Below are positions 1-64,000 of a stretch of DNA of 64,000 bases, piece after piece. This DNA is from Impatiens glandulifera (Eukaryota > Streptophyta > Magnoliopsida > Ericales > Balsaminaceae), in the NCBI RefSeq assembly GCF_907164915.1, contig NC_061866.1, forward strand, positions 49,528,113-49,592,112, read 5' to 3'. The position numbers and the translations under genes are program-made. Within the stretch, counting starts at the first letter, position 1. Each line of letters starts with the position of its first letter. Below the pieces are notes generated by a model that saw only the letters and a program-made list of their open reading frames with translations, was not told where the DNA came from and made no database searches.

Positions 1-1192
1 CCAATACTTACTCACCTCGGTATCCATGTATTCGGTAAGTCTATTTTAAATTCATCTCATACAATGTGACTATAGTGTTTCGTAGCATTTCTCACTGATT
101 AACAGGTCTAGGTTTTATGACTTCCATCACGTTCATCTTCTTTACTGGTGTGTTCATGTCTTCTTGGTTGGGAGCTTCAGTTTTGGGTCTTGGAGAATGG
201 TTCATTAAGAAGATGCCATTGGTGAGCTACATTTATTCTGCTTCAAAGCAAATTAGTGCAGCAATATCACCAGGTTAAATATCCAAATTCTGTAGAATTA
301 ATATTGGCGCAGTCCTGAAAAAGATGTTTAAAAATGAGTCTTTTCAGATCAAGGTTCTCATGCCTTCAAGGAAGTGGCCATCATAAGGCACCCGCGTATT
401 GGGGAGTATGCTCTCGGTTTCATCACATCTACAGTTATCCTTCACAATAGCTCGGGTGTTGAGGAACTCAGTTGTGTTTATGTGCCAACAAACCATCTCT
501 ATCTTGGGGACATCCTCCTCGTTAATTCTGATGATGTCTTGAGACCTGACCTATCTGTTCGAGAAGGGATTGGTAAGAAACCAGTTAAATATATTAAATA
601 CCATGTTTCCTTTTCTATGTCAAGGAAATGGCTAATTCTACAGATTACATGCCCAAATACCAAAACAAGTTATAAGTCAAATATTCATTATCTTAGTTAG
701 GTTATTTGGATTAGTTTGTTGATAGACTAAATCGATGTTTGATATCACTTAATCAAAATGATTAAGTGTTTAATTTGACAACTGTTATTTAAATCTTAGA
801 TCTTATAAGAGCGTCCAAAGGACAACTTTAACCCCTAAAAATTAATCAAATTGTGTCATTATAAGGGTACAATAGTCTTTAACTACTTTTCTGACATAAT
901 TCCACATTTTACCAAATCCACTTACATACAATACAAGTATTTGAAATTTAAATATTTCATTTGGTTTGTTTGAAATTATTTAGTGACTTAACTCATTCAA
1001 CATTTAAAATAATTTTCAGTTTTATGAAACACTAAGATGAGAAATGTGTTAAGGTAACCTGATCTCAAAATGGCATTAATTACAGAGATCGTGATATCGG
1101 GAGGTCTGTCAATACCACAAGTATTGAGGACAATAGATGCAAAAACAGTTATTGCGCCTAGAGTTGGGAAATTTGCAGCTCCACTCATTTAA
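1..1192 (+). CDS. LIKE-COV (CONTINUOUS VASCULAR RING family, DUF502) membrane protein, 3' part
   Basis: The gene is cut by the left window edge. Visible exons are 1-35, 106-273, 348-572 and 1086-1192, with stop TAA at 1190-1192; phases agree across all three introns. The reading runs from PILTHLGIHVFG through LGFMTSITFIFFTGVFMSS (a membrane segment), then IRHPRIGEYALGFITST and VYVPTNHLYLGDILLV, to EIVISGGLSIPQVL and a short tail ending APLI. These blocks are diagnostic of plant COV1/LCV proteins, integral membrane proteins of the secretory pathway linked to vascular patterning and vacuolar protein trafficking. Those roles come from the family, not from this sequence. It converges on the minus-strand transporter gene ending at 1748. 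The N-terminus and first membrane segment lie outside the window. The family is certain; the paralog (COV1 or an LCV) is not. Confidence 0.93.
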
Positions 1193-1747
1193 TAGATCTG
1201 CAGACTTAGAAAGGCATGAAGTTTATAGTTGCATAAAGTAATGGAGAAATAGCAGCACACGCACACACACGGCCTGCTACAGCATCGGTTAGGTAATGGA
1301 ACATGCTCACAAAGCATGAGAAAATCTTGAGTAGTGGTTGGCTGGATATCACACTTCATTCAACCTGTTCATTTTCTGTTAATTGGTGTTACAAATCCCA
1401 CAACCAGATGTGTTTATCTTCAAATAAATATTAACATAGTCATTTTTTTTATCATTATTGCATAATACTCTATACCATTTATTACAAATCATTAGCCTTT
1501 ATAAATTTTATGCAAACTTCATTTACCATTTCTTTTCACCAAAATATGACATTTTCTGATAATCATGTGCAGAAGTTATGTTGAGTTTTTGTACACTAAC
1601 TGAAGGAAAGACAGACACTTGAAAGAGTTTAAGATATTTTGATTAAGTTAGTTGAGCATCCAGAACAATACAGAGAGAAAAAGAATCACGATACATATGA
1701 TACTTTAAAAAAAGAAGCTTATTCTTTTGTTTGAAAAGATGGTAAGC

Positions 1748-4525
1748 CTAAGAGTAGCTGCAGAGATTCTCGAAGCCCATGTACTCTTGGTTTTGAAGCT
1801 TCACCACCATATCCTTTATCCCGACTCCCCCTGCAAATTCACAAACATAAGAATTATTCATGTTGGTTTTGAATGCCAATGTGCTTAATTATTCAAACAA
1901 GAGGCTGATGAGATATATATTTGAAAGTCGTTGTTACCTAAACAAATTGCGCTCAAGAGAATTGTGAAAGCCAGTATAAAGATGATTATGGATGTCCTCC
2001 CAAGTACTGCTATAACCTTCCTCACTACATGCTGACCTGTGAAGGCAGCAACCGTAGCCACCGCAACAAGATAACTAGCTGCACGAGACAAAAACACAGA
2101 AAACAAAATTAAAAAGTTAAGCACTAAGGTTTCCTCCTCTCTTATTGAGGACACATTTAATTCACTTGAGTACTTTTTTTCTTGCTTACCATAGGGAACT
2201 GGAAAGCGTTTCAGAACATAGTATTGTACAACAGACATTGATGAAGAAAACACCATCGCAAAGGTTGATGTTGCGCTTGCCACCTGAGGAGGGATTCCTA
2301 GTTCAAGGAAAAGGGGTCCCAAAATGAAGCCTCCTCCCAAACCAAGCAGCCCACCAACAACACCTGCTAGTATGCCAATGCAACAGTATACGACGAGAAG
2401 ATGAGCTTTCCATATCGTCACTTCCTTTCCCTTTGATGCAATAACCCTTTTGCCTTTGTATAGGGATGATGCTTCATACAATGTTACTGATGCGGCAATA
2501 GGCACCTGAAAGCGTTGAATCAGAATGATAAACTGAAAAGGTTTTCCTTTTCTTTATCAATATATATTATTACTCAACAGCTTACCTGCAATGCATTTAG
2601 GATCCAATACTTGGTGGAGCAGGTAGGTGTATATGTCTGTAGAGAGAACATTATTAGTATGTTGATTTAGGGGGAAACAGGAGTTTTTGTTTGTTTTCTT
2701 TTCTAAACATTTGACTCTACAAAATTCATTTAGGTAGAAAGAAATTGTCTCCAAACGTGAATGCAATGGAATAGTTTACCTTCATAATCTGCACAGCCAG
2801 GAAACCTATCCAGACGTAGACTAGCAATGCCAAATCTTTCCATTTAATATTGTCGAACATAGACTAGCAAATGAAATTGTTTTAACATTTCATACAAGAG
2901 ATATGGTTAGTTAATTTAGTCTGTGATTTTTGTGAGATGATAATCAATCATAAATTCAGAAGAACACAGGATTATACCTTGTCATCTTTTGTAGCAAGTG
3001 GGTCACTTGGCAATAGCTTATATTCCCCTTCTGAACCATCTGCAGTTCACTTGCAGGTTAGTAATTTGAATCATCTCATTTCTTATTTTCTTATTGTAAT
3101 AAGACCTTCACGTTGAATACCCACCTGTTGGTTTTGATTCTGAGTCCAATAACCTCTCGGTTTCCTGAAATGAAATGAGATGTAAAAAACTAATCATCAT
3201 GAGCAAATTTTTAAGTACGTAATCCGACTTTAAAAAAAAAAGAACCTTCTTCAACATTGTCTCTTTCTTCCATGTATCAATTCCCCTTGATATTGCTTTG
3301 CTTGATGTTCCTATCAATTGCCACCAACACACTCCATTTAACTGAAAACAAGGAATTACACAACTGGAAAAGACGGTTCTTTCTACTCTAGACTATTTAA
3401 GTGTTTTTTTAGACCAGGCTTAATTCTCTGTAGAAGGCTAGCACAATATCCACTGACATGACCCCTCACTTCAATCAAGGTGCTTTCATTGAGATTTCAA
3501 CATGAGACCTCACATCTCAAGTTTAAAACTTTTTCACTAGAACTACCCTTTGTGGGACTGTTGACATGGGTTATGGCAGAGAAAGAACAATTTAATCCTT
3601 CTTAGTAGTCGATGAAATAAAACATGTCTTGTCTAAAATGCCGATGTTGTCAAGGAAAGTAAATTTGCTCATTGACCTGCTCTAACGACCACGGAATCTT
3701 TTTGAAAGAGGTTGACTTAAAGTATTTACACTTAATTTTTTCCTGCATAACATAGTAGCAGGCTGTTTCCTTACCTAAGAAGAGGATTATAAGCAGCACA
3801 GTGACCATCCAATCAGCAAACATCACGTTAAAAGCAACTCCGATGCTTATACCCAACATAAGCATAGGTTGGAAAAGCAAAGCGAGATCATAGTCTATGA
3901 GGGGCATATCAAGTGTTGGGTGTCTCAGCCCTAGATTGTAGTACACTGTTGATCCTGCAGCACCCATGATCATACCTGTAACATTTATCTATTTTTTAAT
4001 TAAACATCGATTCAGAAGTTTTGAGAACAATTAGCATATATATTTCTGATTACTAACACTTGGAAATAGCCGTGGAGGATTTTGGATCAAAGCCAATGAT
4101 GAGGGCAAGCATAGGAACAAAAATTCCGCCGCCTCCAACTCCTCCAACGCTTCCCAAGGCTGCCCCGCAAAATCCCACCAGCGATCCCACCACCAATCTC
4201 CAGCCAAATTCCAGTTCCTGATGAATGAATTAATATTATTCTTATATCAATAATTCTATTATTATAGAAATATGGGTAAGGTGGAGAGACTTACAGGCCA
4301 GACAGGTTGGTAAGATGATTTTCCAATCTGCCAGAAGAAGTGAAGAAACTTGGCTCCAAATCCTGGTCTAGTTTCCTCATCAACAATCTTCTGTCCATGT
4401 TCTTCTATGCTTTTGAGTCTATCTGTACCGCCTAAACAACTTACAATGAAAAGAAACAAGCAGATAAGCCACGCGGTTGTTGCTGCAATAGTCTTGGCCC
4501 TATGTTTGATCTCCAACAAAGCCAT
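1748..4525 (-). CDS. Sulfite exporter TauE/SafE family membrane protein
   Basis: Eleven exons on the minus strand: 4525-4295, 4217-4058, 3975-3775, 3310-3246, 3164-3125, 3039-2978, 2863-2780, 2636-2586, 2505-2190, 2078-1938 and 1830-1748. They sum to 1434 nt (477 aa), about the usual plant length. The N-terminus [20 protein letters not shown] plus a hydrophobic run looks like a signal anchor. Two TauE half-repeats follow: [20 protein letters not shown] near the start and [20 protein letters not shown] near the end. Between them is a hydrophilic loop ([17 protein letters not shown]). The C-terminus ends ENLCSYS. The family moves organosulfur or sulfite-like anions; the plant substrate is not settled. 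Exon 4 uses the acceptor at 3311; an upstream AG at 3342 breaks the frame. I start at the first ATG (4525), because the codon 12 bases further upstream is TTG. A TATAAATA box lies 200 bp upstream. Confidence 0.92.
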
Positions 4526-4724
4526 TATATGAGCCAATTACGCTGTAACAGGTATTACAAGATTCAGCTCTTATCTTGTTTAGAACCGTTTATGGCAAAG
4601 GTGTTTCTCTTCTTTGGTTTCCTTTTTTTCGAATGTGTATCCCTTCCCTTCCGTCTTTTCTTTCACAAAGATGAGACCTATGGTGGAAGGGATAGTAGAA
4701 CTTGAGACTGCTCTTTTCTGCTTA

Positions 4725-4732
4725 TATTTATA
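4725..4732 (-). promoter_or_regulatory. Candidate TATA box of the TauE/SafE gene
   Basis: On the minus strand this reads TATAAATA, a canonical plant TATA box, 200 bp upstream of the ATG at 4525. It would give a 5' UTR of roughly 165-175 nt. Position and sequence fit, but no transcript start can be seen. Confidence 0.45.
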
Positions 4733-6136
4733 ACTCATCTTTCTCTTTGTGTTTTTCCACTAATGTACAAACATTCACCTGTTTTTAATATCAAAAGACA
4801 AGTTGACAGAAACAGACAATCATCTTATAATAATGTTGTACGGGAAGTAGGTTGTGCTTCCTCTCTTGTTTCCTTCTTTAATACATTATTAATTTGCTTT
4901 CTTTCCTCTCCATTTCATATTTTCCTTTCAGCCTATAGCATAAATTATTATGGGTGTTCAAACTCCTTCTTAGCTATTATTTTTTGTACTGCAGTAATAG
5001 ACTTTAGTTTGCACTTTGCATGCATGCATGCATTCTTTGCAAATGAGAAATTTGTATTGAAGTTTGTTTTCAGTACTCGATTTGATGTTAAATGGGTCTC
5101 TCTGCAATGGAGTTGTTTTCACTTACTGAAGTGTTGACACTGAAAAAGAATGGAAATATTCGGGTTTGAATCTCAGAAACTTCCTAGAAAATGTGGTGAA
5201 ACGAGACGACTATATATCTTAACAAACACGCAATGATTTTTTTATGTAAATAAGTTTATGTTGGCAGAATGGCATTTCTGTTCATGAGGAAAGGACAGAA
5301 TGGCATTATCTTGTTCAACCAGGATTAATACAATTTATCTAATACTATCCAAAGTCAGAGAGACAAATATAATTGGATAGTATTAGATGTTGATTAAGGA
5401 AGCTTCATTTCTTTTCTTTCTTTTTTTGTCTGTTTTGGCAATCGTGAAGCTTCCTTCTTCTACTTAATAATGTTTCCAAGTTACATGAATGTTTATCCTT
5501 AAATAAAATGTTCATGGTGGGCTTAAATCAGGGGATCATGATACATACATTTAAAAACAATAATTTTAATTCAATTATTAAGTGTGGCACTCAATATATT
5601 TGCTTAAATATATTCTCCCTGCAGTCTTTTTTTGAGAAAAAACATAATATTAGCCCAAAGAAGACTAAAAATATATATATTTTTTCATTAATTTATAAAA
5701 ACAAAATTGGTTTGAAACCAAGATCAGTTTTGTTTTCAAATATAACAGAATCAGTTAAAGTTTCCAAATAGAGCAAGACTGAAATAACAAACAATAAAGG
5801 AAACCAATATGAGAATGTATTTTAATAATAAATGAGCAAACTAACATCCACAAGCAAAAAGTACACACACACAACTGCGGTCAAGGGTTCATAATACGAA
5901 TCTATAAAAGAAGTCGGACTTTAAAAACATATCGAGCAATATTAAGTATCAAACTGAACTCAAGTCAAATTGCAAAAGCAGGCAAAATTTGAAAGAACTG
6001 AAACTGTCCAACCAAAGAAAACACATAGATTTGGTCTCTTTTCATGCAAAAGTGCATAATTTAGGGAGGTTGAACCGAAACTCCAGCAGCATTTGCTTAG
6101 TGAACATATTCGCGGCTCGGGCCAAGCCTGCATGCA
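4733..6136. other. Intergenic DNA between TauE/SafE and U1-70K, with two consecutive inverted repeats
   Basis: No convincing gene is present; open stretches at 4763-5137 and 5508-5771 match no family and are A+T rich. Two perfect inverted repeats lie side by side. A 16-bp pair, 5337-5352 with 5373-5388, has a 20-bp loop. A 12-bp pair, 5396-5407 with 5445-5456, contains AAGCTT. The U1-70K 3' UTR would occupy the right end (minus strand). Confidence 0.6.
5337..5456. repeat. Two adjacent perfect inverted repeats
   Basis: The first pair has arms ATCTAATACTATCCAA (5337-5352) and its exact reverse complement (5373-5388). The second has arms AAGGAAGCTTCA (5396-5407) and its reverse complement (5445-5456), with a pyrimidine-rich loop. 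They could be a degraded MITE or stem-loops; I see no clear target duplication. Confidence 0.55.
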
Positions 6137-9100
6137 TCAGTTTTGGTACTTGTCCTCGTCCATCTGATCATAACGAGTGCGCTCGTTATTCTCTGCATGA
6201 TTGTCTGAATCTTCATAATAACCCCGGTCCCCACCTTCATAGTGTCCATGGTATCGACGCTCCCTATCATAGTCATCCTCTGGTTCAGCATGATCATAGC
6301 TCCTTTCCTTATCACGATGCCTGTCTGGTTCATCCTGATTGTAGTCATTGTACTCTTTATCGCGTGAAGAACGCCCTCCTTTCTCACCATCTTCAGCTTC
6401 ATAATCCCGGTCCCTACCTCTGTGGCGGTCACTTCCCCTGTCTCGTTCCTTGTGTCGCTCCCGCTCAGATTCACGGCCGCGTTCACGACCACCTCTATCG
6501 CGATCGCGTCCTCCTCGGTCACGATCGCGGTCGCGATCACGGCCACCTCGTTCTCTCTCTCTGTCCCTATCCCTGTCTCCTCCTCTGGTCTTGTCTCGGT
6601 CTCTGTGATGCCTGTCCTCCCTATCACGATCCCGATCCCTAACCCTTTCAACAGATCGCTCTGCAGATTTCTCCCTTTCACCCTCTCTATCTCTCCCCCC
6701 ACCCCTTTCACGTGATTTTTCCCTACATATTATTACAATTGTATCAAACTCGATTTCACAATAATAATCTCACAATTGTATTACCTATCTGCATGACGAT
6801 CGTCTCGTGCCCTTGGCTCCTCTGATCTTGGTGCCCCTCCAGATTGCAGTTGATCTCTGATTTTGTCACAACAAGTTTAGACAAATTGATTAATAAATAA
6901 ATATGTTCATCCATTAACTAGGCATCTCTTATGTAACAACATTGATTAGCAAAATGTAAAATAACTAAATAATCTCTACAAGTACAATTTTAACCTACAA
7001 CCCATCTGTGTCATCCATTACAGACTAGAAGTTTTAGAGCAGGAGGGTAAGATGTCAAGTGCTGAATTCTCAAATGAGAGCAATGTGGCTCATATCGATG
7101 CTAATGTAGAAAATCTTTTATCAAAATCATTCAAAGGGGTGTTTATTGCAGGATAAAAATACTTCCTATTCATCAAATTGTTCTAAATTACAAGACAAGT
7201 AACTAAATCATACACATCAAACAAGTGAAAATTGCTTTGAATCTTCTGGAACAGGCAATACTACAACATCCAGTTAACACACATGGAAAAACATCAGTCA
7301 AAATATATATATGATTTTGACGAGTGAAGGTAAATTAAAGCAGATTCAAGAGATATAGTGTCCACTTATTAAAATGCATACAGTTATGGAAGAACATCAA
7401 GAAAGAAACCTATAGAGATATACTAGAAATTGCCTACACATACATGAATATAGTTACTAAAGATCTTTTGGGCAAATAAAATCAACCTAAACACAAATCA
7501 ATTACTATTACCTTCCCGAGTTTTTCTGATTAGCATCTTCACCACCAACCCTGGTAGTTCCAAGCCCACCACCAAGTCGACGAGGTCTCCAGTTTGGAAC
7601 TGTTCTACCTCGTTCAACATCAACTAGCACTCTTCTATTATCAATCTTTGATCCATCTGTCTGCTTATATGCAGCTATAGGGCACACATGTGGATAGGAG
7701 TCAGGAAAGAAAATTAAAATAGTCCATATGAGCTATAACATCGTACAGGCAAGATCGAAGACAGACCTTTCATGTCCCTTGTGTGCACATACTCAACGAA
7801 CGCATATCCCCTAGGTTTATTTGTTACTTTGTCTGCAACGAGCCGAATCTGAAAAGAATCGATACATCAAAAGGCTCCTAACAATATCAACGTTTTAAGC
7901 AGACTACAATAAACCAGTGCATGATACTTCAATATCCTAATGAACATTTTAGTCAAACTACAGTAAAAGAATCCCAAATGGCACGGCAAATAGGCATTAT
8001 GCCTGTTAAGCCATGCTCACCTTAAATCATAGAGCTCCATAGACGAGATGCATCACCAAATACAGCTAGGTTTGCAGAAAACTGATGTTCACGGCCAATT
8101 TAGCCATTGTGGAACACACTAAATTCCCCTTACCAGGGATTTTCATATAACATTCAATATCAAAACAGTTCTGGAAGAAAAATGCTATTCAGTGTACCTT
8201 TTCAACAGCAGAAACACTTGAAATCCCTTTAAACAAAAATAAACCCTCAGAAGAACCTATGATTTTTTCAAATAAATAAGCACAAGAGGAAGAGATGCCA
8301 ATACTCCCTATCAGTTTACCTAGTGCAGTAAAAGGTTGTCCATCTGCTTTTCTTGCTCGAAAATAAAGGCCAAAGCTCAATGCATCAAGGCTGAATCTTA
8401 GTGTTCTTTTTGATAGTGCCACACAAGATGAAGCGACCATTGAAAAGTTATTGATTGCAAAGAAAAGAACAAGCAAGTGAACATACCACATTCGAGCAAA
8501 ATAACTGTCCCTCTTACCAGGCATATTGCTTGCATGATGATACAACTAAGAGAACCTAAGAACTAACAAATTACCCAAATTCTAAGGAGATCAAAAGCTA
8601 GTCGATGCCAGATTGATGTAAATTCTTCGGCCTGATGTAACAAATGGATTGGGTAGCTATTGTAGTATAAGATATGGGTTATATAGTGTATCAGATTGGT
8701 GTAAATAGATAACAACATTTATTACTTTTGAGATTTAAGAGGCAATATTGAGAGGGTTAGGGATCAATATATCATGCGGGGCTAAATTGGAACCAATTTT
8801 CTTATAGAATGGGAATAAATTATGTTAGCGTACCTCAAATACTGTTGGAATCTACCAGGACATAACCACATATAATCTGACACCCTTATAACAAAAATTG
8901 TACCTGAGAAATAATTTCAAGGCACATTCTTCTTCTATTTCAATTATATGAAAATGGACTCTTGCATTTGCAAGAGGGCTATTATGGTTAAAACCAAAAT
9001 ACAATGGCCACTACTCATGTTTTCACTTTGTGGAAACAGAATGCATACATCATACAGCAGAAATGACCAGCGCAGATGCTGAGATAAATTGATCAAAGAA

Positions 9101-11514
9101 CAAAGAATGTGCAAGAAAACCTTCCACCTCAAACATGAACCTAGTGATACGAATTCGGAATATAAAACATATTCATGAACCATGAAACATCGTAATAGCT
9201 AGGCTAGTATGCTAAAGCAGTCAGGCATCACTCTAGGTGGACTTAAATGAATGTAAAATTTCCTATTAAAAGGAAACAGCGCTAGGGAGAAGAAGAATCC
9301 CAAGGCTCAGAGCTTGGATAATTTCTTAGTATCTTAGAATGAGAAACTCAATAAATGTACTGAAACCAAAAATAGAAAGACCCAACGAACCAAAAGTCAG
9401 TAATAGGACCACCCCTTGGGATGCTCCAATACCTACCCGCTTGATGGGCCCATAAGCCTCAAACTCCCTTTTGATACTACGATCAGTTGTGTCATAGTTC
9501 TGCAAGAAGAAATACATATAATATTATCAGTATATGGATGGAAACAAGAAAAAACAAATGATAAAGAAATGTTTGGATCACCAACCAGCTTAGCAACAAA
9601 TAATGTCTTGTACGGATCACCAGAAATGTTTGGATCATTATGTGGATCATCTACAAAGAATTCGGTGTCAGTAAGAGAATGACAAACTAAGATTGATTCA
9701 TAGCCATTCTTCCAAAATAACTGAAAATTAAGGGGTCCCACATTTCTCAAGCTCCTCAGCAGCCTTTCTTGCACCTTCCTCCAGCCGTAACTTGTGAATT
9801 CTTTCCCTTCGTTGTGCCTGAAAGAACATGTTTCAGTTACAACATAATTAAGTATTTAAGAGAGAATATACATCCATGATATTTCAAGAATATAGTCAAT
9901 CAATTTAAGTATTTCCATGAACCGTATCATCATAAAATTGTCCATATATGCGAAAGAAAAAGTTAATTGACACAAACATATAGATCATATTATCTGAGCA
10001 TATAAATAATCTAATAGTAATTTGTTGCATACCAGCTTGTAATCTAGAGATAGAGAAGAAATTTAGTTGAGAAGAGAATGGCCAAAACAGAATACCATTC
10101 ATTCCAGTTGCATTCATACTGCCCTAACACAATCCCTCTCCTATTAGTAATGCTCTCTAACTTCCTCTACTAACACTAAAAATCAATCCTTATCACTATC
10201 AACTAATATGCCCTACCCAAATATTATCAAAATTATACTTGTGAAAGAAGATACCAAATCTCAACTTAGCTTCAAGTAAAGTCCACACACAATCATCTTG
10301 CTCAACTACAACAAACTCAAATCAAGCAAATAACATAACGGCAGTACATCTTCCCTTCACAGGATCTTTATTTGACATTAGATACCAGTTGTCCGATTTC
10401 AATTTTCTGTTCAGGACCCAACCTCTAACTGTTTGCCTATCAAGTTGTTTGGTGATACAATACATTTAAGTGACACAAAGAAAAACATTGCATAAGAATG
10501 TAAAGAGATGAAATAGCCACAACTCTAATGAGCTTAAACTTCAATGAGAATGACTTTCATGATGAATCGGGACACCTATAAATGAATTAAGCAAACAAAA
10601 ACTACTTGGATCTATAAGAAGCAAAGAAAGCGAACTTTTAACAACCTCCCCACATTTTGGGGTGGGAGTAAAGCAGACTTTTACCTTATACAACTGGAAA
10701 TAATAATAAAATATCTGAAAGAACACCATTAATTTCTTTGAAACAATACCCCATAACAGGTCTTCGTGACAAAAAGTATATACAATCCAGAAAATATATG
10801 CAACTTACAGGAGTCTCAGACTTCTCGATAGGTTGTTGATACACTGGATCATCTTTCTCAGCAAAGGAACTAACAAATTGAGCCATTCCTGTACATCAAA
10901 AGACATGTATCAGAATTATCACTGAAGATAAGAAACAATATCAAATATATATTAATAAAGATTTTCAGAAGATAAATACCAGAATATGGTGGACATTTTC
11001 TCTTCTCTGGAGGTGGTTTGTACTCCAAAGGTGGACGAGCCTCAAACAGCTTCAAGAGATTGGGTGTTAAACCAGTAGGATGAGTTTGTCCCATCTGCAA
11101 ATCCACAAATTTGATCAAATTCAACAATAATCCCCTCATACTCCAGTCCAGTGCAATAAGAATGTAATTAGTCAATTTTTTCACTAACAGTAAATAAAGA
11201 ACTCCTTGAGTTTTAGTATCTTTAGCAAGTTATCAAGTGATGTAATGGGTGAAAAACAATCATCAGCTAACAAATAGCCGTCGGAATCAAATCACATTAC
11301 GGATCATCTAAACCAACGACATACATCATAAAATAAATCATTTCAAATCAAGAAAGAACAAATCCAAGGAGATGAACATAAATCTCGAGCAAAACCTCCA
11401 CATAAACAGAAATGCTAGACGGAAAATTTCAAGAGACGTTACCAGTTTCAATTGCATGACATTTGTGCGGTTCTGCACCTTGGGGCGCCCTGGCACGCCG
11501 GAGAAGTCTCCCAT
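6137..11514 (-). CDS. U1-70K: U1 small nuclear ribonucleoprotein 70 kDa (U1-70K)
   Basis: Ten exons: 11514-11443, 11094-10980, 10888-10809, 9817-9742, 9650-9586, 9499-9437, 7848-7767, 7674-7512, 6856-6785 and 6722-6137. They total 1374 nt (457 aa). The N-terminal U1-70K domain includes [20 protein letters not shown] and [13 protein letters not shown]. The RRM spans about 129-206, with RNP2 LFVAKL, RNP1 RGYAFVEY and the tail [20 protein letters not shown]. From about residue 240 an Arg-Asp/Arg-Glu-rich domain follows, typical of the SR-protein interaction region. The protein binds U1 snRNA stem-loop I and helps define 5' splice sites in the nucleus. The frame ends MDEDKYQN at TGA 6137-6139. 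The expected tail SREYVH is present just downstream but in another frame. Intron 6, within the RRM, is 1588 nt; the matching Arabidopsis intron is known to be alternatively retained. A transposon lies 142 bp upstream of the ATG. Confidence 0.95.
7849..9436 (-). other. Long RRM-interrupting intron of U1-70K
   Basis: This 1588-nt intron is by far the longest in the gene and separates RNP2 from RNP1. Retention would put stop codons in the RRM. The same-position intron of Arabidopsis U1-70K is known to be long and alternatively spliced. An open stretch at 8189-8545 inside it resembles no protein and is treated as chance. Confidence 0.6.
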
Positions 11515-11655
11515 CTCAGCTTCCTCTGGACTTGTCTATCGCTAGGAACACCGATCAACGGCGAGGATCTACCTTTACAAATCGCGTCTTCAATGGAGAA
11601 GAGAGGAGAGCTGCTTGCTGCCGAACAAATGATTCGAGACGATGATGAATCAAAA

Positions 11656-13090
11656 GGGAAATTTGATAATATAACCCTTAAAAGAAGGGTATTTTGATTT
11701 TTAACCTTACTAATAAAGTTTTTGTTTTTTAACCTTTTTTTTAAATTTTTTCCAATTTTACCCTTAATAACCTTTTTACTTTTTTTTTTTCTTTTTTCTT
11801 TTTTTTTCTTCCTTTTCCTTTCCCCTTCTCCTTCCCCTTTTCCCTTTACTCCCCGTCTCTTCCTCTTCCTGGCGACACGGCGACACCGTCCCTCTCTCTT
11901 CCCCGGCGACACAGCCCCGCGCCACCGTCCCTCTATCTTCCTCGGCGACACAGCCCCACGCTCAACCCCTCTCTTTCCTTTGCTCAACCCTTCTCTCATT
12001 ATGACCGCATTCTTCGAAACATGGTACTTTTTGCGTTTTCTAGTTGATAGTTTGTTAAAGTGAAAGTTCTTGATATACTTTGGTTGTTCCTCTAATTCTT
12101 GCTTTTCATAAGTTATTAAGTAGTATTTAGTTAGAGTTAAAATGCTTAGTTTAGGGTTTGGGCTTTGGGCGTGGCTCTTGGGCGTGGGGCGTGGCCCTTG
12201 GGCGTGGGTCGTGGCCCTTGGGCGTGGGTCGTGGCCCTTGGGCGTGGGGCGTGGCCCTTGGGCGTGGGGCGTGACCCTTGGGCGTGGGTCGTGGCCCTTG
12301 GGCGTGGGGCGTGGCCCTTGGGCGTGGGGAGTGGCCCTTGGGCGTGGGTCGTGGCCCTTGAGCGTGGGGAGTGGCCCTTGGGCGTGGGGCGTGGCCCTTG
12401 GGCGTGGGTCGTGGCCCTTGGGCGTGGGGCGTGGCCCTTGGGCGTGGGTCGTGGCCCTTGGGCGTGGGGCGTGACCCTTGGGCGTGGGGCGTGGCCCTTG
12501 GGCCTTACTTCCCTACCCTGTTTCTGTTTTCATTATCTTCCTTCACTACTAGCTAGATACCAGTACTAATATCTAATTTGGTCTGTAAAAATAGGGAAAT
12601 ACCCAGAAAGTTATCGAGAAAGATGTCACATTTTTCTTCTGTAAAGACTCTCCTCCTCCCTGGTTCGATGGCAGGTATCCACATTTACTCTTTAATCTCT
12701 ATTAATCTTGATCATAATACTGTTTGATATTCTCAATAATAAAAAAAACTTGTATTTATTCTTCTACACATACTGCATCACTAAATTCCTTGTCATTTTT
12801 TGTTCTCGTAGTATTTCAGGAGATTTTGGATTCGACTCACTTGGATTAGGTAAGCGTGCATTTGTTTGATAGATTGAAGAAAACCAATCATATGTTAAAT
12901 GGATGGTTTGATCTCAGGATCTGATTCGGAACTGCTGAAATGGTTTGCACAAGCTGAGCTAATACACAGCAGATGGGCAATGCTTGCTGTGTCTGGAATT
13001 CTGATTCCAGAATGGCTAGAAAGTCTGGGGTTTATTGAGAAGTTCTCTTGGTACGATGCAGGAGCACAAGAATACTTCGCAGATTCCACA
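11656..13090 (+). repeat. Left terminal inverted repeat arm
   Basis: In order the arm holds an A/T- and pyrimidine-rich terminal zone (11656-11870), a G+C-richer segment (11870-12000), unique sequence (12000-12160), the 20-bp minisatellite (12164-12502), and LHCA6 exon 1 remnant, exon 2 and the first third of exon 3. Homology with the right arm stops after TTCCACA at 13090, inside LHCA6 exon 3. Confidence 0.85.
12164..12502 (+). repeat. G+C-rich 20-bp minisatellite (left arm)
   Basis: About 17 tandem copies of a 20-bp unit close to GGGCGTGGGGCGTGGCCCTT, with variants (GTC, GAGT, GTGACC) scattered among units. Because 20 is not a multiple of three, all frames read as overlapping GRGAWPLGVG-type repeats; these are not genes. 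It stands out sharply from the A+T-rich surroundings. Confidence 0.9.
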
Positions 13091-13541
13091 ACTCTGTTTG
13101 TGGTGCAATTGGGGCTAATGGGTTGGGTTGAAGGACGGAGATGGGAAGACATAATAAAACCAGGGTGCGTGGATATAGAACCGAGTTTTCCACATAAGAA
13201 GAAGCCAGAGGTCGATGTTGGCTATCCAGGCGGGCTTTGGTTCGACCCTTTGATGTGGGGTAGAGGGTCACCGGAGCCAGTGATGGTTCTTAGGACTAAA
13301 GAGATCAAGAATGGTCGGTTTGCCATGCTTGCATTCATTGGGTTTGTTTTTCAGGCAATTTATACAGGACAAGGCCCTTTAGAGAATCTTTCAGCTCATA
13401 TTGTTGATCCAGGACACTACAATGTCTTCTCGGTACTGCAACTTTCATGCTTCGATCATATTCTTAATTTTCCAGATTGAAACATCAAATTTTGTACTAA
13501 TTTTGAAAACATTTGGTTTGCAGGCTTTCACATCGCACTAG
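12595..13541 (+). pseudogene. LHCA6: LHCA6-like photosystem I antenna gene, 5'-truncated captured copy
   Basis: Exons 12595-12674, 12812-12849, 12918-13432 and 13524-13541 read in one frame for 216 codons to TAG. From SPPPWFDGS and SGDFGFDSLGLGSDSELL onward the protein follows LHCA6, the antenna protein that links PSI to the chloroplast NDH complex. The three membrane helices are present: [32 protein letters not shown] and [19 protein letters not shown]. The C-terminus NVFSAFTSH also matches. Before SPPPWFDGS the residues (GNTQKVIEKDVTFFF) do not resemble the family, a stop codon precedes the apparent acceptor, and there is no transit peptide or proper start codon. So the capture begins inside exon 1. 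The rest is open and undamaged, so capture was recent or the copy is constrained. The 5' half lies in the left inverted-repeat arm. Confidence 0.75.
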
Positions 13542-14490
13542 TGCTTGCTCTGCAGTAAGGAAGGAGCGCCAAGAATTTACATGCCAACGATGCTGTGTTT
13601 CTTCTTGTATTCTTGATTTTGTCCATTTGCAAATGTAAATATTATTTGAAAATGACCATTCGGATTATTTGTTGGTCAAATCTCGATGTGCTCTTAATGA
13701 AAAGATACGAAATTCATGCTATATTTCTATAAGTTTAAACATGGTGAAAGTTAAGCTTAAACATGGTGAAAGTGAAAACCATGATCCAACTTCAGAATTG
13801 AGCTCAAATAACATGCCTGAAATTCCTACCTAAGTCAAGTGAATTAGATGCAACTGCATAGAAACTTGACATGAGTTAGGTTACTCAAAAAAAAGATTTC
13901 TATTTGACAGAATTCAAACCACTAAATCAAAGATGAGATAAAATTATAATAAATAAAAAGATACTATGTATTATGTAACCCCTGAACTAAGGCATTGCTT
14001 GATGTTTTAATGATACTTTTCTATGAATATCTTATTTTATATAAAAAAAAATATGAAAATTAATCCAACTAAAAAATCAAAAAGTAATAAGTAATGACAA
14101 AATATATACTTCCCCTTGAAGTAAGAATCATTTTGTAGATTGTATGATATGTATATACATTATACAATATACATATGTCCAACTTTAACAATAAATGGCT
14201 ATATATGACAGGTCGTCCTCATGTTTTTCATGCCTAAACCCGAGCAAATAAATAAATGATTAATTATAGGAGGGAGATCTCTAAAACGACAAGTACAAAA
14301 TATCACACAACATTGAATCTACATAAAGAATTAACAAAATCTGAATGACTGACAGTAATTATAGCATAATAGATTATTAGTGTAGAGAGAAAGGTGGATT
14401 TAATTTGATCATCCTCCCTATCGTTTCACACGCATATCTTTCACACATGAAATGATATGGGGTTTTCCATTTTCAGAATATATATAAAGG

Positions 14491-15943
14491 TGTGGAATCT
14501 GCGAAGTATTCTTGTGCTCCTGCATCGTACCAAGAGAACTTCTCAATAAACCCCAGACTTTCTAGCCATTCTGGAATCAGAATTCCAGACACAGCAAGCA
14601 TTGCCCATCTGCTGTGTATTAGCTCAGCTTGTGCAAACCATTTCAGCAGTTCCGAATCAGATCCTGAGATCAAACCATCCATTTAACATATGATTGGTTT
14701 TCTTCAATCTATCAAACAAATGCACGCTTACCTAATCCAAGTGGGTCGAATCCAAAATCTCCTGAAATACTACGAGAACAAAAAATGACAAGGAATTTAG
14801 TGATACAGTATGTGTAGAAGAATAAATACAAGTTTTTTTATTATTGAGAATATCAAACAGTATTATGATCAAGATTAATAGAGATTAAAGAGTAAATGTG
14901 GATACCTGCCATCGAACCAGGGAGGAGGAGAGTCTTTACAGAAGAAAAATGTGACATCTTTCTCGATAACTTTCTGGGTATTTCCCTATTTTTACAGACC
15001 AAATCAGATATTAGTACTGGTATCTAGCTAGTAGTGAAGGAAGATAATGAAAACAGAAACAGGGTAGGGAAGTAAGGCCCAAGGGCCACGCCCCACGCCC
15101 AAGGGTCACGCCCCACGCCCAAGGGCCACGACCCACGCCCAAGGGCCACGCCCCACGCCCAAGGGCCACGACCCACGCCCAAGGGCCACGCCCCACGCCC
15201 AAGGGTCACTCCCCACGCCCAAGGGCCACGCCCCACGCCCAAGGGCCACGCCCCACGCCCAAGGGCCACGCCCCACGCCCAAGGGCCACGACCCACGCCC
15301 AAGGGTCACGCCCCACGCCCAAGGGCCACGACCCACGCCCAAGGGCCACGACCCACGCCCAAGGGCCACGACCCACGCCCAAGGGCCACGCCCCACGCCC
15401 AAGAGCCACGCCCCACGCCCAAGAGCCACGCCCAAAGCCCAAACCCTAAACTAAGCATTTTAACTCTAACTAAATACTACTTAATAACTTATGAAAAGCA
15501 AGAATTAGAGGAACAACCAAAGTATATCAAGAACTTTTACTTTAACAAACTATCAACTAGAAAACGCAAAAAGTACCATGTTTCGAAGAATGCGGTCATA
15601 GTGAGAGAAGGGTTGAGCAAAGGAAAGAGAGGGGTTGAGCGTGGGGCTGTGTCGCCGAGGAAGAGAGAGGGACGGTGGCGCGGGGCTGTGTCGCCGGGGA
15701 AGAGAGAGGGACGGTGTCGCCGTGTCGCCAGGAAGAGGAAGAGACAGGGAGTAAAGGGAAAACGGGAAGGAGAAGGGGAAAGGAAAAGGAAGAAAAAAAA
15801 AGAAAAAAGAAAAAAAAAAGTAAAAAAGTTATTAAGGGTAAAATTGGAAAAAATTTAAAAAAAAGGTTAAAAAACAAAAACTTTATTAGTAAGGTTAAAA
15901 ATCAAAATACCCTTCTTTTAAGGGTTATATTATCAAATTTCCC
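14491..15943 (-). repeat. Right terminal inverted repeat arm with partial LHCA6 copy
   Basis: This is the reverse complement of the left arm. Its LHCA6 pieces on the minus strand are an exon-1 remnant near 14988-14909, exon 2 at 14769-14732 and truncated exon 3 at 14663-14491. The exon 3 reading matches the left copy through EYFADST and then runs into unrelated A+T-rich DNA, so this copy is a pseudogene fragment. The minisatellite lies at about 15076-15435. Confidence 0.85.
15076..15435 (-). repeat. G+C-rich 20-bp minisatellite (right arm)
   Basis: The inverted counterpart of the left array, with about 18 copies. Variant units are arranged differently from the left array, so the two have changed length or order since they were made. 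Confidence 0.88.
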
Positions 15944-15951
15944 AATCAAAA

Positions 15952-15959
15952 TAGGGTTT
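15952..15959 (-). promoter_or_regulatory. Telo-box AAACCCTA, original U1-70K upstream DNA
   Basis: The minus strand reads AAACCCTA, the telo-box found near transcription starts of many plant housekeeping and RNA-processing genes. It directly abuts the right target duplication (15944-15951). Before the insertion it would have lain about 142 bp upstream of the U1-70K ATG; it is now about 4.4 kb away. Confidence 0.5.
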
Positions 15960-17691
15960 TCTTGTGACTCTCTTTTTCTTTTTTCTTTTTTTGGAAGGGC
16001 CGAAATGGGGTTTGTAGACCGACTCGGTAATAACTCGTGAACCGGGTTAAAATTACTGCCTTGGGGGTATTTTCGATATTATACAATTAATGACCTTAGT
16101 ACCTTTGCCATTATAAGATTTTTAAAATGTTATTATTATTTTTGCTTGAAAGAAATATTATTAATATTTAGTTTAAGGTTTATTTTATCATAATATAACT
16201 TGATACAAAAATCTAGAAAAGTATAACTTTTAAAATTAATATATTGTTTAATGTGATCTTTTTTAACTTTTAATCAATTATTTCTTCTATTTACAAATTA
16301 TTTAAACTATACCCCAATAAAAAATAATAGGTACTTAACTTCTATTATTTTATTTTATTAACAAAATAATTGTGGGAGATTAAAATTCTTACTCTATTAG
16401 ATTCACCTAAATTTTAGGGTTTAGGGTTTTAGTTGTTAGTGTAATTTTTATTTTTTGTTTGGTTTGACCGGTAATTAACCGGATGATAATTGTGTTTCGG
16501 GCATCGATTTCGTCCGGATCTCACCCGAATAGTAATAAACACAATTAAATATAACATTATCAATATTTTTATTTTATAAAAGTTTTAAGTTTATTTCTGT
16601 GTAATAATATAAATTTTTAATATATTACGATATTTAATATTAAAAATTTAATTTATATAATTTTATTAAAAACAATTTTAGTGAATATGATATAACCGTG
16701 GTCCGCTTTGATTCTCCGAAACCATGACGGAGATGGTAGTAAAAACAATTTCCGAAATAAAATAGGAAATAAAATGGGACGGGAGGGTAATTGCATTCAC
16801 TGCCCTAATATGTTCCATTGCTATCCGTAGTCAATATATTTGAGTTTGTCGTTGGTTACTCGGAAGCCTAGACTGAAGTGGTTAGATTGTCAAAAATTAA
16901 ACGACGACTTTAAATTCCTATTATCTTAGGATGACTTATCCGGTTGGAGAGAACCCGCAAAACTTTCAAATGCTTAAAGACACGAAATATGATTATCTAA
17001 AACGCTATTATTATGACCCTTTAAAGTTTGTATTAGTAAAAATGTGGTATGATCAACAATTATATTGCTCTAATTTAAAAAAAAAAATTGGGTCAATAAT
17101 TAGTCTTTTCACACTAGTTTGATTTTTGATATAGATTTTTTTTCTTATTATCATGTTTTTTATTTAAATTATTGAAAAAATCATTAAAAAAAACTCTACA
17201 AATATTAAAATAATAATGTTATTTAATTGTTTTTATCCAATAACACAAACAAATTTAACAATGGATCACTTTTTTCTATGGAGGTGGGTGGGGTCAAGTG
17301 ATGAATCGATTTTAATGAGAAAAGAAGTTGAGACTTTGTTCTATTATGGAATGTTGATATTTTTATGTTTTAAGAAATTTATTTTATTTTGATATTTCTC
17401 ATTTTACTAACTATAATGCATGTAAATCAATATTCTCATATTAAAACAAAAGTATAGAGAAAGGTGATGACGAGGCAATGCATGAAATAAAAATAAAAGT
17501 GAAAACCTGCTGGTGCTGTCTCTCTTTGTGATCTGGAAGATTAAGAAAAGGTTAGTAATTAAAATCTTTCACAATATAAGTAGGTACATTATATATAACA
17601 AATATATTGGTTTCTAGGCCAAAAAAAGGTTATCAAGGGCCATTGATGATGATATCTCATGATCAATGAATTCAATGAAATCTTAAGTTAA
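15960..17691. other. A+T-rich intergenic DNA with a degraded hAT-MITE-like copy
   Basis: No gene was recognised. Sequence from about 16481 (GGATGATAATTG) to about 16828 (ATTGCTATCCGTA) resembles the better-preserved element at 47921-48414, including an internal stretch near AAACACAATTAAATATA and CGGAGATGGTA close to the right end. It seems to be an older member of that family, with eroded termini. Confidence 0.5.
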
Positions 17692-19747
17692 TCAATCGCT
17701 GCTGTAGTCCTTGCTATCTTGATCCGGTGTCAATATCATCTTCCTGAACTTCATCATGTCTGCATTATAAGCGCCCGTATCATACATTGAGCTGTTCATT
17801 TCGCTCAGCCCACTCGAAGATCCAGGCGAAGGCATTTGTTGACCGCTTTGTATCTTGGGCACCTCAATTAAGTCATCCAATGAAGATGATCCTTCTAGCG
17901 TCCGCACCACCTGGCTCATCTTCGGGCGCCTTCTAGCAGAGTGCCTTATACTGGCAGATGTACATGCTGCAAGTCGTGCCATCTCGTTTCTATCAAAGTT
18001 ACCCTCAAGTCGTGGATCAACAAGCTCGTCGTAGTTTCCATCTTCCAACGCTTTTACAAGAAGAGGCCTGGCCTGTTTTTTTTTTTATAAACTTTATTAG
18101 AAACATTAATCAGTTTCAGTTTCAATTCATCAAGATCAAATTGAAGATTACCCAATCGACCAAACTGTCTTCCATTCTACTGGTGGGATCAACAGGTCGC
18201 CTACCAGTTATCAGTTCCAATAACATCACCCCAAATGAGAACACATCAGATTTATCACTTAGTTTGCCACTTGATGCATACTCAGGAGCCAAGTATCTGC
18301 ATTCATTAATTCATTCATTCACCATTTAATCATATGATCATATAATGAATCGAATATATGTTGTAGCCAATACCCACCCGAAAGTTCCCATGACACGAGT
18401 AGACACGTGAGTATGGTTATCAGTAGTTAGCTTAGCCAGTCCGAAATCTGCCACCTGATTCGACGAAGAGGTTAATCAAAGATGAAACCAGTCATTCCTT
18501 TTATAATAATTCATTACCATGGCCTCAAAGTTGAAATCGAGGAGAATGTTGGCTGCCTTGATGTCGCGATGGATGATCCGAGGATGGCCTGCAAAAGCAT
18601 ATACAAATGAATATATTTGAAAAAATCATGGTTGATTGATATTACATATAAATGGCAATGGCAATGGCAATGGCAATGTCAATGGAAGAGAGATTTATAC
18701 AATCTTCATGAAGGTAAGCAAGGCCTTTGGCTGACCCCAAAGCAATCCTCATCCTGATTCCCCATTCCATTGTAGGCTGACCCTTTCCATGAAGATGATG
18801 CTCCAAGGTGCTATTGGGAACGAAATCATAAACCAACATTCTCTGGCCATTGGTGATGCAATAACCGACAAGGGAGACAAGATAACGATGATGAACGCGG
18901 CTAATAATCTCGACCTCAGCTTGAAACTCTCTTTCTCCTTGACCACTGCCACTCTTAAGACTCTTAACTGCCACTTCCTTCCCGTTTTGAAGAACTCCCT
19001 TGTAAACATAACCGAAACCTCCTTGCCCGATCATGTTCGATTGAGAGAACCCTCCCGTCGCCACCTCTAGCTCCTCGTAGCTAAAGCTACTCGTGTTAAG
19101 ACCGCCTAAACCTGCCATGTTTGGAGACATAGGACTAACCAAATTGTATCCCCCACCCGAGAATCCAGAACTGAATTCGTTGCTACCCATTGAATTCGTA
19201 GGTAGCTTCACCACATGATCGCCACCATTCCGTTTGTCCCCTCCCTGCCCATGCCCATTACCTACAAAAATCCTTTTGTTATAGATAAGATTAAAATTAA
19301 TTAATTAATGATGAACAAACAACCTGCTGCTGCAGGGTGTTTAGGATCATAATAAGGCCTTCTCTTCTTCCTCGAAGCACAAACAGCACAGACGATTATC
19401 ATGGCCATTATCATGATTCCAACAACGGCAACTCCGACAAATATCCCTGTAGAATCCTGTGACGACGAAGATGAATCCTTATGACTTGACTTACTTGATG
19501 ACGAAGATATCTTTGCCGAAGGGGACTTTCCTGAATCCGGTTTCTGCGATGAAAACCCGGGAGGTGTGGTGGTCGGGGATAGTAATGCTGTATCTTCATT
19601 GGGCGGTGTAGTGGTATCTGACGGAGTTTCTGATGTAGGAGGCGGTGTAGTGGTGACCGGGGAAGGATTTGGTTCAACGGGTGTGGTGGTGATTGGTGGA
19701 GCTGGTGGGGATAATGATTCGGGTGATGGAGCAGTCACGGTGGTCAT
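17692..19747 (-). CDS. Proline-rich extensin-like receptor kinase (PERK family)
   Basis: Six exons: 19747-19324, 19261-18701, 18588-18518, 18454-18378, 18296-18152 and 18072-17692. They total 1659 nt (552 aa). There is no cleavable signal peptide. Residues 1-98 are a Pro/Thr/Ser-rich extracellular region, 101-124 a membrane segment ([20 protein letters not shown]), then a basic stop-transfer SRKKRRPYY and a Gly/Ser-rich juxtamembrane stretch. The kinase domain has [12 protein letters not shown], the VAIK-type lysine in [20 protein letters not shown], the DFG motif in VADFGLAK, and [20 protein letters not shown], so it looks catalytically complete. PERKs sit in the plasma membrane and link cell-wall state to signalling. 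At 552 aa it is at the short end of the family because the proline-rich part is small. I start at MTTVTAPSP; an in-frame ATG 29 codons upstream gives no better N-terminus. Intron 2 holds a (TGGCAA)n run near 18652-18685. Confidence 0.93.
18652..18685. repeat. Hexanucleotide microsatellite (ATGGCA)n in a PERK intron
   Basis: Five to six near-perfect units of a hexamer in the intron just downstream of PERK exon 2 (minus sense). It could be length-polymorphic. Confidence 0.7.
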
Positions 19748-20317
19748 TATCGCAATGGAGAAATTCCGGCAAAGATTTGCGGTTGAAGTCTTGCCGGAAA
19801 CTTCACCTTCGACCGTAACTGCTCGCTGGAACAACTCAGGACCCTGTAAAAGTAGAAGAAGAAGAAGAGATAAAAAAAAGAAGAGTGAAAGAGATAAATG
19901 AAATTGAATTACGTACTACGTACCGGAAGCAAAAGAAAATGGAGAAGAAAGAAGAAAACAGGGCGCCCTGGTATGATACTCAACAAAAAAAAAATAAGAA
20001 TTGAACGATATTGGAATTGGAGGGAAGAGGGAAGGCCTTGTTCTTCCAACCTCCCACTCTGTTCCTAAAATGAAGGGTACTCTGTTTCTCTCCCTTCCTT
20101 TCTTTTTGTAATGCCTTTAATTCACGCCGCCAAGAATCCGACCGTTACTTCCTGTTTATTTGGGATATTGTTGTTTTTTTTTTAGAAAATAACTAGCAAA
20201 TTCAAGGAAGGAAGGACAAGAAGATTTTATTTGAATCATAAGATACAACTAGAACAAACAAACAAACAAACACACAAACACATGCATGCATGCATATGAA
20301 ATGAAGATGATTATTTA
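19748..20317. other. PERK upstream region and RIQ-like gene 3' flank
   Basis: This holds the PERK 5' UTR and promoter (purine-rich on the plus strand, GAAGAA/AAAG runs near 19855-19975) and the 3' UTR of the RIQ-like gene, with a short (CAAA)n and ATGC-repeat stretch near 20256-20296. No other gene is seen. Confidence 0.6.
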
Positions 20318-20809
20318 TTATCCAAAACACTGATCGGTGGGTAGTGGTCCGGGTAAAGATCCGGTCTGCAAAATTTGTAAACCAAACACAACAACAATGG
20401 CAAGAAACGAAAGGTAAGACAAGCCTTCGACGGCTCCCAACAGACCGAACGGACCATTTGGAAGACCTGAACCCGTTTTCGTCTTAACATAGATTGACCA
20501 TCCGATAATTCCCACAACGACCAGATAGCTCACTCCTTCGAGGGCGCCAATGGAACCGCCGGGGCCTGGTGGGAGGCCACAGCCAGTGGTTTTCAAAGTG
20601 TAGAGTGACCAGCCAATCATCGGCGTCGAGATTAGTCCTCCTGCGATTGCTAGCTTCTCCACTGTGCCTACTTCTTCTTCTTCGCTGCTCTGTTTTGCCA
20701 TGCTCTGTATCTTGAGAGGGAGGCGTAAAGTAGTGTTGCCGGTAACGTAACGTACATTTTTCAGATTCAGACCACGGGCCGACGTCGGAATTGGAGAAGA
20801 GAGCAACAT
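20318..20809 (-). CDS. RIQ1/RIQ2-like chloroplast membrane protein (DUF1118)
   Basis: Single exon, 163 aa, starting at the ATG at 20809; the reading frame upstream begins only with TTG. The first ~45 residues are Ser/Thr/Arg/Lys-rich with few acids (MLLSSPIPTSARGLNLKNVR), like a chloroplast transit peptide. The mature part has three hydrophobic segments: LAIAGGLISTPMIGWSLYTL, GVSYLVVVGIIGWSIYV and LSYLSFLAIVVVFGLQIL. Between them are duplicated Gly/Pro motifs, TTGCGLPPGPGGSIGALEG and TGSGLPNGPFGLLGAVEG. The conserved tail is LPTDQCFG. I assign it to DUF1118, whose Arabidopsis members RIQ1 and RIQ2 affect grana stacking and induction of non-photochemical quenching. The assignment rests on remembered motif similarity; that it is a plastid membrane protein is the firmer part. 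Confidence 0.75.
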   Translation of the reverse strand: MLLSSPIPTSARGLNLKNVRYVTGNTTLRLPLKIQSMAKQSSEEEEVGTVEKLAIAGGLISTPMIGWSLYTLKTTGCGLPPGPGGSIGALEGVSYLVVVGIIGWSIYVKTKTGSGLPNGPFGLLGAVEGLSYLSFLAIVVVFGLQILQTGSLPGPLPTDQCFG

Positions 20810-21209
20810 GTTACTGGAGTGAAAGAAAGAGGATGGGCAGGCACTGAGCAAACCTAAGCTTTTCTCCTATCCACAACAAAGTCCAACGCACCTTATCTTC
20901 AGACAAGTGGACAGATTTTGTTGTGGTTTGTTTGGGATTATTAAGAGAAGTGAAATTTAATGTAAATCATTTAGATAAGTAATATTGAAAGTGTGAATCG
21001 AGCCCATATCTAATTGAAGTGTTTAAAATGAGCACATTTCCAGCGATGAAAGATGAGATTTAGAGATTGCATTAACTTCTAGTTGTTTTTGTTTCCAATT
21101 AAAAACATACACAAACCAAGCTAAGTTCCAAGGTATAAGAACTATATCATTTTACAACTAAAAAGAAGCAAATGCGGCTTAATTTGAAAAGGAGAGTTTA
21201 ATCGGCGAT
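20810..21209. other. Short intergenic region between RIQ-like and SF3B4 genes
   Basis: About 400 bp holding the promoter of the RIQ-like gene and the 3' UTR of SF3B4, both on the minus strand. Nothing else is recognised. Confidence 0.6.
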
Positions 21210-21797
21210 TCAGCCAGAAGGTGGTGGAGGTGGAGCCATGGACATCTGCTGCTGCATCATTGGAGGTCTTCCAGGCATCTGCTGTTGCTGCTGTGGCGGT
21301 GGAGGTGGTCGCCAGACCATCTGCTGGGGAACCATTCCGGAAGGTGGTGGTAGCTGTTGTTGCTGCATCTGCATCTGCATTTGCTGAGGTGGTGGCATAT
21401 TAGGGGGAGGTGGTCGGAACTGTTGAAATTGTGGTGGAAGATGATGGATAGGTTGTTGTTGTTGTTGAGGTTGGCCTTGCCACATTTGAGGAGGAGGAGG
21501 ATGACCGGACATCTGCATAATAGGCTGCTGCTGCTGCTGCATCAGCTGCTGTTGGTACATTCCGGCAGGGTTAGGTGGTGGTGGTCTGGCTACTGCCATT
21601 GGCGGAGGAGCCATTATCATTCCCCCATTCGCAGCAACAAAAGGTCTAGGAGGACCACCTTGTAATCCAACCATCCCGTTTGCCTGATGAGGAGGAGGTG
21701 CGTTTGGAAGTGTAGGTGGTCCACTCGCAAATAATGTGTGAGGCCTACTTCTTTGAGCTGTCGTATTGCTTGCTGCCAACACTCTTTCTGTAAAAGA

Positions 21798-21838
<41 letters not shown>

Positions 21839-24393
21839 TAATTAGCAAATCAACAGTTTCTGTTTATGTAATCTACATAAGTTTGTTTCCAGATACTTTT
21901 GGAAACTAACTTTTCAATTTTTTGTTTTTGAGACGGATTCAGAATGCCTCACCTGCTGGGGTACCATGGCGTTCGCCTTTGGTATCCTTCTTGTAAGCAT
22001 AGGACACTGTTATCTGACGGTTGCAAAGATATTGCCCATTCATTGCCTGCAACCATTATTATGAGTTAAAATTTAAATAAATCTATAGTTTCCAGCCAAG
22101 ACCACCAGAAAATCTAGTTTACAAACAAACTTGGTCATTATCAATGGCTAATTGGAGGTCAGAAATATCTACAGCAAATCAGTTGGCACTTTCCACAACT
22201 TGTGAGAAAGTCTAGTCTAATAGGAATCTGTTTAGTATTTTAGAAGCTTTCCAATGCACAGTACCTGGGAATAGACATGTAAACTCTATGAATAACATCT
22301 TTTAGGCTGCCACTATCAATTTTAAATGAAACCAAAAAATAGGGTAAGATGGACAAGGTACAAAATGGATTTGAGCTAAAATGAAATCCACATAACAGTT
22401 TGATAACATAGTGATTCACTAAACCATAAAATTTAGTCTTAACAAACATGTTTTTTGGTGTGTGAAAAGGTATCACAAAAGAGTCATAGCTAAAGATGCC
22501 TACGGATTTGAGCTAAAGATAAACATTGTCATAAAGTGACTACGAATCACAATACCTCTATTGCACCATCAGATGCCTCAAAAGAGTCATAGCTAACAAA
22601 ACCAAAGCCACGTGAGTTTCCTGTTTCGGGATCTCTCATTATCTGTGGAAAAGCAAAGAAATATAAGATAACATGCAATTATAGTCACCTTCTTAAGATA
22701 AGCAACGCAATGAACAATTGCATCTCTTCTTTATCAAAGAACATTGCTCACTTCCTACCGGGCTATATGATTTAGGCATTGTTGGTTTCAAAACAAAATA
22801 CAGCAGACTTTCCACACGGCTACATATACATATGTTAGCACTGCACTTCTCAGTGTATTGTTTTTTTCTTTTCAAAGTGACTCTTTTCAACTTTTATCAG
22901 TGTATAAATTATATTACGCAACAAGAAAATCCTACATTCAAACAAAATTATTTGAAATTCATAACCTTGGGATTTGTGACAATAACTCCAAACGCACTGA
23001 AAGTATCATACAAAAGTTTCTCATCTACATCCTGCAATGAAAGAATGACACTATCAGTAATATTTAATGACAGAAACAAATTGGCTGGAAATTCAAGCTT
23101 CTTACAGGGTCAAGGTTGCCAACAAAAAGGTTAGCTCCAACGTCTAAGCTCTTTTTATCTTGGGATGCCTGGAAAGGAATAGCACAAACAAATAAAACAA
23201 TCGTTCATTTTCATATAGGTGCAAGCATTTGAACTCAAAATATGATCCCTAATCCCTTAAGAGTGTACAATTACAATTAATGGCAATAATACCTTATTGA
23301 CCCTTATTGGCTTCCCATATAGCTTAATCATATTCAGCACTTTTATTGCCTGCATAAAGAAAAGAGATCATTAATCATGAGAGAAAATAGACATTAGCTT
23401 AAGCAGATGCAGAAATTGGTTGAACCAATCATTCCTACCATCAGACAAGCAAAATAAATAAACAGCTCATAGCTAACAGCTTAAATAAAACATACATAAT
23501 CAGCATCATCTTCACTGCGGAACTCCACAAAGCCATATCCTTGATGTAGATTGGTGACCCTATCTTTGGGGACATAAACATTTACTGTAATGAAAACAAT
23601 AGTCAGCAGTGACAATACTTTAAATTTCTTACAAAGAGCAAAAGAGTTCACTGCAAATCATCCTCTCAATTTCTAGTACATAGTACAGAATCATATGATG
23701 CAACCCCCCAACATTTTTCTTACACAAAATTCATAATTTAACAAATATAAATGTTATGATCAGTGGTTCTAAGCCAAATGTTGAATATGCACCAAAACGA
23801 GTTTCATTTTTGCCTGCATTTATATTTGCATAAGTTGGCCCATTTATGATATTCAAACTTCAATTCAACAATCACCCACATATGATATGTCTATAAAGAT
23901 CTTCAATAAAAAGAGAACTAACAAAGCACTTAGCAAAACATCTATCTGATTTCACTTTTGCTAAACCACAATACCAAGTTGAATGATGAACAAAGAAAGC
24001 CAAACTTACCAACTGGGCCAGCTTGAACAAACAACTCCCATAATAACTCTTCACTTGTCTGAGATAAGAGTGGGAGAATGTATTAGAAAGGATAACAAGT
24101 ACATAATTCATTTATTATTACTTTGGTTTCTAACCCACTGCATATATCAAAAGCAGGCGAATACAGATTGAAAGAAACCATTTCATGTAATAATTTCCTA
24201 GCCTACTTTCAAAAAGAAAAAAGACAGAAGATATTGTCCTAGTCTGAGATACATCAACGAAACAACATAGGTAATCAAAAAGAAGAACCTGAGGATCGAG
24301 ATTGCCAACGTATGCAGTGGCATCTTGGTTCCTCTCGGCGGAGTGCTGACCGAGCAAGTTGGCTCCGACACCTGGAGCTATTCGGGTCGTCAT
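21210..24393 (-). CDS. SF3B4: Splicing factor 3B subunit 4 (SF3b49/SAP49 homolog)
   Basis: Nine exons: 24393-24289, 24058-24010, 23584-23496, 23349-23293, 23168-23106, 23031-22966, 22642-22556, 22046-21953 and 21787-21210. They total 1188 nt (395 aa). After [20 protein letters not shown] the first RRM opens with [14 protein letters not shown] and includes [18 protein letters not shown]. The second RRM has [20 protein letters not shown], then [20 protein letters not shown] and [19 protein letters not shown]. The signature [15 protein letters not shown] follows, then a Pro/Gln/Gly-rich tail to the stop. This is the U2 snRNP SF3b subunit that contacts pre-mRNA near the branch site and binds SF3b145; in Arabidopsis it is essential (JANUS). 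The tail is rich in PPP and poly-Gln, as usual. A (TA)n tract sits in intron 8, close to the last acceptor. Confidence 0.96.
21801..21836. repeat. (AT)n microsatellite in SF3B4 intron 8
   Basis: About 18 perfect AT units, starting 14 bp upstream (minus sense) of the last-exon acceptor at 21788. A long AT tract this close to an acceptor could influence branch-point choice. Confidence 0.85.
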
Positions 24394-26097
24394 CTCTTTC
24401 TCTCTCTGAAGATCTGGTTTAGGACAGGATGAGACGGCGAAGGCGAAGCTTTCCCGGCTTTAGGTCTAAACCCTTAGACTCCGACTGTACAGTGACGACG
24501 GTTATAATTTTCCTTTATTTTTATTTGTGGATGAGAATACATAGATCAGCTCTTAAAGGTTGGACAAATTTTCAAATTCGCCCACAATTTTTAAAATTCG
24601 CCGTTATGTTAATTTGAATCAATTTTTGAAGGATATATATTTTTCTCATTTTAACATCTACTTTTTTATTTGTATTATAATAATTTTGTACTAGTTTTTA
24701 ATATATGTTTGAGCAAATAGAGCATGCAAAGGTATCTTGTTTTTATGAATGTACAATTTTATTTTATTTTTTTTGTATATTGCCCTCTTTCATTTTTAAA
24801 ATGATTATTATATAATATAGTGAATTCATAAGCATTTTAGCTAGGGGTCACTTATCACCATTCAAACCAATATGATATGAATAGCAAAAAAAAATGATTT
24901 GTGAACTGAGCATTCAATATATTTTAATTAAAATAATGGTGTGCGCATTTTTTTTTGTTCAGATATACCAATTTTATATTAGTCTTTGTTTAATAATGAT
25001 TTTTGTTTAAAATTGTTATTATGGTGGTGTTTTTGTAGTTAATTTTATATAATTAATAACAATACTAATTAAAAATTAGTTAACATACATATTCAATATA
25101 AGGTAATGTATAGTATAACTAACCAAATAAAGATCATATTTAAATTTATAACCCATTTGTCTGATATCATTTTAATTTAACAAAATATTGTTTTATACAT
25201 AAGATAATAATAATAACTATCTTTATATCTTAGGTTTAAAATCATTTTATATTAATACATCCAATATTTGTTTGTTAATAATTTTATGTAATAAACCAAT
25301 AGGGACACATAACTCCTATTAAATTTTCAACTCATTTAAGAAATTACTCATCATTTCTAGACATAGCAAATTTTTAGGTTTCGGGATATTTGAACCGGAC
25401 CCAAATTTTTAGGTTTCATGATTGACCAGAATTTGACCGGTTCTGACCTAATGGGTATGATCCGAGATTTAGATTTGAAGTTTCAGAATTTTTTTTTATT
25501 TTTTTATTTTTTTTATGATCATTGCTCAAATCTAAAAATGTTTCCAATCGAACAAATTTACAAATCAACCCTTCATGATGTTAGGGATGACCATAAGAAA
25601 TTTACATCTAGTTTGATCCTTAAATTTAGTACATAATTACAATTAACATTCAAACCTTATTTTAATATCATAAACAATATTTTTTTTATAATGGGGGTAA
25701 ACTAAACATCTTTGACAATTGAAAGGGCTAAAAAAAATTGACCTTCTCTCTCATCATATTCCATTTTGATCAAAAGAATGGAAGACATGCTTCACAATAT
25801 TAGACCTTATTTTTTTCAGATTACATTCAAAGATCAGATTTCTCATTTCTTTCAGTTTTATTCTATCGATTCTCTTGTTTTCAGATTTCTCATTGTGGGT
25901 GTTTTTTTCAGATTACATTCAAAGATCAGATTTCTCATTTCTTTCAGTTTTATTCTATCGATTCTCTTGTTTTCAGATTTCTCATTGTGGGTGTGTGATG
26001 ACTGCCTAAGCAGAGGTTGCCCGTGTGAGTCGGAAATGGAAGCTTCTAAGTTCTAATGTGCCGTCATCGTTGTTCAACGAAGTTGATAAAAAAATGA
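24394..26097. other. A+T-rich intergenic DNA with a 92-bp tandem duplication
   Basis: This holds the SF3B4 promoter at the left end. From about 24620 it is A+T rich without a recognisable gene. A 92-bp segment beginning TTTTTTTCAGATTACATTC is repeated head to tail (25810-25901 and 25902-25993) with almost no change. Confidence 0.65.
25810..25993 (+). repeat. 92-bp tandem duplication
   Basis: Two adjacent copies with a spacing of exactly 92 bp (for example CAGATTACATTC at 25817 and 25909). They are near identical, so the duplication is recent. Confidence 0.85.
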
Positions 26098-26440
26098 CAA
26101 ATCCAAGGAATCCAATTCGAAATCGGAGCTTAAAATGCTACAAATCGCGGACGTGTTTTTGAATTTGAAGCTAAATCCGATGGCAAAGGAGTTCATCCCT
26201 GCTGCGTACTTGATCAATCGGAGTCGCGATCAGTTTTCCGATGGCAAAGGAGTTCATCCCTGCTGCGTACTTGATCGATCAGAGTCACGATCAGTTTGCC
26301 GATGGAAAAGGAGTTCATCCCTGCTGCGTACTTGATCGATCAGTTCGGTTCTGGACTCGGTTTATTCATTGGGTACATGAACCAATCGACACAGAAAATC
26401 AAAGAAACTACCTGAACGGTCCACTTTGCCATGCCTAATC
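26098..26440 (+). pseudogene. PAM2-motif (CID-like) gene fragment with 61-bp tandem repeats
   Basis: An open stretch from 26098 reads KSKESNSKSELKMLQ and then KLNPMAKEFIPAAYL. The core LNPMAKEFIP is a PAM2 motif, the poly(A)-binding-protein (MLLE domain) ligand of plant CID proteins. The acidic/Ser/Lys residues before it resemble the CID8-13 group. From 26179 a 61-bp unit is repeated at 26240 and 26301. Because 61 is not a multiple of three, each copy of MAKEFIPAAYL lies in a different frame and the reading collapses. There is a stop upstream and no RRM downstream. I infer a decayed fragment of a CID-like gene; the motif itself is directly visible. Confidence 0.5.
26179..26343 (+). repeat. 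61-bp tandem repeat, about 2.7 copies
   Basis: Units start with GATGGCAAAGGAGTTCATCC at 26179 and 26240, and with a one-base variant at 26301. Each contains CTGCTGCGTACTTGATC. Confidence 0.88.
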
Positions 26441-26988
26441 ATTCCTTTCATATTATTAGTAACAATACTTCTTTGAAGCTAGTATAAACCCATAATCATG
26501 ACTTTCATTTCAAGACCACAGTCACGAAAGAACCTAACATATCTCTAGTATGTTGGGATTTGAATAACTATGGATAATTTAAATATAAACTTACAAATTA
26601 TTGTGATATCAGTCACAATAACAAAGAAAGTAATATAAATAATTGAAAAAGGGTGAAATTTCCAACTAGAAATAAAACAGGCATGCATGTATTATAGTTG
26701 AAAATGATACACAGAGAAGAAGCAAGAAGGCAGTATATGTCAAACAGAAAATCAATCTTGCCTAAATTCTGCTTGCACCACTAACAAAAGATTGTACCTT
26801 TTTGCACTAAACATATTAAAGTGAGCAGTTTTCACCATTACAAATCATGATCCTCATTGATTATTTCTCAGGACTGACCAAAAAAGAAAAGCAATTGATA
26901 GATACTAAAAAGATTAAGTAGAAAGGAGTGATCAACTTGCCATGAGATTGATAATGAAATTTGAATCCCAAGGAGTAACTAGCAAAGC
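26441..26988. other. Intergenic DNA, 3' flank of PPR gene
   Basis: A+T-rich, with no gene recognised. The PPR 3' UTR (minus strand) should lie in the right part. Confidence 0.55.
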
Positions 26989-28341
26989 TTATGGTAGTGG
27001 AGCTGCTGCTGCTGCTTTATCTTCTTCTTCATCATCATCATCATCATCTTTTCTTTCAGCAGGAGTAGTAGTAGTAGCTCTAGTACTGGTATTATTATTA
27101 TCAGAATACAAACCAAGTTCCTTCTCAAGCTTGGCCCAAGCATTCAACACATTGGGAGGGAACTTCTTCTTAATTGTTCGAGACATCCCCTTGGCTTCCT
27201 TCATTGTCTCCGGCTTAACCAGACCTCTCATCAAATGTTGCAAGGTCCCAAAATTAGGGATTTTGTTGAACTTCACGCTGTTCTTGAAAACCCTGTAGCC
27301 TTGAACGAACCTCCCGTGTTTGGACATATGAAATATCAATGCCCGAAAAGTCGTGGCATTTGGTTTGCATCCATACTCTTCCAATTTATTGTAAACTTCC
27401 TTAGCCTCATCCATCTTCCCAGCCTTGCAGTAACTTGTCATTAGGTAATTGTAACTAATCGTGTCTGGTTTGATCCCTGAATTGGTCATTTCATCAATCA
27501 ACTCCTTCACACTTTCAGGATCCCCACCACTGGCATGCATAAGGCGAACATTATGAGCAGTAGCATCAAGTGTATACCCTTTCTTCACCATCTCATCCCA
27601 GATTTTCTCACCCTCTTCAGCCTTCCCCTGTTTATAGAAGGCACTCATGATAGTGGTATAAGTAACATTAGTGATTTCAATCTTCTTCATTTCCATTTCC
27701 TTCAACGTTTCCATAGCGGAATCAGGCTGTCCCGCCTCACAAAATGACTTAACAAGCACACCGTATGAAATTTTACAAGGAGAAAACCCATACCTCTTAG
27801 GCATTTCTTCAAACAGCTTGAGGACATCATCGAACTTACTCGATTGAATATAAGCCGATAGGAGAGCATTAAACGAGATTGTTGACCGAGGCGTACCCAG
27901 TTCCTCAAGTTGATGATATGTTTTCAGGGCGTGATCAGTCATTCCAACGAGTCCATAAGATCTGATGAGAGTTGATAAATAAGGTTCCTCCTTGATCTTG
28001 GGATTCTCCTTGTGAGCTTCAAGGAGCTTTTCAATATCATCAAATCGACGGGAGCTGGCGAGACGCTTGACGGTGAGATCCTGTGCATAGCGAGAATAGA
28101 CAGGGGAAGTGTAGTGGTTAGACAAGGAAGAGTAGATTTGAAATGCCTTGTCTGGATCGAATTCGGCTTTGAGTTTCGATTTGGCTTTGGAAGCGGTAAT
28201 GCCTGATGTGATAGGAGTAGTTGCGGTGGAGTCCACGGAGACGGCTGCGGTTGCAAAAGTGGCGGTGGAGGATGAGGCGGCGGCGGCGGCGGCCGAGTTG
28301 AAGAGGTGACGGGCTTGGCGGGGAGCAATGGAAGAAGACAT
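26989..28341 (-). CDS. Mitochondrial P-class pentatricopeptide repeat protein (rPPR-like)
   Basis: Intronless, 450 aa, starting at MSSSIAPRQARHLFNS. Residues 1-50 are Ala/Ser/Thr-rich with scattered Arg and no acids, like a mitochondrial presequence. From about 100 on come tandem 35-residue PPR helices (e.g. TISFNALLSAYIQSSKFDDV, KISYGVLVKSFCEAGQPDSA, DTISYNYLMTSYCKAGKMDE). The C-terminus is Lys-rich (MSRTIKKKFPPNVLNAW), then a Thr-rich and Asp/Glu/Ala-rich tail. The order and spacing match Arabidopsis At4g36680/At2g18520, a small group close to PPR proteins recovered with the mitochondrial ribosome. A ribosomal role is therefore likely but inferred. The upstream minus strand carries CCCTAAAC, a telo-box-like element, within 20 bp of the ATG. 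The acidic DDDDDDEEED run comes from a triplet repeat. Confidence 0.93.
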   Translation of the reverse strand: MSSSIAPRQARHLFNSAAAAAASSSTATFATAAVSVDSTATTPITSGITASKAKSKLKAEFDPDKAFQIYSSLSNHYTSPVYSRYAQDLTVKRLASSRRFDDIEKLLEAHKENPKIKEEPYLSTLIRSYGLVGMTDHALKTYHQLEELGTPRSTISFNALLSAYIQSSKFDDVLKLFEEMPKRYGFSPCKISYGVLVKSFCEAGQPDSAMETLKEMEMKKIEITNVTYTTIMSAFYKQGKAEEGEKIWDEMVKKGYTLDATAHNVRLMHASGGDPESVKELIDEMTNSGIKPDTISYNYLMTSYCKAGKMDEAKEVYNKLEEYGCKPNATTFRALIFHMSKHGRFVQGYRVFKNSVKFNKIPNFGTLQHLMRGLVKPETMKEAKGMSRTIKKKFPPNVLNAWAKLEKELGLYSDNNNTSTRATTTTPAERKDDDDDDEEEDKAAAAAPLP

Positions 28342-30800
28342 TTTGAGGTTTAGGGTAAGGGTTCTGCGATTCTAGAGTAATATAAATCATTTTATATATG
28401 CAGAGAAAGGTGAACAGTAACTCTTCTTTTTTCTTTTCTTTTTTTAAATGAAACAATTTCATTTTATAATTAATAATCAATAATTAATTTTTTTAACAAA
28501 TATTCATTCATTAGTATTAAAATTTTAAACTTAACCAAAATTTGTAGAGATACTTCCAAATTTGTTAATATATATAAATAATTAAAATATACTTTATAAA
28601 ATTGTTTCATCAAAATTAATATCTTAATAAAATATTTAAAAATAATAATTTTTAATTTGTTTTCTTCCTAACAACATCGGATTTGAGCTTGGTCATAATT
28701 TTTATAACTAAATCTCATTGTTATACATAAAATAATATTTTTTAATTAGCTGCAATATGTTTGACTTTAAAAACAATATAAATAAATTAAACATAAATAA
28801 ATTGCAAAATTAATTATCAATTGAAAAAATGTGCATTTTTATGTTTTTTTTTCAAATATTCAGATCATGATAAAAAAAATTACAGTCAACTATAATTTTA
28901 ATGATTTTTAAATAAAATAATAATTATAAAAATTAAATGTTATATGACAGCCTGGGAGTATAATATGACCTAATTTAAAATGTTTTAAATACACCTTACT
29001 ATACAAATTTAGATAAAAAAAAAATATTTAATTGAGATTATATTTAAAACTAAACTTAATTAGAGAAAAAAAATAGTGATATAGGGGCGGCAATAAAATT
29101 ACAAATCTGGTTCAACGGAGAGGATTTGTAAGTAAGATATATGTAAATTGTAATATATATTTATAATGTTATTGAAAAATACATTAATATATTAAAAAAA
29201 TAAAAGATGACTTAGGGCTACATTATGCCAGTTCCAGCATAAATTATAGTTTATTTTTTTAAAATAATAAAGTATACATCTTGTTGATATTTTTGTTTGG
29301 GTTGTAAATAAATATGAACATTTGTCTAGGTGTTCTTAAGTTTGATGAGTGACACTTCACATTAAGTGATAATTTATCATTATTATGTAGTATGATGATG
29401 ACTTCATTATTATCTCTATTGAATGGTCCATATTAACTCTAAAGTAAGACTATTGAATTTGAGAAATTAGTGAATGAAGGTCACCTTTTTACCCCCTCAA
29501 AATTCTCTAAGGAGAATAACCACGACAAAACACCTGATTACTTGTTGTAGGGTATCAACATGTGTAAGTTGCAAAAGTACATATCGACACAAAATTAGGT
29601 TTTAGAAGAATGAAAATCATCTCACAAATGAAATACAGAATCAATATGGCCAATACTTCATTCCAAATTGTTAAGTGTATTAAGGTATTAACACTACAAA
29701 GAAAAGACAGTATTTAATAGGATTGTATATGTATCACACATTGAGAAATCAAAATAAATATGAATTTCTTATAAGAGTAAGACTAATAAACTATAGATAC
29801 TCTCATGAATAACTTTTGAGTAGTGGTTTGCTCGAATGCATTTGTAATATATTTTCCTCATGAGTAACGATACACGGGTTCGGGGTGTTACATCCGTCTA
29901 ACCTAGCTAGACAAAACTAACCATGGATGAATCATTGGGACTTGCTATTTGGAACTCCCATCACCGTTCCTCAAAACCCATATTAGTCCATTTGAAATGC
30001 ATCTCTTTCATGAACTGCAGGATATTGAACAAAGAAATAGTGGAAAGGGCAGCATGTGTATTCATTGAAGTTAACCACAAAGCACATAATATTAGTTTCC
30101 AAATGCCCACAACAACGGAATTGCGATTATGTGACATTATTAAATTGCTTATTCAAAATATATAAGGAGTTAGGCAATAAACTATCTGACCATTGTGTAT
30201 TCATTGAGAGTAATATCTCTACTAAGAGATGCATTTTAGTGGTTTCATTAATGATTATGGTTAATTAAAAATAGATTTGGAAGTGCAAATGAAGTTAAAC
30301 AAAGAAAGCAAGATTCCAACAAGCATCCAAACACAACAAACTACATATGGTTAGATTGAACTCATTCTTTGTCGAATGGGAAATCTCTAAAGTAGTTGAG
30401 CACCAAATAATCCTAAAATATAGGTTATGACTTCAACAATGCAGTTTCTGATTTATCTCAACAAGTCATTTTGTGGTGATCTGTGGGGGTTTAGGACAAT
30501 TGTGTGATGTGATCTTTATCTTTTTCCAACATGCTTATTGTTGTATTGTATCCATTGGGCTTGGAAACTTTTGTGGTAGGATCAATCTTATGTTTTTCAA
30601 ACATTCACTTCGAATATATCTTTTTATATCATAATCTTCTTTACTCTACAAACAGAGCATGTATAGTTTGTCAAAATAATACAAGGAAACTCTGAGCAAA
30701 AGAATGAGAATACCTTTCTGAAGGACCCTTTCGCTTTCTGTTATTATTAACTGCTACAGGACACACTGAATCAAGGTAACAAAAATGAATTTAGCAAATT
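28342..30800. other. A+T-rich intergenic DNA without recognised genes
   Basis: The left end is the PPR promoter. Open stretches at 29923-30165 and 30056-30268 match nothing I recognise. The region is mostly A+T rich with homopolymer runs. Confidence 0.6.
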
Positions 30801-30802
30801 TT

Positions 30803-31091
30803 GAAATATGAAAAGAATATTCCTCCCAAAGCCAACCAATCTAAGGTGTGTGTTTTTAAAGAGATTTAAGAACACACACCTTGAATTGGTCTGTTTAATT
30901 GTATTACATATATTGTACATAGGATGTCTATGTTAAATACAAAGATTACATTTTAACAAAAGGAAATAAGTTGTACCAATTGTAATCAAATCACCAATCA
31001 ATCAGCAAATCAATTTATCCCCAAATTGATTTGTAACATTCCTATTAGATCGAATTGGTTGGCTTTGGGAGGAATGTTCTTTCCATATTTC
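30803..31091. repeat. 38-bp inverted repeat pair enclosing an inner stem-loop (MITE-like)
   Basis: The left arm 30803-30840 and the reverse complement of 31054-31091 agree at 36 of 38 positions (core ATTCCTCCCAAAGCCAACCA). Just inside the left arm, AAGGTGTGTGTT (30843-30854) pairs with AACACACACCTT (30871-30882). This suggests a small inverted-repeat transposon, but I cannot identify a target duplication. Confidence 0.6.
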
Positions 31092-31431
31092 CAAAGCCAA
31101 TCAATAAATATAGTTTACCAGATATCACAAAAATCAAAGGAAGAACTATTAAGTATCATGATGCATACGGCTCGTAGAAAATTGGATGTCAAGAGCTTCT
31201 TGTACCACCATATTTTTTCGATAACTAGATGAGCAGTCACTCCTTTCACCAATATATTTAAGTGGTATCCAATCCTGGCAAGAAACAAAAAGAAAGGGAA
31301 ATGAAACTGAAGAGGCACCTTCTTGAGAAAGGTTACAGTTAAAATTTGCAAACATCAATCATTCAATTTCTGGATGTTAGGAATTTATCAATTTATGTGT
31401 GGGGGTCACTATATCAGGATCTTATAATAAA

Positions 31432-31570
31432 CTATGAAATCCCTTCCATAGATGTACTGACAACCTTGGCCTTCTTCCTAGATCCACCTGAGGTAAGATG
31501 TTCCATTGAGGGTCGCATATGCCTAGCAGCGCGAATAGGATTGATACATAGCTGCAAGACAGGAGATAAA
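31432..31570 (-). pseudogene. Possible isolated exon of a decayed or unrecognised gene
   Basis: After a consensus acceptor (TTGCAG) at about 31553, the minus strand reads INPIRAARHMRPSMEHL, then TSGGSRKKAKVVSTSMEG and a stop. The base composition and basic KKAK motif look more coding-like than the surroundings. I do not recognise the family and cannot join it convincingly to other exons. Chance is a real alternative. Confidence 0.2.
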
Positions 31571-33999
31571 TTAGACGACATTTCAGAAAATGTGAGAAGT
31601 TGAATCGATGATATAGAACCCGTAACCACGTGTTCATCTTTTAATTTGGCATTCTCAGACTATAAACAACTTGTAGATGTCAAGATATTTCATATTCCCA
31701 CAGCACATAATATCTTCTCAACTCATTTTGCGAGGAAAACAAACCTATGCTTTCAAATATACTGCTGATGTTTGAAACACTTCAAAATTAAGAAGCTTGT
31801 CCTAGAAAATTGGCATGAAAAGTCTGAGGAGAAGGTACCCAGATTGGCAGAGAAATTATATGACAAATTCACAAGATATGTAATTTCCTACATCAAGTAG
31901 AAAGTTAGTGACATGAAGCAAAGTAAATCCTAATGAGTTCACTATAGAAAAAGATTTCATGTTGCATCTTTATAGATAACTTTTCTCTACTTTTCACAAG
32001 CTGTTAACAACTACATAACTTTGGAAGTCTGAAACTCTCAATGCTCTAACTGAAAAATGCTCCTTATCCTGCACATGACAGTTTATCGCAAAATGGACAC
32101 ATAAATTTCACAAAACTTGGAACAGGTGCATGTTAGAGGCTGTTATATTACAGTGAGAAACATAGTAAACAATAGCATCACAAAGGACCATTCATCGAGA
32201 GAGGGTTGCTCTTTTGACAGCAGATATGTACATTTCATGAATAAGATTACCTTATCGCCAATTAATATTCCAACAACTCCAGCAGACGTCTCCTTTGAAC
32301 ACATTGTAGAATTCAATGTCTGGGACAATCAGGAAACTCAGATCTCTAAGGTAAAACTATACATGCAAAACTTGCCAGAAAAGTAAAATCAATGCTTAAT
32401 GCAACATGTTGACACAAATCTTCTTCAATGTACAATGTACAGGACAACAAAGCTCAATTCAAAACCTAAAGAGTTCACCACTAATAATACAACAATGGTA
32501 ACAGAAAGACAAACTTAAACCCATAATGAATTGGACAAGAAAATTACTAGTGTTGACATCTTTTGATTAGAATCATGAGTAGTTATCAACAGACAAATCT
32601 TAATGGGTGCACTCTAACCTGCCATTCAAATGAATCCACATGTTTCATGTTTCCGTTAGTGTTTACTTGTACCAATGTGGTAAAACAGTCTTGTTTTTTT
32701 ACGCGATAATACTTAACCCAGTGAAAAGAGTCGGCTTGATCATCCGGTTTAAAAAACCGTCAATCATCCTATTCGGAATCGGACAATCAGTTTATATTTA
32801 TACCCTAAAATTATTAGGCAAAATACAATGTATAATTATCCAAACAAATTAAAACCGAATATAATAGATTAGGTAGATAAAACCCATTACCAAAAATTAT
32901 TAATTTTTATCATCTATAAATATCATTTATTTATTTTTATTTTTTCTCTCTTTCAGTCTCGTGAATCATCTCTAACCTAAAATATCATATTAATGTTGAC
33001 AACACATAACTATGTTTAACCTAATAATTTTATAGCTTAGATAATCATAAAAATCATAATAAAATAATAAAATTCAGAACTTAAATTTGAATTAAATAAT
33101 ATTAATATTGTTGCTGAGAATCTATCAAAAGATCAAACCAATGGATTTAAACAAGGCTGAACACAGCTATAGGAATCTGGTAGAAAAGGATAGTGCATCT
33201 GTATGGGACTTAACATAGACAGTCTCTTTGAAAAAGAAAAAACAACTTTTGTTTGATATAACATAAAAAAAACATTTCAATCTTATTTTTTTACAGCTTC
33301 ATTTAGAGGAATAATCATTTTATATGATTTCAATTCAAATAAGTAAATATAAAAACAATACGATAGTTTAATAGAAAGAATCGTGTTTGTTTAAGAGATT
33401 GATGTTAAAATTTTAATTTCGAAAAAAAAAATATTTATTATTTATTTTATTTTTTGAAAGGGACCCATAGCCAACTGGCCACTGAATTAGAATAATAATT
33501 AGGAGCTTTGAACTGAGAAAATAGATAAAGCTACCTAGACAAGTCAATCACAATCATGATGAACATAGGAGAAAAGTCCTTCCTAGCTTCCTTATATAGT
33601 TGTTTGAAGTTTAAATGTTTGTTGTTTTTTTAGGTTGTTTGGATTGTTATTTAATATAGATTATTACAAAATTATATAATTTGGAGTTATAATTGTGATT
33701 TCTTTTAAGTATTAATTAATTAATTAGAAATTTCTCAAGATTTTGTTTATGTTTCTATATAGTGATGTTTCATAATTTGGGGTTATAATTGTGATTTCTT
33801 TTAAGTATCAATGAGTTAGAAATTTTCTCAAGATTTTGTTTATGTTTCTATATATTTATCTTTCCTTTTGTGTTGTATTCAATTTTTTCATGGTATGGTC
33901 AAAGACTATTTTAAATGTAATTAATTTTGTTCAACCAAAGTCAATAATAAATGATATTTTTTTTTTAAATAAAGAGTGTTTTTAATATTTAGTTGATGA
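31571..33999. other. A+T-rich intergenic DNA
   Basis: No gene was recognised. The open stretches at 32117-32386 and 32640-32852 have no family features. Two similar copies of a segment containing GGGTTATAATTGTGATTTC lie near 33680-33760 and 33770-33860, an approximate 90-bp tandem duplication. Confidence 0.55.
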
Positions 34000-34008
34000 T
34001 ATAAAGTA

Positions 34009-34229
34009 GGGCAAATTATCTGAACGGTCCACTAATTTTTCTGATTGCTCACTTTTAGTCTTTAAATTATTTTTTAAAACAAATCGCCCTTCAAACCGTT
34101 ATGTTTAACTAAGAAGTTGACGGAAGGGTCATTGTTGGTATTTTTAAAAGTTGAAGAGGCGATTTGCTTTAAAAAATAATTTAAAGGCTAAAAGTGAGTG
34201 ATCAGAGTAATTAGAGGATTAATTTGTCC
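34009..34229. mobile_element. 221-bp MULE-type MITE
   Basis: The ends are GGGCAAATTA and TAATTTGTCC. The arms remain complementary for about 80 bp (with mismatches), covering CACTTTTAG, TTTAAATTATTTTTTAAA and CAAATCGCC. A perfect 9-bp direct repeat TATAAAGTA flanks it at 34000-34008 and 34230-34238. A 9-bp duplication and GGG termini fit Mutator-like MITEs. Confidence 0.8.
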
Positions 34230-34238
34230 TATAAAGTA

Positions 34239-37082
34239 TATAATTAAAAGAATAAATTGTTGATTGAATAGTGAACTTTTGTTTAAATAAAAAATATTTG
34301 TTCCTCCTACAAAATTAACACAATATCTTACTATTATAATATTAACTAAAGTCAAAGTGTTTTTAGCGACAATTGGACCTCAAATTCTAAAATACAAACA
34401 CTTTTCATTTAAGTTATTTAGAATTAATTTAAAATAATCACATCAAACAATCAAACAAGCATAATGTTATTTATCACTAGAATGGGTAATAACGAATTAA
34501 GTGGGGGTGAAAAGTTGTGTGGTGCATATGTGTATCCATTTTATGGTTGAGTACTTTTAGGGAAGACTTGTGACTAAGAAAAAAAATGATGAATATGGAT
34601 TCCCAAATTTATATTTGTGTTGTGTTTGTAAAGTTTTTTCATACTATGATTATGATTTATGTGGTGTATTGCTCTGATTAGTTATTAATAAATTAAATTG
34701 ACTATTTGAAGATATTTTCTTTTATCTCAAATTGATGTTGATGGAGAAGATGGTCTCATGGGTATTTTGGGTAAGTTATCTAATACTCACATCAATAATT
34801 GTGAACAATTGGAAATTTGCAATTTTTTGGGTTCATAAATGGTTTAGGAATTACATTGTGACATATTAAACAATTTTTTGTTTCATTTAGTCATAGTCAA
34901 TCTTGTTCATTTAGCTTATTCAAACTCAACAATTGAGGCTAAATTATAGAGCAAAGGAATTCGCCTCGGAGCATTAATCATGCACCACAACTCTAAGCAA
35001 ATTTAAAACGTGACAAGTGTATTTTGAACGGATAGTTTAAACTAAGAAGTTTTGTTCAAAATATTCAATATTTTTAATTTTATTTTTATTAAAAACGTTT
35101 TAAGTTAATTGGGGCATAATTATGAGAACATGCTATGATTATATTTTGGTAATAAATATTCTTTTTTGGTTTTTAATTTTTTCATTGGGTGTAAAATTAA
35201 AAATAAAAACATTTAATTTTTTTAAATTAATTATAATTGTGACAAAATACTCATTTTATATGCAAAATATTGATACAATACAACATGCTAATATTCTAAT
35301 TATGTGGAATAGATTATCAAAAGGTAAACATAAACAATATTTTAAATATCAAATTATTTAATCAACCTTTATTATTAGCTCAAGAATAAATTGTTATTTT
35401 TTGAAAATTGTCCACATGTAATAAAAATATTTAAACAAATTAAAAAATCACACAAATAAAAATAATAATACATCCTCCAACAAAATTATTTTGTAAATTT
35501 TGAGAAGAATGAACTCCCAACTATTCTCTCTGGATTATAATAATAATAATTATTACCTTTTAAAAAAAGAGAAAAGTAATATTATTATAATCCAAGTAAA
35601 TCAAAATTCCAACCAAAACAAAAAAAAGAGGGACAACCATGAGCCCTTTATGATATATTTATGGCTAACGTAGATTACATGTATAATCGATAATTATCCA
35701 TAAATTACACCAACTATCTAATTTTGCTAAAGAAATGTTTTTATCTCATTTATTATCTATGTCTTGTTTGATTTTTCAAAATTGTATTTTCAACTAGCTC
35801 AAACCCTCATTTCATTCATAGTTACAACTTACAAATAGAATGACTTTATACTATAATGATAGTGATGCAATAAAATAAAATATATGTAAAAAAAAAACTA
35901 GGTAAAATTAAAAAAAATCCTAATATACATCAAACCAAACCAGCTCACATGAGAAATGAAGATCAGGAATTGAGAATTTTTCTGTAAAAGATAAAATATA
36001 TTTATTTTTAACAAAATCGAGGACTATTGATTGTTCGACAAAAGCGATTTGAATAAAAAAGAAGCATGGACATGAAAAATTAGACCGCCGACTTTTATCA
36101 ATTTACAAATTCTTCGACCATACGACGGGAGTTGTATACAAAGCGCGGGAACGAATTTACCGCCATATAGCTTATCGACGATTACTAGGGATGCCAGACT
36201 TGGATTTTAGTGTCGAATCATATTAGAGTCCTACAGCTAAAAAAAAGAAACTTCAACTAATTGATATTTTCAATCACAATGCCAAACTAATCAAACTAGA
36301 ATTTGTTTTATTTATAAATTTTATATATTAATTCAAAAAAATTATAAAAATTTACAAACCATAACTCAAATTTGTGAGAAAAATCCAAAATCAAACAAGG
36401 CCTTATTTGTAGCGCGGAAAGTGAACGTGAAGTGCGAGGTAGAGACTAGAGATACGAGACGACTCTCTCTCTGCAAATCTCCCCCATCTCTCTCTCTCTT
36501 TTTCTGTCCTTATCTTCGTCGACTCTTCCAGCAACCGACTCGGCGCGCTGTGGCTCTTGCACTGGTTCCGAATTTGATTTATTCCCAGAAACTTGTCGGT
36601 AGACGCGTTAGCTTAACAGTGGAAGCTAGATTCAAGGGAGAGATATATGTAATGGAATCATATACCCATCTCTCTTAATTTCTCACAGGATTTCTCATCG
36701 TTCGATTTCGCCACTCCGACCCTTTCAAGGGTAATTGATTTCGCCGCCGCCGGTGGGTGGGAAATATCCGGCTAAAGCTTACGTCTTGATCATCGTCTCT
36801 CGTTTTTTGTTTTGTTTTTGGTTTTTACATTTGTGAATTCCGATTCCGATTTATTTATCATAGTTAATCCCCGATCTGGAGTTTGGTCAGCGGTTGATTA
36901 ATTTCGGTAGGTGAGAGCGAACGAGCGCAAAAAAAGCAAAAAGATTGACTGGTAGATGATTGATTGATTGAATGAGATTTCTGTCGAAACCCTAGAGAAA
37001 TTTCAGAGGGTATGATAAGATAAGATTTACCCCTTTTGGGTAGTAAGTAAGTAAGTAAGTAAATCGATTAACTGACATAACC
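34239..37082. other. A+T-rich intergenic DNA and IDD gene promoter/5' leader
   Basis: No gene is seen up to about 36400. From 36420 the sequence becomes richer in C and T (CTCTCTCTCTG-type runs at 36465-36505), a common feature of plant 5' leaders. This continues to the IDD start codon at 37083. The leader has several short upstream ATGs, including one opening an 85-codon frame at 36421. Confidence 0.55.
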
Positions 37083-39220
37083 ATGCCGGCCGACCTGGAT
37101 AACTCGTCTGCTGTAAACGATTCAACAGTTTCAGGTGAAGCTAGTGTTTCTTCTTCGGGAAATCAAGTGGTGCCAATGCCACCTCCGACCAAAAAGAAGC
37201 GAAATCTTCCTGGAATGCCAGGTATATATATTAGAAACAAAACATACATTTGATTATTAAACTGTTTGAAACTGGAATACGTTATCTATTCATTTTTTTT
37301 TTGCAGATCCGGATTCTGAAGTGATTGCTTTATCACCTAAGACTCTTCTAGCGACAAATCGTTTTATCTGTGAAATCTGCAACAAGGGTTTTCAGAGAGA
37401 CCAGAATTTACAGCTTCATAGAAGGGGTCATAATCTTCCTTGGAAGTTGAGGCAAAGATCGAGCAATGAGATTAGGAAACGAGTTTATGTTTGCCCTGAA
37501 CCCTCTTGTGTACATCACCATCCTTCTCGTGCTTTAGGTGACTTGACAGGGATCAAGAAACACTTCTGTAGGAAACATGGTGAAAAGAAATGGAAGTGTG
37601 AAAAGTGTTCAAAGAAATATGCAGTTCAGTCTGATTGGAAAGCCCATTTGAAGGTATGTGGAACAAGAGAGTACAAATGCGATTGTGGAACACTCTTCTC
37701 CAGGTAAGCTTTCTTCAAACATCTCATCAATCATCATGTTTGATTTACAATACCATTTTGGTATCTGAAAACAAGCTTTTTCTTTTTAAAGGAGAGATAG
37801 TTTCATCACGCACAGAGCATTTTGTGATGCACTAGCGGAAGAAAGTGCTAAGGTAGAACCTTCCCCTGCTGCGGCGGCTCCGGCCAAGCCGCAGCCACCA
37901 TCTCCTCCTCCTCTTCCTCCGGCGGCGGCGGCAGTATCCCAGCCGAAGTCTGCTGATTTGGCATCCTCTGTCTTACCTTTACAGAATTCAGGTATGCAGC
38001 TTTTTAAATAGGATTTTTGCCAGTTTTACAATTTGGGTTAAATAAAGCAAACTGAAAAAAAAAGAGATCTCTGTTGTTTTATCTGTTCTTGGATTGTAGC
38101 TGTTTTTGTCTGTTACTGTTCTTTGTTGTCTTTTGCAAGTATATAATAAATGATAAGAGATTATTATGAGAGAAGTTGGGCATGCAAAATTTGCAGAATG
38201 TTCTTAGAAACGAGTTTTTAATAATAATATGTTTCAATTCAGAAATCTTCTGCAAGCTATTTGTTAATGATAAACTAACCCAAAAAGCATTCAAAAGTTG
38301 AAAAAAGAGCGATCTTGAAGTGGGTTTTGAGTATATTATTCTTTTCCATAAGCTATTAACTAAAGATTATTAAAAGGAAAAGTAACTTTTCTGCATATGC
38401 ATATGCTTATGACTTTTCCTCTTTTCTATTCTCTCATTGCTTTTCAGCAGCAACACCGGAAAATCCCAGTTCTTCTCCGACTGTAGAAGATGCACCACCA
38501 CCACCCCCACCTCCGCCTCCGGCGCCACCTACTCCTCCTCCGGATCTGTCCAGGGATTCAATCGGAAGCCCATCAAGTAATGGAAACACAGGCAGCAGCA
38601 TGTTTGCGGGTTTATTTAGGTCATCATCGAATCATACTGGAAACTTACAACAACCTCAGTCATCTAGATTTACAGACTTGCTACGGGCAATGGGTCAAAC
38701 CGAGGACCCAATAGTACCAGATCCATGTACCGAACCCGTCTCTTTATGCCTTGCCCCAAACTACGGGTCATCATCAATTTTTGGTCAATCTGGGCAGGAC
38801 TACATGCAATATGTTTCTCCACCTCAGCCTGCTCTATCTGCAACTGCCTTGCTACAAAAAGCTGCCCAAATTGGGGCAACTTCATCCAACGGATCCCTTC
38901 TGAGGGCACTCGGGATAGTTCCATCCGGACCATCTTCTTCAAGGCAGCAAATCGAAACAGAGAATTCTCCGTCTTCAATTACAGGTGGGCTTAGGCTGGG
39001 GCTGCCTTGTGATGGCGGTTCTGGTCTTAAGGAACTAATGATGGGGACACCTTCTCTGTTTGGTCCAAAACAGATAACTCTTGATTTTCTTGGATTGGGA
39101 ATGGCAGCTGGTGGTGGCCAGTCGGCCCTGATGTCTTCAATGGGCGGTGGTGGTGGTGGATTAGATACAACATTTGGTGGTACGGAATTCAATGGAAATG
39201 ACATGGGAAGGAGCTCATGA
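37083..39220 (+). CDS. INDETERMINATE DOMAIN (IDD) C2H2 zinc-finger transcription factor
   Basis: Four exons: 37083-37221, 37307-37703, 37792-37991 and 38448-39220. They total 1509 nt (502 aa). A nuclear signal TKKKRNLPGMP (36-46) precedes the ID domain. It has two C2H2 fingers (FICEICNKGFQRDQNLQLH..H and VYVCPEPSC..HH..KKHFCRKH) and two C2HC fingers (WKCEKCSKKYAVQSDWKAHLKVC and YKCDCGTLFSRRDSFITHRAFC). The rest is Pro/Ala-rich and then Ser/Gly-rich. The tail has QKAAQIGATSSN and TLDFLGLGM, the two C-terminal boxes of the IDD4/IDD5/IDD12-like branch. IDD proteins bind DNA with SHR/SCR/DELLA partners; this protein's own role cannot be read from sequence. The exon 4 acceptor is CAGCAG (38445-38450), so one alanine may be alternatively included. 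Confidence 0.95.
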
Positions 39221-40499
39221 AATTGCAGTGGGGACCCAAGAAACAGACAGAGAGACAGCTGTGACTGTGAAGTGTACAGGAGGAAGGAGGAGGAGGGCCA
39301 TGTCGTATTTATCAGAGCCATATTTTTACAGCTAGATGGCGGGGTTTATGATAATGATGATGATGATTGAAGAAACAACAATTTGGGTTAGATATATATT
39401 ATTATTATCATCTACTTTTTAATGCCTTAAAAAAAAAGTAGTTGTCTTCTTCTTGAAAACCAAGCATTTATTATAATATATAGTAGTAGCTCTCAACTGT
39501 GGATTCCTCAATCTTAATCTACTCAACTGAATTTTTAATTCTTTCCAAATCAAAGTTGAGGAAAGTAGCCTTTATTAATATATTATTATTGGGTTTGAAG
39601 TAAAATTGTATTTATAAATCACTTAACCCTTTTTTGGTATTGATATTGGTGTTTTCCAGCTAGAAGATTAGAACCCTAGATGTCCTATGCATGATGTTGA
39701 CAACTAAAAGGTTATGTCCTAGAGGGGAGTATGAAATTAATACTTGTGGAAGACATACAATTCATGGTTGTCTTTCCCAATAGTTAGTTGTTCCTCTTTA
39801 CAAGCATATAGTGCATTAATTATGCATATCAAATTAATTACATTTGTTTTTGTAAATGACTTAGGATTTTTTATTATCTAGAGCTAGTTATTGCACAATC
39901 TTGTAAAGTTTTCAAAAAACAAGTTGATGATTTTGTTTTGAGCTAATTAAGATCAACTAGGAAAAAAACAATCTTTTTATATGATCCATTCATTTCACTT
40001 TTGAAGTATCTTGGAGTGTCATTAAGCAATCTCATCAGGTGAATCTAGATCTACTGGAGCCTATATTTTATGGTTCAAAGGTCACAAAGATTCTGACTGA
40101 AAGATAGAGAAATTTCATGTAGGCAAAGACATAACACTAGTAAAACACTTATAATGAGCTACTTAAAAAAAAAAAAAATTGTAATGAGCTTTATCAATGG
40201 AGCAAACTCACTTTTAGGGTAAATGGATTATCTCCTAGTCGTTTTAAAATACCTGTTATCGTGAAACGGATGAATGACCGTTTCTTATGACATCAAAATG
40301 GGTACTTTTCGAATGAAATTTTTTGTTTCGAAAGGTTATTTTGAATTCAGGAGACGTTCCAAAATGCGCCGGTTAATCATTTTTTTCCACCTCTTCCTCG
40401 CATTCCTCAATCGATATTCACCCTCCAATCTTCTAATTATCGTGTGAAGCAGCTTCAAGTATACATGGAAAAATAGATGGTATAAACACGACTGTAAAC

Positions 40500-40650
40500 A
40501 CTGTCAAAAGTTTAGTTATTATTGTCGTTTGCTAACGTCCTTATTACTGTCAAAAGTTTAGTTATTATTGTCGTTTGCGAACGTCCTTATTATTGTCGTT
40601 TGTGAACGTTCTTATTATTGTCGTTTGTGAACGTCTTTAAAATTGTCGTC
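40500..40650 (+). repeat. ~25-bp tandem repeat (TTATTATTGTCGTTTGYGAACGTC)
   Basis: Five to six imperfect units built on ATTGTCGTTTGTGAACGT, some with an inserted CTGTCAAAAGTTTAG. Units drift in sequence towards the right end. Confidence 0.75.
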
Positions 40651-43389
40651 TTTGAATATTTTTTTTTCCTATGTTTTGAGATGGTAGAAGAGTGTGATTA
40701 AATATGGTGAACAACTATTTATAGTAAAAAAATAAAAGAAATATCAGCCCTCATAATTCAGGTTATTTTTCATGATGTTCTTATAAAGTTTGTTTATATT
40801 TTAAAGAATGTATTGAATAATTAATTTTGAATCCATTTCACATCCCCATATATATATATAGTCAAGACACTTATTTCATATAATTTTAATTTACTTGTGC
40901 CATATAATAATAAGAATGTTTAAAATGACATGGCTCAATTGGTCACCCTTGGATAAACAATACAGTACATTCTAATGGCTTGACCAAGGCATCATGACAA
41001 TATTATTATTTGTTTCAAATATTAATAGTCTGTTTGAATGAAAAAGTTAAAAGAGCTAGCATATAAAAATCTACATATTACTTTAGTTAAGTTTTGGGCC
41101 TTTGTTGGTTTGGGCTGACATTTCTTTCTATTATTCACGACTTTGTTTAAATATGTATTGTCGCTAAAAAAATCACGTTTCTTCTTTAAGAATCGAGACA
41201 GTTAAAATCAAGAATTTATTTAAAATTGTTGTTATTTATAAATTCGTAAAATCGATAATTTATTTTAAATAGTAAAAATTCACTTAAAATGGTTATTGGT
41301 TATATATTGTTATTATTTTTATATATTAAATATAAGATTAATTAAAAAAATAACAAACAAATTATACTAAAAAGAATTATAATTACAAAAACAAAGTCAC
41401 AAGTTTATTTATTTGAATAAATAATATAATATTTTTTTTTAATTTATAAATATAAAATTCATATTATTATATAAAATTATATAGAATCGTAAAATTAAAA
41501 TAATTTATAACTTCATAAATTGTAAAAACTAAAGATCATATTTAAATTTAAATAGTAAAAAATTAACTGATTATTTAGAATTGTTAAGCTATTTTATGAT
41601 AGTAAAATTTTAATAATTAAATATATATTTTAAATCGGCAAGACGAAGATATACAATGACATATCTAAATAGTGATAGTTCCGGATGAAAACAAAATTCA
41701 AAAAATAATTTTTTATCTACTATGTATAATATCAAAATATTGGTTAATCGGAATAGTTATGACAATTTTTTTAAATCAAATTTTTCTATTTTCTCAAATT
41801 ACATATTATGCGAATTTTCTTTCTCATTATGTTTAATTCAAACTAACTCTAAATTAAAGACATGAAAGGTATGTGTTAAATCTTATTTAATTAATCGGTG
41901 CAATATAAGGGTATTATAAATTAATTAATGATTTTGCCCACATTGGAGAAATGAAAAATAAATTAATTAAGAGAAAGCACTTAAAGCAGGCAATGACCAA
42001 TGACTTACCATGCCTTGTCACGTGCCGATGCTGCTGTTATTTATTTTATTTTATTTTTAATTTTGACAATAAGACAATTTAAAAAAAACTTAAAAATCAA
42101 TTTAATTTGCTTTTTGCATTTAAAGTAATAATAATTAGGAAACAAGAGAATCATCGTTTAGATTGGAATCAAATTATCTAGCTGGCATAATGGAATGAAT
42201 GGACGACAAACCCAACCACCTGAATAATACATCGTACTTATAATTAATTTTATTAATTATATTTTCCCACTTTTTAATTACTATATATATAATAATTATT
42301 ATTATTCAATTTATATATATTTTTAATAAAAATCTTCAATTTAAATAAGGTACTAAAATAAATTATCAAGGATTTTTGTCTCTTTTTAAAAAATAATTTC
42401 TTTGTTTTATTTTGAGATATTTTTAGAAAAATGTATTTTAAAATTGGAAATTATTTCTAAAAGGAAAAATATATTACATTTGAAAAATAAAATCTAGAAT
42501 AATAAAAAATATTTAGATAATTTATAATATAGAGAAGATTTCAAGAAAATTACCGTAACTTAATAAATGAACTTAGTCAGAATCCATTGAGATTTCAGAC
42601 CAAACTATTTCATTTTACTTAAACTATCATTACATTATTTTGGAATTTTTATTCAACTCATATAATTCACCATATTTTGTTTTAATCATTTAATTATTCA
42701 ATTATCAATCTAAATATTAATTTTTTTTTTTTTTTATAAATTTTAAATATAAAATATACTATAATAATTTAATCAATTAAAAACCCAAATAACCTACTTT
42801 TTTTTATCAAATAATTTTAAAAAAATCCAATAAAATTAATTTTAGAAAATAGCCCACCAAGCAAAACCTTTTTAATAAACAACCAATCATGATGTTTAGA
42901 AACGCATAATATAATAAGAGTTGAACGAAAAAATATTATTGAATTTGTTAATATATGTCTAATTAAAAAAATATTTAAAACCATTATTTCATATACATTA
43001 CTATCACAATAAGACATTTTAAAACATATATAAATTTTAATTAAAATTGGTCAAACCCAACTCCACTCTAGAGCTAGTCAAAATAAGTAATTGGAGAAAA
43101 TTCATAATAAAATAATAGAAGTAAATATTGTTTATTTTGGGATAATTAGGATAATAGTATTTTTTTTTAGTGAAAATTGAATTAAAAAAATTATAGTATC
43201 TTAGACTATTACCTTATTAGGTTAATGCATTATTATAATGTAGTAAATCCCAAAAAAAAACTTAAATAAAGTTAGAAGGAAATTATTCTCTATGGTTTGG
43301 TGAAATGTCAATTAAAATTGGGAGTACAATTTCAATTTTATTACTTGTTCTATAATTTAATTCAATGAGTAAACAATATAAATAAATAA

Positions 43390-43393
<4 letters not shown>

Positions 43394-43428
<35 letters not shown>
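43394..43428. repeat. (TA)n microsatellite
   Basis: About 17 TA units following a short (AAAT)n run. Confidence 0.85.
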
Positions 43429-43429
<1 letters not shown>

Positions 43430-43508
43430 GTGACATTTTAAGTTTCAATATTATTATTTCCAAATTCCACTCCCTTTTGTCTATAATGTTGTTCTAGCTA
43501 GATTTCCC

Positions 43509-44265
43509 TAAGGGTGTAAACGAGTCAAATCGAGTCGAGTACCATACTATTCGAACTCGACTCGAATTATATTATAAATACTCGACCTCGAATTCGATCG
43601 AGTAGCAAAATGTATACTAGAACTCGACTCGATTACAATTCGAGCTACTCGACTCAAACTCAAAAACTCGAAAATTAAAATTTTTAATTAAAATTATATT
43701 TTATAACTAAATAATATTTCAAACATAATATAATATATATTTAACAAACTACAGATATATAATCACATTATTATTTAAAAATAAGAAATATAAATCTCAT
43801 CATATAATTTAAAGATAATCATCCAATCATAAACATCTAATTTAGAAATTATAAATGAAACGTTTATCATAAATATTAAAAGTTTCGCAATATGATGCAT
43901 TAGTCATATGGTGATCTTCAAATTCTACAAGATTCGAAATATGAAATAGTGAAGGACTGAAATAATGAAAAAATTGTTCCGTTAATATTAGAATCTAAAA
44001 AATAGAGATACTTCAAAGTTTTTTTGATAAAGAAAGAATATGAATGATGAAGAAAAAAAAAAGAGATAGAGAAGTTTGAAAATGAAAAGAGAAGAGAGAT
44101 AGAGATTTGACGGTTTGAGAATGAAAGGATAAGAGAAAAATGAGTTTGGTTGTTTAGAATGGAAGGAGAAAAGAAAAATATGAGTTTGATTGTTTAAGAA
44201 TAGAAGGAGGATAGACAGAGGATTTGAGAATGAAAATCTTAAAAGACAAAATGAAATTAATTTTT

Positions 44266-44350
<85 letters not shown>

Positions 44351-44577
44351 TTATATATATATGAAAATAGATATAATATATATATAGAAATAGATATATA
44401 ATATATTATATATAATATATAACAAGCTACTCTCGAGTTACTCGAACAACAAATGTAAAGTTCGAGCTCGATTTTATAATCGAGTTACTCGAACTCGACT
44501 CGAGCTCGGTCAAACCGAGTTCGAGTCGAGCTTTGACCGAACTACTCACGAGCAACTTGACTCGTTTACACCCCTAA
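43509..44577. mobile_element. Non-autonomous hAT-like element (GGGTGTAAACGAGT termini)
   Basis: The left end reads TAAGGGTGTAAACGAGT; the right end is ACTCGTTTACACCCCTAA. Flanks GATTTCCC (43501-43508) and AATTTCCC (44578-44585) are an 8-bp duplication with one mismatch. Subterminal zones are dense in CGAGTCGAG / CTCGACTCG motifs in inverted orientation, and the centre is A+T rich with a long (TA)n. Many plants carry families with such ends; the hAT assignment rests on the 8-bp duplication. Confidence 0.72.
44269..44343. repeat. (AT)n microsatellite inside the 43.5 kb element
   Basis: About 37 uninterrupted AT units, followed by more TATATA-rich DNA. The open frame across it is an artefact. 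Confidence 0.9.
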
Positions 44578-45383
44578 AATTTCCCTATTCATTATGTACA
44601 AATTATTTGTTTTGATTCTATTTTTTTACTTTTATTTTGACAACTCATCCCGGTGTTGGTTAATGCAAGTTCCTCTTATTTTTTTTTATGATACCAATAC
44701 CGTAGATTTAATGTAAAAGAAACTCTCAATTTAAAAAAAAAATAAAAATCAAAGACTCTCACATTATAAAAGAAAAAAAACTACTCCAAACTGCCAATTA
44801 ATTATAATGAAGATATGATAAATTATATATACACCTTGTTAGGGTATATATGTAGTATGTAATATATACATGTACATGTGAATATGTGATGGTGTTGATG
44901 ATTTGGTGTCTCGATCTATTTCTAAATAAATCATGAATAGGACGAGGAAACATAGGCCATCTAATTCTTAATTAGTTAGATCGATGTGTTTGGATAACTT
45001 AAATGAATTATTAATGATGACAAAATTAATGAACAAAATAAGAATGAATGAATGAATGAATGAATGGAATATCTTACACCTTACGGTGGTTGATGAGTTA
45101 ATGAGTTTTAATTTCTTTTAAATATATATAGTTTTCATGATTTGCAGTATAAAAAAAAAAATGAATAATATTTGATGGCAGACCAAGAGAGAGATTGAAG
45201 GATGGGGCCTGGCTGATGGGGGCAATGTCCTTTAATTAAGCGATTGGACCATACACAATCGGTGGTATATATATAATCAGATCCAAAGATCATTAAACCC
45301 CCCATCAATATCGAATTCATCCATTTTTGTTACTTAATCACTTCTTCTTCATCATCTTCATATTTATATTATTATTAGTATAT
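44578..45383. other. Upstream region of the DVL/RTFL gene
   Basis: A+T-rich sequence with (GAAT)n at about 45040-45066. The promoter of the small peptide gene is at the right end. No other gene is seen. Confidence 0.55.
45266..45276 (+). promoter_or_regulatory. Candidate TATA box of the DVL/RTFL gene
   Basis: TATATATATAA lies 108-118 bp upstream of the start codon, which would give a 5' UTR of about 75-85 nt. AT-rich sequence is common here, so this is only suggestive. Confidence 0.4.
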
Positions 45384-45494
45384 ATGAGGTTATCATGCAG
45401 AAGAAAGCTTGGGAGATTCTTGAAGCAACAAAGAGCTAGGCTTTACATTATGAGGAGATGTATTGTCATCCTTCTTTGCTGGCGTGACTCATGA
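45384..45494 (+). CDS. DEVIL/ROTUNDIFOLIA-like small peptide (DVL/RTFL)
   Basis: A 36-codon frame runs from ATG at 45384 to TGA at 45492-45494. It reads [20 protein letters not shown], then [16 protein letters not shown]. The block RARLYIxRRCxxxLLCWRD is the RTF domain that defines the plant DVL/RTFL family, peptides of about 40-140 aa that alter cell proliferation and organ shape when overexpressed. The family is typically intronless with a basic N-terminus, a hydrophobic centre and the LLCW motif, all present. The peptide is close to the shortest members and consists almost entirely of the RTF domain. A TATA-like element lies about 110 bp upstream. Membrane association is reported for the family. 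The motif match over 25 residues makes chance very unlikely. Confidence 0.92.
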
Positions 45495-46131
45495 TCGATC
45501 ATCTTCATCATCCATCCATATATAAACCCTAATTACCCATCTCTCAATTCTCTCTGTTTTTTTCTACACTAACAACATGTTTAGCTAGGCTGCAGCCCGA
45601 TTTGTCCATTTATGAGATTAGTCTTAAAAGGGAAGCAATTGAACTAGAGACAAAGAAACAGCTAGACCTAGTTGGGCGCGTCTAATTGGCATTATCTACT
45701 CAGCCCGAGAAACATAGACAAAAAAAGGGATCTCGTCGTCAAGTTCATCAATCAGTCTAACTCAATGTAATTAATCAAGGGAGATCGATCGATCGGAAGC
45801 ACCATGCATGTTAATTTGTAATACTAACATTAGTTGTAAGCTTGTAATTAATTGTTTGTATGAACAATTAATTAGAAGCCTAGGTAGCTAACAAGGTGGG
45901 CATAAAAAAATGAAAGTTATCTTCAATTTTCATTTCACACTTATTCAAGATTTTTTTTTTTTTTTTACTTTTGTAATAATTTCAGACATATGTATGGATC
46001 AATAAACAGTATTGTGAAGGAAAAAGAATGACATAACACAATAAAACTTTTGTTTAGGTTTTCAAAGTTTAGATAATTTTAGGTCTAATTAGGTTAAGAC
46101 CAATTGTTTTTTTTATATATTAGATCAATCA
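45495..46131. other. 3' flank of the DVL/RTFL gene
   Basis: Probably the 3' UTR and terminator region of the small peptide gene; a GATCGATCGATC run is at about 45783-45795. No other gene is seen. Confidence 0.5.
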
Positions 46132-46141
46132 TTTATTTTAA

Positions 46142-47368
46142 GGGAAGAATGCCAATTTTACACAACAAGTTGTAAGAAGGTGTCAAATTTACTTATTAAA
46201 TATCAAAATTCTATTTATACCTATTAACTTGTAAAAAAGTGTCAAATTTATTTGAAATAACGGAAATATTAAACACCGTCAAAATTTTTGCCACATGTAA
46301 TATCCACATATTTTTTATTTATTTTTATATTATCATTAGTTTGATTATTTTTTCATTTAAACAAATCATTAAAAATTGTCCTTATCCATTCTTTCTCTCT
46401 TATCCCACGATTATCCATTTTTTTTTCTTAATTTCTTTCTTTGTCTCCTCTCTAATATGCATAGGGAGTGCATAAATAAGTCCCTTCCTAAAATGAAATT
46501 GAGGCCATATCTTTATAATAAGATCATTCAACCTCTATCCCTAATTTAATTCAAATGGAGATATAAACATAATCTCTTTATATTATAAATCAAAAATAAT
46601 TTATATTAAATTGAGTCTTTATAACTATCTAAAAAAACTGTAAAATTAATAATTGAACTACAAGTTCAACTAAAATGACATTAGTTGATTCAAAATGAAT
46701 TATGTGTGACAAAAATTTACTATGAATTTAATATAATCTATTAATTTTGAATCATGTAATTTCCTTTTAGTTGAACCTGTTGTAGTTCAATTCTTAATTT
46801 TATATATTTTTTGGTTTGGTTAGATATAAAGACTCAACTTAATATAATTTATTTTTGGTTTATAATATAAAGAGATTGTGTTTATCTCTCTTTCCATTTG
46901 AATTAAAAGTGAATAAAATAATATACGATGATATGATAATATGATGGGTAGAGAGATAGAGGTCAATAAACCTCAATTTCATTAATTAGTTTCATTTTAG
47001 GAAAAATAATCAATCGATTCCTATGGAGATGGAGATGGAGATGGAGATGGAGATGGAGATGGAAATGGAAATGGAAAGAGAAAAGTTCAAAAGAAAATGA
47101 ATAATTGTGAGATAAAGAGAGAGAAAAAATGAATAAAGAAAGATTTAATGTTTTATTTAAATTGAAAAATAATTAAACTAATGTCAATTTTTTAAAAAAA
47201 AAATAGATATTACATGTGGCAAAAAAAATTGACGGTGTTTAACATTTCCGTTATTTTAAATAAAATTGAAACTTTTTAACAAGTTAGTATATATAAATAG
47301 AATTTTGATACTTAATAAAAAATTTGACACCTTCTTACAAGTTGGTGTGTAAAATTGACATTCTTCCC
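46142..47368. mobile_element. 1.2 kb fold-back MULE-type element
   Basis: The ends are GGGAAGAATGCCAATTTTAC and its inverted counterpart GTAAAATTGACATTCTTCCC. A perfect 10-bp direct repeat TTTATTTTAA flanks it at 46132-46141 and 47369-47378. Complementarity goes far beyond the ends: GTCAAATTT, CCACATGTAATATCCA, GAACTACAAGTTCAACTAA and AAAAATAATTTATATTAA all recur inverted. The element is thus close to a full-length palindrome centred near 46.7 kb. A (ATGGAG)n hexamer run (47022-47070) interrupts the right half. It carries no transposase. Confidence 0.85.
47022..47070 (+). repeat. Hexanucleotide repeat (GGAGAT)n
   Basis: Six to eight units of TGGAGA grading into TGGAAA, within the right half of the fold-back element and absent from its left half. 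Confidence 0.8.
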
Positions 47369-47378
47369 TTTATTTTAA

Positions 47379-47835
47379 TGGTTCAAGAAGGTTTGAAATC
47401 AAGACCTTATGGCCAGGAGTCTTAATTAATTTATAATTAAAATAAATTAGCCATATTTGACCGAACCCTTGTCAAGTACTACATAATTTGTTTTAAGTGT
47501 TTGACTATTTGGTAGTTGATAATATATTTATATTAGAAATATAATTAGATCTATGTTTTATTTAATATTCCTTAATTAAAATATGAAATTGTAAATATTA
47601 TTTATTTATTTTTTTCATTTTTGCAAAAAAAAACATTTTATCAAGAATAAACAGTACTTATTCAACTAAGGTCAAACAAACATGACTAAAATTATTACAA
47701 GTTAATTAAAAAAACAATACAATGGGGAATGTATTTGTATTATAGTGATTAGAGATTTACTTAGAAGAAAAAATACTTGTTTTTTTTTGAATTCCAAACT
47801 CTGGCATAAGATAATAATGAGACCCACTTTTTAAA

Positions 47836-47886
<51 letters not shown>

Positions 47887-47912
47887 ATAATGTAACCCTA
47901 GTCCTGTGTGCA
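47379..47912. other. A+T-rich DNA with (AT)n tract
   Basis: No gene is seen. An (AT)n run of about 20 units lies at 47839-47879. Confidence 0.6.
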
Positions 47913-47920
47913 CGTGCAGA

Positions 47921-48414
47921 TAAGGATGGCAATTTGAAACCGCCCCGCGAAAATCGAACCGAATTGCCCCGTTTGGGACGGTTTTTCCCCGAAACCGAAC
48001 GAGGATGGGGCGGGGATGGTATTTGTGTCCCCCGCCCCGCCCCGACCCGATTTCACCCCGTTTTCATCCCGATTCTGCCCCGAATACCATAAACATAATT
48101 AAATATATTAAATCACCAATATATTTAATTATTTACTATATTTTATAAGAGTATTAAAATTATTTCTTTATAATAATATAAAATTTTAATATATTACAAT
48201 ATATATTATATTAAAAAATTCGTTTATATAATTTTATTTTATAATTTTTATTTATTTTTTTAAAATAAAAATTAATAACGATGCCCTGCGGGATTCCCCG
48301 AAACCGAAAAAAACCGAACGGGACGGGGATGGTATTAAAAAAATCCCCGAAATTAAAATAGTGCGGAGATGGTAATTGCATTCCCCGCCCCGAACCGCCC
48401 CATTGCCATCCCTA
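47921..48414. mobile_element. 494-bp hAT-type MITE with G+C-rich ends
   Basis: The left end is TAAGGATGGCAAT; the right end ATTGCCATCCCTA is its complement with one mismatch. A perfect 8-bp direct repeat CGTGCAGA flanks it at 47913-47920 and 48415-48422, as expected for hAT. Both sides carry GGGGCGGGGA / CCCCGCCCCG blocks around an A+T-rich centre. A degraded relative is at about 16481-16828. Confidence 0.85.
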
Positions 48415-48422
48415 CGTGCAGA

Positions 48423-51400
48423 CGCTTTCTGAACAAAGGGCACCAATGAAAACTTTTCTCCCACTGTTTCTTTCTTTATCAGTTCCCAAATAGTTAAAAA
48501 AAACACTTAAGTTTGGTTAAGTATTAGATAAACCCCTCAACTTTTAAAAGATATAGAATAACATCTAATTTTACTCAATATGAATAAACCTTTTCATTTG
48601 AGGTTATGAATTATTTGGTTCATATATATTTGAGTATTTTAATTAATTAATAATTTGAAGAATAGAATTAGTGATATTAAAAAAAATAACCCAAAAAAAG
48701 TCATCTTGGTGATCAAGTCAATTTTATTTGTTTTATAATTATTTGAAAAATTAATGGTAATGTGTATGCTCATTTATTTGAAGAAATAAATAAAGTAGGG
48801 ATTATTATTTTATTATTTTGTAAGGATGTGAGGTAGAGATAATTACTTTTATTTTTACTTAAAATTTCAAATAATTGAGGATACACAGTAACATTAATTT
48901 TTCAAATAATTAATCACACTTCTATTTGAGATACTTTAGTGGGATAAATGAGATAATGATTAATATATTAAAATTAAATTATTTTACAAAATGAATAATT
49001 ATTTAAAATGTTTTTATTTTATTTTTAAATAATCAGATTATTTTCAAGTAAAAATATATAAATAAAAAATTGCTTCAAAAATTAGTATTTTTTACTATTA
49101 TCATCTCAATCCTTTTTTAAATTGTCAAAATAAAAAGTGGAAACAATTTTATTTTAATTTGATATAAAAGATGTGATAAAATTAAATAAAGTTTTTAAAA
49201 ACAAGAAAGATTGAAAACAAATAACTTTTTTTTATTAAAGTTAAAAAAAAAAAAACTTAAAAAACTTTTTATATCAAACATTATTAGTTTTGATATTTTA
49301 CTAAAAAAAAAAATTGCTTTAACAAATAAACTGCATGATTACTAACTTTTGATATATGATATAAATCACTTTTAAGTATTGGTGTGTCACTAGACAAACT
49401 TAAAGATACAATTCAAATATGTGAATTTTATGACATCATTTATTAAAAAAATAATAAGGGTGAGAAGAGAAATAAATTTTAGTATTAGATTGCGGAATAC
49501 TATTTTATTCTATCATTTATATCCCTATATTTTCATAATTAAAATGAAGTTGTTTAATAAACAATTTAATGGGATTTTCATGACGAAGATTATTTATAAT
49601 TAAAATATGAATAATTTAGTTAAAAGAGTAAAATATAGAGAATAATTTATTTAAATTAAAATTGAAAAAAGAAAAAAAAAACTTTCATAAAAAAAAGGTT
49701 AGCATATAAATAGCGGACAGACATGGTTGAGTTGGTCAAGAAATGCATTGCGGACCATGTCGTAGGATAAGGCCGTAGGTAGGGTCCACATCTGCGCCCC
49801 ATGATCAATCATGAACACGTGGGTGGGTCTGATTCTTTCTTTTTTTTTTATTATGATGGGTGGGTCCCACTATCTCATCCACACGTGAGTATTCCTCTTT
49901 CCCATCATCCAAACATTGAACTTCCTTTTTTTTTTCTTTCCCAACCTATTTTGCAATGTCCTGTTTGTTTGTTTGTTGGTTTGGTAAAAGTCTATTAACA
50001 AAATTTCTGTACCATAAAATTACAATAATTCATGTGTACCTATATTTATCTTAATTTTTTAGTCATATGATTTATAAAGTTATATTAAGTGTATATCTGG
50101 CATCCACTATATCAATGTGAATAGACATGTCTTTCTTTTTATTTTTAATTTCAAACAATTATTCATTGATATTTGAGCCCATTTGCAAACAGTTATTTAT
50201 TATGTATTTGTATTGTATACATTTTTTTTATGTGGTATATAATTATGGTGGAAGCTAGAAATTGAATTGATTGATCACTCAATCAAAGATTTTTAATAAA
50301 AATTAAATTAAAGTAAAAGTCACGAGTGAAAATTATATTTTGGAATGTACTTAATTTTCAATGGCTTCAAATATTGAAAGACATCTCTTTTTATGTATAG
50401 AGTTTATTTTTATTTGTTCTTTGAAAACTTGAACTGATTATAAGTTAAAATGTACAATGAATGATAGACTATCTAACTTGAAAATATAATTAGGTTTCAT
50501 GAATTATTTGGCTTGAAAAAAATAACTTATTTGATTATTTAATTGACTTTAAAATTGACGAGGATTAATGTTCACACAAAGAATTTAATCTAACTAAATA
50601 AAAATATTTTCAAAACACCTTAATATTCTTGTTTAAAAGTGGTGTGAAATTAAATTCCTTTCACAAATAAAAATTCGTTAAGAATATTTGTAATTATATA
50701 ATTTCAATAAATATAAAAAGCTTAATTTTGTAATTTTCAAATTGGTTCATTGAATCATATAATGGGGACAAATAGGGTCATAACAAAACATACATTGAAT
50801 GTGCTTGATTTTTTTATTTTATTTTGTCTCTTGTCAAAATCATGCGTGGGCCCGCCCAACAAACTAGACAATAATATTCTTTGACTGGCCCATAAGAAAA
50901 TAAGTAAATTTTGGGTCATCAATTAAATCGGGCCTGAATATTGACGGTTTTACTGGCCCATAAATTTTGAAATAAGTTCGGATAGATACAAACCTCTTCA
51001 TTGGGTAACATATTATATTAACTTATTTTTTTCATTATTTTTTAATATACATAAATTATTTTAAAAAAATATATCTTTAATAATTTAAGTGATAAGAGAG
51101 GACATAAATGACTAATATCCTAATTAAAAACAACTTAAGTTAAAATGAGTAACTTTTTTAAAACAAAACAAAAAAGAATCACATAAAAGAGATTTTGGGT
51201 ATAGATGTAAACAAGAAATCAATCCATCCTCAAATATCTTAAGTTTGAATTAGGTTCGATTTCGTGTAAACCCTCAGGTAGACCTGGTTATTTTTTCTTG
51301 TTCACTAATAAATTGACTAATTAAACTCATGTTTCTATAATCAATTCGATCTCCCAATTGTTTTGGGGCAAATGTTTTCTAAAAAATTGCTTCGATTTAA

Positions 51401-52091
51401 GAAAAGGTTAAACGCCTTTCTGGATATTGCTCAATGTCTCCACTATTCACTAAACTTGAGAAGCGGATAATTAATCATTCACACTTTCGGAAGAAATTGT
51501 AATTATTGATACCGAACTTTTCCACGTAAAAAGGAAATATTTTATTACAATAGAAGGGAGAAGTGATTTGTTACATAACCTATAACATAAAAATAGCATA
51601 TCACTCTCACACTTCTCTATTGCATTGCAAGATTTAATTAATTACTCAAAATACTAAAATAATTTTATTTTAAATTATTAATTTTTATTTTATCATTATA
51701 TATTAATATTTTGTAAGTTATTTTTATCAAAATAAAAATAAAATAAAATATACTCATCTCGAAATAATCATCAAAACCTAAATCCAAAACAAAAACCTTA
51801 GTAAGCTCCACCTAACCTAATTTAGCTCATTTTGTTGCTTTAAAGTTAAGTTTGATTTTGTTTTTCCAGCTTGAAAAAGGAGTATGTCCAGTGACCTTAA
51901 TAAGGTCCACACTTTGAACAAGCCCAATAAAAAAGGAATTTACCACATTCCGGCCCAAAATCATTCTGCAGTCTCTTTCTCTCGATGGATTCGGGTTAAT
52001 TTAAATTAGCTTTATAAGTCATATTAGGTTTCTTTACATGTTTCACATTTAAGTGCAAAATAATGTGTACTCTAAAAAAAAGTATAGGTAA
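48423..52091. other. A+T-rich intergenic DNA without recognised genes
   Basis: I see no coding signal. A modest G+C-richer patch at 49710-49930 holds two CACGTG-containing motifs (near 49817 and 49883) and GTGGGTC repeats, like a promoter patch, but no gene follows. Confidence 0.55.
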
Positions 52092-52099
52092 TATTAAAA

Positions 52100-52359
52100 G
52101 GGAAATTTGAACAAACGAGGGTGAATTGCTTTTGGTGAGAGTGAATAATATCTCAGTTGCGTCACGCAATCGCGTCACGCAATCCCAGTTGCGTCACGCA
52201 ATCGCGAGACGAAAAAAAAATTGAAAAAAAAAAATCCGGTTGCGTTACGCAAGGGTAAAATTGTCATTAAAAAAAATAGGATCATCAGCGCTATTTAAAT
52301 TATCCACCCTCACTTTTCTCATTTTATCCTATTTTTAGGGTCATTTGCTCAAATTCCCC
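52100..52359. mobile_element. 260-bp MITE sharing termini with the LHCA6 element
   Basis: The ends are GGGAAATTTGAACAAA and, inverted, GGGGAATTTGAGCAAA (14 of 16 positions agree). A perfect 8-bp direct repeat TATTAAAA flanks it at 52092-52099 and 52360-52367. The first 11 bases are the same as those of the LHCA6-carrying element at 11656. Inside are repeated palindromic TTGCGTCACGCAA motifs. Confidence 0.8.
52156..52245. repeat. Repeated palindrome TTGCGTCACGCAA
   Basis: GTTGCGTCACGCAATC occurs twice (from about 52156 and 52188). A half copy CGCGTCACGCAATC lies between them, and the variant TTGCGTTACGCAA is at about 52233. The block is G+C rich within A+T-rich DNA and rich in CG dinucleotides. 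Confidence 0.8.
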
Positions 52360-53469
52360 TATTAAAACACCTATTTCGAAAACAAAAATGTGGAGCTTAT
52401 AAAAGAAGAATCAAGCAACTAATAGAAGCTATTAAAAAATCACTACTAGTAGCATATATTTTTAAACTATATATTCAATTAAAGAAAATCATTTTTTTAA
52501 TCAAGATGACTAAAGAAATGAAAAAAAGTTTATTGAACAAGAAAACAAAATTATGAGGGTTAATCTTAGAGATGACAGAAAATGATTTCAACCAACTATT
52601 ATATGTATATATGTATATATGACAATTATGTGAATTGTGGGGGAACTATATATTAATATACTTATAAAGAGCACTTTGAATATTTGAGATTTTTATTATT
52701 TATTATAATATCATTACCATTTTAACTATTAAATCACTAATTCACTGATTATAATATTTTTACTTTAATTTTATTAAATTTAAATTTTAAATATAAAAGA
52801 ACATTTTAACAATTAAACTAATTAAAAACTGAAATATTTTTTTTTATCAAATTATAAAAATTCCCTAAAAATTAAAATTAAACCAGCTCTAAATGTTCTA
52901 TTTAATTTTTTAATGAAAATATTACGATTAACACTTAGGCTGATAAAAGAGTTATTTAAATTATCCAAATGAATCGACTATCATTCCACACTTTCACTAT
53001 TTTATATCCAATTACTTAATTTATAATTAAAATATTAAAATAATTTTTATTTAAATTTATTATTTTTTTATTTTATTTAAATATACATATTAATATATTT
53101 TAAGTCATTTTATAAAAAAAATCATTCAAATCTCTTCAAAATCATACCCTATCTTCGTTTATTTATCTCTTCAAATTATTCAAATAAATTCTATAAAACA
53201 AGCCCTAAGAGTTAACTATTGAATTGATGTCCACACAATTATCTTTCACAACAATAATAATGATTAAATTAAAGTGTATGCGATTAACATATGAATAAGT
53301 TCTATACATAAGAACCAATCTAAACCCTAATTAGTTATAAAATGATTTCACTAAATCATCATAAGAGAGAGAGAGAAAGGTGAATTAGGTTTAGGATGTA
53401 GCAGGTGATATGTAGCAGTTTGTCCTTTTCTGCTAAAGAAATATATACTACGTCTTTTCAGGAGCTAGA

Positions 53470-53585
<116 letters not shown>

Positions 53586-56056
53586 TTTTAAAGGAAAATA
53601 AATCGAGATAAATGTTAACCCATAATCATAATTTATTATTTATTCAAATATTATCCCATTAATTAATTTATTATTACTACGTACACAAGGCTTCATGCAA
53701 TTGTCCTTCATATATTATATAACTTATAAAATTATTGATATATATATATAGGTAGGCAAACAAGGGCCCCTTAAACTTTTAATAGCTTAGCTAGCTAGCT
53801 ACCAACCAAATCCAATGGTCTCTCTTTCTCCTCTACACAATTGACCAAGAACCCTAGCTACTTAATTACTTTCCATCATTTATGTTGCTATATATTTATG
53901 ACCTATATTATTAACTAATTTGTTTGATTAAGTTAATTATTTGTCTACATAATTTTCAAATGATCACTTAATTAACCATGATTATCGTGCTAGCTTGGCT
54001 TAATTTGTTAAGCTATTATATATATATATATATAGTGGTTGAATATTTGAATGATAAAGATGGAGAAAGAAAAATAATTTGGAATTGAGAGAGTTTTGGA
54101 AGAGGATTCAATTATTTTGTCTTATTAAGAAATTAACGAACATAGACTCGAGAAAGAATCACAATATAATTGACAATTAACAAACGATTCAACAATGATT
54201 CGAAGTATTATTTGAATGACACAAATTCGAGATGAAAAATCAAAACCAACTAAATAGGATACTGAATCGAAAACTATCCGATATTAGAAAATTCATCCTA
54301 GACTAAAAAATGACTTTTCAATTACTCTATTTTTTCTATAAAGAGAAAAGAAAGATTTTAAAATTATTTATATTCAAAATTACAAATAATATTTAAAAAC
54401 AATAATATGAACATGCAACAAATAATTCATCGATGATTGAGATTATTATTCGAATTATAAAAATTTAAATGAAAAATTCGATTCATTAAACCAGATGACA
54501 AACGAACAATACATAACACCAAATCAGATCATTCTTGGAAGAGAAACAAGACCGAATATAATGTTGTTAGAAAAATCATGTGTCAAAAAATGACTTTTCA
54601 ATCTTTAAAAAATATTTAACTAGAAGGACAACATGAAATGTTTATTTTTCAATTAAGTCTTTTTACTTTCATGATGCTTGTTTTAAAAACATTTCACCAT
54701 CTTCAATTTGTCCCTCAAATTTATTTAAATAGATAAAACTCTCAAGTTTGAAATTGATTGTATTACTAGGAAATTGATAATTGCATTTTAGTACATCTGT
54801 TGAAGTTTTTTGTTTTGGTTAAAATGTTCAAAATTATTAAACTCAGAGACATACATAAAAACTAACTTTGAATTTTATGTTGTGTATATCATATTAGTAT
54901 TATTAATCATGCATTTAGTATTCCTATATGCAATTTTAGTACTTAAAAAAGTTTAATTATTTAAGAGAATGACTAAGATTTTATTTGTATGAACTATATA
55001 ATTTAGCATAGCTAGTCTTTCAGTTTTTAACCATATAAGGATGCAGCTTTTTTAGGGTTTAGGGTTTATTTTATTTATTTTTGTAGGTCTTGTACATGCA
55101 TGTAATTTAAATAATAATCAAAACACTGAAAAATAGTAAAAAATCCCATAAAAGACTAAAAGACCTTGAAAGAAAAACAAATATTATCCACAAGCTTCTA
55201 AATAAATTCCTTATGTAGTAGCATAGTGCAATATATTTATCATATAATAGGTACAATGAAATCTAAATAGTTGTACAACAACCTTTGTGAAATCATGAAA
55301 ATAAACTAAGAATTTTCAAATTATACATTCATATAAGAGTAGACAGGTGGACTAAGAAGTTATGGGCATATTTTCCTCGGATGTGAATCAAGGCCCAACA
55401 TGGCCCTTGAATCATGTTCTGTCGGTCACCCCGGTCATCGATCGAGCGACACAAACGATTGATCAAATGATCTGATCATACTCCTCTTGAGATATAAATG
55501 ATTCATTATGATTGATAGCCGAGTTTTAAAATACTCTCTTATTTTGGTGCAATAACGCCATTATATTCCTCTTAATAACCCTTGATAAAAAAAAACTCAA
55601 TTTCAAGGACAATTGAACTATGAAAGATATTAAAAGAGGATACTATCTCCACCTCTCCAAACACAGTGTATAACAATAGATCAAAATTCTTTCTTCCATT
55701 CATAAGTCATGTCATGTGCTCATGGATTAAGCTAACTCTAAGAGAAGAATGTTATCTTTTAGGAACTATCATAAAATCACACATGATTCCATAAAAATTC
55801 AAAGGCATCCTCCTTAAAACAAATCCTTTCACACATGGATACCATCTTTCCAACCTACTTAATTGCATACAAATCTCAAAATATATCAGATCAGAGTAAA
55901 AAAACTACAACTCATTTGAGTTTAATCGATTCTTAAATTGAATGTAAGGAAGAAAAACTTCTGACCGAACCAAACATTTCAAACACCAACGAATTTTGAT
56001 AAATGACAATGTGCTTGTAACCATTAAAATAAGGATGTAATAAGGCTATTAGGAAC

Positions 56057-56189
56057 TGTCTCACAAATATTACCACACTTCAAAATTGGAAAAAAATACA
56101 AATTAAATGTGGATATATGACCCACATCTATTATAAAATAAACTTAAGTTTTGAAGTGTGGTATATAAATTGACACTGCTTGTGAGACA
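56057..56189. repeat. Small inverted-repeat element (MITE-like)
   Basis: TGTCTCACAA (56057-56066) pairs exactly with TTGTGAGACA (56180-56189). Just inside, ACCACACTTCAAAA pairs with TTTTGAAGTGTGGT. The loop is about 60 bp. No clear target duplication was identified. Confidence 0.55.
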
Positions 56190-56873
56190 ATAGATCTGCT
56201 CCCACGGATTAGGACGGATAGTAAACTTACTTTCTTTGCCATGTTCTACTTTAGGGATTTCATTTTAACTATATATCATCGTCCAATTCGGTTTAGAATG
56301 TAAATAATTTGTGGTCAAGTTCAAGACTAATATCATTATCAAGAATAATTTGTGGTCAAGTAAGTATCTATCTTCTTAGTGTCAAGTTTCGAATCATTAA
56401 TTCAAATCATTTTTGCGATGTTTATACAATTCGTATCACTAACCATGCGTGTTAAGTTTTCTCACAATTACCTGCCTACTACCCGCACGAATGATGGCAC
56501 ACGACTTGCCATCGCCGAAGAATAGTCACATTTTCGTGTCGTGGCGGTTAGGGTTTTGAGAAAAAAAAATAAAAAAATAAAAAATCTCATAACACTTCAT
56601 TCATTCTCACTGTACTTCAATATACACTTCAACCGCTGTTACAGTTCTAGCTAATCAATTCATCCATCCCTTTCTCTCTCTCTGCAAACCCTGGCTACTT
56701 ATTGATTGAGATGATGATGGAGAAAAAGAAAGGCCTCTACTAGATTCAAACACTGGCCAAATATTTAATTAATCATCTTCTAGTTCTTTTTCCCATCTCC
56801 GTATCCTACCATTCCATTTTTGTAAATCTTCTTGGACTTACAAATTTCCACAAAAAGGAGCTAGTGTGAGACC

Positions 56874-57608
56874 ATGTCGTTCCCTTCAACCGATCCAAAC
56901 AACACTAATGTTGTTGTAACTAGTTACAATAATATCCCATATCCACATTTCACTTCTCATCCACCTAATTCCTCCTTCATTTTCTCTCCCGACACCACCC
57001 ATCACCACCACCAGAGCGGTGGTCAGGTCGTGTCAGCTCCCCTCACTTGTTGCCCACCTAAGAGGTTAACACCGGTGAGGGGAGATCGACACAGCAAGAT
57101 CCGGACAGCTCAGGGTCTGAGGGATCGAAGGGTAAGATTGTCTATTGGCATAGCAAGAAAGTTCTTTGATCTTCAAGACCTTCTAGGTTTTGACAAAGCC
57201 AGCAAAACCCTAGATTGGCTTTTAGGTCAATCTGAGACTGCGATTCATGAACTGGAAAGGACGAAAAACCCAGTTAGAGTTACCCTGAACATGGAGGAGG
57301 AGGAGCTGCTGGCCGGAGGACAGCAACGGAGGAGGGAGATGGCAAGAGCAAGAGCTAGAGAGAGAACCAGAGAAAAAAGGATTAATAAACTGGTCACAAG
57401 TGAAGAAGATGAAGAGGAAGAGTTTGATCCAGGACATCATTTTGGTCAGATCGGATCTGACCCTAAATTTGTGTCTTCACATGATCATGAAAAGGGTCAT
57501 GACCTAACTACTTCAAAAGATGATATTGTTATATCTCCAAACTCTCCTCTTCTCATCAGTTGGGATCTTGGAACAGCTTTCTCACAAAATCAAGCTTTTC
57601 TATTGTGA
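56874..57608 (+). CDS. CYC/TB1-clade TCP transcription factor
   Basis: An uninterrupted 244-aa frame starting at [10 protein letters not shown]. The TCP domain (about 69-127) has the basic region [20 protein letters not shown] followed by [20 protein letters not shown] and [19 protein letters not shown]. The short class II basic region and [16 protein letters not shown] mark the CYCLOIDEA/TEOSINTE BRANCHED1 clade. An R domain ([14 protein letters not shown], about 155-168) supports this. The N-terminus has a His run (44-47) and the C-terminus is acidic. Clade members control axillary-bud outgrowth or dorsal floral identity; which applies here cannot be decided. It is short for the clade, with a compressed TCP-to-R spacer. 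A 72-nt intron after the stop (CAG/GTACGC at 57636, TTTTCAG to 57707) fits the late intron common in these genes. Confidence 0.93.
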
Positions 57609-57635
57609 TCTATATAATATTTAAGTTATTATCAG

Positions 57636-57707
57636 GTACGCATATATACTCCCATTAATTAATTTAATTAACCAAAAAAAAATCAATTTATTTGCCCTAA
57701 TTTTCAG
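57636..57707 (+). other. Candidate 3' UTR intron of the TCP gene
   Basis: Donor CAG/GTACGC at 57636 and acceptor ATTTTCAG ending at 57707 define a 72-nt A+T-rich intron, 27 nt after the stop codon. Confidence 0.5.
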
Positions 57708-60284
57708 AATGGAGATCTCTGCACTTAACCCTGGTGGTGGCTGATCAGAAGCATAATAAAGTAGTAATGTAAGCCTTTTTTATATATTTATTAATGAATT
57801 AAGTTTGTATGATACATAATTCTGGATTTGCTTCCATTTTCATCTTAAATATTATATAATCTATGAATATTTAATTAGACATATGGATTCGATGGGATTG
57901 ATGATCAGTACTCTTTCTAGTTGGAAAAGGAATATATGAATCTGGTGTAAGTATACTTAAAAAAGAAATAGCTAGCTAGATTGATCTAAAACTAGAGCAA
58001 GCAAAATTAAGCAAACTGGCTTGAGTTGTTGTCTATATAGCTAGCTAGGTTCTTTCCGGTCATCATTTGATTGTCTGTCTTTACACAATCTAAACAACTC
58101 CCATATTCAAAGATATGTTCTTCTTCTTTTAATTAAAAAAAATCACTTCATTTGATATATATATGGTAAGAGTGAAGGTCACACTACTTGTTATAATTAA
58201 AATCCAATCACCAAACCCTATTGATCAATGGGTTTCTATTTAAGGGTTTGCTGGACCATTTCATTCATGATCTTCATCATAGAATGACCTCTCACAATTA
58301 ATTATTTGTGTTTGGCTCATAGGTCATTGTTGGATTCAGCATTTCCTTTATGTGAAGATAGGTTTCATGATTTTATTTTCCTTTTGGGAGGGATATAGTA
58401 ATATTGTTGATCATTAGGGTTAGTTTTGGATCTGTTTAAGAGTTGTTGCTTGAAGTCATGTGTCTTCTTTTAGTTCTTTGAACTTTAGTTTTGCTTTAAG
58501 TTTTAATTTTTTTTTTTCAATAACAAAAAAAAATGAGTTTTTTAATTTTTGAAATTAAATTTCTTTTGCAAATTTGTGAAGCTAGCTAGTGTCTAGACAT
58601 GAGAAAGAAATGGTTATGATTTGAAATTTTAACTTGTGGCACTAAATTATAAATGAAAAGTTTTCTTCAAATATATACTCATATATTTGTGTGTGAAGAT
58701 AATAAATTCATGTACAAATTCTAATAAAATTATTATATAAAAAATGAAATTCAAATATTTATTAAGTTTCAAGTATACAATAACTACAAAATAAATAAAT
58801 AAAGAATCCTAAACAAAAAAACACAAAGAACACAAAACAATGTTAAGAAAGTTGTCATTCAATGAATCTTAAAATGTTCGGAATATCAAAAGTAAGAGAT
58901 TAATTCATGAAGTCGGAATTATTAAAATAGTTGAAATTCATGAATGTGGCTGTTCTTTTGTAGTAGGTTTCAAAACTTTTCCTATCTTGAATAGATATTT
59001 TAATATGTTTTTTTTATTCTTCTCTTATTACTTTTCTATAAATTGTGTTTTTGTTTGTTCTATATCTTTTCTGCCGTCTTAATAACATTTATCACATCAA
59101 TACACACTATTAGCATTCTTAACCAATTATCTAGCAAAAAAAAATTCATTTATAGCCGTGGGTAAATGATAAAGTTCATTTATTTCATTGACGACTATTA
59201 GATTTTTGCGGTATTTGTTCATCATTTTTAGCCAAGTAACACCATCCTCATCTTCAATCCTCCTCAACATACTTAAGATCATCACTAGTCAATCCCAACT
59301 CACTCTAAATAATTTAGTTGTTGAGAAGAAATAAGCATGGTTAAAACCATAAAATTGTTAGGTTTGCGGTTTTCCAATCACATCATCTTCGGTCTTGTAC
59401 TCCCTAGCACTCCACTCTTTTGGATCCATCTATTAGACATCCAGGGTCACACTCAAAATTTATCTCCATGTGCAAATCAAAAGTTTCATAATTTCCCCCT
59501 TTTCAAGTTCTTCTTGAAATCCATTCTCTTGTGGTCTTTTTTCAAAGTTCTTCTTGAAATACATTCTCTTATGGTCCAATATAATTAGACGCTTCTACAT
59601 GAATTCACCTTTGAAAGATGGTTCCAAATAATGTTGTCTTTCAAAACTTCAAAATTTTGGCATTTCAAAATTGCTTCTAAAGAATGTTGTCTTTCGAAAC
59701 TCCCAAAAGTTGGAGACCCTCTCTCCACCACCAGCTCTATATAGGGAATCTATCTATAGTCCAACTAAACTTAATGTTTTCTCTGACATTAAGTGATTTG
59801 GATTTTTTTTTCAATTTTTTGTATAAGGTGGTCTCCTTTCAATCAAAATAAATAAAAAAACAAAATTCACAATTGAGTGGTACAACAAACTATTGAAATT
59901 AGAGCTCTTAAAACACAATTATCTCTATTGTTTCTATATATCAATTAAACAGGTAAAACTATAATTTAAAATACTACTATTTAGTTTAGTTTATTAGTAG
60001 TCCCGTTTCTCTTCCAAGTTTGATTTTTTTTAAAGAAATTTAATTTCATTCAAATAAATTGTTTAAACAAAATGATAAGATTGTAAAAAAAAAAAACACA
60101 AATAAATATAGCACTAACACAAACAAGACAATAAAGAAGAAACCTGAAAAAACATGCCATCAAAGAGAAATAAAGACATAAAAAACAAATGACACAAAAT
60201 TCTAATTCTCTAGCCAATGTCTACACATTATCTCCTTCGAAAATCGTTGATCTCAACGTTGCATCTCACTGAAATAGTATGTTT

Positions 60285-60403
60285 ACCACTCTGAATCTCC
60301 GCCAAGATGGTGATAAAAAACTGAAGAAATCTCATCGGATGAGTTTTGTTTTTGAATACTCTTTAATTCCTCTCGATCCTAACAATCCACCAAATAATGA
60401 AAG
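60285..60403 (-). pseudogene. LINE reverse-transcriptase C-terminal (zf-RVT region) fragment
   Basis: The minus strand reads PFIIWWIVRIERN, a stop, then RVFKNKTHPMRFLQFFI and TILAEIQ. The W-W-I-V-x-x-E-R-N-x-R-x-F-x-x-K pattern is the hallmark of the end of plant L1-type ORF2 proteins. It is short, contains a stop and has no recognisable RT domain nearby, so it is a dead remnant. Confidence 0.5.
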
Positions 60404-62538
60404 GAAAATAACCACAAGTTTATAACATTGAATCAACAATATTCTATATCTTTGTTTATCTTTAATCCATTTCTTTTTGTTGGGGATATCATTTTTCGAA
60501 AACAATATCTTTTAAAAAAAACAAAAAAAACTTTACATTAATTTGCCACTTAATCATGCATACCATAGTCGGAGAAGAAGTTTGGAAGGAGAACCTCCAA
60601 CTGTTGCAATAAAATAAACAGTTGTAATTAAACAAAACCATTAAAAGATAAAAAAAATATCTCAAGAAATTCATGATGAAAAATACAAGAGAAGCTATAC
60701 TACAAACATGACAAGATAAATAAATGAGATATGGTCTACACACACATATATGTCGACCAAATCACTATTTTTAACCATAATGTCATTTCTCAAGATCCTT
60801 TGGTTCCATATTGAATTATCTATGGTGTGTTACACCTCACATTTCATTCTAATTTGGATATCTTCCTCTCTCTCTTTATTTCGATTTTGTCATTTTCCTT
60901 TTGTCCCCATATTCACTTAAAGTTGTCTGTTAATTTCTCTACCTGCAAGTCAATATTTTTATCATTACAGTATCCTTTAGAATTTACAAAATGATTTACA
61001 TTTCATTAACATAAAAAGAGTTTGTAAAAGGTTTTGAGAATGACCTTTTCCTTCACACTGCCTCTATATAACTTGCAGTTGTCTTTGGATTTATAACTAT
61101 CATCTTAAATGTTCAAAATACCCTAATTGCTCCATCATTATGTGCATCACCCTCATCAAATGACAAATCCCCCTAGAGTCAATTCTTCTCTTGATTGGGG
61201 GCTTAGAGCTTTCCCAAAACTCAATTTTGCTATTGAATGGTCAACAAAAGAGCCTTAAACATTTTTCCTTTTAGAAACCCAATAAAATTTAGGTTAAGAC
61301 ATTCAAGCTACCTATGATCACCACGGTCGACGATGAAGGAACAACTAATGATATATTACCGTCGAGCTAGATAATTAAACAAGTAAAGTTAGCCTTACAA
61401 GTTTTTTTTTTTGGCATTTATTTAAGAAAACCCCAAAAGGGGAAAAAACTATATGAATTTAGAGATTAAGGCATTTGTCTTACTTTAGACGAAAAATAGA
61501 CAATAATTAGAAAATAACAAACACAACAGATTACAAACAACCAAAACGATGAATCAAGTAATTTAGTTAATGAATGAAAGAATGAGATAATTATATGTAG
61601 ATAAAATCTAAATAATTAATTAACAATATGTATGAATCTGAAGGTAGAGTAGTAGTCAGTGATGTAGAAAAGTTCCAAGAAGAAGAAACCTAGCTAGCTA
61701 AATATCAGTATATCTATAAAAGTGGCTATATATGTACTAACCTATATATATAAATATATAATCACATGCTGGCCAATTCAAAAACAGAAAGTAAAATATT
61801 ATTAAAAGAAAAGGGTAAAAAGATAGATTATATGAAAGATGGGACAAAATTAAACCTACCCCACAATCCAGCAGCTAGGACTTCCTCCATTAAATTAAAG
61901 CTAACTTCTGGTCCTCCTGATTTTGGTTGATGGGGCTCATCATGTTACATATCTCCCTTACATTATTAATTAATGCATACCTCCAAAGAGGAAAAAATCA
62001 CTGGATATAAAAAAGTGACCAGTTATCATATATATCCATCATCAACTTTTTATATAAAATCCCAATCCAATCCAAACAAAATAAAAATAAAAATAAAAAA
62101 TGGTTTAATTAGGGTTTATAAGATAGAACATCATGAATAATAATTAGCCTTTTGTGGGAAGAAATCTAGTGAGAAAGTGTTTGATTTTGGTGAGACGGAG
62201 ACCCGGACTTGATGTTAATATTAGGTGAGATGGATCAATGTAGTGTGAAGATGACTGATAGATATGAATGCATTAAATGATGATCTGAAAATATTTTGTA
62301 AAATATTATTAAGTCCAGAACTTACACATTAGATGTTGCAGTGTCTCCGGCCGATTTGCTTTCTGTTTTAGGTTAAAGTATTCTTACTATTATTTGCAGA
62401 CTTTTACAATCTCTAGAAAACCAATTTCTATGTCAGTTCAGATCAAAGTGTAACAACCAGAATATGGAGTGTCCGGTTCATACTTAGACAAAATTTGGAA
62501 TGTTTTTCATTTCTTTAATAGGTTGCAAATTATGGAAT

Positions 62539-62724
62539 GTTTCAACATCTTTTTTTATTTAATTACTTCAATTTACTCCTACAACAAATATAATTTTAAA
62601 AGATAAATGGTTATTTAAGACTTGAATTTGAATCGTTTTTATTAAATGAATCGTTTCAACATCTTTTTTGATTTAATTACTTCAATTTACTCCTACAACA
62701 AATATAATTTAAAAAGATAAATTG
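62539..62724 (+). repeat. ~117-bp direct repeat, two copies
   Basis: TTTCAACATCTTTTTTTATT, followed by ACTTCAATTTACTCCTACAA, occurs from about 62539 and again from about 62656 with few changes. Confidence 0.75.
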
Positions 62725-64000
62725 TTATTTGACATTTTTCTCAAAAGAACGAACAACTGCACGTTTTATTACTTTAGCGTATTATTTTAATTTTCTTAAA
62801 TAATTTATCGCATTTATAAAAATAATTAATCATTCTCTCTTTTATTTTATTTTCAACTATTTCCACACATTACTTATTTTTTAAGGTATTTAAACTGCAT
62901 TAGAAAGTTTGAACATATATATTTTGAAATAAATACTAAATTTAAACAAGAAAAAAAATGTTCAAATTGATATATCATACACACAAAAAAATGTTCAAAT
63001 TGATATATTATACACAAAAAGTTATGTCGTTTCAAAGTTTTATGAAAAATAAATACAAAATTTATCGTTTTTCAAATTTTCTCACATCTTTTATAAAGTC
63101 ACACTTTTTTTAGTCACTCAAACCACTCTCGATAAATTAGAAAGCATAGATAACAAAAAAATACTCGATTTAAAAAATGTACGTTTAAAACTTCTATAAA
63201 TTAGTTAAAAAAACAAAAACAATACATTAGAATAACAATATGCACGTTTTGTTCATTTGAAAAACTCAAACTCAAATTGTAATAGTTCGAACACATATGA
63301 CACAATTTAAAGTGAGCTCATTTAGTAAAAAATACTAAAATTCGAGCATCAAATCATACTTGGACAAATTTTAAAATATAATACTTGATTTAATGTAAAT
63401 ATAAGTTAATTTGTGTAGAAAAAATTATTATATATATATATATAATTAAGATTTATTTGAAAAAGTGTATTATTTTATCTTAATTAATATTCAAATAAGA
63501 TGCTTAAAAAAAATGTTTAAAATAAATTTATATCTTTTTTATTCAAATCCAAATCCAACTTTTGATCTAGGTGATTTCAAATATATTTTTATCAAACGTT
63601 TGCTTTAAGAAAAGGGTATTCATTACAAATTTATTTTCAGCTTTCCTGAGAATCTTATTGATTAATCTCTTACTAATGAGAAAATATTCTTTAGATTTAA
63701 TGGAAGATGAATGTGATGTTTTCTTTCTTCCTTCTTTTTGTAGTTATGTAGCTTAGAGCTCACATTTGTTTGGAGTAATTTGATGTTTAAAATTTAGGAT
63801 TAAATCAGGTTTTAACTTTCAATCTTTTTGTTAAGATTTGCATCATAAATTTACAAATTTTCTAAAATATATGGGTTAATGAAATAGTTATATTCATTAA
63901 AAAAATATATAAGTTTTGTTGCGGTGTTGTGTACGAGTAAATTTGAAAAAAAAATCATTTGGAAAACGGTAAAATTGCTATTTCATTTAACACCCAAAAT

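Follow-up and report, generated by a model that had tools for sequence, protein, structure and literature searches.

In the window, a 64,000-nt stretch of Impatiens glandulifera contig NC_061866.1, positions 11656–15943 form one transposon whose long inverted arms contain pieces of two host genes. Its features, in window coordinates, are as follows.

11648–11655, no strand: left copy of the target-site duplication, AATCAAAA, read from the sequence.
15944–15951, no strand: right copy of the target-site duplication, AATCAAAA, read from the sequence.
11656–13090, plus strand: left inverted arm, 1435 bp, from arm self-comparison; it recurs in at least 16 elements, window included.
14491–15943, minus strand: right inverted arm, 1453 bp, which repeats element positions 1–1435 in reverse orientation.
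11656–11845, plus strand: terminal inverted repeat (TIR) proper of the family, ~170–190 bp, common to coding and other relatives.
11973–12130, plus strand: left-arm copy of a fragment of ELP6 (Elongator subunit 6) that covers the last part of exon 1 and the first part of intron 1; 10 mismatches in 157 positions against the C3 locus (L029).
15466–15627, minus strand: ELP6 fragment, right-arm copy; inexact match with ends good to a few bases.
12158–12503, plus strand: tandem array of 20-bp units in the left arm, 17.3 copies; related arrays occur in L025–L028.
15077–15442, minus strand: tandem array of 20-bp units in the right arm, 18.3 copies.
12515–14486, plus strand: captured LHCA6 locus segment, from intron 1 to downstream of the stop, colinear with the resident locus (L024).
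12595–12674, plus strand: what remains of LHCA6 exon 2 after a 76-bp deletion that shifts the frame, against the resident gene.
12812–12849, plus strand: LHCA6 exon 3, against the resident gene.
12918–13432, plus strand: LHCA6 exon 4, cut at 13090 by the arm boundary, against the resident gene; PF00504.
13524–13541, plus strand: LHCA6 exon 5 with stop, against the resident gene.
14491–15065, minus strand: LHCA6 5' half, right-arm copy.
13091–14490, plus strand: spacer, the LHCA6 3' part and downstream sequence.
14486–14491, no strand: junction of the captured segment and the right arm, AAAGG/TGTGG, located identically in 13 of 13 spacer-keeping copies.

When aligned (11656–13093 against the reverse complement of 14488–15943), the arms were identical at 1421 of 1436 positions (99.0%), and their differences included one 20-bp indel, equal to one array unit, and two 1-bp homopolymer indels. 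Similarity stopped at 13090/14491, and a separate inverted-repeat comparison of the window recovered the same inverted pairs. The initial annotation had described one element with near-identical inverted arms of ~1.44 kb and a perfect flanking duplication; the arm alignment and the 8-bp AATCAAAA on both sides bear this description out.

No second copy was detected within the 64-kb window at E 1e-3. A genome-wide search for other copies by arm sequence, one of the checks that the initial annotation had proposed, returned 15 further elements, or at least 16 with the one in the window. Thirteen of these kept the spacer, 12 of the 13 had LHCA6 in both arms, and the 12 other spacers aligned to that of the window, some with deletions. 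The 13 spacer-arm junctions lie on seven contigs, window included, in different flanks. The initial annotation had raised the concern that the inverted repeat is a local assembly artefact made from collapsed or chimeric reads. Palindromes are prone to such errors, but repetition of the junction at 12 other loci with different flanks leaves this reading next to no probability, and for the family it is refuted. A chance repeat was ruled out by the arm alignment together with terminus counts, as the genome contains 113 + 112 matches to the element terminus at up to one mismatch vs. 0 + 0 for the reversed pattern.

Perfect 8–9 bp duplications of their own flanked 13 of the 16 LHCA6 copies, two of them read after a one-base shift of the matched end. 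In the remaining three, the duplication was 7 bp (L015) or absent (L023), or the copy was truncated (L021). A junction shared by 13 loci, with duplications that differ where readable, suggests from the copies, rather than from observed movement, that the element was mobile as a unit. One copy, L022, consists of one arm and ~31 bp of the other end. It was rejected as a progenitor, since it is without the captured segment past element position 1431; a deletion with a 3-bp overlap explains it best. We also sought an empty site in the I. glandulifera assembly with the joined flanks, and both flanks matched the filled site only. Separately, 55 bases of the left flank match weakly at a second place, on C1.

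The larger captured piece is a 100% match to the annotated I. glandulifera “photosystem I chlorophyll a/b-binding protein 6-like” and carries domain PF00504, so its earlier naming as LHCA6 holds. Compared with the resident gene, the arms contain the end of intron 1, exon 2 minus 76 bp, exon 3, and the initial part of exon 4, while the spacer contains the remainder of exon 4, exon 5, and ~0.9 kb beyond the stop; exon 1, including the start codon, is absent from the captured piece. The initial annotation was thus right that the gene is split across the arm boundary, but its exon numbering has to be replaced with this one. It had also overlooked the ELP6 fragment in both arms, as well as the ~170-bp TIR of the coding relative and the probable divergence of the LHCA6 donor, both described below. 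The window spacer is a segment of the LHCA6 locus, and the 12 others were judged by alignment to it; on this basis, the element carries fragments of the host genes LHCA6 and ELP6 and no transposase.

A coding relative, L036, has the same terminus, an 8-bp duplication (GTTAAATA), and a 700-aa frame with PF10551, PF03108, PF04434, and PF00872, which make it a MULE transposase. L036 also encodes DUF1985 and Ulp1 C48 domains beside the transposase, and we take it to be akin to MULEs with ULP-like genes of the KAONASHI type. Unlike these, the LHCA6 element is without DUF1985 and Ulp1 C48. Because L036 combines these termini with a MULE transposase, we assign the window element and its copies, from their sequences, to a non-autonomous Pack-MULE family of I. 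glandulifera, in agreement with the original reading of a Pack-MULE with captured LHCA6. MULE target-site duplications are typically ~8–11 bp. Among 30 stretches that have the terminus or the array but not LHCA6, measurements cover 25 (all but L028, L031, L033, L034, and L035), and 19 of the 25 had duplications of 8–10 bp. A hAT origin, suggested by the 8-bp duplication, was rejected given the 9-bp duplications in five copies (L013, L014, L018, L019, and L022) and the MULE transposase in L036. Foldback elements have long TIRs that consist largely of tandem repeats. Here, the array occupies 346–366 bp of the 1.44-kb arms, and the transposase of the coding relative would place the window element among MULEs.

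Terminal arms measured 171–173 bp in L036 and 108–182 bp in six further long relatives, which points to a short ancestral TIR. From this start, the arms appear to have grown, given that the ELP6 fragment and half of LHCA6 lie in both arms and that a small relative without the array, L030, matches the element only up to ~position 327. Four members of the same TIR family (L043, L044, L048, and L053) are classical Pack-MULEs with a gene between ordinary arms. In the LHCA6 element, by contrast, the fragments do not lie simply between the TIRs, as part of LHCA6 and the ELP6 fragment are inside the arms. We regard it as a Pack-MULE variant because the published account, as far as it is drawn on here, allows extended TIRs (PMC3310237).

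Colinearity with the resident LHCA6 locus ends at the start of the right arm, and this position is identical in 13 of 13 spacer-bearing copies. Because the junction is shared in this way and the 76-bp exon-2 deletion is present in every arm where the site was found, a single duplication after capture is indicated, as the initial annotation had supposed when it ascribed the gene's place in the TIRs to inverted duplication. However, none of the 13 spacer-bearing copies is an intermediate with LHCA6 between ordinary arms, so a single event could account for both capture and inverted duplication. During capture, polymerase would leave the LHCA6 template and switch inversely onto its own new strand or a sister copy. 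Both TIRs would then be made simultaneously from one end, consistent with both ends being copies of one end, and a Pack-MULE with LHCA6 between ordinary arms would never have existed. Yet the exon-2 deletion in both arms would have to precede or accompany the switch, or spread by conversion. Moreover, the four classical Pack-MULEs carry their gene between ordinary arms in the same TIR family, and a two-step route was therefore open. We consider a one-step origin unlikely, though a serious contender. As the junction has next to no microhomology, the repair route is not readable from the sequence.

The source of the captured gene can be narrowed to some extent. Among the matches found, only the resident C8 gene is an intact, full-length LHCA6, and its locus is colinear with the captured piece, both of which would fit a direct parent whose differences from the element arose after capture. 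However, the state common to both subfamilies of copies differs from C8 at 106 of 1282 noncoding sites. Exon 4 differs by 4 nonsynonymous (N) and 12 synonymous (S) changes, with N too few for a neutral capture (P = 0.001, assuming a parent constraint of 0.1). By contrast, a RING/helicase capture within this TIR family, compared in the same way, gave 2.25% and 13 N : 6 S, as expected of a direct parent. Direct descent from C8 is therefore improbable, and the capture was probably from an LHCA6 donor that was already diverged from the resident gene. Among the copies, coding changes look neutral (33 N : 11 S, with sites at 398 : 115), and selection for the LHCA6 reading frame is unsupported. This count covers nine of the 13 spacer-bearing copies, L009, L012, L015, and L020 being left out for an incomplete or gapped exon 4. 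L013, which has a stop, is among the nine and was excluded from the comparison with the resident gene.

The copies fall into two subfamilies, A and B, that differ in how alike their arms are. In subfamily A, the two arms of a copy differed at 2–6 LHCA6 sites (eight copies measured). In subfamily B, L018, L019, and L020 differed at 14–18 of 570–575 LHCA6 sites and L017 at 6. All 17 A arms formed one clade with left and right arms intermixed (support 99/97), in a tree with few starred branches (2 of 26) and a bootstrap that had not settled, and an all-left-arm clade was rejected (p-AU 1.7e-9). Four sites of the LHCA6 part that are derived relative to the resident gene were fixed in 17 of 17 A arms and found in no B arm, and six TIR sites were fixed between A and B. 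No site in either part separated A left arms from A right arms. In subfamily B, L018 and L019 shared 7 left-right differences in the LHCA6 part and 14 in the TIR. The sorting is not clean everywhere, because B is polymorphic at five sites where A is fixed.

The shared junction rules out that A and B underwent separate inverted duplications. The inverted duplication predates the division of the copies into two subfamilies, and the A arms were homogenised. Crossing-over between arms would flip the spacer, swap left and right labels, and alone suffice to mix arms in the tree, but it leaves unexplained the derived sites that are fixed in both arms of A. The initial annotation had taken near identity as a sign of recent origin. 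Since the duplication precedes the subfamily split, with A arms homogenised and B arms differing at up to 18 sites, arm identity gives no date for the duplication, and arm similarity therefore dates the last homogenisation or amplification.

Together, these observations suggest a history of capture, inverted duplication, transposition, and arm conversion, to which we assign a probability of ~0.85 as such, excluding the choice between two-step repair and one-step origin. A MULE with an ELP6 fragment and a 20-bp tandem array inside its TIRs would have captured ~2 kb of the LHCA6 locus, with exon 2 losing 76 bp. Its right end would then have been rebuilt as an inverted copy of element positions 1–1435. 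A likely route is a break near the right end, after which the right TIR invades the homologous left TIR, repair copying runs inward through the left TIR and 576 bp into LHCA6, and the released end is end-joined to the broken gene, leaving one gene divided between arms and loop. The altered element would have transposed, giving the 16 elements found, 13 with perfect duplications of their own. It was presumably moved in trans by the MULE transposase of elements that share its termini, for which the shared termini and the coding relative speak. Later conversion between arms within single elements, suggested by the homogenisation in the arm tree, would keep or reset their identity.

Each part of this structure has a precedent in other elements (Turmoil-1, Mu killer, and Galileo), but their combination appears unusual. 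The comparisons that follow hold for the parts of each published account cited here. Like Pack-MULEs, which have MULE termini, 8–9 bp duplications, intron-bearing host gene fragments, and many copies (PMC3310237), the Impatiens element shows all four features. Unlike those described there, its gene is split, one half being present in both arms and the other in the loop, its arms hold a second gene piece, and homogenisation is traced across copies. Turmoil-1 of Caenorhabditis elegans similarly holds fragments of two host genes (rsp-2 and cpg-3) within long inverted terminal repeats, but it belongs to the Harbinger superfamily, has 760-bp repeats with the gene fragments inside them, and is present as one complete copy and eight fragments (PMC2572040). 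Maize Mu killer, a MuDR derivative, shares with the Impatiens element two TIRs from one end and an inverted partial gene duplication, although its gene is a transposase at a silencing locus rather than a host gene in many copies (PMC3440606). In Drosophila Galileo, TIRs are likewise lengthened via inverted recruitment of adjacent internal sequence and tandem repeats, and the longest occur in non-autonomous copies; Galileo differs in belonging to the P superfamily and in recruiting transposon sequence, not host genes (PMC3573991). In titles and abstracts of the open-licence literature, we found no description of a Pack-MULE family in which a host gene is divided in this way, part in the arms and part in the loop.

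The case bears on how MULEs obtain long TIRs and acquire genes, and it illustrates how transposon ends can lengthen. One TIR family presents side by side the short TIRs of coding relatives, classical captures, and an arm-fused capture, and the split gene supplies an orientation, so the order of events is readable. It also calls for caution, as the age of such elements is judged from arm identity, which can reflect homogenisation rather than birth.

The element may also act as a mobile hairpin, whose transcription would yield LHCA6 and ELP6 double-stranded RNA and then small RNAs that silence the element itself and perhaps also the resident genes, along the lines put forward for maize Mu killer. 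Inverted arms hold 576 bp of LHCA6 in 12 copies and stay alike in subfamily A. The resident LHCA6 transcript matches a window-arm 21-mer exactly at 61 positions (left arm) and 75 positions (right arm), and perfect 21-mers from all arms combined cover 211 of 783 coding bases. In addition, C>T/G>A accounted for 19 of the 24 private changes found in the LHCA6 portion of A arms vs. 14 of 25 for the spacer, which hints weakly at methylation. However, the resident LHCA6 reading frame is intact, the coding changes among copies look neutral, and inverted-repeat conversion requires no selection for a hairpin, leaving this reading doubtful. Still less probable is a joint reading in which the family converts host genes to mobile, self-homogenising hairpins. 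Each capture would be fused into the TIR by inverted repair, with arm conversion keeping the host-gene duplex near perfect, and many copies would be transcribed into small RNAs that match the genes for a photosystem I antenna protein and an Elongator subunit. Copy number would then be linked to host expression, and the LHCA6 arm would come from a donor lineage gone from this genome. If the arms yielded small RNAs, this would be a natural system of transposon-borne silencing of a photosynthesis gene.

As a minor observation on the genome's annotation, two I. glandulifera proteins listed as “LHCA6-like” are transposon copies.

The window element, on contig C5 of the 654-Mb assembly, has the near-identical inverted arms that the initial annotation had claimed: left (11656–13090) and right (14491–15943) arms match at 1421 of 1436 aligned positions, with indels of one 20-bp repeat unit and two single bases. 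The perfect flanking duplication was likewise confirmed, with AATCAAAA on either side. Two GC-rich arrays lie within the arms:

window 12158–12503, 20-bp tandem array (73% GC vs. 32% GC for the window)
window 15077–15442, 20-bp tandem array (73% GC vs. 32% GC for the window)

Related arrays occur in several family members. Read by eye, the insertion splits a putative short open frame (window 11593–11655 and 15944–15954), with an ATG ~60 bp upstream and an end just beyond the duplication.

Other genomic copies, for which the initial annotation had proposed a search, were found. Searching the genome with the left arm, we obtained at least 93 matches, which resolved into at least 16 elements with LHCA6 sequence (window copy included) besides relatives without LHCA6; these counts are lower bounds, as 40 of 617 first-look candidates were scored. 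The spacer search, in which all 16 candidates were scored, returned 13 element copies, the resident LHCA6 on contig C8, and two weak partial matches. LHCA6 was present in both arms up to element position 1435 (counted from window 11656) in 12 of the 13 spacer-bearing copies, the thirteenth (L009) having a deletion in one arm. The junction between captured segment and right arm was at one identical place in all 13, with base changes adjoining it in L020; copy L015 has a spacer deletion. Perfect, site-specific 8–9 bp duplications were readable in 13 of 16 elements (in two, once the matched end was shifted one base), the exceptions being L015 (7 bp), L023 (none), and L021 (truncated). The shared arm limit and junction, together with duplications that differ between sites, argue that the LHCA6 element moved as a unit. 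One copy (L010:890–1245) has an extra ~178-bp terminal stretch in tandem at one end. Its target-site duplication flanks the outer of the two units, which suggests transposition as a tandem-TIR element; L034, a relative without LHCA6, also has two termini in tandem. A 1.16-kb derivative (L022:1870–3027) retains one arm to element position 1431 plus ~31 bp of the other end within a 9-bp duplication, and its deletion begins ≤4 bp from the stem-loop base.

The right arm begins where colinearity with the resident locus stops and reproduces the left end, LHCA6 part included. The simplest reading is that a break near the right end was repaired off the left TIR as template; copying would have continued inward, past the former edge of the TIR and into LHCA6, before end joining with almost no microhomology closed the break. 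A one-step template switch during capture, which would also have made the arms, fits nearly as well.

The single junction in 13 copies indicates that the inverted duplication predates their common ancestor. In contrast to the initial annotation, which had read the near identity of the arms as a sign of recent origin, arm identity does not measure element age. Had the arms evolved separately, all left arms would be expected to group together. Instead, the 17 subfamily A arms formed one clade with sides mixed (support 99/97) in a tree poorly resolved apart from that clade, and an all-left clade (12 left vs. 13 right arms) was rejected (p-AU 1.7e-9). In subfamily B, copies L018 and L019 have 7 + 14 left-right differences in common, and L017 differs between arms at 6 of 575 sites in LHCA6 and 21 of 470 in the outer TIR, where subfamily A shows 1–9 differences per 476–494 sites. 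These patterns point to episodic and patchy homogenisation. Private changes in subfamily A amount to ~2.5 per kb, so this burst looks young.

Capture of LHCA6 itself was upheld: window 12515–14486 (element positions 860–2831) is colinear with the resident C8 locus from the interior of intron 1 to ~0.9 kb beyond the stop. The initial annotation had placed exons 1–3a in both arms, but exon 1 is absent from the element. The resident gene has five exons, GT-AG introns, and an intact spliced translation of 260 residues; when LHCA6 protein was searched against this genome, it was the only match with N-terminal exons plus the rest. Exon 2 is short by 76 bp in every arm where the site was found. Given both losses, the element is unable to encode full LHCA6. 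The 183-aa protein of the window carries the Impatiens glandulifera annotation "photosystem I chlorophyll a/b-binding protein 6-like". Annotated LHCA6-like protein P0001 is encoded by the window copy (window 12899–13541), not the resident gene, and the core of P0002, also LHCA6-like, equals the L017 frame; both are products of transposon copies rather than of resident LHCA6.

Both arms also carry a second captured piece, absent from the initial annotation's description. Element positions 318–475 align to a locus on C3, with 10 mismatches in 157 and three gap columns. The frame of that locus is ELP6 (PF09807, E = 1.6e-9; homologues named Elongator complex protein 6), and the captured piece comprises the end of exon 1 and start of intron 1.

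The terminus, with at most one mismatch, occurs 113 + 112 times in the genome, and a reversed control gave none. One 9251-bp relative bearing it (L036, duplication GTTAAATA) encodes MULE, DBD_Tnp_Mut, SWIM, and Transposase_mut domains in a 700-aa frame, and has separate DUF1985 and Ulp1 C48 peptidase frames and terminal arms of merely 171–173 bp; in six more long relatives these are 108–182 bp. Among 25 measured relatives without LHCA6, 19 have arms that begin at the element ends and range from 0.18 to 1.96 kb; arm lengths above 1 kb are therefore not uncommon in this TIR family. The relative's transposase, the duplications, and the cargo identify the LHCA6 element as a Pack-MULE. In Pack-MULEs, the gene usually lies between the arms. 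This holds for two further Pack-MULE groups of this TIR family, one with a RING/helicase gene captured in L044 (domain matches) and L043 (alignment), whose resident locus is at C4:312348–313319, and one with a nucleoside hydrolase piece in L048 (domain match) and L053 (alignment), but not for LHCA6. The LHCA6 group is thus the odd one among the captures identified, which come from the examined part of the 225 termini and do not take in any host DNA within arm modules of the other relatives.

Three relatives (L025, L026, and L027) have 1.5–2.0 kb arms of several modules plus GC-rich arrays, with a Ulp1-like fragment within. The flanks of L048 and L049 are mutual reverse complements, so the two may derive from a single C3 insertion by inverted duplication. 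Several RING/helicase capture pieces lie within 7 kb on a small contig (C171:97644–104456).

To examine the LHCA6 donor, we used the state shared by both subfamilies (the majority of 8 A and the majority of 4 B copies, leaving out L015 and spacerless copies). Compared with resident LHCA6, this state has differences at 106 of 1282 noncoding sites; its exon 4 shows 4 nonsynonymous and 12 synonymous changes. Neutral evolution since leaving the resident gene predicts mostly nonsynonymous changes, and those seen were too few for it (p = 0.001, assuming parent constraint of 0.1). The RING/helicase capture (two copies compared) served as a control: set against its own resident locus, it shows 21 differences over 934 ungapped sites and has 13 nonsynonymous and 6 synonymous changes, consistent with what a direct parent should give. 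Taken with this control, the LHCA6 piece probably came from a diverged LHCA6, either a lost paralog or another lineage. At one of the four amino-acid differences the element has A and the resident E; because A is found in 4 of 5 other species compared, this change looks derived on the resident side. The ELP6 piece, at 6.4% divergence, is in line with a diverged donor and too short for the same test.

The arms resemble two known systems: Turmoil-1 has two host-gene fragments within its repeats (PMC2572040), as the element has LHCA6 and ELP6, and Mu killer has both TIRs derived from one end and an inverted partial gene (PMC3440606). What is new, as far as the literature surveyed shows, is that a split host gene occurs together with another gene piece in the arms, with amplification, and with homogenisation that could be traced. 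Coding changes across 9 copies (33 nonsynonymous to 11 synonymous vs. 398 to 115 sites) look neutral. Of the 783 bases in the coding sequence of resident LHCA6, 211 are covered by perfect arm 21-mers. Long double-stranded RNA could arise from the arms, and silencing by them is at most a possibility.
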